DNA of 64,000 nucleotides from Aquirufa beregesia (GTDB lineage Bacteria > Bacteroidota > Bacteroidia > Cytophagales > Spirosomataceae), in the NCBI RefSeq assembly GCF_011090385.1, contig NZ_SEWW01000010.1, positions 1-64,000 of the forward strand. Reading direction: 5' to 3'. The translations under genes were made by a program, and so were the position numbers. This document shows, piece after piece, positions 1 to 64,000 of this stretch (within the stretch, counting starts at the first letter, position 1; each line of letters opens with the position of its first letter). Under the pieces are notes generated by a model that ran no database searches, was not told the DNA's origin, and worked only from the letters and a program-made list of their open reading frames with translations.

Positions 1-1
1 T

Positions 2-346
2 GACAGAGGAGCTCAATATATTTATAAGCCCTATATAGAGTTATTAAAAGCTAATAAATGTAAAATCTCTATGGCTATTTGTGCTCAAGATAATGCATAT
101 GCTGAACGAATAAATAGAACAATTAAAGAGGAATACTTAGACCACTGGAAACCTAAAAATTATGAACAATTAAAAAAGTGTGTTGATAAAGCAGTTTATC
201 ATTATAATAACAAAAGACCACATAATAATAATGGAAAATTAAGTCCTGTAAGTTTTGAAGAAAGTTGGAATAATAATAAGTTTTTTTCAAAACCAAGATT
301 TACTATTTTTAACAATGAAAAATTATTAGAAACCGGTCAACTCTAA
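2..346 (+). CDS. IS3-family transposase, C-terminal part (cut by window edge)
   Basis: This is the last ~114 residues of an IS3-type OrfB (rve integrase fold). The reading frame is open to base 2 and begins with D-R-G-A-Q-Y, the stretch that carries the second catalytic Asp of the DDE triad. The motif D-N-A-Y-A-E-R-I-N-R-T-I-K follows and holds the catalytic Glu. The C-terminal part with Y-N-x-x-R-P-H matches the family end. The frame reaches a normal stop, so the 3' part looks intact; the 5' part is outside the window. It is more AT-rich than the genes to its right, as expected for mobile DNA. The right end of the element and its inverted repeat could not be fixed from the sequence. Confidence 0.85.
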   Translation, partial: DRGAQYIYKPYIELLKANKCKISMAICAQDNAYAERINRTIKEEYLDHWKPKNYEQLKKCVDKAVYHYNNKRPHNNNGKLSPVSFEESWNNNKFFSKPRFTIFNNEKLLETGQL

Positions 347-556
347 TCAGGGAAGTGCAAGAAATGATACATTATAAATGATTGCTGGATTTTCCCGCAT
401 TCCCTAGAATACTGTTAAAAACACATTAAGTATTGAATCGCAGATAGATTATTAAACAGAGATACAGTTTGTTGAACATTCCCATTTAACAGGCAACTAT
501 AACTAAACACAAATAACTGATTCCTAATAAAAACAACTAAGACATATCAATTTTTG

Positions 557-589
557 GATTCTACATTCTACATTTTTCATTCTACATTT
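557..589 (+). repeat. Low-complexity intergenic repeat, family A (ATTCTACATT words)
   Basis: Three tandem variants of ATTCTACATT(TTTC) stand directly before the start of the metalloprotease gene. Related words occur at 40910-40924, 48219-48250, 52784-52801 (inverted) and 52846-52862, always between genes and often just before a start codon. Confidence 0.5.
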
Positions 590-594
590 ATACA

Positions 595-2979
595 ATGAAA
601 GCACTCAAACTACTCCTACTGATTTGTTTACTGAGTTATCAGGCTCCTGCCCAGATTATGGAGAAATTGAAATCGATGAAAGCCTATACGGGATATTTTG
701 ATTTCTTCTATGATGAGAGTGCCGACAAAATATATTTGTCAGTAGATAAGCTAAATCATGAGTTTTTATATGTGTATTCCCTCAGTCAAGGTGTAGGCAA
801 TAATGATTTAGGTTTGGACAGAGGGCAATTAGGTAATGAGCAAGTTGTCTATTTTGAGAAACAAGGAAATAAGCTTTTTCTTATTCAACCCAATTACCAA
901 TATAGGGCAAATACCAATAATCCTTTAGAAAAGGTCTCTGTCCAACAAGCTTTTGCTAAATCCATCCTTTATGGCTTCAAAATTGAAGGGCAAGAAAATG
1001 GGAAATACATCATTGATGCCACCGATTTTTTAATGCAAGATGCTCATGGGGTCTTAAAAACATTAACTAAAGCTAAACAAGGTTCCTATCAATTAGACAA
1101 ATCAAGGAGTTCATTATTGCTAGAAAAGACTAAATCTTTCCCTAAAAACGCTGAATTTGAAGCTCGACTTACCTTTTCTGGGAATGCCACGGGAGCAGAA
1201 ATTCGTTCAGTTACTCCTAATCCTGATTTTGTGACAGTGGTAGAACACCATTCCTTTATTGAACTACCTGACAATCAATATCAACCTAGAGTGTATGATC
1301 CAAGATCTGGCTCCAATGCCTTGACCTTCTTGGACTATGCTACACCCGTGACAGAATCCATTGAAAAGAAATGGATTACTCGACATCGCTTAGAAAAGAA
1401 AGATCCAAGCGCAGCAGTCAGTGAGGCCATTAAACCTATTATTTATTACCTCGACAATGGTACACCAGAACCCATCCGTTCGGCATTATTGGAAGGAGGA
1501 AAATGGTGGAATCAAGCCTTTGAAGCCATTGGATATAAAGAGGCTTTTCAAGTGAAAATTTTACCTGATGACGCAGATCCCATGGACGTGAGATATCATG
1601 TTATCCAATGGGTTCACCGATCTACGCGTGGCTGGAGCTATGGAGCTAGCATTTCTGATCCAAGAACGGGGGAAATTATCAAAGGACACGTGAGTTTGGG
1701 AAGTTTGCGCATCCGACAAGATTTTATGATTGCCCAATCTCTCATGAACGCACCTTATGCTAAAAACAACCAAAATAATCAGCCCATGCTAGAAATGGCC
1801 TTGGCGCGTATTCGACAATTGGCTGCACATGAAATAGGACATACCCTAGGTTTTGCCCACAATTATGCTGCCAGTGCTCAAGGAAATTCAAGTGTCATGG
1901 ATTATCCACATCCTCAAGTGTCATTTCTTGGGAATGAAATCGACTTGTCGAAAGCCTATGATCGCAATATCGGGGAATGGGATAAAGTATCCGTAGATTA
2001 TGCCTATGGTCAACATAGCGAGGCTGAACTTCCTCATATTTTAGATAAAGCCTATGAAAAAGGATTGAGATTCATCACGGATTTTGATGCCCGCAATCCT
2101 GGAGGAGCTCATATTTATGCCCATTTATGGGACAATGGCCATACGGTAGTCGATGAATTACAACGTATGTTAGGTGTCAGAAAACAAGCCATCAAACAGT
2201 TTTCCGCAGACAATATGCGTCAAGGTGAAAGCTATTCCAAATTAGAAGACATGTTTGTGCCTTTATATTTCATGCACCGCTACCAAACAGAAGCTGTCAG
2301 TAAAATAGTAGGTGGTTTTGAATATAATTATGCTGTCAAAGGAGGAAAAGAATTGATTCTTAAGCCTGCCTCCAAAAGCCTGCAAGTGGACGCTCTACAA
2401 CAATTAATGCGGACCTTACAAGCAGATGAAATCGCTATTCCTAAAGATAAACTTAGCCTGTTCCCTCCTCGGGCCTTTGGCTTTCCTAGAACCAGAGAAT
2501 CCTTTAAAAGCAAAACGGGAGTAACTTTTGATGCGTTAGGAGCAGTAGAAACGGCTGCTGAATTCACATTGGACTTTTTACTACATCCCGACAGAATTTC
2601 CCGAATTCAACAAAACCATACGATAGATGTAGCTAATTTAGGTGTATCTGAAATGTTACAAAAAATAAGCCAACAGACCATTGAAAAAAGCTGGTCAGAC
2701 TCTTATTTAAATGCAGCCCAAGAAACCATTAACTATAAAGTCTGTGAAGCGGTCCTAAATACCTTACATGCCCCTACCTTAGCGCCTTTGGCAAAAGTGG
2801 AACTCCACTCGGGGATTAAAAAATGGCAACAATATTATGCCAAAAAAGCAGCTTCAAGTTCATTTGCTCAATACATGCAGCAATTCATTCAAGAATCACT
2901 CGATCATCCAAGGGAATGGAAAGCGTTAGCTAGTCCTCAAATACCTGATGGTGCTCCCATTGGTATGGATTGTTATTAA
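595..2979 (+). CDS. Secreted zinc-dependent metalloprotease (DUF5117/DUF5118-like, metzincin type)
   Basis: The 794-residue protein starts with a signal peptide ending near A-P-A-Q. Residues 412-423 read H-E-I-G-H-T-L-G-F-A-H-N, the HExxHxxGxxH zinc site of metzincins, with H412, H416 and H422 as probable ligands and E413 as the catalytic base. A Met further on (S-V-M-D-Y-P) is a candidate for the Met-turn. The long N-terminal region before the motif and the ~370 residues after it fit the large Bacteroidota DUF5117/DUF5118 zinc-dependent protease family, here in a shorter form. It is expected to act in the periplasm or outside the cell. It stands alone: the next gene lies on the other strand beyond a terminator. 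Confidence 0.88.
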   Translation: MKALKLLLLICLLSYQAPAQIMEKLKSMKAYTGYFDFFYDESADKIYLSVDKLNHEFLYVYSLSQGVGNNDLGLDRGQLGNEQVVYFEKQGNKLFLIQPNYQYRANTNNPLEKVSVQQAFAKSILYGFKIEGQENGKYIIDATDFLMQDAHGVLKTLTKAKQGSYQLDKSRSSLLLEKTKSFPKNAEFEARLTFSGNATGAEIRSVTPNPDFVTVVEHHSFIELPDNQYQPRVYDPRSGSNALTFLDYATPVTESIEKKWITRHRLEKKDPSAAVSEAIKPIIYYLDNGTPEPIRSALLEGGKWWNQAFEAIGYKEAFQVKILPDDADPMDVRYHVIQWVHRSTRGWSYGASISDPRTGEIIKGHVSLGSLRIRQDFMIAQSLMNAPYAKNNQNNQPMLEMALARIRQLAAHEIGHTLGFAHNYAASAQGNSSVMDYPHPQVSFLGNEIDLSKAYDRNIGEWDKVSVDYAYGQHSEAELPHILDKAYEKGLRFITDFDARNPGGAHIYAHLWDNGHTVVDELQRMLGVRKQAIKQFSADNMRQGESYSKLEDMFVPLYFMHRYQTEAVSKIVGGFEYNYAVKGGKELILKPASKSLQVDALQQLMRTLQADEIAIPKDKLSLFPPRAFGFPRTRESFKSKTGVTFDALGAVETAAEFTLDFLLHPDRISRIQQNHTIDVANLGVSEMLQKISQQTIEKSWSDSYLNAAQETINYKVCEAVLNTLHAPTLAPLAKVELHSGIKKWQQYYAKKAASSSFAQYMQQFIQESLDHPREWKALASPQIPDGAPIGMDCY

Positions 2980-3140
2980 TTGGTCATCCCATTAGGCCAA
3001 TCCATGAATAGCTTCTGATAACTAAAACTACACATAAACAAAATTGTAAAAACATATGTCAATTATATTATTTTACAAATAATATGCATAAATTTACAAT
3101 GAATAATAAAAAATTATTTTTTTATTTAAAGTCTATTGTA

Positions 3141-3273
3141 TAATTTTGATTCTTTAATCAAAGGGGATAAATTTCCAATGATTAAAAGAAAATACTTATC
3201 CGCGAAATAACCCTATTAATTATAGAACACAGGGATGCAAAAAGCTCTTATTCTTTGAATAAGAGCTTTTTTT
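3141..3273 (+). ncRNA. Candidate small RNA / repeated promoter-terminator element, copy 1
   Basis: A TAATTTTG -7 element (3141-3148) is followed about 70 nt later by the block AATTATAGAACACAG, then ATG-like sequence and a strong terminator hairpin. Copy 2 at 4066-4196 has the same order, the same 15-nt block, nearly the same terminator stem and about the same spacing, while the middle differs. No ORF of useful length lies inside. A short hairpin TTTGATT-CTTT-AATCAAA lies right after the -7 element. Transcription is inferred, not shown; a simple duplicated terminator is the alternative. Confidence 0.35.
3241..3273. terminator. Rho-independent terminator, convergent between copy 1 element and tetR
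   Basis: A 13-bp perfect stem AAAGCTCTTATTC / GAATAAGAGCTTT with a TTT loop is followed by a T tract on the plus strand and by A's on the other side, so it may work both ways. It would also stop the minus-strand tetR transcript, which ends at 3338. Confidence 0.8.
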
Positions 3274-3337
3274 ACTATTAAAATCAACAAGTGGAATGAA
3301 AATCGTTTCTCCTTTTTGATTTTAATACATGGTGTTA

Positions 3338-4006
3338 CTATTGCTTTTTAATTAGTAAGGCCTCTAAATCCAGTGATTCAAATTCGGCTAAACCTTTGGC
3401 ACTTAAATAAGGCTTATAAATACTGATAGTTCCAGCTAAATAAGTGGGTTTAACCTCTTCATAACTTTTGTTAAAATCAAATAACAAATACGTATTCAAC
3501 CAATGAACGCTTAACACTGCATGTTGGTGATAAAATATCTTGAAATTCTTTTCTTCAAATACTGACTCCAATAAATAATTATCTTCAACCAATTTTTCAA
3601 AAAGTCGAATCATTTGATGCTTTCTACCCTTAAATGATTCAATGATATGCAAAGAAAGTGCCTCATCTTTGAAAGGTGCTGTCAAAATAAAAATAATGGC
3701 ATTTCGATATTTAAACTGGATATCCATTATTTCAGAAAGAATTTCTACGTAATCTTTCCAGGAAATTTCTTTTGAAATAGTGATCGATTCAAAATATTGC
3801 TGAATTTCTACAATGTAAAAATCAGCAATGGCAATAAATAATGATTCCTTGGTAGAAAAATGGTTACTAATTTTGCTTTTATTAATACCTGTATACTTGG
3901 CTATTTCATCAATAGTGATATAATAACCGTAAGTGTTAAAAATATCTGATGCTTGTAAAATAATATGTTCACGACTCCTCTCCCCTTTTCTTTGGTATAT
4001 TTTCAT
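3338..4006 (-). CDS. TetR/AcrR-family transcriptional regulator
   Basis: The 222-residue protein has an N-terminal TetR helix-turn-helix (about residues 8-55: R-E-H-I-I-L-Q-A-S-D-I-F then Y-Y-I-T-I-D-E-I-A-K-Y-T-G and I-S-N-H-F-S-T-K-E-S-L). The C-terminal ligand-binding half is not recognisable beyond being helical. It has no partner gene: both neighbours are on the plus strand or behind a terminator. It is flanked on both sides by the two copies of the repeated promoter-terminator element, which may be its targets or may simply have moved with it. Codon use is AT-rich compared with the protease gene. Confidence 0.85.
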   Translation of the reverse strand: MKIYQRKGERSREHIILQASDIFNTYGYYITIDEIAKYTGINKSKISNHFSTKESLFIAIADFYIVEIQQYFESITISKEISWKDYVEILSEIMDIQFKYRNAIIFILTAPFKDEALSLHIIESFKGRKHQMIRLFEKLVEDNYLLESVFEEKNFKIFYHQHAVLSVHWLNTYLLFDFNKSYEEVKPTYLAGTISIYKPYLSAKGLAEFESLDLEALLIKKQ

Positions 4007-4065
4007 GATTATATTATAGGTTTATGTAAAAATAAAAAATATTTTTTTTATTACAAGTCAATGTG

Positions 4066-4196
4066 TGTTTTTGATACATTATAGAAAATGATAATACCAA
4101 CCACACAAAACAAAATACCCATAACCACGGTTATTCAAGATAATTATAGAACACAGAAATGTAATTAGCTCTTATTTTTTGAATAGGAGCTTTTTT
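4066..4196 (+). ncRNA. Candidate small RNA / repeated promoter-terminator element, copy 2
   Basis: A TGTTTTTG sequence (4066-4073, one base off TAnnTTTG) is followed about 66 nt later by the block AATTATAGAACACAG and a terminator stem AGCTCTTATT / AATAGGAGCT. The 5' flank of the block holds a small perfect hairpin ATAACC-AC-GGTTAT that copy 1 lacks. The element begins 60 nt upstream of the tetR start and runs away from it. Confidence 0.35.
4167..4196 (+). terminator. Rho-independent terminator
   Basis: A 10-bp stem (one G-T pair) with loop TTTTG is followed by six T's. It is nearly the same as the terminator at 3241-3273. Confidence 0.75.
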
Positions 4197-4207
4197 GTTT
4201 CATACAA

Positions 4208-4726
4208 TTAGTGTGAAAATATGATCGTAGAAGACCAAATAGTCCAGGTTCTACCTACTCGATCTTCTGAATCTGATTCCAATTTAATCCCAATTCGCAA
4301 AACTTGAGAAGGTTGATGAGTGGGGTAGTTTATGTGGTACCAAGTCATGCCATTGGAATCTTTAGAAACAATTGGTTTCCGGGCAGCTATATCTTGCTCT
4401 AATTGTTTGATTACCATAAGTTTAGTGGGTGAAAGTAAAAATTGAACTTGCGTGTTTTCCTTTCTAATCAATCGCATTTGGTTGACACGACTTGTGGGAG
4501 CTAAATATTCCATCTCATTTCCACGATAAAACTCTTGATATTGATATTGTTTCATCAAACGTTGAAATACCTCTTTATTAGCATCCAATAAAACAAAACC
4601 ATTTTCTAAACTTGGAACCAGATACGTAGAATATTCATCCGATTCGCACTGTAAAGGCGGGTTAGTTTGTGCCCAAGTAGATTGCCACAAACATAAATTC
4701 AAAATGACTCCTACCCAATATTTCAT
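4208..4726 (-). CDS. Secreted hypothetical protein
   Basis: The 172-residue protein is not recognised. It has an N-terminal signal peptide (W-V-G-V-I-L-N-L-C-L-W-Q-S-T-W-A-Q, likely cut after the A) and no further membrane segment, so it should be periplasmic or exported. The body is mixed alpha/beta with several aromatic residues and no catalytic motif. It starts 13 nt after the stop of the M20 amidohydrolase on the same strand and is probably cotranscribed with it. The next element downstream is the end of a plus-strand terminator. Confidence 0.6.
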   Translation of the reverse strand: MKYWVGVILNLCLWQSTWAQTNPPLQCESDEYSTYLVPSLENGFVLLDANKEVFQRLMKQYQYQEFYRGNEMEYLAPTSRVNQMRLIRKENTQVQFLLSPTKLMVIKQLEQDIAARKPIVSKDSNGMTWYHINYPTHQPSQVLRIGIKLESDSEDRVGRTWTIWSSTIIFSH

Positions 4727-4739
4727 GTGTATTTCAGCA

Positions 4740-6167
4740 TTAATCTCGGTAATTCAGAGCTGGTTGTCGATTCCCTAATAGAGATTTATATACAAAATTA
4801 GGGCCCCTTCGTTTCTCAAATTCAGCTTTGGCTTCTTTAATCCACTCGGGGTGCTTAAATAAATCGATGGCAGTAGAGGCCAAGGTCTTTGCAGCTACCA
4901 TCATCCCCCTTCGACCAATGGAAGTTCCTCCTGCAGCCACAGCTTGCCAGCTATGTGCACTTGTCCCAGGCACCCAAGCAGCTGTTCCTAAACCTATCGT
5001 GGGCACAGTCCAGCTTACATCAGCCACATCGGTAGAACCTGTTGCTAAATTATCTCCATCGTTCAATCCCTTAATTTGATTTGTACTCGCTAAGTCCACT
5101 ATTTCCATACCCTCCGACTGCTGGATTTGCTTGGCAAAAGCCAATTCGCTGGGATTCAATGTATAGCCACCCACCAGTTGCAAGTTGGCATGCATCACTC
5201 GAGCTAAGCGATCATTGGGCAACATTTCATATACCCCACCAATTACTTCGGCTTCATATTTAGTCCCAGTTCCCAAAGCTGCTCCTTTGGCTGCATTTTC
5301 TAAACGATCCCAAACGTCCATCACAACATCTCTTTTGGGGGAGCGAACATAATAATAGACTTCCGCAAAATCAGGCACAATATTGGGTGCTTTTCCTCCA
5401 TGGGTAATGACATAATGCATGCGCGTCGTGGAAGGAATATGTTCCCGCATCATATTGGCCATATAATTCATAGCTTCTACCGCATCCAAGGCTGACCTTC
5501 CTCTTTCTGGAGAAGCAGCAGCATGGGAGGATAATCCGTAAAAGCGAAACTTCCCAGCCTTATTAGCTAAGGAATTACTCATTGAAATGACATGCTGATT
5601 GTTGGGATGCCAGTGTAACATCACATCTGCCTGAGAAAACAAACCCTCACGCACCATATATACCTTACCAGATCCACCTTCTTCGGCCGGGCAACCATAA
5701 AACGTAATGGTACCTTTTTGACCTGTTTCCTGCATCCATTCTTTCACCGCAATGGCCGCTGCCACTGAGCCTGTTCCAAATAAATGGTGCCCACAAGCAT
5801 GTCCTGCCGAATTTCCCAAACTTCGTTTGGTGGGAATGGAATCTTGCGACATTCCCGGTAATGCATCGTATTCCCCCATGATACCAATGACAGGTTTCCC
5901 TTGTCCAAAAGTAGCCACAAAAGCCGTAGGAATATTGGCCACACCTGGTTCAATCGTAAAACCAGCTTTTCTCAAAGTTTCCTGTAATAAGGCGGAACTT
6001 TGTTTTTCTTTATAACCTACTTCAGCAAATCGCCAAATTTGATTAGCCATTTGACCGTATTGGCTTTCTTTTTGCTGAATCCGTTGAATAACTTTTTTCT
6101 TATCCGCCTCTTGGGCTAACAAGGCAAAGCTTAAAAAAATCAAGGCAAATGTTAAGATACGTTTCAT
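4740..6167 (-). CDS. Secreted M20-family amidohydrolase (AbgB/aminoacylase-like)
   Basis: The protein is a metal-dependent peptidase/amidohydrolase of the M20D type. The metal-binding G-H-A-C-G-H-H and the P-A-E-E-G-G-S-G stretch with the catalytic Glu pair are present, along with a dimerisation insert, and the C-terminus contains S-T-D-V-A-D-V-S-W, typical of AbgB-like p-aminobenzoyl-glutamate hydrolases. The start is placed at the Met before K-R-I-L-T-F because that gives a clean signal peptide (F-A-L-L-A-Q); a longer frame to 6200 would overlap the gene upstream. The likely substrate is an N-acyl or N-aminobenzoyl amino acid or dipeptide in the periplasm; the exact one cannot be read. The upstream glycosyltransferase-like gene ends 20 nt before it. 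Confidence 0.88.
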   Translation of the reverse strand: MKRILTFALIFLSFALLAQEADKKKVIQRIQQKESQYGQMANQIWRFAEVGYKEKQSSALLQETLRKAGFTIEPGVANIPTAFVATFGQGKPVIGIMGEYDALPGMSQDSIPTKRSLGNSAGHACGHHLFGTGSVAAAIAVKEWMQETGQKGTITFYGCPAEEGGSGKVYMVREGLFSQADVMLHWHPNNQHVISMSNSLANKAGKFRFYGLSSHAAASPERGRSALDAVEAMNYMANMMREHIPSTTRMHYVITHGGKAPNIVPDFAEVYYYVRSPKRDVVMDVWDRLENAAKGAALGTGTKYEAEVIGGVYEMLPNDRLARVMHANLQLVGGYTLNPSELAFAKQIQQSEGMEIVDLASTNQIKGLNDGDNLATGSTDVADVSWTVPTIGLGTAAWVPGTSAHSWQAVAAGGTSIGRRGMMVAAKTLASTAIDLFKHPEWIKEAKAEFEKRRGPNFVYKSLLGNRQPALNYRD

Positions 6168-6187
6168 CGAATTTTTTGTTGATATTG

Positions 6188-7075
6188 TTAATTTCTCCAT
6201 TTGGCCAATTCATATTTAGCCATTTCCTCTTCTCTATCATACATATTTTTGTCGAACAAGGAAGCATGTCCGCAATCTGTATCATTGGTCCAAGCATGTT
6301 TAGCAAATGGCATATAGGATTCATTCACCATTTTATAGCCTTTCAAAGTCATGCCTTGAAACCATGGAATTCCATTATCCAGACTATTTTTTAATCCGAT
6401 AGGCGCCACAGTACCTAAGGGGCTTGTTATTGGACGTGCCATGTCTAAATTAATTAAAGCGGCATGTTCATTGAGTCGGCATTCGGGCAATGGCCAGCTT
6501 AATTGACCATCTTGTACCAAGCCATGCATAACCGCTCTACCTTCTGGCCTAGATTGATATAAGGTTTTTAATTCCTCCATGGATGGTCGGTAATCCCAAT
6601 AGCGGTTTCCATCACAAAGCTCTCCCAATGCTGGGCAATTCCAGCATTGACCCACTTGGCCTATTCCTATTGAATCTCCAATCTTAGTTAAATAATGTCC
6701 TATTAAATCATCGGTAAAAAGCATGTCGTTGTGCATCAAAAACAACCACTTAGCCTGGCTATTTTCCCAAGCGTATTGACTTCGAATGGAATAACGATAA
6801 TCCTTAAAGCGCAATAGAATTCTATTGAGCAAACCTTTTCTCCTTCCTTCCCACCAACCAAAGAAAAATTTAGGCTTAAAGTAAATGATAGGTAAACCTT
6901 CCAAAAGTGATCTCAATAATGCTTCATCAAAATCTTCTGGCTGTTTTTTTTCTAATGTCACATAAATTTGTTGGATATGCTGCCCAGAATTTTTCATCAA
7001 TGACCAAATACTTACCGCCGTTTGGTAAGGTTTTCCATACACATTAATGGCTACGTCTACTTTTTGAATAATCAT
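6188..7075 (-). CDS. Putative GT-A fold glycosyltransferase
   Basis: The ~295-residue protein opens with V-D-V-A-I-N-V-Y-G-K-P-Y-Q-T, a typical start of a nucleotide-sugar binding GT-A domain. In the middle it has W-L-F-L-M-H-N-D-M-L-F, in the place where family 2-like enzymes carry the metal-binding acidic motif. No membrane segment is seen, so it is probably cytosolic. The assigned start is the second in-frame Met, which directly precedes the conserved strand; a start 9 nt further up is possible. It is adjacent to the M20 amidohydrolase on the same strand, but a functional link is not evident. The donor and acceptor sugars are unknown. Confidence 0.6.
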   Translation of the reverse strand: MIIQKVDVAINVYGKPYQTAVSIWSLMKNSGQHIQQIYVTLEKKQPEDFDEALLRSLLEGLPIIYFKPKFFFGWWEGRRKGLLNRILLRFKDYRYSIRSQYAWENSQAKWLFLMHNDMLFTDDLIGHYLTKIGDSIGIGQVGQCWNCPALGELCDGNRYWDYRPSMEELKTLYQSRPEGRAVMHGLVQDGQLSWPLPECRLNEHAALINLDMARPITSPLGTVAPIGLKNSLDNGIPWFQGMTLKGYKMVNESYMPFAKHAWTNDTDCGHASLFDKNMYDREEEMAKYELAKWRN

Positions 7076-7113
7076 ACGGTACAAAATTACCCTAAAATTA
7101 ATGGTAATTTTTT

Positions 7114-7190
7114 AATGGTGAATTGTAAATGATGAAATGCAAATGGTGAATTGTAAATGATAAATTATTAATGGTACATGGTAAAAAATA
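7114..7190 (-). repeat. Low-complexity intergenic repeat, family C (tandem ~28 bp)
   Basis: Two tandem copies (7115 and 7143, period 28) of ATGGTGAATTGTAAATGAT are followed by a decayed third. Similar words lie at 36318-36356, 36482-36508 (inverted) and 48588-48610. No coding sense is seen. Confidence 0.6.
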
Positions 7191-7223
7191 TTCACCGACA
7201 TGCTAGTATTTACCATTCAACAT

Positions 7224-7589
7224 TTAAAAAGGTTCATACTTCGCCTGTATAACATAATAATTGCCATTTTTGCCTTGGATGATGGAATTCCCTAGGTCAT
7301 CAATGTCATTGATTTGCAATGTGTCTTGAAGGAATTTTGAGCCTTTAGGAAAACGAATGCCTATCACTAAACAGCCTTCTATTTCGACTGCAATCCGAGC
7401 AAAAACAGTGGAATCCTTGGTCATTGTATTTCGTTGAATGACCGTAGCAGGATAAGCCCCATCTTCAAAAATACAGGCATATGGCAAATGAGCATTCTTT
7501 TTTTCCGGCAAAGGTTTTTTCACCTTAGTCTGTTGTGAATACCCTAAGGTCGGAATCAATAAACCCAAAAATATAAGTAGACGAAGCAA
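7224..7589 (-). CDS. Small secreted hypothetical protein
   Basis: The 121-residue protein is not recognised. A signal peptide (L-I-F-L-G-L-L-I-P-T-L-G-Y-S-Q) is clear, followed by a Lys/Pro-rich linker and a small beta-rich domain with one Cys in the first half and one near the middle. The frame has no ATG before the signal peptide, so a TTG start is used here. The gene stands alone between two low-complexity repeat patches. Confidence 0.5.
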   Translation of the reverse strand: MLRLLIFLGLLIPTLGYSQQTKVKKPLPEKKNAHLPYACIFEDGAYPATVIQRNTMTKDSTVFARIAVEIEGCLVIGIRFPKGSKFLQDTLQINDIDDLGNSIIQGKNGNYYVIQAKYEPF

Positions 7590-7595
7590 GGGATG

Positions 7596-7640
7596 TATTA
7601 GTTATTAGTTATTAGGGATTAGTTATTAGAGATTAGTTAG
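7596..7640 (-). repeat. Low-complexity intergenic repeat, family B (TTAGTTATTAGGGATTAG words)
   Basis: Iterated TAGTTATTAG / GGGATTAG units lie between two genes. Related patches occur at 45559-45587, 48636-48656 (inverted), 57208-57252 and 57417-57450. Confidence 0.55.
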
Positions 7641-7710
7641 TAATTGACACAGTTTATTAAGCATACTCAAATAAAACTATCTTAATCACTAATACCTAGA
7701 CACTAACAAC

Positions 7711-8955
7711 TTACTTAACTTCTTCTTTTCCAAACTTAATATACTGATCCCAATCGTAGTCATTGATATCATGTTTACCATCCCGAATATGGTATCGAAT
7801 GAGCTTACCAACCGGTTGATTTAACCCTGGCATGTCGATATTTCCTAATCCTTTTTTACCGTACAAAGAATACACTTTTTCCATTTCTTTGGTACCTAAA
7901 AACTCTCCTTTAGGGTCCGACCATTGATCGCCAAAGGCAGAAGCTACATAAACTGGTCGTGGAGCCAATAAGCTCAATAAAATATGTTGATCAAAAGGTA
8001 ATTCATTTTCTCGGTCAGCATAGGTGGCATATGTAGGCAAAAACCAATGAGGGAAGCTATTGGTAATGCGCCAAATGGTTTCTCCATATATTCTCCTACT
8101 CAATGCAGCTCCTCCTTCTCCTGATTCATTGGAAATAATGGCAGCAAAACGTCGATCATTAGCACCCGCCCATAAGGCAGCCTTACCTAAGCGAGAATGC
8201 CCATGCAATATCACTTTCTTTCCATCAATTTCAGCTATACTTTGAGCTAAGTCTAACATGCGGCTCAATCCCCAGGCCCACGCTCCATTGGCGGTCCATT
8301 CTTCTGGCTTTAACCCCAATTCTCCTGCCAATTTTGTTCTAAGCCCATTTTTGAATCCTGTCGCAAAATCTTCCTCAAAATCGCCACAGGCAGCCGTAAT
8401 GGTGCCAAAACCGGCATCTATTACTTTTTCAATCTGCCATCGACTAGCCCATTCTCCTCTAGATGCGGCTTGAGAGATATTGTTAATAAAATCGGGAGCG
8501 TTATTACAAACTACATATTTGTCAAAAATGGGAATACCTTCATCCTGACTGATCGTCTGATTTCCACAGAAATTCAATCCTAAAAATACCGGAGCCTTCT
8601 TGTTCGATTTGGGCAATATTACCACCACCGTGGCTTGAACCTTCCCCGCAAAATCCATTTTCCAAATCGATTGCGTCGCTTTTCCGCCTAAAATGTCTTT
8701 TTGAGAAACTAAGGTGTTGGTCTGTTTGATGGATTTTGGGGGCATTTGTCCATACATGTGATCGGCAAACAAAGTCAACCAGGTAGCCCTATTCTTTTCC
8801 CAGTCCTCTTCCGTGCTTATTTTCATTGAACCTAACCGTAATGGATCTGGTAAAGTAAATTGACCTACTTTACTTTCATCATAATTCGCTACAAAAGGTT
8901 TTTGCTGGGCCATAAGCGTAGTAGTTATCAAACAAATAAAGAGAATTTTTTTCAT
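7711..8955 (-). CDS. Secreted CE15-type glucuronoyl esterase
   Basis: The 414-residue protein has a signal peptide (M-K-K-I-L-F-I-C-L-I-T-T-T-L-M-A-Q) and the alpha/beta-hydrolase motif G-H-S-R-L-G-K-A-A-L-W with nucleophile S254. N-E-S-G-E-G-G-A-A-L-S-R-R (the conserved acid region of CE15) follows, and D-G-K-H-D at the C-terminus supplies the catalytic His (H395). Bacterial CE15 enzymes cleave the ester between 4-O-methyl-glucuronate of xylan and lignin alcohols, so a plant-derived substrate is suggested. The gene starts 26 nt after the stop of the ABC binding protein and is probably the last gene of that operon. Confidence 0.85.
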   Translation of the reverse strand: MKKILFICLITTTLMAQQKPFVANYDESKVGQFTLPDPLRLGSMKISTEEDWEKNRATWLTLFADHMYGQMPPKSIKQTNTLVSQKDILGGKATQSIWKMDFAGKVQATVVVILPKSNKKAPVFLGLNFCGNQTISQDEGIPIFDKYVVCNNAPDFINNISQAASRGEWASRWQIEKVIDAGFGTITAACGDFEEDFATGFKNGLRTKLAGELGLKPEEWTANGAWAWGLSRMLDLAQSIAEIDGKKVILHGHSRLGKAALWAGANDRRFAAIISNESGEGGAALSRRIYGETIWRITNSFPHWFLPTYATYADRENELPFDQHILLSLLAPRPVYVASAFGDQWSDPKGEFLGTKEMEKVYSLYGKKGLGNIDMPGLNQPVGKLIRYHIRDGKHDINDYDWDQYIKFGKEEVK

Positions 8956-8981
8956 CGTATAAGTTTATTGTAAAGCTGTTA

Positions 8982-9890
8982 CTATTTTGATTTAACTTGA
9001 AATGGAATTAGTACTTGTGTTTCTTTGATTGGCTTTTTATGAATTAAATCTAATGCCAAGGCAATAGCTTGGGCTCCTTGTTGTTCGGCATTTTGTAAAA
9101 TAGTTGCATCTAAGGTTCCTGCATCCACTGCTTTAATAGCATCACCTATACCATCCACGCTAACCACCAGTACTTTATCTTTTTTCTTAGCATCCACTAA
9201 TGCCTGCATAGCTCCTAGTCCCATTTCATCATTATGTGCAAATACCCCTTGGATTTGATCTCCATAAGATTGTATCCAATTTTCCATTAAAGACATGGAT
9301 TTGGCTCGATCCCACTCTCCAGTTTGAGTAGCTAATAATTTCAAATTAGGATATGCTTTTAAAGCCTCAACAGCTCCACGTTCACGATCTATCTGAGCTG
9401 CTTGCCCCATATATCCTTGGATAATCAAGATATTGCCTTTACCATTCAATTTCTTCGCCAAAAAATCGATGGCCATTTTAGCCGATTCGGCATCATCTGA
9501 TCCCACCCAAGCATCCGGTTTTTCTTTGGTGGAAGAATTGACATTAACGATGGGAATTCCTGCTTTTTTAGCGCGTAATATAGCTGGAGAACTAGCCTCA
9601 AATTCAGCTGGATTTAGTATAATAGCGTCAACTTGTTGACTGATAAAATTCTCTACTTGCTCCACTTGCTTCAATGCTGAGCGTTCCGCATCCACAACAA
9701 TTAATTCTACATCAGCCTCTTTGGCATGCTTTTCTAAAGACGCGCTTACTTGCTGAATGAACTCATTTTGTAAACTCAACATGGACACTCCAATGACGAT
9801 TTTTTTCTTTCCACCCGATTCTTTATTTCCACAAGCCCAAGCCAATGCCGCCACTAAACAAATAACTAAAATGCGTAAACCAATTTTCAT
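8982..9890 (-). CDS. Sugar ABC transporter substrate-binding lipoprotein (RbsB-like)
   Basis: The 302-residue protein has a lipobox L-A-W-A-C20 and a periplasmic-binding fold of the ribose/galactose class (I-V-I-G-V-S-M then Q-V-E-Q-V-E-N-F-I-S-Q-Q-V-D-A-I-I-L-N-P, and later G-V-F-A-H-N-D-E-M-G-L-G-A). That class binds pentoses, hexoses, inositols or related small sugars. The permease lies 1 nt upstream and the ATPase before it, giving a full importer (ATPase-permease-binding protein). The substrate is not readable from sequence, but the surrounding oxidoreductase, isomerase and epimerase genes say a sugar or cyclitol. Confidence 0.9.
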   Translation of the reverse strand: MKIGLRILVICLVAALAWACGNKESGGKKKIVIGVSMLSLQNEFIQQVSASLEKHAKEADVELIVVDAERSALKQVEQVENFISQQVDAIILNPAEFEASSPAILRAKKAGIPIVNVNSSTKEKPDAWVGSDDAESAKMAIDFLAKKLNGKGNILIIQGYMGQAAQIDRERGAVEALKAYPNLKLLATQTGEWDRAKSMSLMENWIQSYGDQIQGVFAHNDEMGLGAMQALVDAKKKDKVLVVSVDGIGDAIKAVDAGTLDATILQNAEQQGAQAIALALDLIHKKPIKETQVLIPFQVKSK

Positions 9891-9891
9891 A

Positions 9892-10839
9892 TTAACGTTT
9901 CATTTTTTGATAAACACTATCCAATACTACTGCTAATATAATGATTCCCCCCATGACAACTTGTTGCCAATAGGCAGAAACATTTAATAAATCCAAACCA
10001 TTATTAATAACTCCAATGAACAAGACTCCCAAAAGTGTTCCAGTCATACTTCCTTTTCCTCCCCGAGTACTGGTACCTCCGATAATCACTGCGGCAATGG
10101 CATCTAGTTCAAAACCTAATCCAGCATTAGGCTGACCTGTATTAATCCTGGCTGATAACAATATTCCACCTAAAGCAGCGAATATCCCACTAAGGGTATA
10201 CACCCACCATTTAACTTTGGCAACAGGTATCCCCGCCACCCAAGCAGCTGTTTCATTTCCTCCTATGGCGGTGACATAACGTCCAAATACCGTTTGTGTT
10301 AATACGAAATGACATACGACATAAGTGCCTACTAGGAACAATATAGGGATAGGTATTCCAACAAGATCTCCATTACCCAAATAATTAAAGGATTCGGATA
10401 AATCAGACACGGGTCTACCGGATGATATAATCAAAGCCGCACCTCGAGCGATGGTCATGGTACCTAAAGTCACGATAAAGGGGGGAACTTTTGACAATAT
10501 GACTGTAAAGCCATTCATAGCTCCCATCAATGCACCTACTCCTAGCGCCATCAATAAGGCTAAATACACATTTCCTCCATCTGATTTGGCAAATAAAGCA
10601 GCCACTACACCCGCTACGGCTAACATGGAACCTAAAGACAAGTCGATCCCTCCTGAAATAATCACAAAGGTGACACCAAAGGCTAGAATGGCATTGACCG
10701 AAACTTGATTTAAGATGACCAAAAGGTTGGTATCCGTTAAAAAGCGAGGTGTCAAACTAGAGATTAACACACACATCAAAATCAACGCAAGAAAGATTCC
10801 TCCTGACTGACTCCCAATAAGTATTTTTTTCAAATTCAT
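9892..10839 (-). CDS. Sugar ABC transporter permease (RbsC-like)
   Basis: The 315-residue inner-membrane protein has about eight to ten hydrophobic segments and the family signatures F-V-I-I-S-G-G-I-D-L-S-L-G and A-V-I-I-G-G-T-S-T-R-G-G-K-G. It would form the homodimeric pore for the RbsA/RbsB-like neighbours. It lies 7 nt downstream of the ATPase gene, which indicates translation from one mRNA. ABC sugar importers of this class are unusual companions of a SusC/SusD pair in Bacteroidota. Confidence 0.92.
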   Translation of the reverse strand: MNLKKILIGSQSGGIFLALILMCVLISSLTPRFLTDTNLLVILNQVSVNAILAFGVTFVIISGGIDLSLGSMLAVAGVVAALFAKSDGGNVYLALLMALGVGALMGAMNGFTVILSKVPPFIVTLGTMTIARGAALIISSGRPVSDLSESFNYLGNGDLVGIPIPILFLVGTYVVCHFVLTQTVFGRYVTAIGGNETAAWVAGIPVAKVKWWVYTLSGIFAALGGILLSARINTGQPNAGLGFELDAIAAVIIGGTSTRGGKGSMTGTLLGVLFIGVINNGLDLLNVSAYWQQVVMGGIIILAVVLDSVYQKMKR

Positions 10840-10846
10840 GTGCTTA

Positions 10847-12352
10847 CTATTTCATAGCATAAAACATAATCTCTGCTGGATTGGTCTCTTCTTTATTCAA
10901 ATTGGCTGTTTGCTTTCCTTTGGAAATAACCAAAATCCGATCACTCATATGCATCAATTCTGGCAAATCGGAAGAAATTAAAATGATGGATTTACCTTGT
11001 CGACTTAATTCTGCCATCAAGGTATATATCTCAAATTTGGCTTGCACATCAATTCCTCGGGTGGGTTCATCCAAAATTAATACGTCAGGAACATGTTGCA
11101 ACACACGACCGAAGACTACTTTTTGTTGATTACCTCCACTCAAATTCATCACCTGTTGACCTACTCCTTTAGACTTAATGTTCAGTCGGGCAATATGGGC
11201 AGATGCTATTTCTTTCTCTTTAACTTTATCCAGTATACCCCAACGCTGACAGCTTAGCAGAGAAGATAACGTTATATTATGCTGAATGGAAAATTCGGGA
11301 ATAAATCCCATTTCTTTTCTGTCCTCACTCACATAGCCTATACCTTGCTTTATCGCATCTTGAGGGCTTTTAAACGAAACAGACTTGTTTCTCCAAATGA
11401 TTTCACCGCTTTGAGGACTTAATAATCCAGCTATGGCCTTACCTATATCTGTCCGTCCTGCTCCAACGAGTCCACCAAAACCTAAAATTTCTCCTTGATG
11501 CAAATCAAATTCAATGTCTTGAAATAAGCCAGGAATACCTAGGCCTTTTACTTGTAAACAAATTTCTCCTTTTTGTACTTCCCGGTGAGGGAAAAACTGA
11601 TTCATTTCTCGACCAACCATTTGTTGGACTACCTCCTGCTCTGTACATTCCTCCCGACATTTGGAAGAAATCAAATAACCATCCCGCAAAACAGAAATTC
11701 GATCTGAGAAGCCAAATATCTCCTCCATTTTGTGGGAGGTAAATAAAATACTAACTCCTTCGTTTTTTAATTTATTAATCAGACGCCTGAACAAGGTAAT
11801 TTCCTTTTCTGACAAGGATGAAGTAGGTTCATCCATCAAAATCAAATGGGCACGCTGGGATATAGCCCGCAATATTTCTACTAATTGTTGTTCGGCAATC
11901 GACAAATTCTTGACCAAAGTGCTTGAATCTAAGGGGATTTCACAATCCGACAATAATTCCAAGGTTTGTAATTGGGCATTTTTCTTCCTTTTCCAAGGCC
12001 AGAATCCCAATTCATGCTCTCTCCCCAAAAATATATTCTCAGCTACGCTTAACTCGGGAATCAACATCAATTCTTGATGTATCATGGATATTCCTGCATC
12101 CATGATTTGCTTCAAACTTTGCTGCTGCCGTTTTTGACCAAAAAAAATCACCTCCCCATGGTCAGGAGAGATGATTCCTAATATAGTCTTCATTAAGGTA
12201 GATTTCCCTGCCCCATTTTCACCCACCAAAGCGTGGATTTCACCAGGATACAAGGATAAATCAATGGAATGTAAAATGGGAGTTCTCGAATAAGCAATAG
12301 ATACTTGTCTGAGTTCTAAAACTGGTTTCTCTCCTTCCACCCTACATTCCAT
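10847..12352 (-). CDS. Sugar ABC transporter double ATPase (RbsA/MglA-like)
   Basis: The 501-residue protein has two fused ATP-binding domains. The first has a full Walker A (G-E-N-G-A-G-K-S-T, about residues 44-52), a signature around L-S-I-A-E-Q-Q and Walker B L-I-L-M-D-E-P-T. The second has the usual altered P-loop G-L-V-G-A-G-R-T, with L-S-G-G-N-Q-Q-K and L-I-L-D-E-P-T-R. This arrangement and length are typical for the ribose/galactose/inositol class. It starts 8 nt after the oxidoreductase stop. It powers import through the permease encoded next. Confidence 0.93.
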   Translation of the reverse strand: MECRVEGEKPVLELRQVSIAYSRTPILHSIDLSLYPGEIHALVGENGAGKSTLMKTILGIISPDHGEVIFFGQKRQQQSLKQIMDAGISMIHQELMLIPELSVAENIFLGREHELGFWPWKRKKNAQLQTLELLSDCEIPLDSSTLVKNLSIAEQQLVEILRAISQRAHLILMDEPTSSLSEKEITLFRRLINKLKNEGVSILFTSHKMEEIFGFSDRISVLRDGYLISSKCREECTEQEVVQQMVGREMNQFFPHREVQKGEICLQVKGLGIPGLFQDIEFDLHQGEILGFGGLVGAGRTDIGKAIAGLLSPQSGEIIWRNKSVSFKSPQDAIKQGIGYVSEDRKEMGFIPEFSIQHNITLSSLLSCQRWGILDKVKEKEIASAHIARLNIKSKGVGQQVMNLSGGNQQKVVFGRVLQHVPDVLILDEPTRGIDVQAKFEIYTLMAELSRQGKSIILISSDLPELMHMSDRILVISKGKQTANLNKEETNPAEIMFYAMK

Positions 12353-12360
12353 TTAAAAAA

Positions 12361-13518
12361 TTAACAAGGCCACTCTACGTTCGTATCCTTCCACTGTTTT
12401 TGCTTAGCAGAATCAATGACAGCCTCACACACTTTTTGTGTTTGTAAAGCCTCACGGAAGGTAGGTGAACAAGGCTCTCCTTTCTCCAATGATTTCAGGA
12501 AATCAGCGGCTTGATGTACAAAGCTATGCTCATAACCAATGGATAGACCTGGAACCCACCATTTGTCCATGTAAGGTTGGTCGCCGTCAGTTACTAAAAT
12601 CGATTTCCAACCACGGACATTGGATTCATCCGAATGATCATACATTTCTAAGCGGTTCAAATCATGTAAATCCCAACGAAGAGAAGCATGCTCTCCATTG
12701 ATTTCAAATGTATAAAGCGCCTTATGTCCACGAGCATAACGGGTAGACTCAAATAAACCTAATGAACCATTATCAAAGTGGCAGTGAAACAAACATGCAT
12801 CATCAATACCCACTTTTTGAACTTGTCCAGATTCTGTATGTACACGTTCCTTAATGAAAGTTTCCGTCATAGCAGAAACATCGGTGATTCCGCCATTGAT
12901 CCATAGAGCTGTATCAATACAGTGAGCTAATAAGTCGCCCGTCACACCTGAACCAGCTGCTTCCACATCTAGACGCCAAGTACCAGCTCCACCTTGAGGT
13001 AGATCAGGACTAATGGTCCAATCTTGTAAGAAGTTAGCACGGTAGTGAAAAATACGGCCTAATTTACCAGAATCAACGATTTGTTTGGCTAAAGTAACGG
13101 CAGGCAAGCGACGGTAGTTATACCAAACGGTGTTTTTCACACCAGCTGCTTCTATTTCCTTCACCATTTCTTCTCCTTCTGCTAGAGTTCTAGACAAAGG
13201 TTTTTCACAAAGAATCATTTTGCCTGCTTTGGCAGCGGCAATGGCGATTTCTGCGTGAGTATCGTTAGGAGTACAAATGTCTACCGCATCAATATCATCA
13301 CGGGCAATTAATTTGCGCCAATCTGTTTCGTAAGAGGCATAGCCCCACTGTTCAGCAAACGCTTTCACTTTCTCCTCATTACGAGAGCAAACTGCCTGCA
13401 TAACAGGCTCATAAGCCAAATTGGGGAAAAAGTTGGTAATACGGTTGAAACCGTTGGAGTGGGTTCTTCCCATGAAGCCCGTTCCTATTAATCCTATTCT
13501 TAATTTCTTCTTTTCCAT
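12361..13518 (-). CDS. Gfo/Idh/MocA-family NAD(P)-dependent oxidoreductase
   Basis: The protein is a soluble sugar or cyclitol dehydrogenase. It has an N-terminal Rossmann fold with G-L-I-G-T-G-F-M-G and the family motif C-E-K-P-L (Lys of the E-K-P motif), then a C-terminal alpha/beta domain with [14 protein letters not shown] supplying the conserved Asp/His. The ATG at 13518 is chosen; a TTG 6 nt further up also reads in frame. It sits between the TIM-barrel isomerase and the ABC importer, so it probably acts on the imported compound or its isomer, either oxidising a hydroxyl or reducing a keto sugar. Confidence 0.9.
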
Positions 13519-13539
13519 TGTCAAATATATTTCAAAATT

Positions 13540-14571
13540 CTAAGACCAACCATGGGCATTACGCACCTTAATCATGGTAGCTAAAATATCGTTCCACGTT
13601 TTTTGTTGTAACATTACTTCATTGCTGAACATACAACCATCCCAACAAATATGTTTGAATGCTTTGGTCAATTCACCTTTTTCATCACGAAGCCAAAATC
13701 CTGCATCTTCAGCCACCACTAATTTTCCATTAGGATCAGTAGCTTGGCAGTGTCTTCCTGTTTTATCATGGCTACCTGTTCCGTGAACAGTACCATCATT
13801 TTGTGCCACGTGGAAGTCGATGGTCCATGGACGAAGCGCCGCTGTGATTTGACGTAAAGCATCTTTCAATACTTCACGATCAGACCAATCATACCCTTCT
13901 GGTAAAATACGATCTTCTGGAGAATTGTATCCCATGGTATACAATAGAGTATGTGACATATCCGCTTGAAAACCAATGTTTTTACGATCTACTGCTTCTA
14001 ATGTGGCTACCATCTGACGCCAAGAGTGCATCCCCCCCCAGCAAATCTCTCCCTCAGCGGCTAAGCGCTCGCCATAATCAGCCGCTACATCACATGCACG
14101 TTGGAATGTTTCCACAATTTTTTTGGAATTACCCACGGGATCTTTCGCCCAATCAGACACGCCACTAGCAGAATCAATACGAACAATACCATTCGGGCGA
14201 ATACCCATTTCACGCAATGTTTGACCTATTTCACAGGATTTTTTTACCATGTCTACGAAAGTATCTTGATCTGCTTTAGAACCAATAGCTGGTCCCCCCC
14301 AAATAGGAGCAACCAAACTACCTATTTCTAAACCGTGAGCTGCTACTTTTTCCGCCAAGCGTTTGGCTCCCTCTTTACCTGAATTAATGTCAAAATGCGG
14401 ATCAAATAAACCCACATCTACTCCATCAAATTTCACGCCATCTACTTCTGCCGCAGCCGTCATTTCAAGCATTTGATCTAAAGAAATAACGGGTTCGGAA
14501 TCAGGACCCTTACCCACAATGCCAGGCCAAGTGGCATTGTGCAATTTTGGATAATTATGTATTTGTGTCAT
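13540..14571 (-). CDS. TIM-barrel sugar isomerase/epimerase (AP endonuclease 2 fold)
   Basis: The 343-residue cytosolic protein belongs to the xylose-isomerase-like TIM-barrel superfamily. V-D-G-V-K-F-D-G-V-D-V-G, A-A-E-G-E-I-C-W-G-G-M-H-S-W (metal-binding Glu), F-Q-A-D-M-S-H-T (Asp, His) and I-D-F-H-V-A-Q-N-D (His, Asp) mark the metal centre at the C-terminal ends of the strands. Members include IolE/IolI, tagatose epimerases and 3-keto-sugar-processing enzymes. It is flanked by an oxidoreductase and a PMI-like cupin at gaps of about 20 nt, hence one operon. The exact reaction is unknown. Confidence 0.85.
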   Translation of the reverse strand: MTQIHNYPKLHNATWPGIVGKGPDSEPVISLDQMLEMTAAAEVDGVKFDGVDVGLFDPHFDINSGKEGAKRLAEKVAAHGLEIGSLVAPIWGGPAIGSKADQDTFVDMVKKSCEIGQTLREMGIRPNGIVRIDSASGVSDWAKDPVGNSKKIVETFQRACDVAADYGERLAAEGEICWGGMHSWRQMVATLEAVDRKNIGFQADMSHTLLYTMGYNSPEDRILPEGYDWSDREVLKDALRQITAALRPWTIDFHVAQNDGTVHGTGSHDKTGRHCQATDPNGKLVVAEDAGFWLRDEKGELTKAFKHICWDGCMFSNEVMLQQKTWNDILATMIKVRNAHGWS

Positions 14572-14593
14572 TTGTTCAAATGGTTTATATCAA

Positions 14594-15802
14594 TTATAAA
14601 GTTAAATCAGGATTGCTTGGACCAAAATGCTTCAACATCACGATTGGGTCAGTAGAAGAATGGTTAGTAATCACTACCCCTTCTTGAGCTGCTTTTTCAG
14701 TTACAAAGAATTCATCATTAGTCAATTGTCCGTAACGAATCATCGCAGGGGTCTCCACATTCCAAACACCCATTTTACCGTGACCTTGCATCATGATTAG
14801 GCCATAAGCAGCTGCATCTTTGATGGTTACGGTTTGACCCGGGAATACGGTTAATTCTTTGGCAGAGAATGCTTCTGAACGGTAGCAAACCCATTTCTCT
14901 GAATATCCTTCTTTGGCCATTTCTGCCTCATCTTTCACAGGAATTGGAGCCATGAAACGAGTTTCCAATAAATTAGGATTGGTATTCAAATCCCAGTCAA
15001 TCACTTCCATTAATTGGTCATAATTTCCAATTTCTTCTTTAGGAGTTCCATTCCACAATAATTCTTCTGGAATGATTGCTTCATTCACTAAAGATTGATA
15101 CATAGCAAAAACGTCAGAAGCTTTCTGAGGCTCATAGGTACAAAGGCTACCAGGAGCATGTAACATTCCTGGAGGCACATCCCAACCTGTTCCTGGAATT
15201 AAAGGGAATGCTTGAGAGAACATGGTGATTTTATTATCTCCCTTGGTGAAATTCTGCAAACATTCTTTGATTTGTTCCTTAGTCGTTCCTGGAGCGATTC
15301 CAAAGAAAGTATATGGAAAATCTCCACCATGGTTATTCAATTGTGGAGGAAAATAATAGGCCTCAGGCTTACCCAATTGACCAATTTTAGCCGCATGCTC
15401 GTCGTTATGGTGAATGTGGTGAGGTAAAGGACCCATGTTATCAAAAAACTTGGAATACATAGGCCAAGACTTATATTCATTCCAAAGACGATCACCAATA
15501 ATTTGGCCACCTAATTCTTCAATGACATCCTTCAACAGGATTTGTTCTTCATTTCCACCTTCGGAATAAACTACTGCACTAAGGCCTTCATTTTCTCCCG
15601 TTAACGGACCATTTTTAGCAGGGGTAGTAGATGATAACCAACGCTCATCAATTCCTCCTCGCACTCCTCCGAGTACATAATAATCATCTGGATGCAATTT
15701 AATACGACGACCTGGAACACAAAATGATCTTGGTACCCAAGTTGGCGCTAAACGCAATATGCCCTTTCCTTGCTCTAGGGCTTTTTCTGCTTTATTTTTC
15801 AT
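14594..15802 (-). CDS. Cupin sugar isomerase, phosphomannose-isomerase-like
   Basis: The ~402-residue protein contains P-H-H-I-H-H-N-D-E-H-A followed by G-K-P-E-A-Y-Y-F, resembling the Q-x-H-P-N-D and K-x-E-M motifs that bind zinc in type I mannose-6-phosphate isomerases. A later P-P-G-M-L-H-A-P-G supplies the further His. The double H-H pairs differ from the classical enzyme. The C-terminal third carries a second cupin-like domain. The start is set at the ATG before K-N-K-A-E; a TTG 12 nt further up is in frame but less likely. It probably interconverts an aldose and a ketose in the pathway of this operon; non-phosphorylated substrates such as mannose or lyxose are possible. Confidence 0.7.
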   Translation of the reverse strand: MKNKAEKALEQGKGILRLAPTWVPRSFCVPGRRIKLHPDDYYVLGGVRGGIDERWLSSTTPAKNGPLTGENEGLSAVVYSEGGNEEQILLKDVIEELGGQIIGDRLWNEYKSWPMYSKFFDNMGPLPHHIHHNDEHAAKIGQLGKPEAYYFPPQLNNHGGDFPYTFFGIAPGTTKEQIKECLQNFTKGDNKITMFSQAFPLIPGTGWDVPPGMLHAPGSLCTYEPQKASDVFAMYQSLVNEAIIPEELLWNGTPKEEIGNYDQLMEVIDWDLNTNPNLLETRFMAPIPVKDEAEMAKEGYSEKWVCYRSEAFSAKELTVFPGQTVTIKDAAAYGLIMMQGHGKMGVWNVETPAMIRYGQLTNDEFFVTEKAAQEGVVITNHSSTDPIVMLKHFGPSNPDLTL

Positions 15803-15818
15803 AAGAATAGGCAATCTT

Positions 15819-16880
15819 TTATTGTATAAAATTAGTTAATTTCTCTGTTTGTTTTTGTTGATCTAAGACTTCTAAAGTCACCGAAAAACGTTTACTCGCT
15901 CTGGGGGCTAAAAACACCAACGAGCCTTCTTCCCTAGCTGCTTTTTGGCCAATGGGAGGGTTTGTGCCAGGTTCAATTCCCGTAACATATTCATCCTTTC
16001 CCCAATGTTGCCAATTGGTTAAACTAGGCAATTCTCTTTTGTCGTAAGACATCTTCACTCCTAGTCCTAGCTGTTCATTGTAAAGTCCGCAAACAACTTG
16101 ATGTTGCGCATCAGTAGCGGCATCAATAAAGGCCACTTCTTCTCCCCCACCCAAATGGATATCCAATGGGGCTGGACAAGTTTTGTAATCATTTCCTTCC
16201 TTGAAAATCAAAGCATCTTGAGTTCCCTCAAAACGGTATTTCCAAGTTCCTTTCGCCACAATCTTGGTTCCTTCGTCTACAAGAGGCCAGCCAAAATTAA
16301 AGTGATATAATAACATCAAAGGGGCATCCATATTGCCTTCATTGACAATTTCATCTTCAATTTTCAGAAATGCTTCCCCTAATCGACCGGAAATCGTTCT
16401 TTTTAATGTCAAACATGGTCCAAAAATCACATGCTGACGAATAATACCTGAAATACTCATGTCTAATTGACCCGAATGAATATCAGGTTGTACAATGGAA
16501 GTAATTTCAGCGATTTGATTACTGATTTTTCCATGAATACCACGAATCCCAAACTCATCTTGCTCTGGGCCACCTACGTGGTCCAAACCACAGGTAGTCA
16601 GCAATCCTCCGCCAAAGGTGCGTAACCAGTGCAGCCCCTGATCAGACAGGGGCTGTGGACTGGTAATGCCTGCATGGGAAATCCATGCTAAACTATTCTC
16701 TTGGTAAAAGGCCTCGGCAATATCCATGCCACGATCTAGTACAATTTTGTAGCGAAATCCCGCTCCCGTATCCATCCAAGCAATTCGAACGCCTCTACCT
16801 GCTCCGTTATCTAATGTGGAGGTTTCAATGCCTCCGAGTTGCTTGTGATTGGATATTTTATCTTTCCAAGGATACGTCAT
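15819..16880 (-). CDS. DUF4432-family aldose 1-epimerase-like protein
   Basis: The protein has the galactose-mutarotase beta-sandwich signature of the DUF4432 group: V-L-D-R-G-M-D-I-A-E-A near the start, W-L-R-T-F-G-G-G-L-L-T-T-C-G-L in the first third and L-Y-H-F-N-F-G-W-P further on. The family is thought to equilibrate sugar anomers or act on related sugar acids. The ATG at 16880 is used; the longer TTG frame to 16895 would abut the upstream gene. It is likely cytosolic, since no signal peptide is seen, and in one operon with the cupin (gap 16 nt) and the cytochrome gene (gap 15 nt). Confidence 0.8.
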   Translation of the reverse strand: MTYPWKDKISNHKQLGGIETSTLDNGAGRGVRIAWMDTGAGFRYKIVLDRGMDIAEAFYQENSLAWISHAGITSPQPLSDQGLHWLRTFGGGLLTTCGLDHVGGPEQDEFGIRGIHGKISNQIAEITSIVQPDIHSGQLDMSISGIIRQHVIFGPCLTLKRTISGRLGEAFLKIEDEIVNEGNMDAPLMLLYHFNFGWPLVDEGTKIVAKGTWKYRFEGTQDALIFKEGNDYKTCPAPLDIHLGGGEEVAFIDAATDAQHQVVCGLYNEQLGLGVKMSYDKRELPSLTNWQHWGKDEYVTGIEPGTNPPIGQKAAREEGSLVFLAPRASKRFSVTLEVLDQQKQTEKLTNFIQ

Positions 16881-16895
16881 CTTTTTTCTATTCAA

Positions 16896-19634
16896 TTATT
16901 TCGCAGCTGGTTTAGCAAACATGGCATTAGCCTCACTACCACCTGACATTAAATAAGCCATTAAATCTTTCAATTCTTCTGGATTCAAGCTATTGATCAA
17001 ACCAGCAAGCATGGGAGATACTCCAGAATACTTCACTGAAGTTACATTTTTCTTCAATACCTTTTCAACTTGATCCGGAGCATATGGGTTTTGCGACACA
17101 TAGAATGCTACTTTATCCTGATTTGTGATACGACCTACTACGGATGTTCCATTTCTCAACATCAACTGAGAAGCAGCATATTGATCTGAAACCGTTTTGT
17201 TCGGGTCAATGATTGATTCCAAAATATCCTTCTTAGAGAAACGAGTTCCCAAATTAGTCAAGTCGGGACCAACATTTCCTCCGCCATCAGAACCTACGGC
17301 ATGACAGTTTCTACAAGTTGTAGCAGCAAACATCGATTTACCATTTTGGAAATCACGATTTGTTAAAGGAGCATCCAAAAGTGCTACTGCGTCTTCCACT
17401 TTCCAGTTTCTACCAGGGCCTTTCGGTGCATTTACTTTTACTAAATCATTACCATTAGCTGTTAATAAATCAGCACCTGACATTTTATCATATTTTGCAC
17501 GCTGTGCTTCAGCTACATTTTTCAAAGCTAATTTACGAGCACGATCAATGAAACCTACATAACTACGTCCACCTTGATACTCAAATCCTTTACGGAACCA
17601 AGCAAAATAGCGGTCGTGTAATTCTGGAGTCCAATTGTTCTTAGCCGCACTTAACATCGTAGCTAAATAGGTTTGTTGTGCTGGTGGAATTTTTTCCAAC
17701 ATACGAGCGATATCTGTACCATACTGAGGGTTACGCATAATTAAGTCAGCAGAAGAAGTCGCCGTTTCAGCACGGTAAGCAGCTACGGAAGCGGTATCTT
17801 TTGTTTCCATCAACTTCAAAGTACGAGGAATGATGTTTGGAGCTTCCAAAGTCACCAAGATACGGCTCAATGAACGAGTTAAGTTCATTTGTTTCGCTGG
17901 GTATAATGCATCAAACTTCGCCACAATAGCTGAAGATTGAGAAGCATCTGGCAAACCGTTTCTTAAAATATTCAATTCAAAGGCACGGATGTAATCAATT
18001 TGCAATGCCTCATTGAAACCTTTATTATCAATCTTCAATAAAGCTGCATTGATAGCATTTTTATTTTCTGGCTTATCCATACGAATCAAACCAATCAAAG
18101 CATTGATAGCTGCAACTGGATCTTTTTCATTCAATGCTTTATCTTTCCAAGAATCAGCTGGATTATGCTCTAGAGCAATACGTGCAGCATAACGAACAAA
18201 ACGATCTGGGCTATTCAAATGTGGCCAAACTGTAGCAACAGCTGCAGGATTTGGTCCATTATGGAATACCTCTAACTTACGACGCAATTCATTCAATGGA
18301 GTAATTTGAGAAACAACTGGTTTGGTATTAGCTTCTTCAGGTCCTGTATAATATACACGATACAAATCAGACTCTAAACGACGACCACCAATTAAGAAAT
18401 ATAAAGCTCCATCAGGACCAATTTGACCATCTGTTAATGGTAAAGGAATACCCGATAAGAATTCTTCACGATCAGCTGTATAAGTAGAACCTTGTGGTTT
18501 CAACTTGATTAAGTGAGCAATACCAAATGTCCAGTCAAATGCCAATAACGATTTTTTGTATTTCGCAGGAAACTTAGCATCACGCAATGACAATAAACTT
18601 GTTGGAGAACCTTGTCCGATATTCAATACTGGAGGTAAGTTATCCGGTAAAGAAGGTGACCATTTGCTGTTACCTGTTCTCCATCCATGCTCTGAACCAG
18701 ATGTTACGTGGTTGATACGAGTTGGTCTGTACCAAGGTAAACCGAAATCCCACTCCATATCAGCATCATATGCGAATAAATCACCTACTTCATTAAAAGC
18801 AATATCAAATGCATTTCTGTATCCAGCACTGATTAATTCCCATTTTTTGCCATCTGGATCAATGTTTACTACATATCCACCTGGAGCATAACGATCATTA
18901 GCATGTCCACGCGGGTCTTTGATTAAAGGGAACAAATTGTCCTCATGCCAGTTTTTAGGCAAACGGTAAGCATCCATTGGAGGTACATCCGTATGGTTAC
19001 CATTGATTAAATAGATGGATTTTTTATCAGGAGATAAAATGATGGAGTGTGGACCGTGTTCTCCTTCACCTTTGAATTCCTTCATCAAAGTGATCTTATC
19101 GAACTGATCATCACCATCTAAATCCTGAACACGGTACAATCCACTACCACGTGGAGCATAGCTAGGAGCAAAATTAGGATTACGACCAGGTTGAGCTGCA
19201 GGAGGATTAACTGGAGCTACACGAGCATTCACCATCACGTACAAGCTATTGAACGCATATAATAAACCGTGAGCATTACCAATACCTAATGTATCCACCC
19301 CTTTTCCAAATTTCAATTTCTCAATTTTCGGAGTATTATCTTTTGATCCAATAGCTGGAATAGTTAATCTAAACAATCCACCATATTGGTCAGAAGCAAT
19401 CATTCTGCCTTTATCATCAAAACACATAGCTACCCATGAACCAATTTTGGCATCCGATGGGCTAAATAAGTGTTCTACTTTAAATCCAGGTTGTAGACGA
19501 ATCTTATCGATCTTTGGATTAGCTCCTTCTGCCAGAGCGGGCTGTACTTTGTGGAGTGAATTGTAGCCAAAACTGCCCAAAGCAATTACGGCTGCAAACA
19601 CCATTCCAAGTTTAACTAGAGGTCTCATTTTCAT
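16896..19634 (-). CDS. Secreted beta-propeller dehydrogenase-like protein with C-terminal cytochrome c
   Basis: The 912-residue protein starts with a signal peptide. The first ~430 residues form an NHL/PQQ-dehydrogenase-like beta-propeller (repeated D-G-D, G-P-D-G-A-L-Y motifs). The next ~300 are a helical-repeat region. The C-terminus holds a single heme site C774-R-N-C777-H778 followed by G-G-N-V-G-P-D-L-T-N-L-G and a probable Met ligand. This layout is that of the large heme-domain proteins best known from Planctomycetes and Verrucomicrobia (TIGR02603-type). It would act in the periplasm, moving electrons from a sugar to the respiratory chain, but the catalytic cofactor is not evident. It lies in the middle of the sugar operon. 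Confidence 0.85.
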   Translation of the reverse strand: MKMRPLVKLGMVFAAVIALGSFGYNSLHKVQPALAEGANPKIDKIRLQPGFKVEHLFSPSDAKIGSWVAMCFDDKGRMIASDQYGGLFRLTIPAIGSKDNTPKIEKLKFGKGVDTLGIGNAHGLLYAFNSLYVMVNARVAPVNPPAAQPGRNPNFAPSYAPRGSGLYRVQDLDGDDQFDKITLMKEFKGEGEHGPHSIILSPDKKSIYLINGNHTDVPPMDAYRLPKNWHEDNLFPLIKDPRGHANDRYAPGGYVVNIDPDGKKWELISAGYRNAFDIAFNEVGDLFAYDADMEWDFGLPWYRPTRINHVTSGSEHGWRTGNSKWSPSLPDNLPPVLNIGQGSPTSLLSLRDAKFPAKYKKSLLAFDWTFGIAHLIKLKPQGSTYTADREEFLSGIPLPLTDGQIGPDGALYFLIGGRRLESDLYRVYYTGPEEANTKPVVSQITPLNELRRKLEVFHNGPNPAAVATVWPHLNSPDRFVRYAARIALEHNPADSWKDKALNEKDPVAAINALIGLIRMDKPENKNAINAALLKIDNKGFNEALQIDYIRAFELNILRNGLPDASQSSAIVAKFDALYPAKQMNLTRSLSRILVTLEAPNIIPRTLKLMETKDTASVAAYRAETATSSADLIMRNPQYGTDIARMLEKIPPAQQTYLATMLSAAKNNWTPELHDRYFAWFRKGFEYQGGRSYVGFIDRARKLALKNVAEAQRAKYDKMSGADLLTANGNDLVKVNAPKGPGRNWKVEDAVALLDAPLTNRDFQNGKSMFAATTCRNCHAVGSDGGGNVGPDLTNLGTRFSKKDILESIIDPNKTVSDQYAASQLMLRNGTSVVGRITNQDKVAFYVSQNPYAPDQVEKVLKKNVTSVKYSGVSPMLAGLINSLNPEELKDLMAYLMSGGSEANAMFAKPAAK

Positions 19635-19648
19635 ATAATTAACAGTGT

Positions 19649-20428
19649 TTATTTAAGAGTTTTCAATCGAATATTTTTGTATTCCACTTTCATGGGAGGT
19701 CCTACGTGAACTTGCATACCTAACCAACCAGAAGCTTTTCCATTAATTTTATCTAAATCAGTTACATCGCTCATCAAAACGCCGTTGATGTAATGCAATA
19801 AATGATTTCCTTTGGCCACAATATGTAGCTCATTCCAATCTTCTGATTTAATCGAGGTTTTCAAAGAATCCGTATGTCCTAAAGAACCTTTTACCTGACG
19901 AGCTGTCCAGTTATTTCTTTGAGCCAATGTACGTAAATTGTTCTTTATTTCTGGGTCTGTTTGCTCGTTAATGACGGATATTTCACCGCGATAGGCCAAA
20001 GTTGTGCGAGCACGTTCTTCATAATTCTGACCAGTATAACGGTTACTACCATCGATATCCGCTTGATATCCTTTTAAAGCATAAGGCAAATCAGGTAATA
20101 ATTCTTCCGAACGGTAGTTCACACCGGTATTACCCGATTTAGTAATTTTAACATCTGCCTTAAATTCAAAATCAGCAGGCTGTCCACCTCTCCAAATTAA
20201 GAAATGATTTCTTTTTAATATTGTTGCCGGAGTAATTTCCCCTACGATGGATCCGTTTTCTACTCGCCAATAGGCTGGATCACCCTCCCATCCTTTTAAA
20301 CTCTTGCCATCAAAGATTTTCTTGAATCCTTTTTCCTTAGGTTTGTCCTGGCCTGCCGAAGGATTGCGAAACGCAAAGAATGGAAGCATCAGCCCTACGA
20401 GGCCTAGGTACAATAATTGTTTTTTCAT
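19649..20428 (-). CDS. Secreted DUF1080 (3-keto-disaccharide hydrolase-like) protein
   Basis: The 259-residue protein has a signal peptide and the LamG/jelly-roll fold typical of DUF1080: F-K-K-I-F-D-G-K-S-L-K-G-W near the start, W-R-V-E-N-G-S-I-V-G-E, and G-N-T-G-V-N-Y-R-S-E-E. Some members hydrolyse 3-keto-glycosides, which would fit a locus that also holds an oxidoreductase and a cytochrome c protein. The gene is 14 nt upstream of the cytochrome gene. The substrate is an inference from family and context. Confidence 0.85.
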   Translation of the reverse strand: MKKQLLYLGLVGLMLPFFAFRNPSAGQDKPKEKGFKKIFDGKSLKGWEGDPAYWRVENGSIVGEITPATILKRNHFLIWRGGQPADFEFKADVKITKSGNTGVNYRSEELLPDLPYALKGYQADIDGSNRYTGQNYEERARTTLAYRGEISVINEQTDPEIKNNLRTLAQRNNWTARQVKGSLGHTDSLKTSIKSEDWNELHIVAKGNHLLHYINGVLMSDVTDLDKINGKASGWLGMQVHVGPPMKVEYKNIRLKTLK

Positions 20429-20494
20429 AGGTACTATAGATTATATGTAAAAATTAGTGAAAAAATTCGCATTTATATAATGTTTTATAGGGTT

Positions 20495-21700
20495 CTAAGC
20501 CTTTTTCTTAGTCTGTTGAAAAAAGACGAAAACACCCTTTTTATTCGAGATAACTATATCTTTTAATCCATCTTGATTCATATCTTCTATCACAATATGT
20601 ATCCCTGCACCTGAATCTTCGTCAATGTCATGGCTTATCCAAGTAGGGTTTTTACCTGATTTAAATTCATACCAGCGTAACAGTGATTTTTCAAATTCTC
20701 CTGGATCTTTTCCATTATGCGCCATAAAGCGCTTGCCAACGACAAAATCAGGCTGTTTATCTCCATTTAAATCGGCCATCACCATAGCATGTGTTTGAGA
20801 TAAATCTTTTTGAATGACTTGGGTTTCAACACCTGTGGCTGTCCGGCGGTGCCACCAAATGCCATAATCATGTGCTGAAGAATTAAGTAAATCAACCAGG
20901 CCATCTCCATCCAAATCAAGAACCATGATATGAGCACTATCAAAACTCAAGGATAAAGGGTGAAAAGTCCAATCATTGGCTAATACATCTTGTGGACATT
21001 CCCACCAACCTTCTTTGAAGATGATGTCTTTTCTTCCATCTCCGTTCATGTCGCCATGACCTAAACCATGGGTATATTTATGTGTCCCTAAACTAGGGTT
21101 AGAGGAAATCACGTGTGCTTTCCAAACAGTATCTTTTTTAGTGCTAGGTGCTTGTAACCAAACCATTTGTTTTGATTTGGAATCATTGCCAATAATATCT
21201 TTCAATCCATCTCCATTCACATCTTCAAAAAGTGGAGATTCATTTCCGATGGACGCATATAAAAAATGTCTTTTCCAAAGCTCAGTCTTGTTTTTGGGAT
21301 TCTCAAACCAAAAAACTGCTTCACCTGGCAATCCCACTTTAATCAAATCGACCCAGCCGTCGTGGTTTACATCCTGAGCAAAATTTAAAAATGAATTACT
21401 ATATCCCTCGTCTACCTTAAACACATGATCTTTCGGGAAAACTTTCAATGATTTATCGTAACGAAGATCATCATCACTAATAACATGTTTTGTCCATTTC
21501 GGTGCTTCAAACCAATAGGAACCTGCCATAACATCTTTTTTTCCATCATGGTTTACATCTCCCACGCAAACCCCTTCAGAGAGAAAAGTTGAACTTAGAA
21601 TCACTTTCTTAAAATCGGGAGTATGATTTGCTCCTATGGCTTGCCCAACAAATGCCAAACTAAACAATAGAGCCTTCAAAGTGAATGTAAACGTTTTCAT
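20495..21700 (-). CDS. Secreted FG-GAP/VCBS beta-propeller protein
   Basis: The 401-residue protein has a signal peptide ending near G-A-N. At least seven calcium-binding D-x-N/D-x-D-G-x-x-D loops follow, for example D-V-N-H-D-G-K-K-D, D-V-N-G-D-G-L-K-D, D-M-N-G-D-G-R-K-D, D-L-D-G-D-G-L-V-D and D-M-N-Q-D-G-L-K-D. They predict a seven-bladed propeller of the FG-GAP type, exported or surface exposed, with a possible binding or scaffold role. No catalytic residue is seen. It is the first gene after the terminator that follows susD, so its expression may be lower than that of susCD or start from its own promoter. Confidence 0.85.
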   Translation of the reverse strand: MKTFTFTLKALLFSLAFVGQAIGANHTPDFKKVILSSTFLSEGVCVGDVNHDGKKDVMAGSYWFEAPKWTKHVISDDDLRYDKSLKVFPKDHVFKVDEGYSNSFLNFAQDVNHDGWVDLIKVGLPGEAVFWFENPKNKTELWKRHFLYASIGNESPLFEDVNGDGLKDIIGNDSKSKQMVWLQAPSTKKDTVWKAHVISSNPSLGTHKYTHGLGHGDMNGDGRKDIIFKEGWWECPQDVLANDWTFHPLSLSFDSAHIMVLDLDGDGLVDLLNSSAHDYGIWWHRRTATGVETQVIQKDLSQTHAMVMADLNGDKQPDFVVGKRFMAHNGKDPGEFEKSLLRWYEFKSGKNPTWISHDIDEDSGAGIHIVIEDMNQDGLKDIVISNKKGVFVFFQQTKKKA

Positions 21701-21710
21701 AGAAATAAGA

Positions 21711-21747
21711 GAAAAAAATAGCTGTCCTGATGATCTAGGACAGCTAT
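21711..21747 (-). terminator. Strong rho-independent terminator after susD
   Basis: An 11-bp perfect stem ATAGCTGTCCT / AGGACAGCTAT with an 8-nt loop is followed on the minus strand by a run of T's (A's at 21712-21717). It lies between the susD stop and the FG-GAP start and probably reduces readthrough into the enzyme genes. Confidence 0.88.
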
Positions 21748-21763
21748 TCTAACTACTAAATGA

Positions 21764-23275
21764 TTACTTAATATTTGGATTCAATGCAGCTTCATCAGCA
21801 GGCATTGGGTAATATTTCTCAATAACTGAGAAAGAGTTACTACGAAGTGTATATCCTCTTTGGTAATAATAAGAGAATGGATCCTTTTTGATAGCTTCTC
21901 CACGAGCAGTGATCACAGCTTTATACGTATCTGTACGTACTAGGTCATGCCAACGCTTGTTCTCAAACGCCAATTCTACACGACGCTCTTGCATTAAAGC
22001 CGTACGGAAGTCAGCTTGAGAAGTAGCTGTAGAATTCGCTAAACCTGCACGCTTACGTACCATATTTAAGTACGTTGCAGCTTCAGCCGTTTTTCCTTGC
22101 TCATTCAATGCTTCAGCTAAGAATAATAAAGCTTCAGAATAACGATATACTGGCCAGTTCATACCATGGTTACCATTCAAGGAGTGAGTTTTCATATACT
22201 TCTTAATGATTGGGTATGTTTTACCTTCCCATAAAGTTGATGAACATAAAATGTAACCAATGGAAGCATCTTTACGTAAATCACCTGACTCATATGCCGC
22301 AATAATATCTGGAGTTGGAATGTTATTACCTTCTCCTGTTTGGGGCTGTGGATTTGACGTTCCTGAAAGCGTTTTTAATTCAGACTCTAACATAGGACGA
22401 GGCAAAAAGTTGTACATAAATGTACCGTTAAATCCATTAGAACCCTCTTGGAACTGAACTTCAAATACGCTTTCGGCATTATTTTTGTTCGCAGTAGAAG
22501 TAGAGAATACATTGTTGTAATCTGGAATTAATGAATAATTTCCTTCTGCAACAACTTCCTTCATTAATTTCTCTGCTTCAGCCCATTTCTTCTGAATGAT
22601 GTACAAGTTAGCCAACACTGTTTTGGCAGCACCTGAAGTAGCACGTCCAGCTTCCTGAGTAGACTTTGGCTTTAAGTTTGCCGCAGCACCTATTAAATCA
22701 TCCGTGATAATTTTCTCTAAATCAGCGGCAGTTCCCATTTTGGCAGCTGCTGCCTCACGAGTAGTAACTGGAGTTAATTGTAAAGGCGCTTTATTGAAAT
22801 AACGGTACAATTCAAAGTAAGCAAATCCACGCATGAATTGGGCCTGACCCTTCAAGTTTGCTTTTTCTGTAGCATCAAAATCCGCTTTATCAATCAAAGC
22901 TAGGATTTGATTCGCACGTGCGATAATCAAATAATCTTGACGATATTGGTTCAATACGTGTGCGTTGGTGGTTAATCCATTCGATACTGGAATAGAGAAA
23001 TCCGCCAAATCTTCTTGCTGCTCTGTTGCACCAAATGCTGTATTACGAGCATAATAAGTGTTATCCGAGTGCATTTCAGATAATAACCAAGAACGGTCAT
23101 TGTAGATTGTTCTCAATGGAACATAACATGCATTCACCGCTTGTTGAAAATCGGACTGCGTCTTAAAAAACGTTACCGAACTTAAACTTGTTTCCGGAGT
23201 AATATCCAAGAAACTCTCTGTGCAACCTGTCAATCCGACAGCCAGCAAACAGCTTAATATTATTTTATTTTTCAT
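21764..23275 (-). CDS. susD: SusD/RagB-family outer-membrane nutrient-binding lipoprotein
   Basis: The 503-residue lipoprotein (lipobox V-G-L-T-G-C18) has the SusD tetratricopeptide-like fold. The N-terminal E-S-F-L-D-I-T-P-E-T, the middle helical repeats (A-Q-F-M-R-G-F-A-Y-F-E-L-Y-R) and the C-terminal L-L-F-L-A-E-A-L-N-E, L-N-M-V-R-K-R-A-G and R-R-V-E-L-A-F-E-N-K-R-W-H-D-L-V are diagnostic. It forms the lid of the SusC channel encoded 33 nt upstream and binds the ligand at the cell surface. Confidence 0.96.
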   Translation of the reverse strand: MKNKIILSCLLAVGLTGCTESFLDITPETSLSSVTFFKTQSDFQQAVNACYVPLRTIYNDRSWLLSEMHSDNTYYARNTAFGATEQQEDLADFSIPVSNGLTTNAHVLNQYRQDYLIIARANQILALIDKADFDATEKANLKGQAQFMRGFAYFELYRYFNKAPLQLTPVTTREAAAAKMGTAADLEKIITDDLIGAAANLKPKSTQEAGRATSGAAKTVLANLYIIQKKWAEAEKLMKEVVAEGNYSLIPDYNNVFSTSTANKNNAESVFEVQFQEGSNGFNGTFMYNFLPRPMLESELKTLSGTSNPQPQTGEGNNIPTPDIIAAYESGDLRKDASIGYILCSSTLWEGKTYPIIKKYMKTHSLNGNHGMNWPVYRYSEALLFLAEALNEQGKTAEAATYLNMVRKRAGLANSTATSQADFRTALMQERRVELAFENKRWHDLVRTDTYKAVITARGEAIKKDPFSYYYQRGYTLRSNSFSVIEKYYPMPADEAALNPNIK

Positions 23276-23308
23276 TGTTTCTAAAAATAAACGTGATTAT
23301 CTGGCTAA

Positions 23309-26300
23309 TTAAAAGTTAAAGTTGGCTCCAACAGTGAAGGTACGCGGAACTGGATAACTTGAGAAGTCAATACCTTGACTTAAGTTACCACCATCTCCTT
23401 GACCGTTTCCTTGAGAACTAACCTCAGGATTTGGTCCACCCCAGTAATTAGTGAAAATAAATGCTTGCTGACATGAAGCATATACACGAAGCGATTTGTA
23501 CACCTTAGAAGGCTTAGTAAATGTATAACCCAACGTGATGTTACGGATAGTGAAGTAAGAAGCATCAGAGATGAAACGAGAGTTAATCCAGTCACGCTCA
23601 ATACCCGTTACGTTACCACCACCTACAGTAGTACCATATTTACCTAAACCAGGATTAGATTCTGATCTCCAACGATTAGCTACTTCTTCTAACAAGTTGA
23701 AAGGACCATCTAAGTTAGCCGTTGAGTAAATGTGACGAACCATAACTTGGTTTCCATAAGAACCAGATCCAATTACATTGAAATCCCAGTTTTTGTAGGC
23801 TACATTGTTCGTAATTCCGTAAATGAAATCTGGGAAAGGATTACCCATAATCACACGGTCATCATTGTTACCACCATAAGTAATTACACCATCACCGTTA
23901 GCATCCCAAATTTTGATTGTACCAGGGAATGAACGACCTGGAACCTTAGGACTATTGTCTACATCAGCTTGGTTTTTGTACATACCTTGAGAAATCAAAC
24001 CGTAGAACTGACCGAATGGTTGACCTACTTTAGTGATGTGGAATGTACCATAAACACGGTCAATACCAGGAGCTAAAGCTACTACTACGTTACGGTTGAA
24101 CGAGATGTTGGCATTGGTAGTCCACTTAACTGCACCAGTTGTATTTTTTGTGTTTACACCAAATTCATGACCCCAGAATTTAATCTCACCAATGTTATCA
24201 TTAAAGTTAGAGAAACCTGATTCCTGAGCAATTTGAACGGAATACAATAAGTTAGACGTATTCTTTAAGTAATAATCATACGTGAAACTCACACGATCAT
24301 TCCATAAGTTCAAGTCCAAACCTAAGTCTAACTGACGTGTTTTTTCCCATCCTAAGTTCGGATTAGCTAAAGAACTAACAGAAGCTCCAGGAGAAACAGT
24401 ATTACCAAATACACCGTTGACCGTATTGTTAATCAAGGCATACTGAGTATAGTTACCAATGTTGTTGTTACCAATTTCACCGAAACTACCTCTGATTTTC
24501 ATGAAAGAAACAGCTGGGATATCTTGCATAAAGCCCTCATCAGAAACGACCCAACCTAAACCAACAGATGGGAATGTACCCCAACGGTTATTTAAACCGA
24601 AACGAGAAGATCCGTCACGACGAATAGCTGCGTTTAATAAATACTTTCCTTTGTAGTTATACGTAGCACGAGCTAAGAAAGAGGTCAACGCCCACTCTTG
24701 AACACCACTTTGAGTCGCTCCACGATTGATGTTGATAGCACCTTGGATTGTAGGAAGACGGTCATCCGAATAAGTATCCGCTTGAACTTGAGTAAACTCT
24801 TGACGGAAATACTGGTTGGTGTAACCTCCTAATAACTCTAATTTATGATCTTCGTTGATTGTCTTGTTATAAGTAACAGTATTCTCATTCAACCAAGATA
24901 CGTTCTCTACGTTTTGACGGATAGAAACCGCCGTAGTAGGAATTGGAGTGTTAATAGCACTAGTAGCAGTTGATGGGTTGAAGAAGAAGAATTTCGTTCT
25001 TAAAATTTCACCATTGATACTAGACTTCAATTTCAAACCTTTGATTGGCTCATACTCCATGAAAGCATTCGTCAATAAGTTCGTTGTAGTCGTTTCATTT
25101 ATTAACTCTTGAGCAGAACGAACCCAGTTAGCATAAGCAAAGATGTTACCTGTACTTGCTGGAAAACGGTTGAACTTAGTAAGTGTAGTACCATCAGCCT
25201 CATAAATCGGCATGATAGGCCATGTATGCAAAGCATTGAACAAGATACCAGTACCACGGTCACCATCAGTTCTTGGAGTATTATCGTAGGTCAATTGAGG
25301 AGCTACGTTAAAACCAATAGTCACTTTGTCAGAAATGTCATATGCTGAATTTAAACGTAATGAATAACGCTTATAATCCGTATTGATAACCACACCTTTT
25401 TGATCCAAAACTCCAGCTACTAAGGAAGTTCTAGATTTCTCCTTGTTAGAAGTGATGGATAAGTTATAACTTGTGATAGGTGCATTTTTATTAATTAATG
25501 CATCAAACCAATCGTTGTTTTTACCTGCATACTGAGAAGGATTTTGGAATTCAGCAGGAACTGGTTGCTTTGCATCTTCATAGAATTCTTTCTTGAATTG
25601 AGCAAACTGAACAGCATCCATCATTTTAACACGTCCCTTCATTGGAACTTGCTGAACACCTGTGTAAACGTTAAAGCTTACGTTAGTTCCACTTCCTTTA
25701 CCCTTCTTCGTTGTAATCAAAACCACACCATTAGCTGCACGAGAACCATATAATGAAGTAGAAGCAGCATCTTTCAATACGGAGATATCTTCAATCTCAT
25801 CTGGGTTCATAGCGCCGATTGTACCCGTGATAGGGAAACCATCCACTACATATAATGGATCAGAACCAGCAGAAACTGATAATTGACCACGAATACGGAT
25901 ATTCAAACCCTTACCAGGTTGACCAGTAGTTTGATTAATTTGAACACCTGCTAATTGACCTTGTAATTTTTGGCCAATTTGAGTCACAGGTAAATCTTTC
26001 AATTCTTTGTAACCAATCGTTTGTACAGCACCCGTGATTTCTTTTTTCACTTGACTACCGTAACCCACTACTACGATTTCGTTCAGTGTCTTGTTATCCG
26101 CAACTAATGAAATATTCAAAGTCTTTTGACCCGAATAAACGACATCTTTGGATATAAAACCAACCGAACTAAAACGTAAAGTTTCATTGTTTTTAACATC
26201 GATGGCAAAGTTACCTGAACCATCTGTGGAAGCTCCACGAGTGGTACCTACGATAGTAACTGCAGCACCAATCAAAGGCTCCCCGTCGGAACCACTTACT

Positions 26301-26416
26301 TTACCTCGAAGATTCTGGGCCTGTGCCATTGCTACCGAGGACAAAAAGAAAATCAGCGCTAGAAGCAAGCCTCCAGTCCGATTTCCCATTCGTAGATCGT
26401 AAAATTTGTTTTTCAT
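23309..26416 (-). CDS. susC: SusC/RagA-family TonB-dependent outer-membrane transporter
   Basis: The 1035-residue protein has a signal peptide (S-V-A-M-A-Q-A-Q), an N-terminal carboxypeptidase-regulatory-like domain (L-R-G-K-V-S-G-S-D-G-E-P-L-I-G-A), the TonB box region, a plug (G-Q-L-A-G-V-Q-I-N and I-R-I-R-G-Q-L-S-V) and a 22-strand barrel ending in a terminal Phe (V-G-A-N-F-N-F). It imports the ligand with energy from TonB. No extra N-terminal anti-sigma signalling domain is present, so control by an ECF sigma factor is not suggested. It heads the whole sugar locus. Confidence 0.96.
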   Translation of the reverse strand: MKNKFYDLRMGNRTGGLLLALIFFLSSVAMAQAQNLRGKVSGSDGEPLIGAAVTIVGTTRGASTDGSGNFAIDVKNNETLRFSSVGFISKDVVYSGQKTLNISLVADNKTLNEIVVVGYGSQVKKEITGAVQTIGYKELKDLPVTQIGQKLQGQLAGVQINQTTGQPGKGLNIRIRGQLSVSAGSDPLYVVDGFPITGTIGAMNPDEIEDISVLKDAASTSLYGSRAANGVVLITTKKGKGSGTNVSFNVYTGVQQVPMKGRVKMMDAVQFAQFKKEFYEDAKQPVPAEFQNPSQYAGKNNDWFDALINKNAPITSYNLSITSNKEKSRTSLVAGVLDQKGVVINTDYKRYSLRLNSAYDISDKVTIGFNVAPQLTYDNTPRTDGDRGTGILFNALHTWPIMPIYEADGTTLTKFNRFPASTGNIFAYANWVRSAQELINETTTTNLLTNAFMEYEPIKGLKLKSSINGEILRTKFFFFNPSTATSAINTPIPTTAVSIRQNVENVSWLNENTVTYNKTINEDHKLELLGGYTNQYFRQEFTQVQADTYSDDRLPTIQGAININRGATQSGVQEWALTSFLARATYNYKGKYLLNAAIRRDGSSRFGLNNRWGTFPSVGLGWVVSDEGFMQDIPAVSFMKIRGSFGEIGNNNIGNYTQYALINNTVNGVFGNTVSPGASVSSLANPNLGWEKTRQLDLGLDLNLWNDRVSFTYDYYLKNTSNLLYSVQIAQESGFSNFNDNIGEIKFWGHEFGVNTKNTTGAVKWTTNANISFNRNVVVALAPGIDRVYGTFHITKVGQPFGQFYGLISQGMYKNQADVDNSPKVPGRSFPGTIKIWDANGDGVITYGGNNDDRVIMGNPFPDFIYGITNNVAYKNWDFNVIGSGSYGNQVMVRHIYSTANLDGPFNLLEEVANRWRSESNPGLGKYGTTVGGGNVTGIERDWINSRFISDASYFTIRNITLGYTFTKPSKVYKSLRVYASCQQAFIFTNYWGGPNPEVSSQGNGQGDGGNLSQGIDFSSYPVPRTFTVGANFNF

Positions 26417-26766
26417 AGAGAAAAAATTAAAGGTTAAAAATGTGTGATTTTGATTAATTCAGAAGCCAAGTTTTAAAGCAACATGATTAATAACTGTCGA
26501 AATTTAGAATATAGCACTACCCTAACCGTCCTTATCTATCCTTATGAAAAAAATAAAAAATTTCTAGATTTCATCAAAAAAGTACCATTTCGTGTATTTA
26601 ATGGTAAATAAAAATACGCTAAATAGTACTTTAACTGCATTATTTTGAAAATTTCTGACTTGGTCTTTTTTAATTTGACTTAACCTGAGGTGCTGATGAA
26701 AATCATACTTATGTGCTGATTTTTGAGAAAAAAGAAAGAAATTAGATTATATATCTATTAAATAAC
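26417..26766. other. Divergent intergenic region between susC and the M24 peptidase gene
   Basis: These 350 AT-rich bases must hold the promoters of both susC (minus) and the peptidase (plus). No perfect TAnnTTTG was found for either. A near match TTAATTTG lies at about 26669-26676 for the plus-strand gene. The word TGTGCTGAT / GGTGCTGAT occurs twice (26690-26698 and 26712-26720). No ORF or hairpin with clear meaning is seen. Confidence 0.4.
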
Positions 26767-27993
26767 ATGATTCATCGACGACAATTCCTTCAATCTTCTT
26801 CTTTAGCATTCTTAGCTCCCAGTATTTGGACACAAGCCAATCAAACAATACTTCCTCCAAGCATCAAACCAATAAGTCTGGAAGAAAGGAGACAAAGGAT
26901 AGCTAAGGCCCAACGTTTATTAGTGAAAAATAAATTGAGGGCTTTGATATTGGATGCAGGAACAAGCATGGAGTATTTCACGGGTGTAAAATGGTATCCT
27001 AGTGAAAGATCCTTATTGGCCATCATTCCTGACAAAGGAGAGTTGAGCTTTATTTGTCCAGCCTTTGAAGAGGATCGATTCAGAGAAATAAATATGTTAA
27101 GCCAACAAGTCCGTACTTGGGAGGAACATGAAAATCCATTCGCCATGACGATTGAGCTGTTGAAAGATCATGGAATTCGCTCCGGGAAATTAGCCATAGA
27201 AGAAAGAACTCGATTTTTCATTTTTGATGGTTTAAGAAAGGCGGGGATGTCTTTTCAACTAGTCAGTGGTGATTCTATCAGTATTCCTTGCCGGATGATT
27301 AAATCCCCTACGGAAATTGCTTTGATGCAAAGAGCCAATGATATCACGGTGGAAGCGATCAAAGCTGGGATGGCTAGTTTAAAAGAAGGTATGACTCCAG
27401 CGGATGTATCTGCCAAAATTGCTCAAGTACATCGAAGCCAAGGAGCAGTACATGATTTTGCCTTGGTAAATATGGGGGTTGCTACCTCATTTCCTCATGG
27501 AAGTAATAAACCACAAATTTTAAAGCAAGGGGATGTGGTATTGATGGACGTGGGCTGTGTGGTAGGTGGTTACAGTTCTGATATTACACGTACGATTGTT
27601 TTTGGACAAGCCAATGATCAACAAAAGCGGATTTGGGATCTAGAGAAAAAATCGCAGGCAGCTGGTTTTGCTGCGGCTCAACTAGGCCGCCCTTGTGAAG
27701 AGGTGGATTATGCTTCTCGAAAAGTTTTAGAAGATGCGGGCTTTGGTCCAGGATATCGCTTACCTGGTTTGCCGCATCGAACAGGACATGGTATTGGAAT
27801 GAATGGACATGAATGGGGAAATATGGTCAAAGGGAATAAAGATCCTTTACAAGTAGGTATGTGTTTCAGTATTGAACCCACTATTGCTATTCCTGGAGAA
27901 TTTGGTATCCGACTAGAAGATTGTGTGTACATGACCCAAGATGGCCCTCGTTGGTTTTCACAACCTAGCCCATCCATTGATGTGCCATTTTAG
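26767..27993 (+). CDS. Exported M24-family Xaa-Pro aminopeptidase-like protein
   Basis: The 408-residue protein has an N-terminal R-R-Q-F-L-Q-S-S-S-L-A-F-L-A sequence, a Tat-like or plain export signal. The creatinase-like N-domain is followed by the pita-bread catalytic domain. The five metal ligands are visible: D in M-D-V-G-C, D in S-S-D-I-T-R-T, H in H-R-T-G-H-G-I-G, E in F-S-I-E-P-T, and E in R-L-E-D-C-V-Y. It removes an N-terminal residue next to proline, or a related amide, probably in the periplasm. It is transcribed alone and ends in a cluster of hairpins. Confidence 0.88.
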   Translation: MIHRRQFLQSSSLAFLAPSIWTQANQTILPPSIKPISLEERRQRIAKAQRLLVKNKLRALILDAGTSMEYFTGVKWYPSERSLLAIIPDKGELSFICPAFEEDRFREINMLSQQVRTWEEHENPFAMTIELLKDHGIRSGKLAIEERTRFFIFDGLRKAGMSFQLVSGDSISIPCRMIKSPTEIALMQRANDITVEAIKAGMASLKEGMTPADVSAKIAQVHRSQGAVHDFALVNMGVATSFPHGSNKPQILKQGDVVLMDVGCVVGGYSSDITRTIVFGQANDQQKRIWDLEKKSQAAGFAAAQLGRPCEEVDYASRKVLEDAGFGPGYRLPGLPHRTGHGIGMNGHEWGNMVKGNKDPLQVGMCFSIEPTIAIPGEFGIRLEDCVYMTQDGPRWFSQPSPSIDVPF

Positions 27994-28186
27994 TAATTAG
28001 ACAATCTTCTAATTACTGTCGATTCACGAGCATATTTGAGTAGATTTTTCTACTCTCCTTTGAATCCTATGGCTCTTATGAATTTGGTGAATTCTGTAAC
28101 ACCTGTGGTACAGTTGTCATTGTTGTTACAGGAATTACCTGGGTTACTAGGCAAGATTTGTCAACTTTTAAAAAGTTGACAAATCT
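27992..28186. repeat. Cluster of perfect inverted repeats downstream of the M24 gene
   Basis: Four inverted repeats stand in a row: AGTAATTAGA / TCTAATTACT (about 27993-28017), GAGTAGA-TTTT-TCTACTC (28038-28055), CTGTAAC / GTTACAG (28094-28131, extended by AATT with a bulge) and a 15-bp perfect hairpin AGATTTGTCAACTTT with loop TAA (28154-28186). None is followed by a T tract. The last one looks like a dispersed REP-type hairpin of the kind seen in Bacteroidota genomes. Confidence 0.6.
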
Positions 28187-28288
28187 AAGTGATAAATCTA
28201 AGTAACAAATACATATACCAAACTACTTATTGGCACACTTTCTACCTATATAAAAATTGATAATTTCAATCAAAAATTTGATAATCAA

Positions 28289-29716
28289 CTATATCATACT
28301 CTTTCTATGTGTGACACAACGAGGTACATCACTTTCGTAATGCGATACATAAAGTAAGGTAAACTCATCCTGCTCGGACATAAAGTCCAACAAATGCTTA
28401 ACATGCTGTATTTGATCTTCATCTAAACCCTGACATGGTTCGTCTAAAATCAATAGAGGTGGGTTCTTCACCAATGCCCTGGTTAATAAAACCATTCGCT
28501 GTTCACCTGTCGAAATCTGCTGGAAATGTCTTTCTGACAAATGTGATAAGCCCATTATTTCCATCCAAGTCTGCACCCGACCACTCTGATCCGTACTCAT
28601 TCTTTTGCCTAAACCCATGATATCAAATAAACCAGAAGAAATCACTTCTCTGACCGTACCTGGTGCTCGGAAATACACATGCAATTCTGGACTTACATAA
28701 CCCATGCGTTTCTTAATATCCCAAATGCTTTCACCACTCCCTCGTTTCCGATCAAATAAGAACAAGTTTTGAGCATAAGCCTGGGGATTATCCGCCGAAA
28801 TCAAACTTAACATGGTGGATTTTCCTGCACCGTTAGGTCCATAAATCAACCATTTGTCTCCTTGAAATACTTCCCAATCAAATCCAGACAAAATCACTTT
28901 TTCGCCGTACCTAACTTGTACATCTTTCATTTGAATGGCCCATTGAAAAGCAGGAAATACCTCTTTTGTCGCTATCAAGGTCTTCAATTTCTCTTTCCAG
29001 CCATCTTCCCGTTGGTTAAAAAACAGCATTTTTCTCTGCTCGTATGCTTTCTTTTCTCCTTGCCAGACAGATTGACCTGCCTCCAATACCATGACATGAG
29101 TTATGGTATCAGGCAATTCCATAGCTGAACTAATCAAGATAAAATGAATTCCTAATTGGGGCAATTTAGCCAAACATTGACTTAATATTTCTCGGCCTTG
29201 AACATCTAATCCTAAAAACGGATTGTCTAATATCAACCAATCTGGCTGTTTTAATAAGGCCTTAACTAGTTGCAATCGCTTATTCTCTCCATTGGACAAT
29301 TGAATCAATGGCTTGTTTACCAATTCTTGTAAATGAAAGACATTTAACCAGGCATGAATAGCTTCAGAATCCTCTTCTGCCAACTCCTCTAACATGGTAT
29401 ATGCATCCTCAGAATCTTGTGAATTAAAGCGCTGTTGTAAATAAAAATCGGATACATTACTGCGGTTCTTAAAGCGATGTTGCTGCTCTATCCAATACAC
29501 TTTTGATGTAGGAGCATCATCTTGGAAAAAGCTAAATGTTCCTTTTCTAAATAACCGCCCTGTCAATGCTTTCGCTAAAGTCGTTTTTCCTGAACCCATC
29601 GAACCCACAATGGCCCAATTTTGCCCTTCCAGCACTTGAAAGCTAATATCATTCAGCACTTGAGCACTTCCATAAGAAGCACTCAAATGCTGAATATCGG
29701 CCAAAATTTTTGCCAT
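28289..29716 (-). CDS. Double ABC ATPase, ModF/PhrA-like
   Basis: The 475-residue soluble protein has two ABC ATPase domains. Walker A motifs are G-S-M-G-S-G-K-T-T (about residue 37) and G-P-N-G-A-G-K-S-T (about residue 292). Signatures are L-S-N-G-E and I-S-T-G-E, and Walker B are L-I-L-D-N-P (Asn instead of Glu after the Asp, so the first site may be hydrolytically weak) and L-I-L-D-E-P. There is no membrane domain or permease nearby. The pattern is that of the ModF/PhrA group, once linked to molybdate transport, with unclear function. It starts 1 nt after the acs stop, so it is cotranscribed. Confidence 0.75.
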   Translation of the reverse strand: MAKILADIQHLSASYGSAQVLNDISFQVLEGQNWAIVGSMGSGKTTLAKALTGRLFRKGTFSFFQDDAPTSKVYWIEQQHRFKNRSNVSDFYLQQRFNSQDSEDAYTMLEELAEEDSEAIHAWLNVFHLQELVNKPLIQLSNGENKRLQLVKALLKQPDWLILDNPFLGLDVQGREILSQCLAKLPQLGIHFILISSAMELPDTITHVMVLEAGQSVWQGEKKAYEQRKMLFFNQREDGWKEKLKTLIATKEVFPAFQWAIQMKDVQVRYGEKVILSGFDWEVFQGDKWLIYGPNGAGKSTMLSLISADNPQAYAQNLFLFDRKRGSGESIWDIKKRMGYVSPELHVYFRAPGTVREVISSGLFDIMGLGKRMSTDQSGRVQTWMEIMGLSHLSERHFQQISTGEQRMVLLTRALVKNPPLLILDEPCQGLDEDQIQHVKHLLDFMSEQDEFTLLYVSHYESDVPRCVTHRKSMI

Positions 29717-29717
29717 A

Positions 29718-31625
29718 TTACAATCTTTCTTCCTTGATTTTGTCCACGACTGACGGATCTAATAAAGTGGAAGTATCTCCCAAATTATTGATATCTCCTT
29801 CCGCTATTTTTCGCAAAATCCGGCGCATGATTTTTCCTGAACGTGTCTTGGGCAAACCCGTCACAAATTGAATTTTGTCTGGTCTAGCTATAGCACCTAT
29901 AATCTGGCTTACCGTGGCCGCTATGTCTTTACGTGCCATGACAGGATCTTTGGGCGTTGAAGCCATAATGACATAAGCATAAATACCTTGTCCTTTGATA
30001 TCATGTGGATATCCTACCACAGCTGATTCAATCACATCCGTAAACATATTGATCGCATTTTCAACCTCAGCCGTCCCAATGCGATGGCCGGAAATATTCA
30101 TCACATCATCTACTCGACCAGTAATCCGATAATACCCATCCTCATCGCGCATACAACCATCCCCTGTGAAATAAAGGTTTTCATAGGTGGCAAAATAGTT
30201 TGTCCGACAACGCTCATGATCTCCATACGTAGTTCTTAAAATACCAGGCCAAGGGAATTTAATACATAGGTTTCCTGAAACGCCATTACCTATTATTTCT
30301 TCTCCTTTTTCATCCACCAAGATGGGCTGAACTCCCGGTAAAGGTAGCGTGGCGTAACATGGCTTGGTTGGGGTAATATTCGCTAAAGGAGAAATCAAAA
30401 TACCTCCTGTTTCAGTTTGCCACCACGTATCTACAATCGGGCATTTCCCTTTGCCAATCTGTTCATTATACCAATTCCAAGCCTCCTCATTAATAGGTTC
30501 TCCTACCGACCCCAATACACGTAAACTACTCAAATCCTTGTCTTTGACATAATCCAAGCCGAATTGCATCAAAGAACGAATAGCCGTTGGTGCTGTATAC
30601 AGGATATTTACATCATGTTTATCGACTATATCCCAAAAACGACCCGCGTCAGGATAAGTTGGAATACCTTCAAAAATCAAACTAGTGGCTCCTTGAATTA
30701 ATGGTCCATAAACAATGTAGGAATGACCCGTAATCCAGCCAATATCCGCAGTGCAGAAATACATTTCCCCAGGCTTATATTGAAATATATTTTGGAAGGT
30801 ATAGGCCGTAAATACCATATATCCTCCACATGTATGCACCACCCCCTTCGGCTTGCCTGTTGAACCAGAAGTATATAAAATAAATAAAGGATCTTCGGCA
30901 TCCATTTCTTCAGCTGGACAATCCGTCAAACCTAAGCTACGCATACGATCCATTTCTGAACTCCAAAAAAGGTCGCGGCCCTTGATCATACTTACGGCCG
31001 ATTTAGACCGCTCCAATACAATCACTGTTTTCACACAGGGACAAGTAATAATGGCCTCATCCATGATATGCTTCAAGAAAATCTCTTTATTTCCTCGGTG
31101 TGAACCATCAGCTGTAACCACTATGGAACATTGGGCATCTTGAATTCGGTCAGATATCGACTGAGCAGAAAAACCACCAAATACCACCGAATGTATAGCA
31201 CCAATACGAGCACAAGCTAAAACAGCAATGGCCAATTCGGGTACCATAGGCATGTATAAACAAATTCTATCCCCTTTCTTTGCCCCATTTTGTTTCAGCA
31301 CATTGGCAAAAGTGCATACTTCTTGATGTAATTCGCGATAAGTATACGTCTTATTAGCCTCATTAGGGTCATTTGATTCCCATACAATAGCTGGTTGATC
31401 TGCTTTATCTGTCAAATGACGATCCAGACAGTTTTCTGTAATATTCAACTTGGCCCCTTGGTACCATTCAATTTTGGGTTCTTTGAAATTCCAATCCAGT
31501 ACTTTATTCCATTTTTTCTTCCAAACAAAATTTTCAGCTATTTCACCCCAAAAACCCTCCGGGTTTTCAATACTATATTGGTACGCTTTTTCGTATTCTT
31601 CAAAATTTTCTACTTGTAGTTTCAT
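29718..31625 (-). CDS. acs: Acetyl-CoA synthetase
   Basis: The 635-residue ligase activates acetate with ATP to acetyl-AMP and then acetyl-CoA. It has the adenylate-forming motif L-Y-T-S-G-S-T-G-K-P-K-G-V (about residues 247-260), D-T-W-W-Q-T-E-T-G-G, the hinge R-V-D-D-V and the C-terminal catalytic Lys region T-R-S-G-K-I-M-R-R (about residue 598), which is the usual target of reversible acetylation. It follows a carboxylate-type MFS transporter and a small membrane protein at an 18-nt gap. The operon therefore looks like uptake and activation of acetate or a similar short acid. Confidence 0.95.
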   Translation of the reverse strand: MKLQVENFEEYEKAYQYSIENPEGFWGEIAENFVWKKKWNKVLDWNFKEPKIEWYQGAKLNITENCLDRHLTDKADQPAIVWESNDPNEANKTYTYRELHQEVCTFANVLKQNGAKKGDRICLYMPMVPELAIAVLACARIGAIHSVVFGGFSAQSISDRIQDAQCSIVVTADGSHRGNKEIFLKHIMDEAIITCPCVKTVIVLERSKSAVSMIKGRDLFWSSEMDRMRSLGLTDCPAEEMDAEDPLFILYTSGSTGKPKGVVHTCGGYMVFTAYTFQNIFQYKPGEMYFCTADIGWITGHSYIVYGPLIQGATSLIFEGIPTYPDAGRFWDIVDKHDVNILYTAPTAIRSLMQFGLDYVKDKDLSSLRVLGSVGEPINEEAWNWYNEQIGKGKCPIVDTWWQTETGGILISPLANITPTKPCYATLPLPGVQPILVDEKGEEIIGNGVSGNLCIKFPWPGILRTTYGDHERCRTNYFATYENLYFTGDGCMRDEDGYYRITGRVDDVMNISGHRIGTAEVENAINMFTDVIESAVVGYPHDIKGQGIYAYVIMASTPKDPVMARKDIAATVSQIIGAIARPDKIQFVTGLPKTRSGKIMRRILRKIAEGDINNLGDTSTLLDPSVVDKIKEERL

Positions 31626-31643
31626 GCGGATTTTGTTTTTAAT

Positions 31644-31871
31644 CTATAATTCATATTCGTTTTGTAAGGCATAAAGGCCAAAGACACACATCCCCCCCGT
31701 GATGATGGGGGATAAAATAAACGTGTAAATGATTGCTGGCACCAAACTCTCCATGTCACCCTTAGCAAACAAGGGAATAGCTTGTTCAACAATCAAAAAA
31801 TAAGCAGCTGCGATTCCCAAAAGTATCCAAACGGCTCCAGCAATACGTCTAATGTTATTCATTTTAATCAT
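31644..31871 (-). CDS. Small two-helix membrane protein between transporter and acs
   Basis: The ~75-residue protein has two hydrophobic segments (A-V-W-I-L-L-G-I-A-A-A-Y-F-L-I-V and I-I-Y-T-F-I-L-S-P-I-I-T-G-G-M-C-V-F-G-L-Y-A-L). The function is not recognised. The ATG at 31871 overlaps the end of the MFS gene by 8 nt and is preceded by GGGAG; the ATG at 31862 is the alternative. The position between the MFS transporter and acs suggests an accessory subunit of the transporter. Confidence 0.75.
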   Translation of the reverse strand: MIKMNNIRRIAGAVWILLGIAAAYFLIVEQAIPLFAKGDMESLVPAIIYTFILSPIITGGMCVFGLYALQNEYEL

Positions 31872-33456
31872 TGATCTCCCGATCTTTTCCGTTAATGTAT
31901 AATAATCCAATCACAAAACAGACCCCACCTATGATGATAGGATACCATAATCCTTCCAAATATGGCTTAGCATAAGGAAGGCTTTGCCCTGCTGCTGCGG
32001 CAACTTCATTAGCTGTATTCGCTTTGGCGGCTAAATAGGTGGCTACCGCAGGAAGTAGTCCTCCAAAAATACCATTTCCAATATGGTAAGGTAAAGACAT
32101 AGAAGTATATCGAATGGCCGTAGGAAACATTTCAACCAAAAAAGCGGCTATAGGACCATACACCATGGTAACATACAATACTTGTATAAAAACCAGCAAT
32201 ATCAACATCCAAAATGCATGCTGACCCACGTGGATTGTTTTTTTCAACATGGCTTTTTCTCTCTGAATAGATGGCAAATGAGATACTTTCTCCGTCTTTT
32301 CTTCCAATAATTGAGTCCCATCCGTATAAGTATAAATGGTGCGCGTCACTTTGGATAGGGTCACCGTTCCGTCAATCATGTGATAATCCGTGTGAACTTG
32401 CCTGGAATTCGCTTTCTCCGTCTTCAAACTTACATCGGCTAGTTCATACATGGCCTGATATATGGGACGATAGGTACAAATAGCGATTAACATTCCAGCT
32501 AACATGATGCCTTTCCGACCAATCTTATCAGATAACCACCCAAAAAATATAAAGAAACCCGTTCCCGCTGCTAAGGAAATGGCAATGATGTAATTGCTTT
32601 GTTCAAACTCAATATTCGCTACTTTTTGAAGAAAAGAAAGGGCATAAAATTGGCCAGTATACCAAACTACCCCCTGCCCCATGGTGGCTCCAAAAAGAGC
32701 TAAAAGAACGAACTTGAAATTCAATTTCTTTCCAAAAGATTCTTTCAAAGGGTTTGCTACAATCTTACCCTCCTGTTTCGCTTGGGCAAACAAAGGAGAT
32801 TCATCCATGTTTTTGCGGATGAAGTAGGAAATACCTACCATCACAATGGAAATCAAAAAAGGAATTCGCCAGCCCCAATCATTGAACGCTTCTAGGCTCA
32901 TCGACTTCTTGGTTGCTAAAATAACTAACAAAGAAATGAATAAACCCAGAGAAGCGGTGGTTTGAATCCATGCCGTTCTTAGCCCCCTTTTGTTAGGCTC
33001 AGCATGTTCGGCTACATAAGTGGCTGCACCTCCGTATTCCCCGCCTAAGGCTAATCCTTGCAATAAACGCAAGGTTAAAACCAATATAGGAGCTAAAAAA
33101 CCAATACTGGAATACGATGGAATTAAACCTATGGCAAAAGTGGAAAAGCCCATGATTAAAAGGGTCACAAGGAAGGTATATTTCCTCCCTAATAAATCTC
33201 CTAAACGACCAAAAAATAGTGCCCCAAAGGGGCGAACAACAAAACCTGCTGCAAAAGTAGCTAAAGTGGACAAAAAGGCTGCCGTGGGATTATCAGAAGG
33301 GAAAAATTTAGTAGCAATGATGACAGACAAACTTCCAAAAATATAGAAATCGTACCATTCTATTAAAGTACCTACGGAAGAGGCGGCAATTACTCTACGC
33401 AATTTCTTTCCATCAAAGCCTTCGCTTATTTCATTCTGTAACATAGTTGTATTCAT
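31864..33456 (-). CDS. MFS transporter, metabolite:H+ symporter (MHS) type, with a large loop insertion
   Basis: The 530-residue protein has 12 predicted helices. MHS signs are I-E-W-Y-D-F-Y-I-F-G-S-L, G-R-L-G-D-L-L-G-R-K-Y-T and L-R-L-L-Q-G-L-A-L-G-G-E-Y-G-G-A. Family members carry carboxylates, proline or alpha-ketoglutarate with protons. Residues about 327-410 form a hydrophilic insertion of ~80 residues (T-Y-T-D-G-T-Q-L-L-E-E-K-T-E-K and nearby) between two membrane helices, which ordinary MHS proteins of ~430-450 residues lack. The gene heads the operon MFS, small protein, acs, double ATPase, which points to a short-chain acid such as acetate as cargo. Confidence 0.88.
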   Translation of the reverse strand: MNTTMLQNEISEGFDGKKLRRVIAASSVGTLIEWYDFYIFGSLSVIIATKFFPSDNPTAAFLSTLATFAAGFVVRPFGALFFGRLGDLLGRKYTFLVTLLIMGFSTFAIGLIPSYSSIGFLAPILVLTLRLLQGLALGGEYGGAATYVAEHAEPNKRGLRTAWIQTTASLGLFISLLVILATKKSMSLEAFNDWGWRIPFLISIVMVGISYFIRKNMDESPLFAQAKQEGKIVANPLKESFGKKLNFKFVLLALFGATMGQGVVWYTGQFYALSFLQKVANIEFEQSNYIIAISLAAGTGFFIFFGWLSDKIGRKGIMLAGMLIAICTYRPIYQAMYELADVSLKTEKANSRQVHTDYHMIDGTVTLSKVTRTIYTYTDGTQLLEEKTEKVSHLPSIQREKAMLKKTIHVGQHAFWMLILLVFIQVLYVTMVYGPIAAFLVEMFPTAIRYTSMSLPYHIGNGIFGGLLPAVATYLAAKANTANEVAAAAGQSLPYAKPYLEGLWYPIIIGGVCFVIGLLYINGKDREIND

Positions 33457-33590
33457 AGGTTGATATCCATGTCATACCTTCACTCAACTTCTCCTTCAGA
33501 CACGAAAGTCTAAATTACTGATAATTTCATTATTTTTAGAAATCTTTAGACAATAGAATTGTAAAAAAACACGCAATCCCATTATAGACC

Positions 33591-35135
33591 ATGAAAAAAT
33601 TATCCTTACTCTTTTTACTTACTGGAATCTGGTGTCTTAGTATCAGTCAAAACCTAGCACAAAGTTTAGTGAGAAGTACGCCTGAAGCAGAAGGCGTTTC
33701 CTCCGCGGCCATCGAACAGTTCATTGATTCTTTTGATGCCAAAAAACACGAATTACATTCTGTCATGATCCTGCGTCATGGAAAAGTCATAGCGGAAGCT
33801 TGGTGGAAACCTTATGCTGCTAATTTGAAACATAGTATGTATTCCGTATCAAAAAGCTGGACTTCTACCGCTATTGGTTTCGCAGTTGCTGAGAAAAAAA
33901 TCCAAGTCAGTGATAAAGTCATCAACTATTTTCCTGAATACCCAGACTTAGCTAATAAGCCTTACATCGCTGATCTAAGCATTCAAAACCTGTTAACCAT
34001 GTCGGTTGGGCATGAGGTAGAACCGCTTCGTGGCGTAGTGGCCACACAGACAGATTGGGTAAAAGGATTCCTTTCCGCTAGTATTGCCCATCAGCCAGGG
34101 ACTAAGTTCTTGTACAATACCTTAGCTACTTACATGCTTTCTGCCATCATTCAAAAAGTAACAGGACAAAAAGTGGTGGATTACTTAGACCCTCGTTTAT
34201 TTAAACCGTTGGGCATCCAAGGGGTTGATTGGGAAGTTGATCCCCAAGGCATTAATACGGGAGGCTGGGGAATTCGAGTGAAAACAGAAGATATGGCCAA
34301 GCTTGGTCAATTATATCTTCAACAGGGTAAGTGGAAAGGCAAACAAATCTTACCTGCTGCCTGGGTAGCAGAGGCTACTTCCAAGCATATTGATCAAGAT
34401 CCTAGCGCAAGTGCGGAGAAAAAATCCAATTCCGATTGGTTACAAGGGTACGGATATCAGTTTTGGCGTTGTAGAAATGGAGCCTTTAGAGCTGATGGAG
34501 CCTATGGCCAATACATTGTGATGATGCCCGAACAGGATGCTGTGGTTGTCATTACTTCAGAATCGCATGAATTGCAAGACGACCTAAACATGGTTTGGAA
34601 GCATTTACTTCCTGCCTTTGAAAAAAATGCTTTAACTCCAAATCCTATTGCTCAAAAGCAGTTAAAATCGAAACTAAGCCAATTACAATTAATTGCTCCT
34701 GCACAAGACAATGCAATTTCATCGACTACTTGGAATAATCCTTCCGTTCAATTAGATAAAAATGCGTTGAATGTAGAACAAATTGGATTTCAATGGATAG
34801 GTGAAAAATTGAATCTACAATTGATGGATAACAAACAACAAAAGCACTTGATCCCCGTGGGACATGGGACATGGGCTGAGACAAGTACGGAGATGCCTGG
34901 TCCTTATTTATTGAGAGCAGCTAAGGCCAATTTAGAAGGTCAATCGCCCTTTAAAGTAGCCTCAAGCTATCGTTGGATAGGTCAAAATACATTGGAAATC
35001 ACTTTGCGTTTTTATGAGAGTCCCCATCACTGGGTTTGGACTTGTCAGTTAGACCATGGCCAATTCAAGATGGAGATTAAAAACTCTTTCGATCGACTAA
35101 ATACCATTAAAGTAAGTGGTAATGTGAAACTTTAA
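33591..35135 (+). CDS. Secreted serine hydrolase, beta-lactamase/DD-peptidase fold
   Basis: The 514-residue protein has a signal peptide (N-L-A-Q cleavage region). The class C-like active site is S85-V-S-K88, with a Y-N-T near residue 175 as the second motif. The C-terminal ~150 residues form a separate beta-rich domain. Such proteins are esterases, D-aminopeptidases or transpeptidase relatives; resistance to beta-lactams cannot be inferred. It stands alone on the plus strand, 134 nt from the divergent MFS operon. Confidence 0.85.
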   Translation: MKKLSLLFLLTGIWCLSISQNLAQSLVRSTPEAEGVSSAAIEQFIDSFDAKKHELHSVMILRHGKVIAEAWWKPYAANLKHSMYSVSKSWTSTAIGFAVAEKKIQVSDKVINYFPEYPDLANKPYIADLSIQNLLTMSVGHEVEPLRGVVATQTDWVKGFLSASIAHQPGTKFLYNTLATYMLSAIIQKVTGQKVVDYLDPRLFKPLGIQGVDWEVDPQGINTGGWGIRVKTEDMAKLGQLYLQQGKWKGKQILPAAWVAEATSKHIDQDPSASAEKKSNSDWLQGYGYQFWRCRNGAFRADGAYGQYIVMMPEQDAVVVITSESHELQDDLNMVWKHLLPAFEKNALTPNPIAQKQLKSKLSQLQLIAPAQDNAISSTTWNNPSVQLDKNALNVEQIGFQWIGEKLNLQLMDNKQQKHLIPVGHGTWAETSTEMPGPYLLRAAKANLEGQSPFKVASSYRWIGQNTLEITLRFYESPHHWVWTCQLDHGQFKMEIKNSFDRLNTIKVSGNVKL

Positions 35136-35257
35136 CCTACGTAATCCCCTACTCGTCGCAAAATAGAGAATGCCGTATAAGAATATTGAAAACTTTTTCT
35201 AACATTGTACAATAGCAAAAATATTGCATCTAAAGATTTCATTTAAATCATATATCT

Positions 35258-36286
35258 ATGTCAACTCATTTACCAAAAAACTCATCTCGTCGTCAATTTT
35301 TACTTTCGGGATCCTTGGCCACGGTAGGCCTATTTTTGGCAGGAAAAGCGAATGCTTCTTCCTTACTCTTAGCCGCTAAACCAGATTCTAAATTTGCTGG
35401 TGTACAAATCGGAGCTATTACTTATTCATACCGTAGTTTACCAGGTAGCATTGAGCAAGTATTGCAATATTGCATTGACAGTAACATTTCTGCCATTGAA
35501 TTGATGGGAGATGCTGCCGAAGAGTTTGCAGGAAAGCCTAAAAATCCAAATCCAAGACCGATGATGGGTCCTCCAGCTCCAGGCGCAGCACGTCCTCAAA
35601 TGACGGATGAGCAAAGAGCTAAAATGGCTGCTTATCAAAAAGAAGTAGCAGAATGGAGAGCATCTGTTTCTATGGACAAGTTCAAAGAGGTGAAACAAAT
35701 GTTTGATAAAGCAGGTATTAACATTTATGCATTTAAACCGAATGCTTTAGGTGCAAACAACACGGATGCAGAAGTAGAATACGCATTAAAAGCTGGTAAG
35801 GCTTTAGGAGCTAAGTCGGTAACCATTGAATTACCAACAGATCCTGCTCAATCTCAGCGTTTAGGTGATTTAGGTGCTAAGCACAAAATGTACATTGGAT
35901 ACCACTTGCACACTACGGCTACTGATACAGCTTGGGATGTAGCATTAGCCCAGTCGCCTTACAACTCCATGAACTTGGATTGCGGTCACTACATTGCTGC
36001 TGGTGGAAATAATACCACAGCTAGTTTATTGAAATTGATCGAATCCAAAGCAGATCGTATTACTTCGATGCACATTAAGGATAGAAAAAATAAGGAGAAT
36101 GGTGGTCAGAACCAAGTTTGGGGACAAGGAAACACTCCATTGAAAGAAATTCTTACTTTGCTGAAGGAGAAAAAATACAAATTCCCTGCAACCATCGAAT
36201 TGGAATATGATATCCCAGCAGGTTCTGATCCAGTATCAGAAGTTAAAAAATGTGTTGCTTACGCAAAAAACATTTTGGTAGGATAA
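35258..36286 (+). CDS. Exported TIM-barrel sugar isomerase/epimerase
   Basis: The 342-residue protein begins with S-R-R-Q-F-L-L-S-G-S-L, a twin-arginine export signal, and then the xylose-isomerase-like TIM barrel (I-G-A-I-T-Y-S-Y-R, I-E-L-P-T, I-G-Y-H-L-H, M-N-L-D-C-G-H-Y, M-H-I-K-D-R, I-E-L-E-Y-D). Metal-binding Glu, Asp and His are retained. Residues ~85-140 contain a Pro/Met/Ala-rich insertion (P-R-P-M-M-G-P-P-A-P-G) followed by a helix. It is probably a periplasmic partner of oxidised sugar metabolism, comparable to the cytosolic homologue at 13.5 kb. Confidence 0.85.
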   Translation: MSTHLPKNSSRRQFLLSGSLATVGLFLAGKANASSLLLAAKPDSKFAGVQIGAITYSYRSLPGSIEQVLQYCIDSNISAIELMGDAAEEFAGKPKNPNPRPMMGPPAPGAARPQMTDEQRAKMAAYQKEVAEWRASVSMDKFKEVKQMFDKAGINIYAFKPNALGANNTDAEVEYALKAGKALGAKSVTIELPTDPAQSQRLGDLGAKHKMYIGYHLHTTATDTAWDVALAQSPYNSMNLDCGHYIAAGGNNTTASLLKLIESKADRITSMHIKDRKNKENGGQNQVWGQGNTPLKEILTLLKEKKYKFPATIELEYDIPAGSDPVSEVKKCVAYAKNILVG

Positions 36287-36397
36287 AATCAAAATCTGGC
36301 ATGAAACATGCCAAATTTTGAAATGATAAATGATGAATTGTAAATGGTAAATTATTCTATTTCATTCACCATTTTTTAAAAGTCCTACAATTGAATT

Positions 36398-36438
36398 AAA
36401 TAGGTGGATAAAACGAACGTTTTGTTCACCTATTTTTT
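36398..36438 (+). terminator. Rho-independent terminator after the TIM-barrel gene
   Basis: Outer stem AAATAGGTG / CACCTATTT encloses an inner stem AAACG / CGTTT and is followed by a run of T's. Confidence 0.8.
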
Positions 36439-36499
36439 TGATTTATAATTGATAAAAATTACATAACCATTAAGAAACTTTTGAATTCACCATTTACCA

Positions 36500-37333
36500 T
36501 TAAATTTTAATTTCCTTCAGCATCTCGATCAAATCTCCAGCCATCAAACTGGATTTAGAATAAGTACTGGCATACAAATCACCAGCCAGGCCATGATAAT
36601 AGACTCCTAAGCAAGCCGCCAACCCTGTTGGATAAGATTGTGCAGCCAAAGAAGCAATGATGCCGGATAATACATCTCCACTCCCTGCTGTAGCCATACC
36701 ATCATTTCCTGTGCTATTCACCCATTTCTTGCCATCCGAGGTAAAAACATGGGAATTCTTACCCTTTACCACCAACTGAACAGGATAATGGTGGACAAAT
36801 TTTTGTGCTTCCTCCAAAGCGGTTTCCGCATCTACTGTTTTCCCTACGAGTCTACTTAATTCTCCCAAATGAGGAGTTAAGATATGATTCTCATGTAGTA
36901 AAGCATACCACTCGGGATGTTGGGCCAATAATGTCAAACCGTCCGCATCAATCACCATGGGAGTTTTAATGTGCTCCATTAAATAATGTAGTTCTTCCGT
37001 AGCTAGCTCGCTCAAGCCCACACCAGGTCCATAAACGATCGCAGTTTTATCTTCATACAAAGGCAAATTCTCCAACACAGATCTTCCTCCATTGATTTCA
37101 TACATGACTTCAGGACTATTCGCTAACAAGGGAATTACCCCTTCTGATGGAATAATGGCTGTTACTAAACCACAACCCGCCCTCAAGGCAGCTCGAGAGC
37201 TTAATGCGGAGGCTCCTAATTTGCCTTCACTCCCGGCAATCACCCATACATGACCAAAACTTCTCTTATGGCCATCCATCGCTCTTTCTTTCCGGTGACT
37301 TTGCACCCAATCTTCTTGCAGGACTGTTTCCAT
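36500..37333 (-). CDS. nnrD: ADP/ATP-dependent NAD(P)H-hydrate dehydratase
   Basis: The 277-residue ribokinase-fold enzyme repairs hydrated NADH and NADPH. It has G-S-E-G-K-L-G-A-S-A-L-S-S-R-A-A-L-R near the N-terminus, T-P-H-L-G-E-L-S-R-L-V-G in the middle and N-D-G-M-A-T-A-G-S-G-D-V-L-S-G-I-I-A with the catalytic Asp. The length is that of the stand-alone dehydratase domain; the epimerase half (NnrE), often fused in other bacteria, is absent here. It is a single gene on the minus strand preceded by a 5' AT-rich region. Confidence 0.9.
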   Translation of the reverse strand: METVLQEDWVQSHRKERAMDGHKRSFGHVWVIAGSEGKLGASALSSRAALRAGCGLVTAIIPSEGVIPLLANSPEVMYEINGGRSVLENLPLYEDKTAIVYGPGVGLSELATEELHYLMEHIKTPMVIDADGLTLLAQHPEWYALLHENHILTPHLGELSRLVGKTVDAETALEEAQKFVHHYPVQLVVKGKNSHVFTSDGKKWVNSTGNDGMATAGSGDVLSGIIASLAAQSYPTGLAACLGVYYHGLAGDLYASTYSKSSLMAGDLIEMLKEIKI

Positions 37334-37441
37334 TTTTATTCTATTTTATCGTCAAATAATAAAATTTATAACCAAATTTGCAATTCTAGTAATCGAGAAC
37401 TACTATTGTAACAAACGGATACAATAAAGAATTTAACACAC

Positions 37442-39088
37442 ATGAAAAGAATCTTACAACTAGCTGCTGGCTGCCTTTTCAGCCTATCCCTGTTGACCAT
37501 GAATGCACAAGGACCTCAAAACTCCTATGGTATCGATGTACAAGTTAAAACCAAAAACGGAACTGTAGAAGGTGAACTTGATACTCGATCAAAAATCGTT
37601 AGTTTCAAAGGCATTCCATTTGCTCAAGCTCCTGTAGGAGAATTACGCTGGAAGGCTCCCCAAGAACCCAAATCATGGAATGGCACATTGCAAGCTAAGC
37701 AATTTGGTCCAAAAGCGGTGCAAACTCCCATCTTTGGAGACATGGGTTTCCGTAGCAATGGCATGAGCGAAGATTGCTTATACCTAAACGTTTGGACTCC
37801 TAAAGTGGAATCAGGAGCTAAATTACCAGTATTAGTATATTTTTATGGAGGGGGATTTATGGCTGGAGATGGCTCTGAGCCACGTTACGATGGAGAATCC
37901 ATGGCTAAAAAAGGTGTGGTTTCTGTGACCATCAATTACCGTTTGAATCTATTCGGTTTCTTTTCTCATCCTGAATTAACTCAAGAGTCTCCTAACAAAG
38001 CTTCGGGTAATTATGGCTACATGGACATGGTGGCTGCCTTAAAATGGGTAAAAGCAAATATCGCTCAATTTGGTGGTGACCCTAATCACGTGACCATTGC
38101 TGGTGAATCGGCTGGATCTATTGCTGTTTCTGCACAAATGGCCTCTCCTTTAGCTAAAGGTCTATTCCAAGGAGCTATTGGGGAAAGTGGAGGTTGGTTA
38201 AGCAATACCTTAGCACCTATGAGCTTAAAAGATTCTGAGAAATATGGAGCGGATTGGGCTAAGAAAGTGGGGGCTACTTCGTTGAAAGAATTGAGAGCCA
38301 TGTCTACCTATGAATTGTATCAAAAAATGGTCGATTCTAAAGCGCTGAGTTTCCCTGGCAATATTGATGGCTATTTCATGCCAAAAACAGTTCGGGAAAT
38401 TTTTGAGGCAGGAGAACAATCTCAAGTCCCTTTATTAGTAGGCTGGAATTCCGAAGAAATGGGATATCGCGCCATTACTAGAGGAAAGACCGCTACACCA
38501 GAAGTATTTACAGAGGTCGTTAAAGAACTTTACAAAGACAAAGCAGATCAAGTGTTGCAATTATACCCTGCCAAAACGGCTGAAGAAGCGGAGCAATCAG
38601 CCACGGATTTAGCGGGTGATCGTTTCTTAGGATTCTCTACTTGGAAATGGTTTGATCTACATCGTAAACACAGTCAACAACCCATTTATCGCTATTATTT
38701 TGCCCGTCCTAGACCAGACATGGTACAAAAAGACGTAGAAGCAGCCTTAGCGGGTGGTGTGGTGAAAAGAGATCCCAATGCTCCGAAAGCCCCTAAACCT
38801 AAAGGCGCTGTTCACTCGGCTGAAATTGAATATGCTCTAGGCAATTTATCGACTAATTTAACCTATGCTTGGACCCCAGAAGATTATAAAGTGTCCAAAG
38901 TTATGCAGGAATATTTTGCCAATTTCATCAAAACCTGGAATCCCAATGGAGCTAATTTAGCCAATTGGCCAGCAGCAAAAATGGAAGCCAAACCAGAATT
39001 GATGTTGTTAGACGTAGAATCCAAAGTCATTCGCGGCGAAAAAGATGCCCGATATGAATTTTTAGATCAAGATTCAGGTAAAAAATAA
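37442..39088 (+). CDS. Secreted type-B carboxylesterase
   Basis: The 548-residue alpha/beta hydrolase has a signal peptide. It shows the type-B pattern E-D-C-L-Y-L-N-V-W-T-P, the oxyanion hole F-Y-G-G-G-F, the nucleophile elbow G-E-S223-A-G-S and later S-A-E-I-E-Y-A-L near the His. It would hydrolyse carboxylic esters in the periplasm or outside the cell. It is 38 nt upstream of a Gfo/Idh/MocA gene on the same strand, so the two may be cotranscribed. Confidence 0.9.
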   Translation: MKRILQLAAGCLFSLSLLTMNAQGPQNSYGIDVQVKTKNGTVEGELDTRSKIVSFKGIPFAQAPVGELRWKAPQEPKSWNGTLQAKQFGPKAVQTPIFGDMGFRSNGMSEDCLYLNVWTPKVESGAKLPVLVYFYGGGFMAGDGSEPRYDGESMAKKGVVSVTINYRLNLFGFFSHPELTQESPNKASGNYGYMDMVAALKWVKANIAQFGGDPNHVTIAGESAGSIAVSAQMASPLAKGLFQGAIGESGGWLSNTLAPMSLKDSEKYGADWAKKVGATSLKELRAMSTYELYQKMVDSKALSFPGNIDGYFMPKTVREIFEAGEQSQVPLLVGWNSEEMGYRAITRGKTATPEVFTEVVKELYKDKADQVLQLYPAKTAEEAEQSATDLAGDRFLGFSTWKWFDLHRKHSQQPIYRYYFARPRPDMVQKDVEAALAGGVVKRDPNAPKAPKPKGAVHSAEIEYALGNLSTNLTYAWTPEDYKVSKVMQEYFANFIKTWNPNGANLANWPAAKMEAKPELMLLDVESKVIRGEKDARYEFLDQDSGKK

Positions 39089-39126
39089 ATTGCTTATTTT
39101 TACCTAATCTAATGTAAACCTATCAC

Positions 39127-40173
39127 ATGCAATCGAACATATTTCACACGGCCATACTTTCTTACGGAATGTCTGGTCGTGTTTTTCATGCCCCTTTCCT
39201 TGTTACACATCCAGGATTCCAATTAATAGGATGCTGGGAAAGATCTCAAAAAAACATTCAATCAAGATATCCAGAAGTAAGTAGCTACGATTCATTAGAA
39301 GAAGTCTTGGCGAATGATTCCATTGACTTGGTCGTAGTCAACACTCCCATTGTTACCCATTTTGAATACACCTTGAAATGCTTGGAAGCAGGAAAACATG
39401 TCCTAGTGGAGAAGTGTTTTACCCGTACCGCTGAGGAAGCTATTCAGTTAAAAGCAGCCATGGAAAAAGCAAATAAGCAGCTATTTGTCTTTCAAAACCG
39501 TCGCTGGGACTCTGATTTTCTAACTGTCAAAAAAGTCAAAGAATCGGGTGTATTAGGCGAATTAGTGGAAGCTGAATTCCATTATGATCGCTTTGACGGA
39601 AATCTTTCTTATAAAGCCCACAAGGAAACCGCAGGTGTGGGTGTGGGTGTGGTTACCGACTTAGGTCCACATATCATTGATCAAGCGATATCCTTATTTG
39701 GCATGCCTGAGCGTGTATTTGCTGATTTACGCAAAACTAGGAAAAATACGCAAGTGGACGATTACTTTGAAATTTTACTGTACTACGCCAATTTGCGCGT
39801 ACGATTGAAAGCCGGATATTTTGTCAAAATGCCTGTACCATCCTTTCAATTGCACGGCAAACAAGGTAGTTTTTTAAAGACCCGTTCAGACAGGCAAGAA
39901 GCTGATTTACAATTAGCTATACTTCCCAATACTCCCAACTGGGGCCAAGATTCGGAAAAGGATTTTGGTCAAATTTGGATTGATGGAGAAGATAGTCCAC
40001 GTGCTATCCCTTCTGAGACCGGTAATTACATGGCCTTCTTTGAAAATGTATACCAAACCCTGTTAGGGAACGAAAAGCCAGCCGTATCTGTTGAAGATGG
40101 TATTCGTAGCATGCGCATTGTAGATGCAGCCTATGAAAGTAATCGTCAACAAGCTATCATCCCGCTTTCCTAA
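39127..40173 (+). CDS. Gfo/Idh/MocA-family oxidoreductase (YdgJ/YhhX-like)
   Basis: The 348-residue protein opens with A-I-L-S-Y-G-M-S-G-R-V-F-H-A-P-F-L, a form of the nucleotide-binding start typical for the YdgJ/YhhX branch. V-V-N-T-P and L-V-E-K-C-F-T follow (the family E-K-P motif reads E-K-C here), then G-V-V-T-D-L-G-P-H-I-I-D-Q-A with the catalytic-region Asp/His. It acts on an unidentified sugar derivative with NAD(P). The Crp/Fnr gene starts 4 nt after its stop, suggesting that the regulator is read from the same mRNA or from a promoter inside this gene. Confidence 0.9.
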   Translation: MQSNIFHTAILSYGMSGRVFHAPFLVTHPGFQLIGCWERSQKNIQSRYPEVSSYDSLEEVLANDSIDLVVVNTPIVTHFEYTLKCLEAGKHVLVEKCFTRTAEEAIQLKAAMEKANKQLFVFQNRRWDSDFLTVKKVKESGVLGELVEAEFHYDRFDGNLSYKAHKETAGVGVGVVTDLGPHIIDQAISLFGMPERVFADLRKTRKNTQVDDYFEILLYYANLRVRLKAGYFVKMPVPSFQLHGKQGSFLKTRSDRQEADLQLAILPNTPNWGQDSEKDFGQIWIDGEDSPRAIPSETGNYMAFFENVYQTLLGNEKPAVSVEDGIRSMRIVDAAYESNRQQAIIPLS

Positions 40174-40177
40174 AAAT

Positions 40178-40819
40178 ATGGCAACAGCATCAACTACCCA
40201 GAGATTATTCCAACAATTTGAACCTGAATTACTAAAAAAGGTACAACAGGTAGGATTGGTTCGTAAGTTTAAAGCGGAGGAGTATTTAATGCAAACAGGC
40301 CAACAAATCCGTTCGGCTGTATTAGTATTGGACGGTGTTATCAAAGTATTTAGAGAAGACGATGAGGGCAATGAAGTCTTTATGTACAACCTGCATCCTG
40401 GAGAAGCTTGTGCAATTTCTATGACTTGTGCTGCTCGTCAACTCTCTAGTCAAATCATGGCCAAAGCCTTAGTGGACACGGAGGTTTTGGCTATTCCTGT
40501 AGAATTAATGGATGAATGGGCACTTAAATACCGTTCTTGGTACCAATTTGTCTTAGAAACTTACCGCTCTCGTTTTGAGGAACTTTTAGATACGCTGGAC
40601 CACATTGCCTTCCGTAATCTAGATGAACGTCTACTTTGGTACTTAAAACAGCATCAAAAAAGCCTAAAAAGCAACTTTATCAAAACTTCCTTCACAGACA
40701 TCGCATTAGAACTCAACTCTTCCCGTGAAGTCATCTCTCGCCTAATGAAAAAACTGGCTGAAAAAGGCCATGTCAAATTACATAAGAATGAAGTGGAGAT
40801 TCTGAACTTAAAAATGTAG
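40178..40819 (+). CDS. Crp/Fnr-family transcriptional regulator, probable activator of the sulfur island
   Basis: The 213-residue protein has a cyclic-nucleotide-binding-like beta-barrel (about residues 20-120), a dimerisation helix and a C-terminal winged helix. The recognition helix reads S-S-R183-E184-V-I-S-R188, the same R-E-x-x-x-R spacing with which CRP reads GTGA half-sites, unlike FNR (V-S-S-E-T-V-S-R). Matching TGTGA-N6-TCACG palindromes stand before five nearby promoters. C78 and C84 in the barrel (G-E-A-C-A-I-S-M-T-C) could sense persulfide or redox state; no FNR-type N-terminal Cys cluster is present. The ATG at 40178 is chosen because a longer frame from 40124 overlaps the gene upstream. 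Confidence 0.9.
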   Translation: MATASTTQRLFQQFEPELLKKVQQVGLVRKFKAEEYLMQTGQQIRSAVLVLDGVIKVFREDDEGNEVFMYNLHPGEACAISMTCAARQLSSQIMAKALVDTEVLAIPVELMDEWALKYRSWYQFVLETYRSRFEELLDTLDHIAFRNLDERLLWYLKQHQKSLKSNFIKTSFTDIALELNSSREVISRLMKKLAEKGHVKLHKNEVEILNLKM

Positions 40820-40932
40820 AATTTATTGAACTTAATTAATAACCTTTCAGAGAATGCTCAATGAACTGTATAAATGTGTAATAATGTTATCTTAAAAGGG
40901 TCTGAGTTATTCTACATTCTTCATCACCCTCC

Positions 40933-40977
40933 TGTGATGCTTATCACGCCCAAAGTACCTATAATATTGGAAATTTG
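40933..40977 (+). promoter_or_regulatory. Crp/Fnr-type operator and -7 element of the OprD-like porin gene
   Basis: Palindrome TGTGATGCTTATCACG (40933-40948) is followed by GAAATTTG (40970-40977), one base off TAnnTTTG. The last G lies 44 nt after the first T of the palindrome and 30 nt after TCAC. This puts the operator centre near -41, an activator position. The gene starts 20 nt downstream. Confidence 0.75.
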
Positions 40978-40996
40978 CGAGTGTAAATAACTCAAA

Positions 40997-42391
40997 ATGC
41001 CGGCAAAAACCACCCATTACCTGATTCTATTCTGGTCATTGTGTATTTTACCCACTGTTCAAGCAAGTCCAACCATCTCCCATACGACAGATTCTATTTC
41101 GGTTTGGAATGCCTTAACAAACGGGAAAATACGACCTAATCTTCGCTATTTTTACATGAACACTGATAATGTAGGTGAGGCATACGATGCTTTCGCCCAT
41201 GGAATAGGTCTGGGACTTTCCTATGAAACCGCTCCTTGGAACCATATAAGCTTGGGAGTAAGTGCCCAATGGATGTACAATATACATTCCAGCTCCTTGA
41301 CACCTGATCCCAAATTTCCTATACTCAATCGTTATGAAATGGGGCTTTTTGATCTGATTCAGCCTCAATCAAAGGATATACTAAGTCGATTAGAAAAATT
41401 ATATGTAGCCTATTCTATCCAAAAATCAAGCATTAAAATTGGGCGTCAAGTCATCAATACTCCTTTTATCAATCCGCAAGATGGAAGACTACGACCTACG
41501 GCTGTATCAGGAATTTGGGTAGATTGGAATAACATATCCAATACTAAAATAGAAGGAGGATTTCTTCAGGCCATTTCACCCCGAAGTACCACGCAATGGT
41601 TTGGTATAGGTGAATCTTTAGGAATATATCCACAAGGCCTAAATCCTGACGGGTCTAAGTCGAATTACTTGGGCAACATTAACTCACAAGGTATCGGAAT
41701 CTTAGGAATCACCCTAAAACAAATGAAACCTTGGAGCATTCAGGCTTGGAATATGTATGTGGATCAAATGATGTACACAGGTATGCTACAAGCGGACGTA
41801 CAATGGTCAACTCATCAACATAGCCAATGGCTTGCAGGTTTACAATACATCGAACAACATGCCGTCCAACATGGAGGAAATCCTGAACCTTCCAAAACAT
41901 ACATGAGCCCTGGTACAATGTCAAGGTCTTTGGGAGCTAAATTTGGTTGGGAAAATAAACAGTGGAAAACCTCCATCAATTACAATAGAATAACGGGAGA
42001 AGGGCGGTATTTGATGCCCCGAGAATGGGGAAAAGACCCATTCTTTACTTTCATGCCCAGGGAAAGAAATGAAGGTTTTGGTGATGTGCAAGCCTTTGTA
42101 GCAAAAGTCACGTATCAATGGAAAAAAATTCCATTAAAGACCCAAATTGCTCAAGGTTATTTTCACCTACCTAATGTGAATGATTTTACTTTAAATAAAT
42201 ATGCCATGCCATCCTATTCACAAACCAACCTAGATATGACCTATGAACCAAAAGGGTATTGGAAAGGTATGAGCTTTTCCATTATTTATGTTTATAAAAA
42301 CCAATTGGAAAGGGGGGACTTGGCCGACAAATTCATCATCAACAAAGTGAATATGAGCCAATTGAACCTCATCATAAATTACAATTTATAG
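40997..42391 (+). CDS. OprD-like outer-membrane porin
   Basis: The 464-residue protein has a signal peptide (C-I-L-P-T-V-Q-A-S) and a beta-barrel pattern of alternating strands with aromatic girdles. The OprD-family features are L-R-Y-F-Y-M-N-T-D, the stretch S-S-I-K-I-G-R-Q-V-I-N-T-P-F-I-N-P-Q-D-G-R-L-R-P-T-A-V and a C-terminal N-L-I-I-N-Y-N-L. OprD porins pass small solutes such as basic amino acids or organic anions. Its position behind the first Crp/Fnr operator makes it part of the sulfur regulon; it may admit thiosulfate or a related anion, which is inference. Confidence 0.8.
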   Translation: MPAKTTHYLILFWSLCILPTVQASPTISHTTDSISVWNALTNGKIRPNLRYFYMNTDNVGEAYDAFAHGIGLGLSYETAPWNHISLGVSAQWMYNIHSSSLTPDPKFPILNRYEMGLFDLIQPQSKDILSRLEKLYVAYSIQKSSIKIGRQVINTPFINPQDGRLRPTAVSGIWVDWNNISNTKIEGGFLQAISPRSTTQWFGIGESLGIYPQGLNPDGSKSNYLGNINSQGIGILGITLKQMKPWSIQAWNMYVDQMMYTGMLQADVQWSTHQHSQWLAGLQYIEQHAVQHGGNPEPSKTYMSPGTMSRSLGAKFGWENKQWKTSINYNRITGEGRYLMPREWGKDPFFTFMPRERNEGFGDVQAFVAKVTYQWKKIPLKTQIAQGYFHLPNVNDFTLNKYAMPSYSQTNLDMTYEPKGYWKGMSFSIIYVYKNQLERGDLADKFIINKVNMSQLNLIINYNL

Positions 42392-42483
42392 AATCAAGGA
42401 AATATTCAAAAGAATTCTCCTGTATGTACATAGCTTTGAAGGCTAAAAACTAAACACTAATCCCTTATAAAATTTTCTTCCCT

Positions 42484-42528
42484 TGTGATAAAAATCACGA
42501 ATTAGGCCAAATAATTGCTTGACATTTG
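42484..42528 (+). promoter_or_regulatory. Crp/Fnr-type operator and -7 element of the tauE-PDO operon
   Basis: Palindrome TGTGATAAAAATCACG (42484-42499) is followed by GACATTTG (42521-42528). The spacing is the same as at 40933: 44 nt from first T to last G. It rules out a TTG start at 42515 and places the tauE start at the ATG 42554. Confidence 0.8.
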
Positions 42529-42553
42529 TATCAACAAAAAAGAAAAGCACAAC

Positions 42554-43375
42554 ATGGAAATTATTGGATACTTTGCCTCTTTACTGATTGGAATCTCCTT
42601 GGGACTCATAGGTGGTGGTGGATCCATTTTGACGGTACCTGTATTGGTCTATTTATTTGGCATCAATCCTATTTTAGCTACAGCTTATTCTCTTTTTATA
42701 GTGGGTGCCAGTAGTTTGGTAGGAGCGTTCCCAAAATACAAACAAGGCTTAGTCAATTTAAAGACGGCCATCATTTTTGGAATACCTTCTATCATCTCAG
42801 TCTACGCTACACGTAAGTTCATTGTTCCATTAATACCAACAGATATATTCCAAATTAGAGAATTAATGATTACCAAATCCATCTTAATGATGGTATTATT
42901 TGCTATCCTGATGGTAGCCGCTTCCATCTCCATGATTCGTGGAAAATGTGAAAATTGTGGAAAAGAAGGAACTGAGGAACTAGATGTAAAAGAACAATCG
43001 TTTAATTACCCTGTGATTATTCTGGAAGGTGGAGTCGTAGGATTACTAACTGGATTAGTCGGCGCAGGAGGTGGATTCTTAATCATTCCAGCTTTGGTCG
43101 TACTTTCCAAATTACCGATGAAACAGGCGGTTGGGACTTCCCTACTCATCATAGCCATGAAATCATTGATTGGTTTCACGGGAGATTTGGGACATCAAAT
43201 CATCGATTGGCCCTTACTATTAACCATTACGGCATTGGCCATTGCAGGAATTTTTATAGGAGATAAATTCAGTAAAAACGTCGACAGTGATAAATTAAAA
43301 AGAGGCTTCGGCTGGTTCGTACTCATCATGGGTATATATATCTTAATCCAACAATTAGCCTTTCCATTAAAATAA
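42554..43375 (+). CDS. TauE/SafE-family sulfur-compound transporter
   Basis: The 273-residue inner-membrane protein has seven to eight helices in two repeats, each with a G-x-G-G-G motif (I-G-G-G-G-S-I-L-T-V-P-V-L-V and V-G-A-G-G-G-F-L-I-I-P-A-L-V). A cytosolic loop in the middle carries C-E-N-C. Relatives export sulfite, sulfoacetate or similar anions. It is the first gene of the operon behind the operator at 42484, followed after 48 nt by the persulfide dioxygenase, which forms sulfite. Sulfite export is therefore the best guess. Confidence 0.9.
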   Translation: MEIIGYFASLLIGISLGLIGGGGSILTVPVLVYLFGINPILATAYSLFIVGASSLVGAFPKYKQGLVNLKTAIIFGIPSIISVYATRKFIVPLIPTDIFQIRELMITKSILMMVLFAILMVAASISMIRGKCENCGKEGTEELDVKEQSFNYPVIILEGGVVGLLTGLVGAGGGFLIIPALVVLSKLPMKQAVGTSLLIIAMKSLIGFTGDLGHQIIDWPLLLTITALAIAGIFIGDKFSKNVDSDKLKRGFGWFVLIMGIYILIQQLAFPLK

Positions 43376-43423
43376 GCAATAATTACTTTAAAACATCACA
43401 TTAACAACATAGCATTAAAGAAA

Positions 43424-44842
43424 ATGAAAGTAGAGCAAATTTACACAGGATGTTTAGCACAAGGTGCCTATTACATTGAAAACAATGGCGAAGCTGCCAT
43501 CATTGATCCATTGCGTGAAGTAGAACCTTATATCCAAAAGGCAGAACGAAATGGAGCTAAAATCAAATACGTATTTGAGACGCATTTTCATGCCGACTTC
43601 GTTTCAGGACACATCGATTTATCTGCGAAAACAGGTGCTCCAATCGTCTATGGTCCTAATGCAGCTTGCGCATTTGATTGTATCTCGGCTACCGATGGAC
43701 AAGAGTTCCCATTAGGAAATGCAATAATCCGAGTGATCCATACACCAGGTCATACCATGGAAAGTACTTGTTTCTTGCTGATTGATGAGCATGGAAAAGA
43801 AACCAGTCTTTTCTCTGGAGACACCTTATTCATTGGAGATGTGGGTCGTCCGGATTTGGCTCAAAAAGTTAAAGCGGAATTAACCGAAGATATTTTGGCT
43901 GGGCATTTGTACGATTCTCTACGCAATAAAATCATGCCATTAGCTGATGATATCATCGTGTATCCAGCGCACGGTGCGGGTTCTGCCTGTGGAAAAAATA
44001 TGAGCAAGGAAACCACGGATACCTTGGGCAACCAGAAGAAAACCAATTATGCTTTGAACCCGAATTTGACCAGAGAAGAATTCAAAAAAGAAGTATTAAC
44101 GGGTCTAGTCGCTCCTCCATCCTATTTCCCATTAAACGTATTGATGAATATTCAAGGATACGATAGCATTGACAAGGTATTAGAAAGAGGTCAGCATGCG
44201 CTATCTCCAGAAGCCTTTGAAGTAGCTGCCAATGAAACTGGAGCCTTGATTTTAGATACCCGTGATCCACAGACATTCACGAAAGGATTTGTACCTAATT
44301 CCATCAACATTGGCATTGACGGATCCTTTGCTCCTTGGGTGGGTGCCATGATTCCAGACATCAAACAAGAAATCTTGTTAATCACAGATGAAGGACGTGA
44401 AGAAGAAGTCATTACACGCTTAGCTCGTGTAGGTTACGACTTTACTATTGGATATTTAAAAGGAGGATTGGAGGCATGGAAAGCTGCAGGAAAAGAAATG
44501 GACAGCATTGAATCCATTTCAGCAGAGGAAGTAGCCAAGCGTTTTGAAGCAGGAGAGGGTGAGATATTGGATGTACGCAAAAACTCTGAATATTTGAGCG
44601 AGCACGTCAAAGAGGCAGAAAATGCCCCATTAGATTTCATCAATGACAGTATGTTGAAAATTGACAAGAACAAAATCTATTTTGTACACTGTGCAGGAGG
44701 CTATCGTTCCATGATTTTCAACTCCACCTTGAGAGCCCGTGGATATCACAACTTAATTGATGTCAACGGAGGTTTTAAAGCCATCAAAGAATCAGAGAAA
44801 TTTCACATCACGGACTATGTTTGTCCATCAACTTTATTGTAA
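43424..44842 (+). CDS. Persulfide dioxygenase fused to two rhodanese domains
   Basis: The 472-residue cytosolic protein begins with a metallo-beta-lactamase-fold ETHE1-like dioxygenase (about residues 1-210). Motif E-T-H54-F-H56-A-D58-F-V-S-G-H is followed by later His and Asp ligands. It oxidises glutathione- or other persulfides to sulfite with O2. Two rhodanese domains follow (about 255-350 and 370-465). The second has the active loop C423-A-G-G-Y-R; the first has T-D-E-G-R-E in that place and lacks Cys, so it is probably inactive. The layout resembles CstB/PRF-type fusions. It lies in the tauE operon. Confidence 0.92.
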   Translation: MKVEQIYTGCLAQGAYYIENNGEAAIIDPLREVEPYIQKAERNGAKIKYVFETHFHADFVSGHIDLSAKTGAPIVYGPNAACAFDCISATDGQEFPLGNAIIRVIHTPGHTMESTCFLLIDEHGKETSLFSGDTLFIGDVGRPDLAQKVKAELTEDILAGHLYDSLRNKIMPLADDIIVYPAHGAGSACGKNMSKETTDTLGNQKKTNYALNPNLTREEFKKEVLTGLVAPPSYFPLNVLMNIQGYDSIDKVLERGQHALSPEAFEVAANETGALILDTRDPQTFTKGFVPNSINIGIDGSFAPWVGAMIPDIKQEILLITDEGREEEVITRLARVGYDFTIGYLKGGLEAWKAAGKEMDSIESISAEEVAKRFEAGEGEILDVRKNSEYLSEHVKEAENAPLDFINDSMLKIDKNKIYFVHCAGGYRSMIFNSTLRARGYHNLIDVNGGFKAIKESEKFHITDYVCPSTLL

Positions 44843-44844
44843 TC

Positions 44845-45126
44845 ATGAACATACAAGAATTAATCAGCAACCCGAAAACCAGTATTGTGGATGTGCGTGA
44901 AGTCGGAGAATTCATGCAAGGGCACTATGAGGGCGCCATCAACATCCCCTTGGGAACCATTCCTAATCAATTGGATAAATTCAAAGCTATGGATGGACCT
45001 ATCATCGTGTATTGTCGCAGTGGAAACCGCTCTGGCTTAGCACAAACCATGTTGAAGCAAATGGGCTATCAAGAGGTTTACAATGGCGGTGCCTTGCAGG
45101 ATATGTTGGTCTACTCGAACAACTAA
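44845..45126 (+). CDS. Single-domain rhodanese
   Basis: The 93-residue protein has the rhodanese active loop C57-R-S-G-N-R-S and the V-D-V-R-E-x-x-E-F strand motif. It transfers sulfane sulfur, for example from persulfide to thiosulfate or a carrier. There is no signal peptide, so it is cytosolic. The ATG 2 nt after the upstream stop is the start; the longer frame from 44821 would overlap the dioxygenase gene. Confidence 0.92.
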   Translation: MNIQELISNPKTSIVDVREVGEFMQGHYEGAINIPLGTIPNQLDKFKAMDGPIIVYCRSGNRSGLAQTMLKQMGYQEVYNGGALQDMLVYSNN

Positions 45127-45130
45127 TCTT

Positions 45131-45382
45131 ATGTGGAACACACTCAGACAACCTTGGGATCTTATGCGCATAGCTCGCCTAACGATGGGCGGCTATGCGC
45201 TGTATGAGGCTATAAAAACACAAGAGCTTTTTTTAGGCCTCTTGGCGGGAATTTTATTGATCCAAGCTTTGTTTAATATAGGCTGTGGAGCACAGGGATG
45301 CGGCATCCCAACGAGTACTAAGAAATCATCCTCTAAAAACATAGATGAGACAACATATGAAGAAGTTCATTCAAAACCATAA
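45131..45382 (+). CDS. Small membrane protein, DUF2892/YgaP-membrane-domain-like
   Basis: The 83-residue protein has M-R-I-A-R-L-T-M-G-G-Y-A-L-Y-E-A and a hydrophobic hairpin, then N-I-G-C-G-A-Q-G-C-G-I-P with two Cys. It resembles the inner-membrane domain that E. coli YgaP fuses to rhodanese, here as a separate gene right after a rhodanese. The ATG at 45131 (4 nt after the upstream stop) is used; an earlier frame overlaps the rhodanese gene. A role in passing sulfane sulfur or thiocyanate across the membrane is possible. Confidence 0.8.
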   Translation: MWNTLRQPWDLMRIARLTMGGYALYEAIKTQELFLGLLAGILLIQALFNIGCGAQGCGIPTSTKKSSSKNIDETTYEEVHSKP

Positions 45383-45566
45383 ATTAGCCCTAATAGGCAC
45401 GTTCTTGGGTGGAATCGCAGGCTATTTCTATTGGCAGCAAATTGGTTGTAGCACGGGCACTTGTCCACTTACCTCCAAGCCACTGAATAGTACTTTGTAT
45501 TTTGCCTTTCTGGGCTATATAGGAAGTGGATTTTTCAATACAAAAAAAGCTGTAAATAGGGATTAG
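45357..45566 (+). CDS. Small membrane protein with G-C-S-x-G-x-C-P motif
   Basis: The ~69-residue protein has two hydrophobic segments around the motif G-C-S-T-G-T-C-P-L-T (Cys pair four residues apart). Similar short proteins occur next to sulfur and metal genes in Bacteroidota; no function is known to me. The start at M-K-K-F-I-Q overlaps the previous gene by 26 nt, which suggests coupled translation. Confidence 0.75.
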   Translation: MKKFIQNHKLALIGTFLGGIAGYFYWQQIGCSTGTCPLTSKPLNSTLYFAFLGYIGSGFFNTKKAVNRD

Positions 45567-45587
45567 TTGTTAGTTATTAGGGAGTAG
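45559..45587 (+). repeat. Low-complexity intergenic repeat, family B
   Basis: TAGGGATTAGTTGTTAGTTATTAG-type words stand right after the stop of the small membrane gene and split the operon from the YeeE pair by a 110-nt gap. Confidence 0.45.
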
Positions 45588-45676
45588 ATTTTTTATCCCA
45601 TAAGACTAAAATTAATAATTTTGATTCCACTAAAACCTAATAACAAAACACTAACTAAGCTTACCATACTCAAACA

Positions 45677-46240
45677 ATGATAGAAACAATTTCACAACCT
45701 TGGCCTTGGTACGTGGCGGGGGCCCTAATCGGTTTAATTGTACCAGCTTTATTGCTTTTAGGCAATAAGCATTTTGGCATATCTTCTAATTTAAGGCATA
45801 TTTGCGCGGCTTGTATTCCTAGTAATATTCCCTTTTTTAAATACGATTGGAAGAAAGAATCTTGGAATTTATTCTTTGTAGGTGGAATTTTGGTGGGTGG
45901 ATTTTTATCAGCCCAATACCTAGGTTCCAATGAGCCCATCCAAATTCATCCTGATTTAGCTAAGGAATTAGCTGCCTATGGCATAACTGATTTTTCAGGT
46001 ATGGTTCCGGTTCAACTGTTCTCTTTTGACTCCTTGTTTTCAGCCAAAGGATTGATCATGATGATAGGAGGCGGATTTTTAGTGGGCTTTGGCACTCGTT
46101 ATGCGGGAGGTTGTACTTCTGGACATGCCATCATGGGCTTAAGTAATCTTCAGTGGCCTTCCTTGATAGCTACGATTTGCTTCATGGCAGGAGGATTCAT
46201 CATGGCCAATTTCATTTTACCTTACATTCTTAGCCTTTAA
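45677..46240 (+). CDS. YeeE/YedE-family transporter, first half
   Basis: The 187-residue membrane protein carries the sulfur-binding motif [11 protein letters not shown] of YeeE/YedE proteins, which take up thiosulfate in E. coli. It has five or so helices, so it is only half of the full-length transporter; the other half is encoded by the next gene, whose ATG overlaps its stop codon (TAATG). The two should form one transporter. Confidence 0.9.
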
Positions 46241-46755
46241 TGAACATGGAAAATAAGACAATCGTACATAGTAACCCGGCAGATTACGAAGCAAGATCAT
46301 TGGATACCATGTGTATCAATGAATCCGAGTTAAAGCACCCATGGTGGTATAATTTTAAGTATTTAGCTGTAGGCATCGTATTTGGAGTAGTATTCGTGAA
46401 AGCGGAAATTATTTCTTGGTTTAGAATTCAAGAAATGTTTCGCTTGCAAAACTTTCATATGTATGGCGTGATTGGCACAGCGGTTGTGGTAGGAGCCATT
46501 TCGGTATTCTTAATTAAGAAATTTAATGTCAAAACCATTCACGGAGAAGAAATCACCTTTACGGATAAGAAATTCAACAAAGGCCAGATTTACGGCGGTT
46601 TGATGTTTGGCTTTGGCTGGGCGATCACAGGAGCTTGCCCAGGTCCGCTGTTTGCCCAATTGGGTACTGGAGTATTGTCCATCGCCGTAGTAATCCTAAG
46701 CGCCATTGCTGGCACTTGGACTTACGGATACCTACGCGATAAACTACCGCATTAA
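46240..46755 (+). CDS. YeeE/YedE-family transporter, second half (DUF6691-like)
   Basis: The 171-residue membrane protein has the second Cys motif of the family, W-A-I-T-G-A-C-P-G-P-L-F-A-Q-L-G, in a four-helix bundle. It overlaps the first half by one base at TAATG, a classic sign of coupled translation in a fixed ratio. The gene is the last of the operon and is followed by a strong terminator. Confidence 0.9.
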   Translation: MNMENKTIVHSNPADYEARSLDTMCINESELKHPWWYNFKYLAVGIVFGVVFVKAEIISWFRIQEMFRLQNFHMYGVIGTAVVVGAISVFLIKKFNVKTIHGEEITFTDKKFNKGQIYGGLMFGFGWAITGACPGPLFAQLGTGVLSIAVVILSAIAGTWTYGYLRDKLPH

Positions 46756-46780
46756 TACCAATATATCCTTAATTTATACG

Positions 46781-46813
46781 AAGACCATCACCGAGAGGTG
46801 GTGGTCTTTTTTT
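46781..46813 (+). terminator. Rho-independent terminator closing the tauE-yeeE operon
   Basis: A 12-bp stem AAGACCATCACC / GGTGGTGGTCTT (one T-G pair) has a GAGA tetraloop and is followed by seven T's. Confidence 0.92.
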
Positions 46814-47027
46814 ATGGTGGGGGTAATATTTGAACAGATTAAACCATTCCAAATTTTCTGAAATTAACTTCAATAATTGAACAACATATTAATTTTAATT
46901 AGAAATCATTTTACCAAAACAGTAATATATATGCTTCAAATTTCAAAATAGGCCTAATGTAAAATCAAAAATCAACATAATTCTTACTATATTTTGGAAA
47001 CTTAATTAATGAATTTCCTATTTTCAA

Positions 47028-47519
47028 ATGAACGATTACTGTATTTCAACATCAGAAAAAAAATCCTTGTCTGAATATAATTCTTTGGAACTAAGAGGAT
47101 GGATAATTGAACGTTTATCTAAAATTGAATTTCAAATAAATCAAGTTATTATCAACCATATAAAACCTGTCAATTGTGAAGATTTCGAAAGAATTATATT
47201 AAACCCATCAATTATTTCATTTGGAAGTAAAATCAAGATTCTTCAAAATATAAATGATTTCGATAAGTCAATAATTGGTAAAATCCGCGAATCGGCTTCT
47301 ATTCGGAATGTATTTGCACATGCCCCCATCTATGATTTAATTGAAATAGATATAGACCCTGATATTAATAGTATTAACGCGTCTAATAAAATTGATAAAA
47401 TGAATAGTCAAGGACAAATAACCTCAGTAAAAGTTTCGGAAAGTCTGAATCAATTCTATGATTCAACTTCTGACATATTAGAATATTTTTCAAAATATTC
47501 ATTAAATAAATCGGAATGA
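47028..47519 (+). CDS. HEPN-like hypothetical protein
   Basis: The 163-residue protein is not assigned to a family. It is all-helical and contains I-R-N/R93-N94-V-F-A-H98, the R-x4-H motif that forms the RNase site of HEPN domains, preceded by an acidic helix (S-I-I-G-K-I-R-E-S-A-S). The DNA is clearly more AT-rich than the sulfur genes around it, which suggests acquisition. Its stop overlaps the start of the next gene (ATGA). No MNT nucleotidyltransferase or other antitoxin lies next to it, so a toxin-antitoxin role is only a guess; Abi-like defence or an inactive domain are alternatives. Confidence 0.55.
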   Translation: MNDYCISTSEKKSLSEYNSLELRGWIIERLSKIEFQINQVIINHIKPVNCEDFERIILNPSIISFGSKIKILQNINDFDKSIIGKIRESASIRNVFAHAPIYDLIEIDIDPDINSINASNKIDKMNSQGQITSVKVSESLNQFYDSTSDILEYFSKYSLNKSE

Positions 47520-48112
47520 AGCCCATGCTAAAAAAACACCCAATTCTAGTAGGCATTATCTGTGCAACTATCTTGTTATTCATCGCTACCCAATTTTATC
47601 CGGGTGGTTCTATGGCCGACAAAAACTCGGTTGGTTTTGATTGGACCCAAAATTTCATTTCCAATCTCTTTGGCGAAAAAGCCATCAATGGCAATGAAAA
47701 TCTAGCTCGTTATTGGGCCTATGCAGGAATGGTTTTCCTCTCGCTTAGCTTGACGGTCTTCTTTGTTCAGTTTTCCGTCAAAATACCTCATAAAGGGTCT
47801 GGACTTGTAGTCCGTTACCTTGGTTCTCTGGGTATGCTATTTACTTTTTTAATCGTAACTCCATACCATGATCTCATGGTGGTATTATCCAGCACGCTAT
47901 TTCTAGTTTGCCTCTTCTACATCACCGTCTTTATCTTTAAAACGAAACAGCACTTCTTAAAACTCTTATGTGTCATCTGCTTACTTATTTTCTATGCGAC
48001 ACTGTACCTATATGGCGCTGGCTCATTTGACATACTGCCCATCATGCAGAAATTAACTTTTGTAAGCGTCATTAGCTTGGTATTAACGCTGCAATATCGA
48101 TGTACGTTGTAG
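47516..48112 (+). CDS. Integral membrane hypothetical protein (DUF998-like)
   Basis: The 198-residue protein has about six hydrophobic helices, with Y-P-G-G-S near the end of the first and F-D-W-T-Q-N-F-I-S-N-L-F-G after it, a pattern seen in DUF998-type proteins. The function is unknown. Its ATG overlaps the HEPN-like gene stop by 4 nt, so the two are cotranslated; the base composition is closer to the host than that of the HEPN gene. Confidence 0.7.
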   Translation: MKPMLKKHPILVGIICATILLFIATQFYPGGSMADKNSVGFDWTQNFISNLFGEKAINGNENLARYWAYAGMVFLSLSLTVFFVQFSVKIPHKGSGLVVRYLGSLGMLFTFLIVTPYHDLMVVLSSTLFLVCLFYITVFIFKTKQHFLKLLCVICLLIFYATLYLYGAGSFDILPIMQKLTFVSVISLVLTLQYRCTL

Positions 48113-48253
48113 CAAAAAAACCACAAATACCTACTCTTGCTCAGGTCAAAAACCCGTCTACCGCTGCGTTCATCACATTTCGCTGGAGCTGAACGACGGG
48201 GTTCTCTTTCTTAAGAAAATTCTACATTCTTCATTTTACATTCTACATAGAAA

Positions 48254-48407
48254 GGTTAATCCCAACGAAAGATTGGAGCGTAGCTTGAGCGAAGCGGCAG
48301 GCGGATATTTGACTTTGCGCATAGGCCATGTGCGAAAGCGTCAAAGATTAAAGCCATAAGCGAAGTGACAATCGGTTCTGCAAGGCAGAATTCGTCTTGG
48401 ATTAACC
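48254..48407. mobile_element. MITE-like 154-bp element with 9-bp terminal inverted repeats
   Basis: The stretch is bounded by GGTTAATCC (48254-48262) and GGATTAACC (48399-48407), exact inverted repeats. The inside is much richer in G+C than its surroundings and has no host-like ORF; it contains short words repeated on both strands (G-A-G-C-G-A-A-G-C-G-G-type). Just outside on the right is a hairpin of T and A tracts. No target-site duplication was found. It may be a non-autonomous mobile element or a dispersed structural repeat. Confidence 0.45.
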
Positions 48408-48651
48408 GTACTCTTCCTGTTTTTTTTGTTTCTTTTTTTATGAAAAAAAAGAAAGAACATGAAAAGTATTTTTCCAATAATGTTAATGATAAAAGGAAAC
48501 AGAATAAGCCAACCTTTTATTGTTTCATCATTTCACTAGGCATTTCTTTTTTTTCAAAAAAAGAAAGACCAAAGAAAGGTTGAAATAAAATGATGAATTA
48601 TAAATGGTTTTGTTTCAAATTCTTCATTCCCCTCTAATCCCTAATAACTAA
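48408..48651. repeat. A/T-tract hairpins right of the MITE-like element
   Basis: Two long hairpins made of T tracts and A tracts lie at 48428-48458 (TTTCTTTTTTT / AAAAAAAAGAAA) and 48543-48567 (TTTCTTTTTTTT / AAAAAAAGAAAG). Family C and B low-complexity words fill 48588-48656. Before the MITE, 48113-48253 holds an imperfect ACCCGTC / GACGGG inverted repeat and a family A patch. No gene is seen in this 540-nt stretch. Confidence 0.5.
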
Positions 48652-49668
48652 TCACTTTTTATATGGCCCATACTTATGCCTTTTCTCCGAATAGGAATCT
48701 GCATATGGACCAAAGGGATGATCAAAGGGCTTTTTAGCTATTTTAGGCCAATCATGACTTAGATCCATGCTCGGTCTAGGCATGGAATTGATGTAGGCAG
48801 CTACATCCCAAGCTTCTTCATCGCTCAGTTGAGCTTTTTCATACGTAGTACCCAAGGGCATATTGTATTTCACATAGCCTGCCAAATTGGAGATCCGGAA
48901 CAAACCCGCCCCCTGGTTATAACTATGAACTCCCCAAAGCGGTGGATAGGTATACGATTTTCCTCCTTCGGCTAACACCCCTTCCCCATTGGCCTGATGA
49001 CAAGATTGACATTTACCTTCATACACCATCTTCCCTTTGTCAAGATCGGTGGCTCGTTTCAGAAATTTCAACTTAAAGATCCCTGATCCCTTGGGTTTAT
49101 CCCCTTTGGCTACATCCTTTCCTAGCCATGCGATATAGGCTAAAATGGCCTGCATTTCCTTACTGGTAGAGTCCAGTTTCTTCCCATTCAAACTCCTTTC
49201 AAAACAATCATTGACCCTTTTAACTTGGTTTTCTACAGTCCCCGAACGGGCTCTAAACTTAGGATAAGTGGATTCCACCGCAAAATAATTATTTCCCCAA
49301 GGCTGAGCACCCGCCTTCAAATGACAATTTTGACAATTCATGCCATTGGACATGGCTCTCACTGAGCCTTTAGGCCCCAAATAATCCGATGTATGCGCAA
49401 TCAATTCCCGCCCATACAAAACCAATTCCTTTTGCTTAGGACTTAAATACATCATACGCCAGTCGGAAGGTGCCGTCCACACATGGCTAAAATTGGAATC
49501 TGGCTGAATAAATATAGCACTCGAATCGGCTCTTGTTTCTGTGGATGTCATGGTATGACTTCTTCCAAAAATCAAATATGCCGCCAGACCTAGCAAAAGT
49601 ACAACTAGGCCGTACAAAAATCGAATGAAGGTGTCTATGGATGTCTTAGGGGATTGACTTGTTTTCAT
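48652..49668 (-). CDS. tsdA: Diheme cytochrome c, TsdA-like thiosulfate dehydrogenase
   Basis: The ~338-residue protein has an N-terminal membrane anchor (G-L-V-V-L-L-L-G-L-A-A-Y-L-I-F-G) and two heme sites, C112-Q-N-C115-H116 and C220-Q-S-C223-H224. The stretch V-N-D-C155-F-E-R-S-L-N-G matches the TsdA region that supplies an unusual Cys as the distal ligand of the active-site heme. TsdA joins two thiosulfates to tetrathionate, or splits it, in the periplasm. The ATG at 49668 is used because a TTG at 49695 would overlap the -7 element of its promoter. It is divergent from the sqr gene and shares an operator with it. Confidence 0.88.
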   Translation of the reverse strand: MKTSQSPKTSIDTFIRFLYGLVVLLLGLAAYLIFGRSHTMTSTETRADSSAIFIQPDSNFSHVWTAPSDWRMMYLSPKQKELVLYGRELIAHTSDYLGPKGSVRAMSNGMNCQNCHLKAGAQPWGNNYFAVESTYPKFRARSGTVENQVKRVNDCFERSLNGKKLDSTSKEMQAILAYIAWLGKDVAKGDKPKGSGIFKLKFLKRATDLDKGKMVYEGKCQSCHQANGEGVLAEGGKSYTYPPLWGVHSYNQGAGLFRISNLAGYVKYNMPLGTTYEKAQLSDEEAWDVAAYINSMPRPSMDLSHDWPKIAKKPFDHPFGPYADSYSEKRHKYGPYKK

Positions 49669-49692
49669 GAGTAATGATGCTGGTAAAACATT

Positions 49693-49737
49693 CAAAATTA
49701 GCTCCTCTTTTTGCCTCTCATAGTGACAAATATCACG
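49693..49737 (-). promoter_or_regulatory. Crp/Fnr-type operator and -7 element of tsdA (minus strand)
   Basis: On the minus strand CGTGATATTTGTCACT (49737-49722) is followed by TAATTTTG (49700-49693), a perfect TAnnTTTG. From the first base of the palindrome to the last G is again 44 nt. The ATG of tsdA lies 24 nt further. The palindrome is shared with the plus-strand promoter at 49722-49766. Confidence 0.8.
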
Positions 49738-49766
49738 AATTACTATGCTTGAATCCTATAATATTA
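49722..49766 (+). promoter_or_regulatory. Crp/Fnr-type operator and -7 element of sqr (plus strand)
   Basis: AGTGACAAATATCACG (49722-49737) is followed by TAATATTA (49759-49766), which matches TAnnTTTG in the TA and the middle T's only. The distance is 44 nt as at the other sites. The weak -7 element suggests that this promoter depends on the activator. Confidence 0.65.
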
Positions 49767-49789
49767 CATATAATTAAAACAAAAACCAC

Positions 49790-50983
49790 ATGAGAATTCA
49801 TCATCAAATTGTCATCATCGGTGGAGGGAATGCTGGAATTTCCGTTGCTAGCCAGTTATTACGTACTGATTCCTCTTTAGACATTGCCTTAATAGATGCT
49901 GCCGACAAACATTATTATCAGCCTGCTTGGACTTTAGTGGGTGGCGGCGTGTATGATATTCAAAAAACCGTTCGCGATGAGGCTTCGGTAATGCCTGACA
50001 AGGTTCGATGGATAAAAGCTATGGTGACGGAGGTTCAGGCCGACAAGAATAAATTGGAACTGAGCAATGGAGAATCCATCTATTACGACTACCTCGTGGT
50101 AAGTCCAGGCATTCAATTGAATTGGTCTGAAATCAAAGGTCTAAAAGAAAGTCTGGGTAAAAACGGAGTTTGCTCCAATTATAGCTTTGAAACAGCTCCC
50201 TATACATGGGAATGTGTACAAGCGCTACCCCAAGGAGGAAAAGTCATTTTTACCAATCCTCATACTCCTGTGAAATGTGGTGGTGCCCCTCAAAAAGTCA
50301 TGTACCTTTCCTCCGACTATTTCAAAAAACACCACAAAGCAGCTGATGTTCAATTTTGGAGTGGTGGAACTCGGGTATTTGGTGTGGAAAAATATGAAAA
50401 AACATTAAAGCGAGTTATACATCGTTATGGGATCAAAACTCAGTTTTTTGTCAAATTAGTGGAGATTGATGGACCAGCTAAAAAAGCCAAATTCGTGGGT
50501 ATAGGAGAAGCTAATAAAGACCACGAATATTGGGTAGATTATGATATGATTCACGTAACTCCACCCCAGTCCGCTCCTGATTTTATTCAAAAAAGCAGCT
50601 TGGCCAATGCCACAGGCTGGGTAGAAGTAGACAAACATAGCCTACAACATGTTCGTTTCCCAAATGTGTTTTCTTGTGGAGACGTAGCAGGTATACCTGT
50701 TTCCAGAACGGGAGCGGCTATACGTAAACAAGCCCCTGTATTGGTGGCCAACTTAAGTTCGCTGATTAAAGGAGAAGCATTAAAGGCATCTTACAACGGT
50801 TATTCATCCTGCCCTATTGTTACGGGATATGGCAAATTAGTCTTAGCGGAGTTTGATTATGATAATGTACCAACGGAAACTTTTCCTTTTGATCAATCAA
50901 AAGAAAGGTGGTCTATGTACCAATTAAAAACTAAAATCTTGCCTTGGCTCTATTGGAATGAAATATTACCCGGTAAAATGTAA
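49790..50983 (+). CDS. sqr: Type II sulfide:quinone oxidoreductase
   Basis: The 397-residue FAD enzyme oxidises sulfide to sulfane sulfur and passes electrons to quinone at the membrane surface. FAD-binding motif G-G-G-N-A-G-I-S-V-A starts it. The pair V-K-C163-G-G-A-P-Q-K and S-S-C341-P-I-V-T-G-Y matches the two redox cysteines of the mitochondrial/type II enzymes. P-F-D-Q-S-K-E-R and the membrane-binding C-terminus (P-W-L-Y-W-N) are also as in that type. C296 in F-S-C-G-D is extra. The persulfide it makes is the substrate of the dioxygenase encoded at 43.4 kb. Confidence 0.95.
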   Translation: MRIHHQIVIIGGGNAGISVASQLLRTDSSLDIALIDAADKHYYQPAWTLVGGGVYDIQKTVRDEASVMPDKVRWIKAMVTEVQADKNKLELSNGESIYYDYLVVSPGIQLNWSEIKGLKESLGKNGVCSNYSFETAPYTWECVQALPQGGKVIFTNPHTPVKCGGAPQKVMYLSSDYFKKHHKAADVQFWSGGTRVFGVEKYEKTLKRVIHRYGIKTQFFVKLVEIDGPAKKAKFVGIGEANKDHEYWVDYDMIHVTPPQSAPDFIQKSSLANATGWVEVDKHSLQHVRFPNVFSCGDVAGIPVSRTGAAIRKQAPVLVANLSSLIKGEALKASYNGYSSCPIVTGYGKLVLAEFDYDNVPTETFPFDQSKERWSMYQLKTKILPWLYWNEILPGKM

Positions 50984-51013
50984 AAAAGCTGGAGACATTT
51001 TGTGCCCCCAGCT
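50982..51013 (-). terminator. Terminator between sqr and dsrE-like gene
   Basis: A stem AGCTGG / CCAGCT, extended by wobble pairs, is followed on the minus strand by six T's (A's at 50982-50987). It should stop the minus-strand dsrE-like transcript, and may slow the plus-strand sqr transcript. Confidence 0.75.
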
Positions 51014-51033
51014 CTAACAAAAATGCCCGATGA

Positions 51034-51444
51034 CTATGGTTTCAAATAAGACCAACCCGCTTCTTGCTTTAAAACTACTTCAGCAACTCCAGATGGTACA
51101 AATCCCGACTGAGGCAATAAAGTGGCTTTATCAATTTTGTTCATGCGGATGGTATTTTCGCAAGCTACAAAAGATACACCTTTAGCGGCTAATTCGGCAA
51201 TTTTAGCCTTTTGAGTAGTTTTTGAATCAATTAATAAACCAATACCTGATCCATGTGCCACTACTTCAATGGAAGTATTAGGCCCAAGGGCAGATTGAAG
51301 ATTACCAATATTACGTACCACACCATGCCAAGCAATGGTATCCGAAGTGTTCACTTGAATCACAATTTTGTGAGTAGGCGACTGGGCTAAAACATGAAAG
51401 CTCATTAATAGCGCAAAGACAGAAGTAACAAGGATTTTTTTCAT
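51034..51444 (-). CDS. Periplasmic DsrE-family protein
   Basis: The 136-residue protein has a signal peptide (F-A-L-L-M-S-F-H-V-L-A-Q) and the DsrE/DsrF fold. I-E-V-V-A-H-G-S-G-I-G-L-L and V-S-F-V-A-C-E-N-T-I-R hold the conserved Cys used by sulfur carriers of this family. A periplasmic DsrE may accept or store sulfane sulfur made by TsdA or Sqr. It converges with sqr on a shared terminator and faces the methyltransferase gene at its own start. Confidence 0.88.
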   Translation of the reverse strand: MKKILVTSVFALLMSFHVLAQSPTHKIVIQVNTSDTIAWHGVVRNIGNLQSALGPNTSIEVVAHGSGIGLLIDSKTTQKAKIAELAAKGVSFVACENTIRMNKIDKATLLPQSGFVPSGVAEVVLKQEAGWSYLKP

Positions 51445-51478
51445 TTTCTAAATTTTTCCGAAAGTAAGCAATCTACAC

Positions 51479-52081
51479 ATGAAAGCCATATGGAATTCCA
51501 AATATGATTCAAAAGAATATCAATACGGCTTAGAGCCTAATGAATTCTTAAAAAAAACATTAACCCAAATGGCGGTAGGTAGACTCCTCGTTCCTGCAGC
51601 CGGCGAAGGACGAGACGCTGTTTTTGCGGCTCAAGTAGCTTGGGAAGTCCATGCTTTTGATAGCAGTGCTACAGCTCAAGGAAAAGCCAACAAACTAGCC
51701 GGAGAAAGATCCGTCAATTTACATTATGAATGCATCGATGCAGCCAGTGTGCGCTATCCCTTAGAATCCTTTGATGCCATAGCTTTGATCTACTTCCACC
51801 AAATGCCAGAAGAAAGACGAAAATTTCATCAACAATGTATCAAATGGCTAAAACCTGGAGGTAAAATTATCTTGGAAGGATTTCATAAAAATCAACTGGG
51901 TCAAAAATCAGGTGGACCCAAGGAATGGGATATGCTGTTTGATGAGGAAGAGCTGAACCAAGATTTCACTGGATTACATATCGAGTATTTGGAAGAAAAG
52001 GAATGCATACTAAACGAAGGACCCTTACACCAAGGAAAAGCTTATGTGATTGATTTAGTGGCTACAAAACCCTTGAGCTAA
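51479..52081 (+). CDS. Class I SAM-dependent methyltransferase
   Basis: The 200-residue protein has the TPMT/TehB-like start W-N-S-K-Y-D-S-K-E-Y-Q-Y-G, then the SAM loop L-V-P-A-A-G-E-G-R-D-A-V-F-A-A and W-L-K-P-G-G-K-I-I-L-E-G. This group includes thiol and tellurite/selenite methyltransferases. Next to sulfide and persulfide genes, a thiol or inorganic-sulfur methyltransferase is possible. It is divergent from the dsrE-like gene with 34 nt between starts. Confidence 0.85.
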   Translation: MKAIWNSKYDSKEYQYGLEPNEFLKKTLTQMAVGRLLVPAAGEGRDAVFAAQVAWEVHAFDSSATAQGKANKLAGERSVNLHYECIDAASVRYPLESFDAIALIYFHQMPEERRKFHQQCIKWLKPGGKIILEGFHKNQLGQKSGGPKEWDMLFDEEELNQDFTGLHIEYLEEKECILNEGPLHQGKAYVIDLVATKPLS

Positions 52082-52091
52082 TCACCTTGAG

Positions 52092-52136
52092 TGAGATAAT
52101 AGTCACGCCGACAGATCTAAATCAACGCTACCTTTG
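52092..52136 (+). promoter_or_regulatory. Crp/Fnr-type operator (one mismatch) and -7 element of the rhodanese-thioredoxin operon
   Basis: TGAGATAATAGTCACG (52092-52107) has one mismatch to TGTGA-N6-TCACG in the distal half-site. It is followed by a perfect TACCTTTG (52129-52136). First base to last G is again 44 nt, TCAC to last G 30 nt. The start codon lies 21 nt downstream. Confidence 0.65.
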
Positions 52137-52156
52137 TCATATAAAAAATCAAAGAC

Positions 52157-52459
52157 ATGTTCGAATTTATTAAGAATTTATTGGGTATAGGCCCACAGGT
52201 GGATGTGAAAGCGCTTATTCGAGAAGGTGCAAAAGTTGTCGATGTTCGGACTCCTGCCGAGTATCAGCAAGGACATATCAAAAAATCCATGAATATTCCT
52301 TTGCAAACATTGGCCAACAATCTGAATAAATTAGGCAAAGATGAAGTCATCATTACCTGTTGTGCCTCTGGTATGCGAAGTGGTGCCGCCAGACGCATGC
52401 TAAAGTCCTATGGATATAAAAATGTCCACAATGGTGGAACTTGGTCATCATTACAATAG
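52157..52459 (+). CDS. Single-domain rhodanese with tandem cysteines
   Basis: The 100-residue protein has an amphipathic N-terminus (F-E-F-I-K-N-L-L-G-I-G), the V-D-V-R-T-P-A-E-Y motif and the active loop C68-C69-A-S-G-M-R-S. The catalytic Cys should be C69 by spacing; C68 next to it is unusual and could form a disulfide or trisulfide. It is the first gene of a small operon with thioredoxin, and the sulfane sulfur it carries could be reduced by that thioredoxin to release sulfide. Confidence 0.92.
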   Translation: MFEFIKNLLGIGPQVDVKALIREGAKVVDVRTPAEYQQGHIKKSMNIPLQTLANNLNKLGKDEVIITCCASGMRSGAARRMLKSYGYKNVHNGGTWSSLQ

Positions 52460-52483
52460 TTTAGCCTTATAAACGCCTTAGAC

Positions 52484-52780
52484 ATGAGCAATTTTTCAGA
52501 ATTATTAAAATCGGAGCAGCCAGTACTGGTCGACTTTTCGGCAGAATGGTGTGGCCCTTGTAAGCAATTGAAGCCTATTTTGGAGCAAGTAAAAGCCAAA
52601 ATTGGAGACTCCGCGAAAATCATCAAGGTAGATGTGGACAAAAACCGAAAAACGGCTGAGAAATTCCAGATTCGATCTGTACCAACCATGATTTTATTCA
52701 AAAATGGTAAATCCGTCTGGCGACAATCAGGCGTTATTCCTGCTCATACGTTGGTGGAAATAATTCAACAATACAGCTAA
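52484..52780 (+). CDS. trxA: Thioredoxin
   Basis: The 98-residue cytosolic protein has the active site W-C23-G-P-C26-K and the cis-Pro loop R-S-V-P-T-M. It lies 24 nt after the rhodanese gene and probably reduces persulfides or disulfides made in this island. Its length is the usual one of a single thioredoxin domain. Confidence 0.95.
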   Translation: MSNFSELLKSEQPVLVDFSAEWCGPCKQLKPILEQVKAKIGDSAKIIKVDVDKNRKTAEKFQIRSVPTMILFKNGKSVWRQSGVIPAHTLVEIIQQYS

Positions 52781-52865
52781 ATCAATGTAGAATGAAGAAT
52801 TATCACTTACCAGACAGTGAAAAGAAATATATGAATAACGAATTATCCTACATCCTACATTTATT

Positions 52866-53570
52866 ATGAAAGCTTTTCTCTTCTCTCTACTTATCTCACT
52901 TACTCTATTTTCTTGCTCGAAACCTGCAGGAAACGGATTACAAGATGTCAGTGCTACCGAATTCCAACAATCGATTCAAACTAATGCCTCGAATCAAGTA
53001 TTAGATGTCAGAACTCCGGATGAATTTGCAGGTGGACATATCGCAGGGGCTATTTCGGCTGATATCAGTTCAGAGGCATTCCAACAAGCTGCCGAGGCTT
53101 TGGATAAAAACAAAGCGGTATATGTTTATTGTTTGTCGGGAGGTAGATCATCCCAAGCAGCCCAACAATTAGTTGCCATGGGCTTCAAAGAAGTCTATAA
53201 TTTAGGTGGAGGGATCTTAGCTTGGAATGCAGCTAGCCTACCATTATCTACTGAAACAGGGGCTTCTAGCCCACAAGCAGGCATGACATTAGCCGCATTT
53301 GAAACCCAAATTAAAGGGAAGAAAAAGGTTATCATTGATTACAATGCTACGTGGTGCGGTCCTTGCAAACAACTAAGCCCCATTTTGGAAGCTTATGTAA
53401 AAGATCAAAAAGGGGCGGTTGAACTAATTAAAATCGACGTAGATGCTAATCCTGAATTAGCTAAAACAAAAAACATTGAAGCTATTCCCTACTTGGAACT
53501 ATACCAAGACGGGAAACTAACTTGGAAAAACGTAGGATTGATTGGAAGAGCAGAGCTAGATAAATTATGA
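52866..53570 (+). CDS. Lipoprotein rhodanese-thioredoxin fusion
   Basis: The 234-residue protein has a lipobox L-T-L-F-S-C18. The N-terminal half is a rhodanese with V-L-D-V-R-T-P-D-E-F and C89-L-S-G-G-R-S; the C-terminal half is a thioredoxin with W-C164-G-P-C167-K and A-I-P-Y-L-E. It acts in the periplasm, anchored to a membrane, where it could accept sulfane sulfur and reduce it or pass it on. The 85-nt gap after trxA holds repeat families A and D. It copies the rhodanese-plus-thioredoxin pairing of the two genes before it in one chain. Confidence 0.93.
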   Translation: MKAFLFSLLISLTLFSCSKPAGNGLQDVSATEFQQSIQTNASNQVLDVRTPDEFAGGHIAGAISADISSEAFQQAAEALDKNKAVYVYCLSGGRSSQAAQQLVAMGFKEVYNLGGGILAWNAASLPLSTETGASSPQAGMTLAAFETQIKGKKKVIIDYNATWCGPCKQLSPILEAYVKDQKGAVELIKIDVDANPELAKTKNIEAIPYLELYQDGKLTWKNVGLIGRAELDKL

Positions 53571-53647
53571 ATTATAAATTATAAATAAGTGGTAGGTTGT
53601 ATTCAATTCGAAACGAATAATATCAATAACCTATAATTTATAATTCC

Positions 53648-54133
53648 CTACTTGCTTGCTTCAAAACTCAAAGAGACCGAATTGACGCAATAGCGTAAAC
53701 CTGTTTCTGTTGGGCCATCATCGAAAATATGGCCTAAATGACCACCACATTTTCCGCAAGTTATCTCCACGCGACGCATGCCTAAAGAATTATCGACTGT
53801 CTCTTTAATGACCCCAGCCTTTATTTCTTTATCGAAACTAGGCCATCCACAATGTGCATCGAATTTCGAATTGGATGAAAACAAATGAGCGCCACAGCCT
53901 CTACAAGTATATACTCCTTTTTCGCTGTGCATCACAAATTTCCCCGTAAAAGGTCTTTCTGTCCCTTTTTGACGCAAAATATAATACTCATCTGGAGTTA
54001 ATTTGGCCTTCCATTCGGCCTCTGACTTAGGTAAATCTTTCATAGGTATATTTGCTTGAGCAGCATCCTTGGGTCTTTGACCGCAAGCTTGAAAACATAA
54101 AAAAACGATACAAGAAACAAAGAAGGATTTCAT
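53648..54133 (-). CDS. msrB: Peptide-methionine (R)-S-oxide reductase, lipoprotein form
   Basis: The 161-residue protein has a signal peptide ending in C-F-Q-A-C-G, likely a lipobox. Two zinc-binding C-x-x-C pairs (C-R-G-C and C-G-K-C) and the catalytic R-Y-C-V-N-S-V-S-L are present. It repairs oxidised methionine in exported proteins, with reducing power probably from a periplasmic thioredoxin such as the fusion encoded next to it (convergent, 77 nt apart). Confidence 0.95.
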   Translation of the reverse strand: MKSFFVSCIVFLCFQACGQRPKDAAQANIPMKDLPKSEAEWKAKLTPDEYYILRQKGTERPFTGKFVMHSEKGVYTCRGCGAHLFSSNSKFDAHCGWPSFDKEIKAGVIKETVDNSLGMRRVEITCGKCGGHLGHIFDDGPTETGLRYCVNSVSLSFEASK

Positions 54134-54202
54134 AAATGTTTTTTTTACAAATAACGAGAAAAAAAGGAGATTGTTTTAAAAAAGGAAATGTCCTTTTTTA
54201 AA

Positions 54203-54318
54203 TTATAGATGATAAATTTAGGAGGACAAATAAAATTGTAATCAGCAACGAGTTCTTAATCATCTCGATCTTACCGATTACGAAATCAAAATAATTTATA
54301 AATTATAATCTATAATTT
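54203..54318 (+). repeat. Low-complexity intergenic repeat, family D (AATTATAAATT words)
   Basis: AATTATAGATGATAAATT-type words near 54203 and AATTTATAAATTATAATCT near 54290 flank 80 ordinary bases before the SRAP gene. Similar words lie at 53568-53590 and 53628-53645. Confidence 0.45.
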
Positions 54319-54320
54319 CC

Positions 54321-54986
54321 ATGTGTTACTACACCAACCAAACCAGCTCCAATAAAACCCTGGAAAATAGGTTCAAAGCACAGGCGAAATACGATGAATC
54401 CATGGCTAAAAAGGGTAAAATATCTGGTTTTACACGAGCTGCATTACCGATCATCACGCAAGCTAAACCAGAACTCATCCAATTAATTCCATGGGGCCTT
54501 ATTCCCGCCTGGGCCAATGAAGAACAAGCCCAAGAACTACCCAAAAACACCTTAAATGCCAAATCAGAAAGCATTTTCGAAAAGGTCTCTTTTGAGCCTT
54601 CTATCCTAAAACAACGCTGTATCGTGCTAATTGATGGTTTTTATGAATGGCAACATGTGGGCAAAGAAAAAATCGAATACCACATACATCTAAAATCAAC
54701 GGGGCCCTTTGCTTTAGCTGGAATCTATGCCATTTGGCATAATCCTCGAACAAGAAATCTCGAACCCTCTTTTTCCATCATCACCACTCCTGCTAATGAA
54801 CTGATGGAAGATATCCACAATACCAAAAAGCGAATGCCCTTAATCCTTTCAGCCGAACAAGAAAGAAATTGGCTTGAAGATATGTCGAGCGAGGGCATTA
54901 AAACCTTTTTCAAACCTTTTGCCAGCGATAAGATGCAGGCACAAAAGGTGAAAAATGTGGGAGATCAAACCCAACTCTTCGCTTAA
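54321..54986 (+). CDS. SRAP/YedK (HMCES-like) abasic-site protein
   Basis: The 221-residue protein starts with M-C-Y-Y, the Cys2 that covalently traps abasic sites in single-stranded DNA. L-N-A-K-S-E (Asn), G-F-Y-E-W (Glu) and I-H-N-T-K-K-R-M-P (His) complete the SRAP active site. It protects abasic sites from breakage at replication forks. It is a single gene; the SOS polymerase cassette follows only 3 kb later. Confidence 0.92.
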   Translation: MCYYTNQTSSNKTLENRFKAQAKYDESMAKKGKISGFTRAALPIITQAKPELIQLIPWGLIPAWANEEQAQELPKNTLNAKSESIFEKVSFEPSILKQRCIVLIDGFYEWQHVGKEKIEYHIHLKSTGPFALAGIYAIWHNPRTRNLEPSFSIITTPANELMEDIHNTKKRMPLILSAEQERNWLEDMSSEGIKTFFKPFASDKMQAQKVKNVGDQTQLFA

Positions 54987-55080
54987 AATCCCTCTCTTGT
55001 ATCCAATCGAGATTCTATTTTGATACATGATCGATGACTTTCTGGCAAAAAAACACCTTTTACACATAAATCGATTTCTT

Positions 55081-55446
55081 ATGCTCACTGAAATACACCC
55101 CAAATTACCCATGCGAAACAAAGCCGCAACCATGGACTATTACGTACATCAACTAGGATTTCATGAAGTGGGACAAGTGGATTATGATGGTTATTTAATG
55201 TTGCAAAAAGATCAAATCCAACTCCATTTTTTTGAGTTCAAGGACTTAAATCCGTATGAAAATTATGGACAGGTATACATCAGAACTAAGGATATCACCG
55301 ATTTTTATCAATCTTTAATAAGCAAACAAGTGAAAATCCATACAAATGGGCCTTTAGAAACAAAACCCTGGGGTCAAAAAGAGTTTTCCTTACTTGATCC
55401 AGATCACAATTTGTTAACATTTGGGGAAGCAATAATTCCCCAATAA
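55081..55446 (+). CDS. VOC-family glyoxalase/bleomycin-resistance-like protein
   Basis: The ~121-residue protein has the VOC fold: H-P-K-L-P-M-R-N-K-A-A-T-M-D-Y-Y near the start, G-Y-L-M-L-Q-K-D-Q-I-Q-L-H-F-F, and W-G-Q-K-E-F-S-L-L-D-P-D-H-N-L-L at the end. The His and Glu in the usual metal positions are partly conserved. The ATG at 55081 fits the fold start; a longer frame from 55027 adds an unrelated tail. Substrate unknown. Confidence 0.8.
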   Translation: MLTEIHPKLPMRNKAATMDYYVHQLGFHEVGQVDYDGYLMLQKDQIQLHFFEFKDLNPYENYGQVYIRTKDITDFYQSLISKQVKIHTNGPLETKPWGQKEFSLLDPDHNLLTFGEAIIPQ

Positions 55447-55566
55447 AAGAGTTAATAGTTCTCCCATCCTAGCTCAATTCCAAATATCCTTGGATGTATG
55501 TTATAAACCTGAAACTAGCAGCATCTTCCAGCCATTTATTAACCGCCTAATTTACTTACCATACAT

Positions 55567-56268
55567 ATGAAAAAAATAGCCCTTTTTTTACTTCCATTCA
55601 TCAGTTTTTGCGGCATGTCGCAAACGAAAAATTTCATCGATCAAGCCCATATAGAGACCTCTGCCAAAGTAGATACACTCGTAAGCCCTGACAGAATTTA
55701 CCTGAATATCACCATTTCAGAAAAAGACACCAAAGGTAAAATTTCACTAGAGGAATTAGAAAACAATATGAATAACAAATTAAAATCCTTAGGAATAGCT
55801 ACCGATAAGCAACTGATTTTAAAAGACTTATCGAGCAATTTTCAAAAATACTTTTTAAAACAACAAGATATCCAAAAAAGTAAAAATTATACCCTATTAG
55901 TATATAGCGCCCTAATGGCTGGTAAAGTGATGGTGGGTTTGGAACAAATAAATATTTCCAATATCAGCTTAGAAAAAACAGAATATGCTAACATGGAATC
56001 ATTGCTTTTAACATTAAAAAGTAGAGCCATTAAAAAAGCCAAAATGCAAGCTCTGGCTATGACAAAACCGCTGAATCAATCATTAGGAAATGCGCTATAT
56101 ATTTCTGACAATTCCAATTTCATGAGTCCATACAATAACCGAATGCTAGGCATACAAATGAAAGCTTCCAAAAATTCCTTAGAAAATGATAGCCTAACAC
56201 CAATTGACATTGAATTTGAGAAGATTCCAGTAGAGACAGAAGTGCGGGTTGTATTTAAATTAGATTAA
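55567..56268 (+). CDS. Secreted SIMPL-domain (DUF541) protein
   Basis: The 233-residue protein has a signal peptide (F-C-G-M-S-Q) and a SIMPL-type pattern: V-D-T-L-V-S-P-D-R-I-Y-L-N-I-T-I-S-E near the start and K-A-K-M-Q-A-L-A-M-T-K-P-L in the second half (the A-x-x-K-A-x-x-L-A motif). Such proteins form periplasmic or surface rings of uncertain role. It is a lone gene on the plus strand. Confidence 0.8.
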   Translation: MKKIALFLLPFISFCGMSQTKNFIDQAHIETSAKVDTLVSPDRIYLNITISEKDTKGKISLEELENNMNNKLKSLGIATDKQLILKDLSSNFQKYFLKQQDIQKSKNYTLLVYSALMAGKVMVGLEQINISNISLEKTEYANMESLLLTLKSRAIKKAKMQALAMTKPLNQSLGNALYISDNSNFMSPYNNRMLGIQMKASKNSLENDSLTPIDIEFEKIPVETEVRVVFKLD

Positions 56269-56394
56269 GCGTTTGGATTAATCACCTTCTTGATTTTGAG
56301 GGGTTTGCCAATTTGCTGATTACATCGTGTAGCAAAATTTTGTATATTGAAAATCTAATTGGCATCAATATCTATTCTACTTATCCATTTTATT

Positions 56395-57207
56395 ATGAAA
56401 AACCTACTTCTTTTACTCCTCACGTTACTCTCTTGGACAAGTCTAGCCCAACATACCTTAGAAAAAGTTTGGGAAAGTGATACCACACTCGCCGTACCTG
56501 AGTCTGTTTTATACCACCAAGGTAGTCTGTATGTCGCCTTGATTAATGGCCAACCCTGGGATGTCGATGGCAAAGGAGAAATTGCCAAACTAGATCAAAA
56601 TGGTAAAATCCTAAACGCCTCGTGGGTCACTGGCTTAAACGCTCCCAAAGGAATGGGGATTTGGAAACAGCAAATGTATGTGGCTGATGTCTCAGAAGTG
56701 GTCCTTATCCAATTAGCAACTGGAAAAATTACGTCTAAAATACCTGTAGAAGGAGCTACTGGCTTAAACGACATCACGGTTGACAAGCAGGGGATTATCT
56801 ATGTCTCTGATTCAAAATTGGGGAAAGTTCACCGCATTGAAAATGGTAAAGCAGCCCTCTATTTAAGTGATCTCAAAGGGGTTAATGGGCTTAAAGCGGT
56901 AGGTGATGATTTGTATATGCTGACAGCCAATGTTGTCTTCAAAGCGGCTGCCGACAAAAAACTAGTACCTGTCGCTACGACGGAGATTGGTGGAGATGGC
57001 ATTGAGCCAGTTGGTAATGGAGATTTCGTAGTTTCTTGTTGGCCAGGCTTAATTTACTACATGGACCAAGCGGGTAAATTAACTACGATGCTGGATACCC
57101 GTGAAAAAAAATACAATACTGCCGACATTGGTTATAACCCGGAGCAGCGCATCGTATATGTCCCTACTTTTTTCAAAAAATCAATTGTGGCGTATAAGCT
57201 GAGGTAG
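56395..57207 (+). CDS. Secreted SMP-30/gluconolactonase-like beta-propeller
   Basis: The 270-residue protein has a signal peptide (L-S-W-T-S-L-A-Q) and a six-bladed propeller with repeated I-Y-V-S-D-S and G-V-N-G-L motifs (I-T-V-D-K-Q-G-I-I-Y-V-S-D-S-K-L-G-K-V-H, G-L-N-A-P-K-G-M). The ATG at 56395 is used; a TTG frame begins 36 nt before it. It resembles lactonases but the calcium ligands could not be assigned with certainty. Confidence 0.75.
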   Translation: MKNLLLLLLTLLSWTSLAQHTLEKVWESDTTLAVPESVLYHQGSLYVALINGQPWDVDGKGEIAKLDQNGKILNASWVTGLNAPKGMGIWKQQMYVADVSEVVLIQLATGKITSKIPVEGATGLNDITVDKQGIIYVSDSKLGKVHRIENGKAALYLSDLKGVNGLKAVGDDLYMLTANVVFKAAADKKLVPVATTEIGGDGIEPVGNGDFVVSCWPGLIYYMDQAGKLTTMLDTREKKYNTADIGYNPEQRIVYVPTFFKKSIVAYKLR

Positions 57208-57448
57208 ATAGTGATTAGTTATTAGGATTTAGGATTTAGTTATTAGGGAGTTAGATGGAAGTGGTAAATATCTCCGCTGTTTTAAATATGCTATGTCGAA
57301 TAGCTGATAAAAATGCTTGGATCCCAGTTTAGTTTATTAATGTCTTTATTAAATATTCTCCACTGGGTACATTCTATTTTGCCTCTGAGGATATTTATAA
57401 CTTTATGTTCTGTCCCCTAAACACTAATCCCTAACAACTAATAACTAA
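57208..57448. repeat. Low-complexity repeats between convergent genes, family B
   Basis: Family B words (TAGTTATTAGGATTTAG and AACTAATAACTAACTAA types) stand at both ends, about 57208-57252 and 57417-57448, in opposite orientation. The 165 nt between hold nothing recognised and no clear terminator. Confidence 0.45.
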
Positions 57449-60367
57449 CTAATACCTCGGATCCGCTTTCCAGCCTAGTTTGCGCATTTGTAAGACCCGC
57501 AAAGAGCGCTGACCAAATTCCTCCATGACTGGCCCCTGCATCCAGTAAACGCCTCCGCCTTTAAAAGCATATTTCTTTAAATCTGAAGGAAAATGTACCG
57601 TATCAAAAAAGGCACCTTGCGCATCCAAAAAATACCCAAAATACATCCGTTCTCCCTTTTTCGTCCAAGTAGTTTTTAAGGTTACCAAATAACCCAAAAT
57701 ATCGCCTCGGTCGGCCAACAAACGAGCATCCAAACTCGTGACAGGCCATTCTACCAATAAGTCGAAAGGCGAACAAAGAGGAAAACCCAATATTTCCCAC
57801 TCATCAAAAGCATCTTCCAACGGCTCATGTACCAGCGTGGGTAAAACCCCAATCTCCGTACTATCTTCAAACATTTCCATGGCCACCACCTCGGACACTT
57901 TCCCTTGAAAACGGGCATGCGCCTCCCACATCAAGTTCTTTTTCCCGGGTCCAAATCGCCGAAAAGCCCCTATCCGAATCAGAATGAGGGCTTGTTCCAA
58001 ACCCAAGCTCACCCTCCGGCAAAAATCCTCCCAAGACAGAAAAGGGCCTAGCTTCCTCGCCTCAAGCATATCGTATATCAAACCTTTCTCCAAACCTTTG
58101 ACATGCACCCAACCCAAATACAGCACTTGACCATCCAAACGTGTCAAATAGTTACTTTCATTAATCTCAGGTGCCTCCACCCATCCTCCAGCCCTGCGTG
58201 CCTCATGCACGTAAAACTCCGTCCTATAAAAACCCCCAAAATTATTAATCACTGCCACCATGAACTCCAAGGGAAAATATGCCTTCAAATACAAACTTTG
58301 GTAGCTCTCCACCGCAAAACTGGCCGAATGCGCCTTACTGAAAGAATAACCACTGAAACTCTCCATTTGTCGCCATACCTCCTTAGCCACCGCCGCCTCA
58401 TAGCCCTTTTCAGCACAGTTCAGAAAAAACTGAGCCCTAATGCGTTCAAACTCCCCTCTAGAACGGTATTTACCCGACATCCCTCGGCGTAAGACATCCG
58501 CCTCCGCCAAGCTCAAACCCGCAAAATAATGCGCCACTTTGATGACATCTTCTTGATAGACCATCACCCCATAAGTCTCCTGCATCAACTCCCCCATCAA
58601 AGGATGAACAGGCTGATAAGCATTAGGCGCATGGTGTCTTTCTATATAAGCCTTCATCATACCCGAGCTAGCCACCCCAGGACGAATGATGGAGCTAGCT
58701 GCTACTAGGGTTAGGTAATCGGAACAATGTAACTTCTTGATTAACTGCTGCATGGCTGGAGATTCAACATAAAAACAGCCCATCGTTTCATGACTTTCCA
58801 ACTGCATTTTGATCCGCTCATCCTGCTTAAAATCCGCCACCCGATGGATATCGATGTCGACCCCACGGTTTTGACGAATAATCTCTACCGCCTCTTTGAT
58901 ATGCCCTAAACCTCGTTGAGATAAAATATCAAACTTCGCAAAACCGACTTCCTCGGCTACATACATATCAAATTGACAAATGGGAAAACCCTTGGGCATA
59001 GGCTCTAAGGCCGTATATTCTGACAAAGGTCTATCCGAAATCAATATTCCACCCGCATGAATACTCAGGTAATTGGGAAAATCAATCAATAGATTACCGT
59101 ATTTAATGATCCATTGATGAATCTGAGAATTCGACTGTCGCAACTCGGCCGTTGGGCCTATCCACGCATCGATCTCTGCCTTGGGTAAACCAAACACCTT
59201 CGCCAATTCCCGATAAATAGAGCGATCCCGAAAAGTCACATAAGTAGCCAAAAGGCAGACATATTGCGCTCCATACCGCTTAAAGATGTAATCAATAATC
59301 TCATCGCGCTCATCCCAGGAAAAATCAATGTCAAAATCAGGGGGACTCGTTCGCTGAGGATTAATGAAGCGCTCAAAATACAAATCCAGCTCAATGGGAT
59401 CCACATCCGTAATACCTAAACAATACGCCACAATGGAATTAGCTCCACTACCCCTACCCACATGGAAATAACCCCTCGAGCGAGCATAGCGAATGATGTC
59501 CCAAGTAATCAAAAAATAAGACTCAAAAGCGAGATCATGAATCACCTGAAGCTCTTTTTTGATTCGCTCTTTTGCCTCTCTTGAGGCATGAGGATAACGG
59601 TAAATCATCCCCTCATAGGCCAGTTTAGCCAGTAAAGCCTGATCGTCTTCCTGACTGGCGCTAAATAATTTCCGGTTTTTGGTGGACTTAAACTCAAAGT
59701 GAAATTCACAGCTCTCCAAGATATGGGCAGCTTCTTCCACTAAACCCGGGAAATCGGCACAAAAATCCACCAATTCCTCTGGGCTATACAAACGTTCATC
59801 TTCTTGGGCTTGTGCCTCCAGCGGTAGCTTGCTCAATAACACATTGTGGTCGATAGCCCGCAACAAACGGTGCATGGAAAAAGCCCGCTTATCCAAAAAG
59901 GTAAAAGGTTGACACCAAACCAAGGACGCCCAATCTTGCTCTTTCCACAATTTGTTTCGATCACTGCCTCTGACTCCCCAACGCTCCTGAGGACCTAAGC
60001 TTTTTATTTGTTCTCGACGTGCCAAAGGAAAGATGGTCCACACATCGGGTGAACTAGGCGGCCTGTCTGGCCAAGGCTTAGAAGACAAAAGATGTTGACT
60101 CGCAAAAGCGTTAATTTGAGCTAAACCAGAGGCATTTTTGGCTAAACAAATATAATAACAAGCATCTCCCTGCCGAAACTCCATACCCACCACGGGCTTG
60201 ATATTCGCTACTCGACAGGCCTGAAAAAAATCATAGATCCCCGATATTCGGTGTATATCGGTCAATGCCAAGGCCTTAATACCCTGCGCTACAGCCGCCT
60301 CCACCAAAGCCTCGGGAGACAGCGTTCCATAACGCAAACTATAATAGGAATGGCAGTTGAGATACAT
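57449..60367 (-). CDS. dnaE2: Error-prone DNA polymerase III alpha subunit (DnaE2-like)
   Basis: The 972-residue C-family polymerase has an N-terminal PHP domain (H-S-Y-Y-S-L-R-Y-G, L-T-D-I-H, P-V-V-G-M-E-F), the catalytic palm with P-D-F-D-I-D-F (about residues 341-347), the helix-hairpin-helix and OB region at the end. It is shorter than replicative DnaE (~1150 and more) and lacks its C-terminal tau-binding tail, as expected for the translesion type. Its ATG overlaps the dinB stop (TAATG), so both are made from one SOS-type transcript. Confidence 0.9.
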   Translation of the reverse strand: MYLNCHSYYSLRYGTLSPEALVEAAVAQGIKALALTDIHRISGIYDFFQACRVANIKPVVGMEFRQGDACYYICLAKNASGLAQINAFASQHLLSSKPWPDRPPSSPDVWTIFPLARREQIKSLGPQERWGVRGSDRNKLWKEQDWASLVWCQPFTFLDKRAFSMHRLLRAIDHNVLLSKLPLEAQAQEDERLYSPEELVDFCADFPGLVEEAAHILESCEFHFEFKSTKNRKLFSASQEDDQALLAKLAYEGMIYRYPHASREAKERIKKELQVIHDLAFESYFLITWDIIRYARSRGYFHVGRGSGANSIVAYCLGITDVDPIELDLYFERFINPQRTSPPDFDIDFSWDERDEIIDYIFKRYGAQYVCLLATYVTFRDRSIYRELAKVFGLPKAEIDAWIGPTAELRQSNSQIHQWIIKYGNLLIDFPNYLSIHAGGILISDRPLSEYTALEPMPKGFPICQFDMYVAEEVGFAKFDILSQRGLGHIKEAVEIIRQNRGVDIDIHRVADFKQDERIKMQLESHETMGCFYVESPAMQQLIKKLHCSDYLTLVAASSIIRPGVASSGMMKAYIERHHAPNAYQPVHPLMGELMQETYGVMVYQEDVIKVAHYFAGLSLAEADVLRRGMSGKYRSRGEFERIRAQFFLNCAEKGYEAAVAKEVWRQMESFSGYSFSKAHSASFAVESYQSLYLKAYFPLEFMVAVINNFGGFYRTEFYVHEARRAGGWVEAPEINESNYLTRLDGQVLYLGWVHVKGLEKGLIYDMLEARKLGPFLSWEDFCRRVSLGLEQALILIRIGAFRRFGPGKKNLMWEAHARFQGKVSEVVAMEMFEDSTEIGVLPTLVHEPLEDAFDEWEILGFPLCSPFDLLVEWPVTSLDARLLADRGDILGYLVTLKTTWTKKGERMYFGYFLDAQGAFFDTVHFPSDLKKYAFKGGGVYWMQGPVMEEFGQRSLRVLQMRKLGWKADPRY

Positions 60368-61554
60368 TAATTCTCCGATTTAGGTAAGATATTACGGCGT
60401 TCATGACGCCCCATCAAACCACTGGCTCGTACGATAGAAAATTCGCCAAATCGATTTTTCAAACCATCCATGGCATGATAAAGAGGTGCCAAACGAGCGC
60501 CATCATCAAATAGATTTAACTGCTCTTGCCCTTGCAATAATTTCGAGAAACGCACTCCAATCAAACGTATCAACAAACGACGGTCATAAAGTTTCTCAAA
60601 CAACTCCACTACCGCCGGAATCAAGCGATGATCACTAGCGGTAGCTGGTAAGGTGATTTGTCGGGTATGCGTATCAAAATTGGAATAGCGCAACTTCACC
60701 GTCACGCAGGAAGTACATTGTCCCAAACTCCGCAAATCATAGGCCAGCTGCTCCGTCAATGATCCCAATATCCGTCTCAGCAAAACCACGTCGGTACTGT
60801 CTTGATCAAAAGTCATTTCCTTCGACAAAGACTTTTGATCTGAATAAGGCACCACAGGTCGCAGATCTATCCCATTCGCGCGCTCCCAAAGCATCACGCC
60901 CGACTTACCAAAACTACGCTCTAGGACTTTCAGAGGCATTTGGCTCAAAGTCCCCACGTGTGCGATTCCCATATTACGCAGCGTCTGAGCTGTCACCGCC
61001 CCGATCATCGGAATTTTACCCACTGGCATAGGTGCCAAGAAAGCCTTTTCTTCTCCCGCCAACACCTGGTACTGACCCGCAGGTTTCACATGGTTGGTAG
61101 CCACTTTAGATACGGTTTTATTGACCGACAAACCAAAGGAAATCTGCAAGCCCGTTTGTTTCTGAATCCGTTCTCGTAAATCTGTCGCAAAACGATAGGC
61201 CCCAAAAAAGCGCTCCATACCCGTCATATCCAAATAAAACTCATCAATGGAAGCCTTCTCTACCAAAGGTGCTCGCTCCATAATCAAGGATGTCACCGAT
61301 TCAGAATATTGGGAATAAGCTTCTAGATCGCCTCGTAACACAATGGCATCAGGACAAAGCCGCGTGGCCATCCGCATGGGCATAGCAGAACGAACTCCAA
61401 AAGCCCTTGTTTCATAACTACAAGCCGCCACGACACCTCGATCGGATAAGCCCCCGACAATCACGGGCTTACCCACCAAGGCACTGTCTCGTAGTCTTTC
61501 GACAGAGACGAAGAAGCTGTCCAAATCCATATGAACAATGGCGCGCTCTTGCAT
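60367..61554 (-). CDS. dinB: Y-family DNA polymerase (DinB/ImuB-like)
   Basis: The ~395-residue polymerase has H-M-D-L-D-S-F-F-V-S-V-E-R at the start with the first metal Asp, K-A-S-I-D-E-F-Y-L-D with the second acidic pair, and a little-finger domain. A short clamp-binding-like E-Q-L-N-L-F-D lies near the C-terminus. The acidic metal ligands are intact, so it is an active polymerase rather than a dead ImuB. The ATG at 61554 is used because the frame to 61617 would run through three palindromes that look like the control region. It heads the operon with dnaE2. Confidence 0.9.
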   Translation of the reverse strand: MQERAIVHMDLDSFFVSVERLRDSALVGKPVIVGGLSDRGVVAACSYETRAFGVRSAMPMRMATRLCPDAIVLRGDLEAYSQYSESVTSLIMERAPLVEKASIDEFYLDMTGMERFFGAYRFATDLRERIQKQTGLQISFGLSVNKTVSKVATNHVKPAGQYQVLAGEEKAFLAPMPVGKIPMIGAVTAQTLRNMGIAHVGTLSQMPLKVLERSFGKSGVMLWERANGIDLRPVVPYSDQKSLSKEMTFDQDSTDVVLLRRILGSLTEQLAYDLRSLGQCTSCVTVKLRYSNFDTHTRQITLPATASDHRLIPAVVELFEKLYDRRLLIRLIGVRFSKLLQGQEQLNLFDDGARLAPLYHAMDGLKNRFGEFSIVRASGLMGRHERRNILPKSEN

Positions 61555-61572
61555 AAAATTGATAGATATTTG

Positions 61573-61626
61573 GGTATTCTGAATACCTTTTGTAATTTCG
61601 ATACAAATGATATCCATAAATGGATA
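61573..61626. promoter_or_regulatory. Three palindromes between dinB and the LexA-like gene
   Basis: In order: GGTATTC-T-GAATACC (61573-61587), TTTGTA-N7-TACAAA (61589-61607) and TATCCAT-AA-ATGGATA (61611-61626). They tile the region between the two divergent genes almost without gaps. They are probable binding sites of the LexA-like repressor and give a shared control region; the three share no single core, so more than one protein may bind. Confidence 0.6.
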
Positions 61627-61662
61627 CGAATTTTATTCATTTTATATTAATAAGCAACATAC

Positions 61663-62367
61663 ATGAGCACTTTTTTTAGCCATAATTTACGATTCTTACG
61701 CAGCAAAATGTCGGAGAAAACTTCCCAAGAAAAACTGGCTGAAATCTTACAAATAAAAAAACCTACTTTAGGCTCTTATGAGTCCGGAAGAGCGGAGCCA
61801 AAATACATGGATTTGATCTTACTGGCCAACTTTTTCGAGGTTGAAGTGGATGAATTACTCAAGGAAGATTTATCCAAAAGAATCCCTGGCTTATCCAATA
61901 AACCTAAGCTACGTATTTTAGCCACCACGGTTAACGACGATAATGAGGAAAACATTGAAATGGTACCTGTGAAGGCTTTGGCAGGATATACCACCTCCTA
62001 TGACGACCTGGAGTTTATCAAAGAATTACCTACTTTTCAAGTTCCTTTTTTAACCAAAGACCGTAAATACCGTGTATTCCCAATCAAAGGGGATTCCATG
62101 CTACCTTTACAATCTGGCTCTTTGGTATTTGCCGAATACGTAGAAGATTGGAAAGACATCAAAGATGGCACCATCTGTATCGTAGTGACTCGCGAAGACG
62201 GGGTAGTGTTGAAAAAAGTCATCAACCACTTACAAGAGAAAAATGTGTTGATCTTAAAGTCGACCAACAAACTCTACGACCCCTATCCTATCCTAGGCAC
62301 TGAAATCCAGGAAATCTGGAAGTTCGCTGGGTATTTCTACAATGAATTCCCTGAAACCAACGAATAA
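61663..62367 (+). CDS. LexA-like XRE-S24 repressor
   Basis: The 234-residue protein has an XRE helix-turn-helix (about residues 8-65: N-L-R-F-L-R-S-K-M-S, K-K-P-T-L-G-S-Y-E-S-G-R-A) and a C-terminal S24 protease. Autocleavage parts are present: an A107-G108 bond in K-A-L-A-G-Y, nucleophile S145 in G-D-S-M and the general base K184 or K185 in V-L-K-K. It should be cut in the presence of RecA filaments and then free the dinB-dnaE2 promoter it faces. It is likely autoregulated through the palindromes. Confidence 0.88.
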   Translation: MSTFFSHNLRFLRSKMSEKTSQEKLAEILQIKKPTLGSYESGRAEPKYMDLILLANFFEVEVDELLKEDLSKRIPGLSNKPKLRILATTVNDDNEENIEMVPVKALAGYTTSYDDLEFIKELPTFQVPFLTKDRKYRVFPIKGDSMLPLQSGSLVFAEYVEDWKDIKDGTICIVVTREDGVVLKKVINHLQEKNVLILKSTNKLYDPYPILGTEIQEIWKFAGYFYNEFPETNE

Positions 62368-62393
62368 ATCAAGGCCTGTTTCTTATTTTTCTT

Positions 62394-64000
62394 ATGTCCA
62401 TTCCTTTTCAAAAAATAGCCGCTAGCTTACAGCTAAGCGAAAATGCCGTTCGTAAAACCATTGCCTTATTAGAAGAAGGCGCTACCATCCCTTTCATTGC
62501 CCGTTATCGAAAAGAGATGACAGGCAGTTTGGATGAGGTTCAAATCCGCGACATTCGGGATGCCATGGAGCTTTCTATGGAATTAGAAAAACGCCGAGAA
62601 GCGATTTTGAAATCCTTGAAAGAGCTGGATAAACTTAGCCCTGAACTAGAAAGAGCTGTTCGTGCCGCTGAAACCTTGGCTAAGCTGGAAGACCTGTACC
62701 TACCGTATAAGCCTAAACGTAAGACTCGTGCCATGGCTGCTCGAGAAAAAGGTTTACAGGAATTAGCTAATGCCCTATTTCAGCAAAGGAATCTTTCGCC
62801 AGAGGATTTAGCCGAGAAATTTTTAGATGAAGAAAAAGGTGTCCTTTCTTTGGATATCGCCCTAGCAGGTGCGCGAGATATTTTGGCTGAAGAAATGATG
62901 GAAAAAGCCGAAGCCAGAGAAGATGCGCGCCAGCTTTTTGCTCGAAAAACTCAGGTGAAATCTAAAGTCAGTAAAGGCAAACAAGAAGCAGGCATTAAAT
63001 ACAAAGATTATTTTGATTGGTCAGAGTCCTTAGCCCAAGCTCCTTCCCACCGTGTATTAGCCTTATTTCGAGGTGAAAACGAGGGTATTTTGACGCTGTC
63101 GCTGGAAGGGCCCGACAAAGATGTGCTAGACCGATTGGGCCGCCGATTCCTAACGGGTCGTAATGCTTGTGCAGATCAGGTGGAATTAGCCATACAAGAT
63201 GGCTACAAAAGGCTCTTGCAACCAGCCATGGAAACTGAAATGCGAGCAGAGGCCAAAAAACGAGCCGATGAAGAAGCGATTCGGGTATTTGCAGAAAATG
63301 TTCGTCAATTACTATTGGCAGCCCCATTGGGACAAAAACGTATCCTTTCCTTAGATCCAGGTTTTAGAACAGGCTGCAAATTGGTCTATTTGGACGAACA
63401 AGGCAATCTGATTGAGAATACCACCATTTACCCACACACTGGCCCAGGTCAGGCACAAGATGCCGAACAAATCCTTCGTTCTTGGGTAAATAAATACCAA
63501 ATAGAGGCCATTGCTATTGGTAATGGCACAGCAGGTAGAGAAAGTGAAAGTTTCGTGAAGAATCTCCGACTAGAAGGCATTAGCCTCATCATGGTGAACG
63601 AAAGCGGAGCCTCCATCTATTCAGCTTCAGATGTGGCTCGAGAAGAGTTTCCCGATAAAGACATTACCGTTCGTGGGGCGGTGTCCATTGGTCGCCGACT
63701 CATGGACCCTTTAGCCGAATTAGTGAAGATTGACCCTAAGTCGATTGGCGTTGGTCAATACCAACATGATGTCGATCAAAAGAAATTACAAGCTTCATTG
63801 GATGATACCGTCATTTCATGCGTTAACTCGGTGGGGGTTGAATTGAATACTGCTTCCAAACAAATTCTTTCCTACATTTCTGGATTAGGACCGCAGTTGG
63901 CCCAAAACATCATTGATTACCGACAAAAAAATGGCCCTTTCTTACGTCGATCTGATCTAAAGAAAGTTCCTCGTTTAGGGGAAAAAGCCTTTGAGCAAGC
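62394..64000 (+). CDS. tex: Tex-like RNA-binding transcriptional accessory protein (cut by window end)
   Basis: The first ~535 residues are present. The N-terminal Tex domain (A-T-I-P-F-I-A-R-Y-R-K-E-M-T-G) is followed by the YqgF/RNase H-like domain (I-L-S-L-D-P-G-F-R-T-G-C-K, I-A-I-G-N-G-T-A-G-R-E-S), the V-N-E-S-G-A-S-I-Y-S-A-S-D-V-A stretch and the helix-hairpin-helix part (V-N-T/S-V-G-V-E-L-N-T-A-S). The S1 RNA-binding domain expected at the C-terminus is outside the window. The start ATG lies 27 nt after the LexA-like stop; readthrough from that gene is likely. Confidence 0.93.
   Translation, partial: MSIPFQKIAASLQLSENAVRKTIALLEEGATIPFIARYRKEMTGSLDEVQIRDIRDAMELSMELEKRREAILKSLKELDKLSPELERAVRAAETLAKLEDLYLPYKPKRKTRAMAAREKGLQELANALFQQRNLSPEDLAEKFLDEEKGVLSLDIALAGARDILAEEMMEKAEAREDARQLFARKTQVKSKVSKGKQEAGIKYKDYFDWSESLAQAPSHRVLALFRGENEGILTLSLEGPDKDVLDRLGRRFLTGRNACADQVELAIQDGYKRLLQPAMETEMRAEAKKRADEEAIRVFAENVRQLLLAAPLGQKRILSLDPGFRTGCKLVYLDEQGNLIENTTIYPHTGPGQAQDAEQILRSWVNKYQIEAIAIGNGTAGRESESFVKNLRLEGISLIMVNESGASIYSASDVAREEFPDKDITVRGAVSIGRRLMDPLAELVKIDPKSIGVGQYQHDVDQKKLQASLDDTVISCVNSVGVELNTASKQILSYISGLGPQLAQNIIDYRQKNGPFLRRSDLKKVPRLGEKAFEQ

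Follow-up and report, generated by a model that had tools for sequence, protein, structure and literature searches.

A candidate shared operator with mirror-image class II geometry between the divergent tsdA and sqr genes of Aquirufa beregesia

Introduction

Can one dimer of a Crp/Fnr-family regulator serve two divergent promoters from a single site, and is this how thiosulfate and sulfide oxidation are coupled in Aquirufa? The question is raised by the region between tsdA and sqr in Aquirufa beregesia, a freshwater member of the Cytophagales; this region lies within the window analysed here (the whole stretch of 64,000 nucleotides from contig NZ_SEWW01000010.1). An initial annotation of this DNA had proposed that one operator drives both promoters with mirror-image geometry and that the two promoters could compete for the bound activator. 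According to PMC3105977, which cites El-Robh and Busby (2002), E. coli CRP is known to activate two divergent promoters from one site, and 11 natural E. coli CRP cases with a site serving divergent promoters are listed there. Operator sharing itself is therefore not new. The new elements are a class II symmetry that is exact and belongs to a sulfur regulon of Bacteroidota, the return of this symmetry with other gene pairs, and a natural series of shared, single and separate operators. In our literature searches, no described sulfur-responsive Crp/Fnr regulon of Bacteroidota was found.

Results

The identities of the two flanking genes were verified independently against solved structures. On the minus strand, tsdA (48652..49668, ATG at 49668) encodes a dihaem thiosulfate dehydrogenase related to the solved TsdA 4wqc (E=3.5e-41), and in the alignment its product contained two haem motifs (CxxCH) and the cysteine of DCFERS (DCFERSLNG). 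On the plus strand, sqr (49790..50983) encodes a sulfide:quinone oxidoreductase of the mitochondrial (SQOR) type, similar to human SQOR 6mp5 over its full length, including PVKCxGAPQK (E=3e-114). The start codons of the divergent genes are 121 bp apart. They belong to a sulfur oxidation cluster that also encodes a Crp/Fnr regulator, a porin, a TauE exporter, an MBL-rhodanese of the persulfide dioxygenase type, a rhodanese, two YeeE-type transporters, DsrE, a methyltransferase, a further rhodanese, a thioredoxin and a rhodanese-thioredoxin.

The sole palindrome between the two -7 boxes was the shared operator GTGACAAATATCAC (49723..49736, centre 49729.5), with a GTGA-N6-TCAC core. It had been annotated at 49722-49737; the palindrome is present, but those limits include one non-pairing base on each side. 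Both -7 boxes were located as annotated, TAATTTTG for tsdA on the minus strand (49693..49700) and TAATATTA for sqr on the plus strand (49759..49766). Each was centred exactly 33 bp from the operator centre, with 22 nt separating the operator core from the octamer, and the proposed mirror symmetry was thus exact. The 44 nt previously given as the distance to each box did not correspond to the gap; this figure comes close to the length obtained by counting from the more distant edge of the palindrome through to the outer limit of the -7 box.

In Flavobacterium psychrophilum, the TAnnTTTG box spans -12 to -5 (PMC9723704). Placing the Aquirufa octamers at these positions yielded predicted starts at about 49688 for tsdA and about 49771 for sqr, 83 bp apart and with leaders of 20 and 19 nt, and put the operator centre at -41.5 from both predicted starts, which is the position of a class II activated promoter and agrees with the earlier suggestion of an activator near -41 on either side. 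A -33 element was absent from both sides, where positions -36 to -33 read ACTA and ACGA. Since only a -7 box at a fixed distance was present and no -33 element, both promoters should depend on an activator. The tsdA box fully matched TAnnTTTG, as had been noted, and the sqr box, which had been described as weak, indeed carried two mismatches but proved invariant among most of the genomes compared below. The combined mirrored feature appeared in none of 20 Markov resamples of the window.

We compared this region among 17 genomes with sqr, comprising 16 Aquirufa genomes (our own included) and Sandaracinomonas; among named species, the closest by the sqr gene were A. ecclesiirivi, A. nivalisilvae, A. 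aurantiipilula and A. rosea. In seven of the 17 (our own, G012, G002, G015, G022, G030 and G016), both -7 boxes stood exactly 33 bp from a shared operator. The tsdA box was spaced at 32 in three genomes (G018, G006 and G175) and was replaced at 33 by TAAATTGC in two (G017 and G011), a sequence that fits TAnnTTGY, a -7 variant described in PMC9723704. In G004, tsdA was not found beside sqr, and the tsdA box was lost while the operator and the sqr box were intact. The remaining four genomes had separate operators (G013, G001, G025 and G014). The operator 14-mer was identical in G012, G002, G015, G022, G030, G016 and G004.

The sqr -7 box was identical and located at exactly 33 bp in 13 of the 17 genomes, and we therefore regard this off-consensus box as real. 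Because invariance was confined to TAATATTA at spacing 33, we rejected an alternative sqr box, TATAATTA, located 10 nt downstream. In an operator-anchored alignment of eight diverse species, information content was 1.78 bits per column for the operator, 2.0 for the sqr -7 box and 1.41 for the tsdA -7 box, compared with 0.56 and 0.47 for the two 22-nt spacers. Across the genus, the operator and both -7 boxes thus formed three conserved islands amid variable spacers. As a separate observation, the sqr octamer (49759-49766), which is fixed in those 13 genomes despite departing from TAnnTTTG, is its own reverse complement.

When we examined the four separate-operator species in a phylogenetic context, they formed one clade (support 100/100) nested among the shared-operator species, and the outgroup Sandaracinomonas had the shared form; operator sharing is thus most simply interpreted as ancestral in Aquirufa. 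In this clade, tsdA and sqr are separated by a DUF2202 gene, and all three genes carry operators of their own, with a -7 box at 33 bp that is degenerate in some cases. That tsdA has an operator even when separated from sqr argues strongly for its being a true target. Several observations support the proposed co-control of the two genes: the spacing is exact, both -7 boxes are conserved, other operators of the cluster are spaced alike, the tsdA box is lost where tsdA is gone, and the operators are separate where the genes are apart. As a side observation, the sulfur regulon of this clade appears to include the DUF2202 lipoprotein gene (L067, L068, L071 and L074).

All three other operators of the cluster, each on the plus strand, shared the 33-bp spacing. 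Upstream of the porin gene at 40997, GTGATGCTTATCAC (40934..40947) was followed by the -7 box GAAATTTG (40970-40977). The operator GTGATAAAAATCAC (42485..42498), with the -7 box GACATTTG (42521-42528), precedes tauE and the persulfide dioxygenase gene and was kept throughout the genus, and GAGATAATAGTCAC (52093..52106), with the perfect -7 box TACCTTTG (52129-52136), precedes the rhodanese-thioredoxin genes and was likewise conserved in the genus comparison. We surveyed the genome by pattern searches. The pattern GTGAN6TCAC-N22-NANNTTTG had three exact matches in the 3.2 Mb genome, all inside the sulfur cluster. Chance occurrence of a CRP-like palindrome was considered, given that a one-mismatch search of the window gave 17 matches, the expected number; it was rejected because exact sites with a -7 box at 33 bp were confined to the cluster.

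Allowing one mismatch to the one-sided pattern of operator and -7 box gave four matches genome-wide, three of them outside the cluster: one before a rhodanese gene, one before a TolC-type gene, and a third at L007. The rhodanese gene at the first of these sites (L006:1501-1544, G000:C11:79947) encodes a single-domain protein, is preceded by an operator whose -7 box is spaced at 33 bp, and is followed by an OsmC-like gene. At the TolC-type site (L005:1501-1544, G000:C10:559702), GTAATAAAAGTCAC and TACATTTG at 33 bp lie upstream of a TolC-like outer membrane gene, a possible additional member of the regulon.

The predicted binder of these operators is the Crp/Fnr-family protein encoded within the cluster (40178..40819, plus strand). 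It scored above the cut-off for both PF00027 (39.6 bits) and PF13545 (31.6 bits), representing the cNMP-binding fold and the Crp helix-turn-helix. A C-x5-C pair (CAISMTC) and the recognition helix SREVISR, which contains R-E-x3-R, were invariant in all 30 genus proteins examined. In E. coli CRP, the same R-E-x3-R recognises GTGA. The genome encodes at least two further complete Crp/Fnr proteins, and the first arginine of this motif was absent from those paralogues that were read. The closest solved relative was the Crp/Fnr protein 3dv8 (E=1.2e-17), which by alignment shares the C-x5-C pair. In three other genomes (G070, G072 and G077; L262-L264), a homologue with 41-42% identity, carrying CALSMIC and SREVVSR, is encoded divergently from tauE across a mirrored operator; this placement ties the regulator to the operator and suggests autoregulation through the shared-site design. 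We consider the cluster protein the likely binder of the shared operator, with reactive sulfur species probably acting as the signal at its C-x5-C pair.

We further extended the analysis beyond the genus. Outside Aquirufa, we examined 67 sqr loci; 31 of them had GTGAN6TCAC no more than 120 nt upstream, whereas 0.65 would be expected. At these 31 operators, the plus-strand -7 signal peaked only at spacing 33, where 26 of the 31 octamers begin with TA and the mean number of -7 mismatches was 1.65, compared with about 4.2 at other spacings. The sqr -7 boxes across Bacteroidota often deviate from TTTG, indicating that a weak -7 box is usual for sqr. At two Chitinophagaceae-like loci and one other, a single operator also stood in mirrored position to a thioredoxin or methyltransferase gene running the opposite way, while other loci use two operators.

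When genomes were searched for the mirrored pattern without regard to the encoded proteins, the order yielded 43 positive genomes among 391, representing 21 of 131 genera, and the class yielded 20 among 395, with a reversed-pattern control giving 5 genomes in each case; we quote the controls because these totals include some matches in coding DNA or with a gene on one side only, and, since related genomes are not independent, the counts describe recurrence and not a rate. Many matches adjoin genes that were recognised by eye, from their sequences, as encoding a persulfide dioxygenase, TauE, a rhodanese, a thioredoxin or a peroxiredoxin.

Discussion

Taken on its sequence evidence, the reading of the tsdA-sqr operator as a shared activator site appears well supported: very probably, both genes are switched on from this site by one Crp/Fnr dimer, centred at -41.5 and working in the manner of class II activation. 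The dimer, most likely the product of 40178-40819, would occupy the palindrome and activate the promoters on both sides, that of tsdA on the minus strand and that of sqr on the plus strand. What the analysis establishes directly is the sequence, its geometry and its conservation; from these we infer that the protein activates rather than represses, as well as its identity, its signal and the start sites. Functionally, SQR, persulfide dioxygenase and rhodanese would convert sulfide to thiosulfate, and TsdA would oxidise that thiosulfate; because the product of the former feeds the latter, one signal would turn on consecutive steps. Such a system would define a testable sulfur regulon and operator code for Bacteroidota.

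Not every observation favours activation at both promoters. The operator might belong to sqr only, with an incidental mirror box on the tsdA side and tsdA driven from elsewhere; the sqr operator with its -7 box at 33 bp is widespread, also where tsdA is missing (G004), and in five species the tsdA side is spaced at 32 (G018, G006 and G175) or altered to TAAATTGC (G017 and G011). We nevertheless judge this highly improbable, given a perfect tsdA box at exactly 33 bp in seven genomes whose spacers have diverged, and an own operator with a box at 33 where tsdA is separated. The two mismatches of the sqr box also count against the shared-activator reading.

Another concern is the direction of control. 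Repressors are common among the sulfide and persulfide sensors that belong to other families, and a protein bound at -41.5 would likewise cover the expected -33 position, from which it could block one or both promoters until released by a signal. Repression of this kind seems quite unlikely to us: sequence resembling a -33 element is lacking on both sides and the -7 boxes are weak, which suits activator-dependent promoters, and the centre at -41.5 is fixed across the phylum, a constraint needed for class II activation but not for repression. As for which protein binds, the presence of at least two other complete Crp/Fnr proteins leaves room for a paralogue at this operator, but we hold this to be unlikely, because R-E-x3-R occurred only in the cluster protein among the paralogues read and because, in G070, G072 and G077, homologues of that protein are encoded next to tauE with a mirrored operator in between.

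If a class II activator is indeed shared, the geometry bears on how two polymerases could use it. In class II activation, the two subunits have distinct partners: sigma and the alpha-NTD for the downstream one, the alpha-CTD for the upstream one. At a mirrored site, each subunit would take both roles, a different one towards each polymerase, and the alpha-CTD of one polymerase would need DNA at about -21 of the opposite promoter, so that simultaneous occupancy looks hindered. Competition of the tsdA and sqr promoters for the dimer, as initially suggested, is plausible as an argument from geometry. We tentatively raise the further possibility, though we lean against it, that this is a selected device, in which the dimer holds one polymerase at a time, activation is shared in a fixed ratio set by the -7 boxes, and lineages switch between shared and separate operators upon gene insertion. 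If true, fixed-ratio sharing would apply to the oxidation of thiosulfate and of sulfide, and to crp and tauE in other genera. A natural series is available for asking if two polymerases can be served by one class II activator, from the shared site (most Aquirufa and Sandaracinomonas) through a single-promoter site (Aquirufa ecclesiirivi, in which tsdA is absent) to separate sites (G013, G001, G014 and G025).

The arrangement resembles the divergent sites of E. coli CRP in that one Crp-family dimer site lies between two promoters and controls both. Leaving the distances of the E. coli sites aside, the Aquirufa operator differs in having both sides at -41.5 with predicted starts 83 bp apart, promoters of the Bacteroidota -7 type, and a regulon for sulfur oxidation. 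With class II CRP-dependent promoters it shares the activator centre at -41.5 and a poor -35/-33 region, whereas in Aquirufa two such promoters use one site.

Two further variants were observed elsewhere. In other genera of the family, two loci (L079 and L080; G100 and G173) carried operators of the form GTAAC-N4-(A/G)TCAC with TACTTTTG or TATTTTTG at 33 bp, located upstream of tsdA, tauE and a porin-like gene. The mirrored operator at L220 (G533) has a peroxiredoxin gene on one side and, on the other, a gene for a cytochrome bd oxidase subunit I-like protein, possibly reflecting a wider use of the mirrored design.
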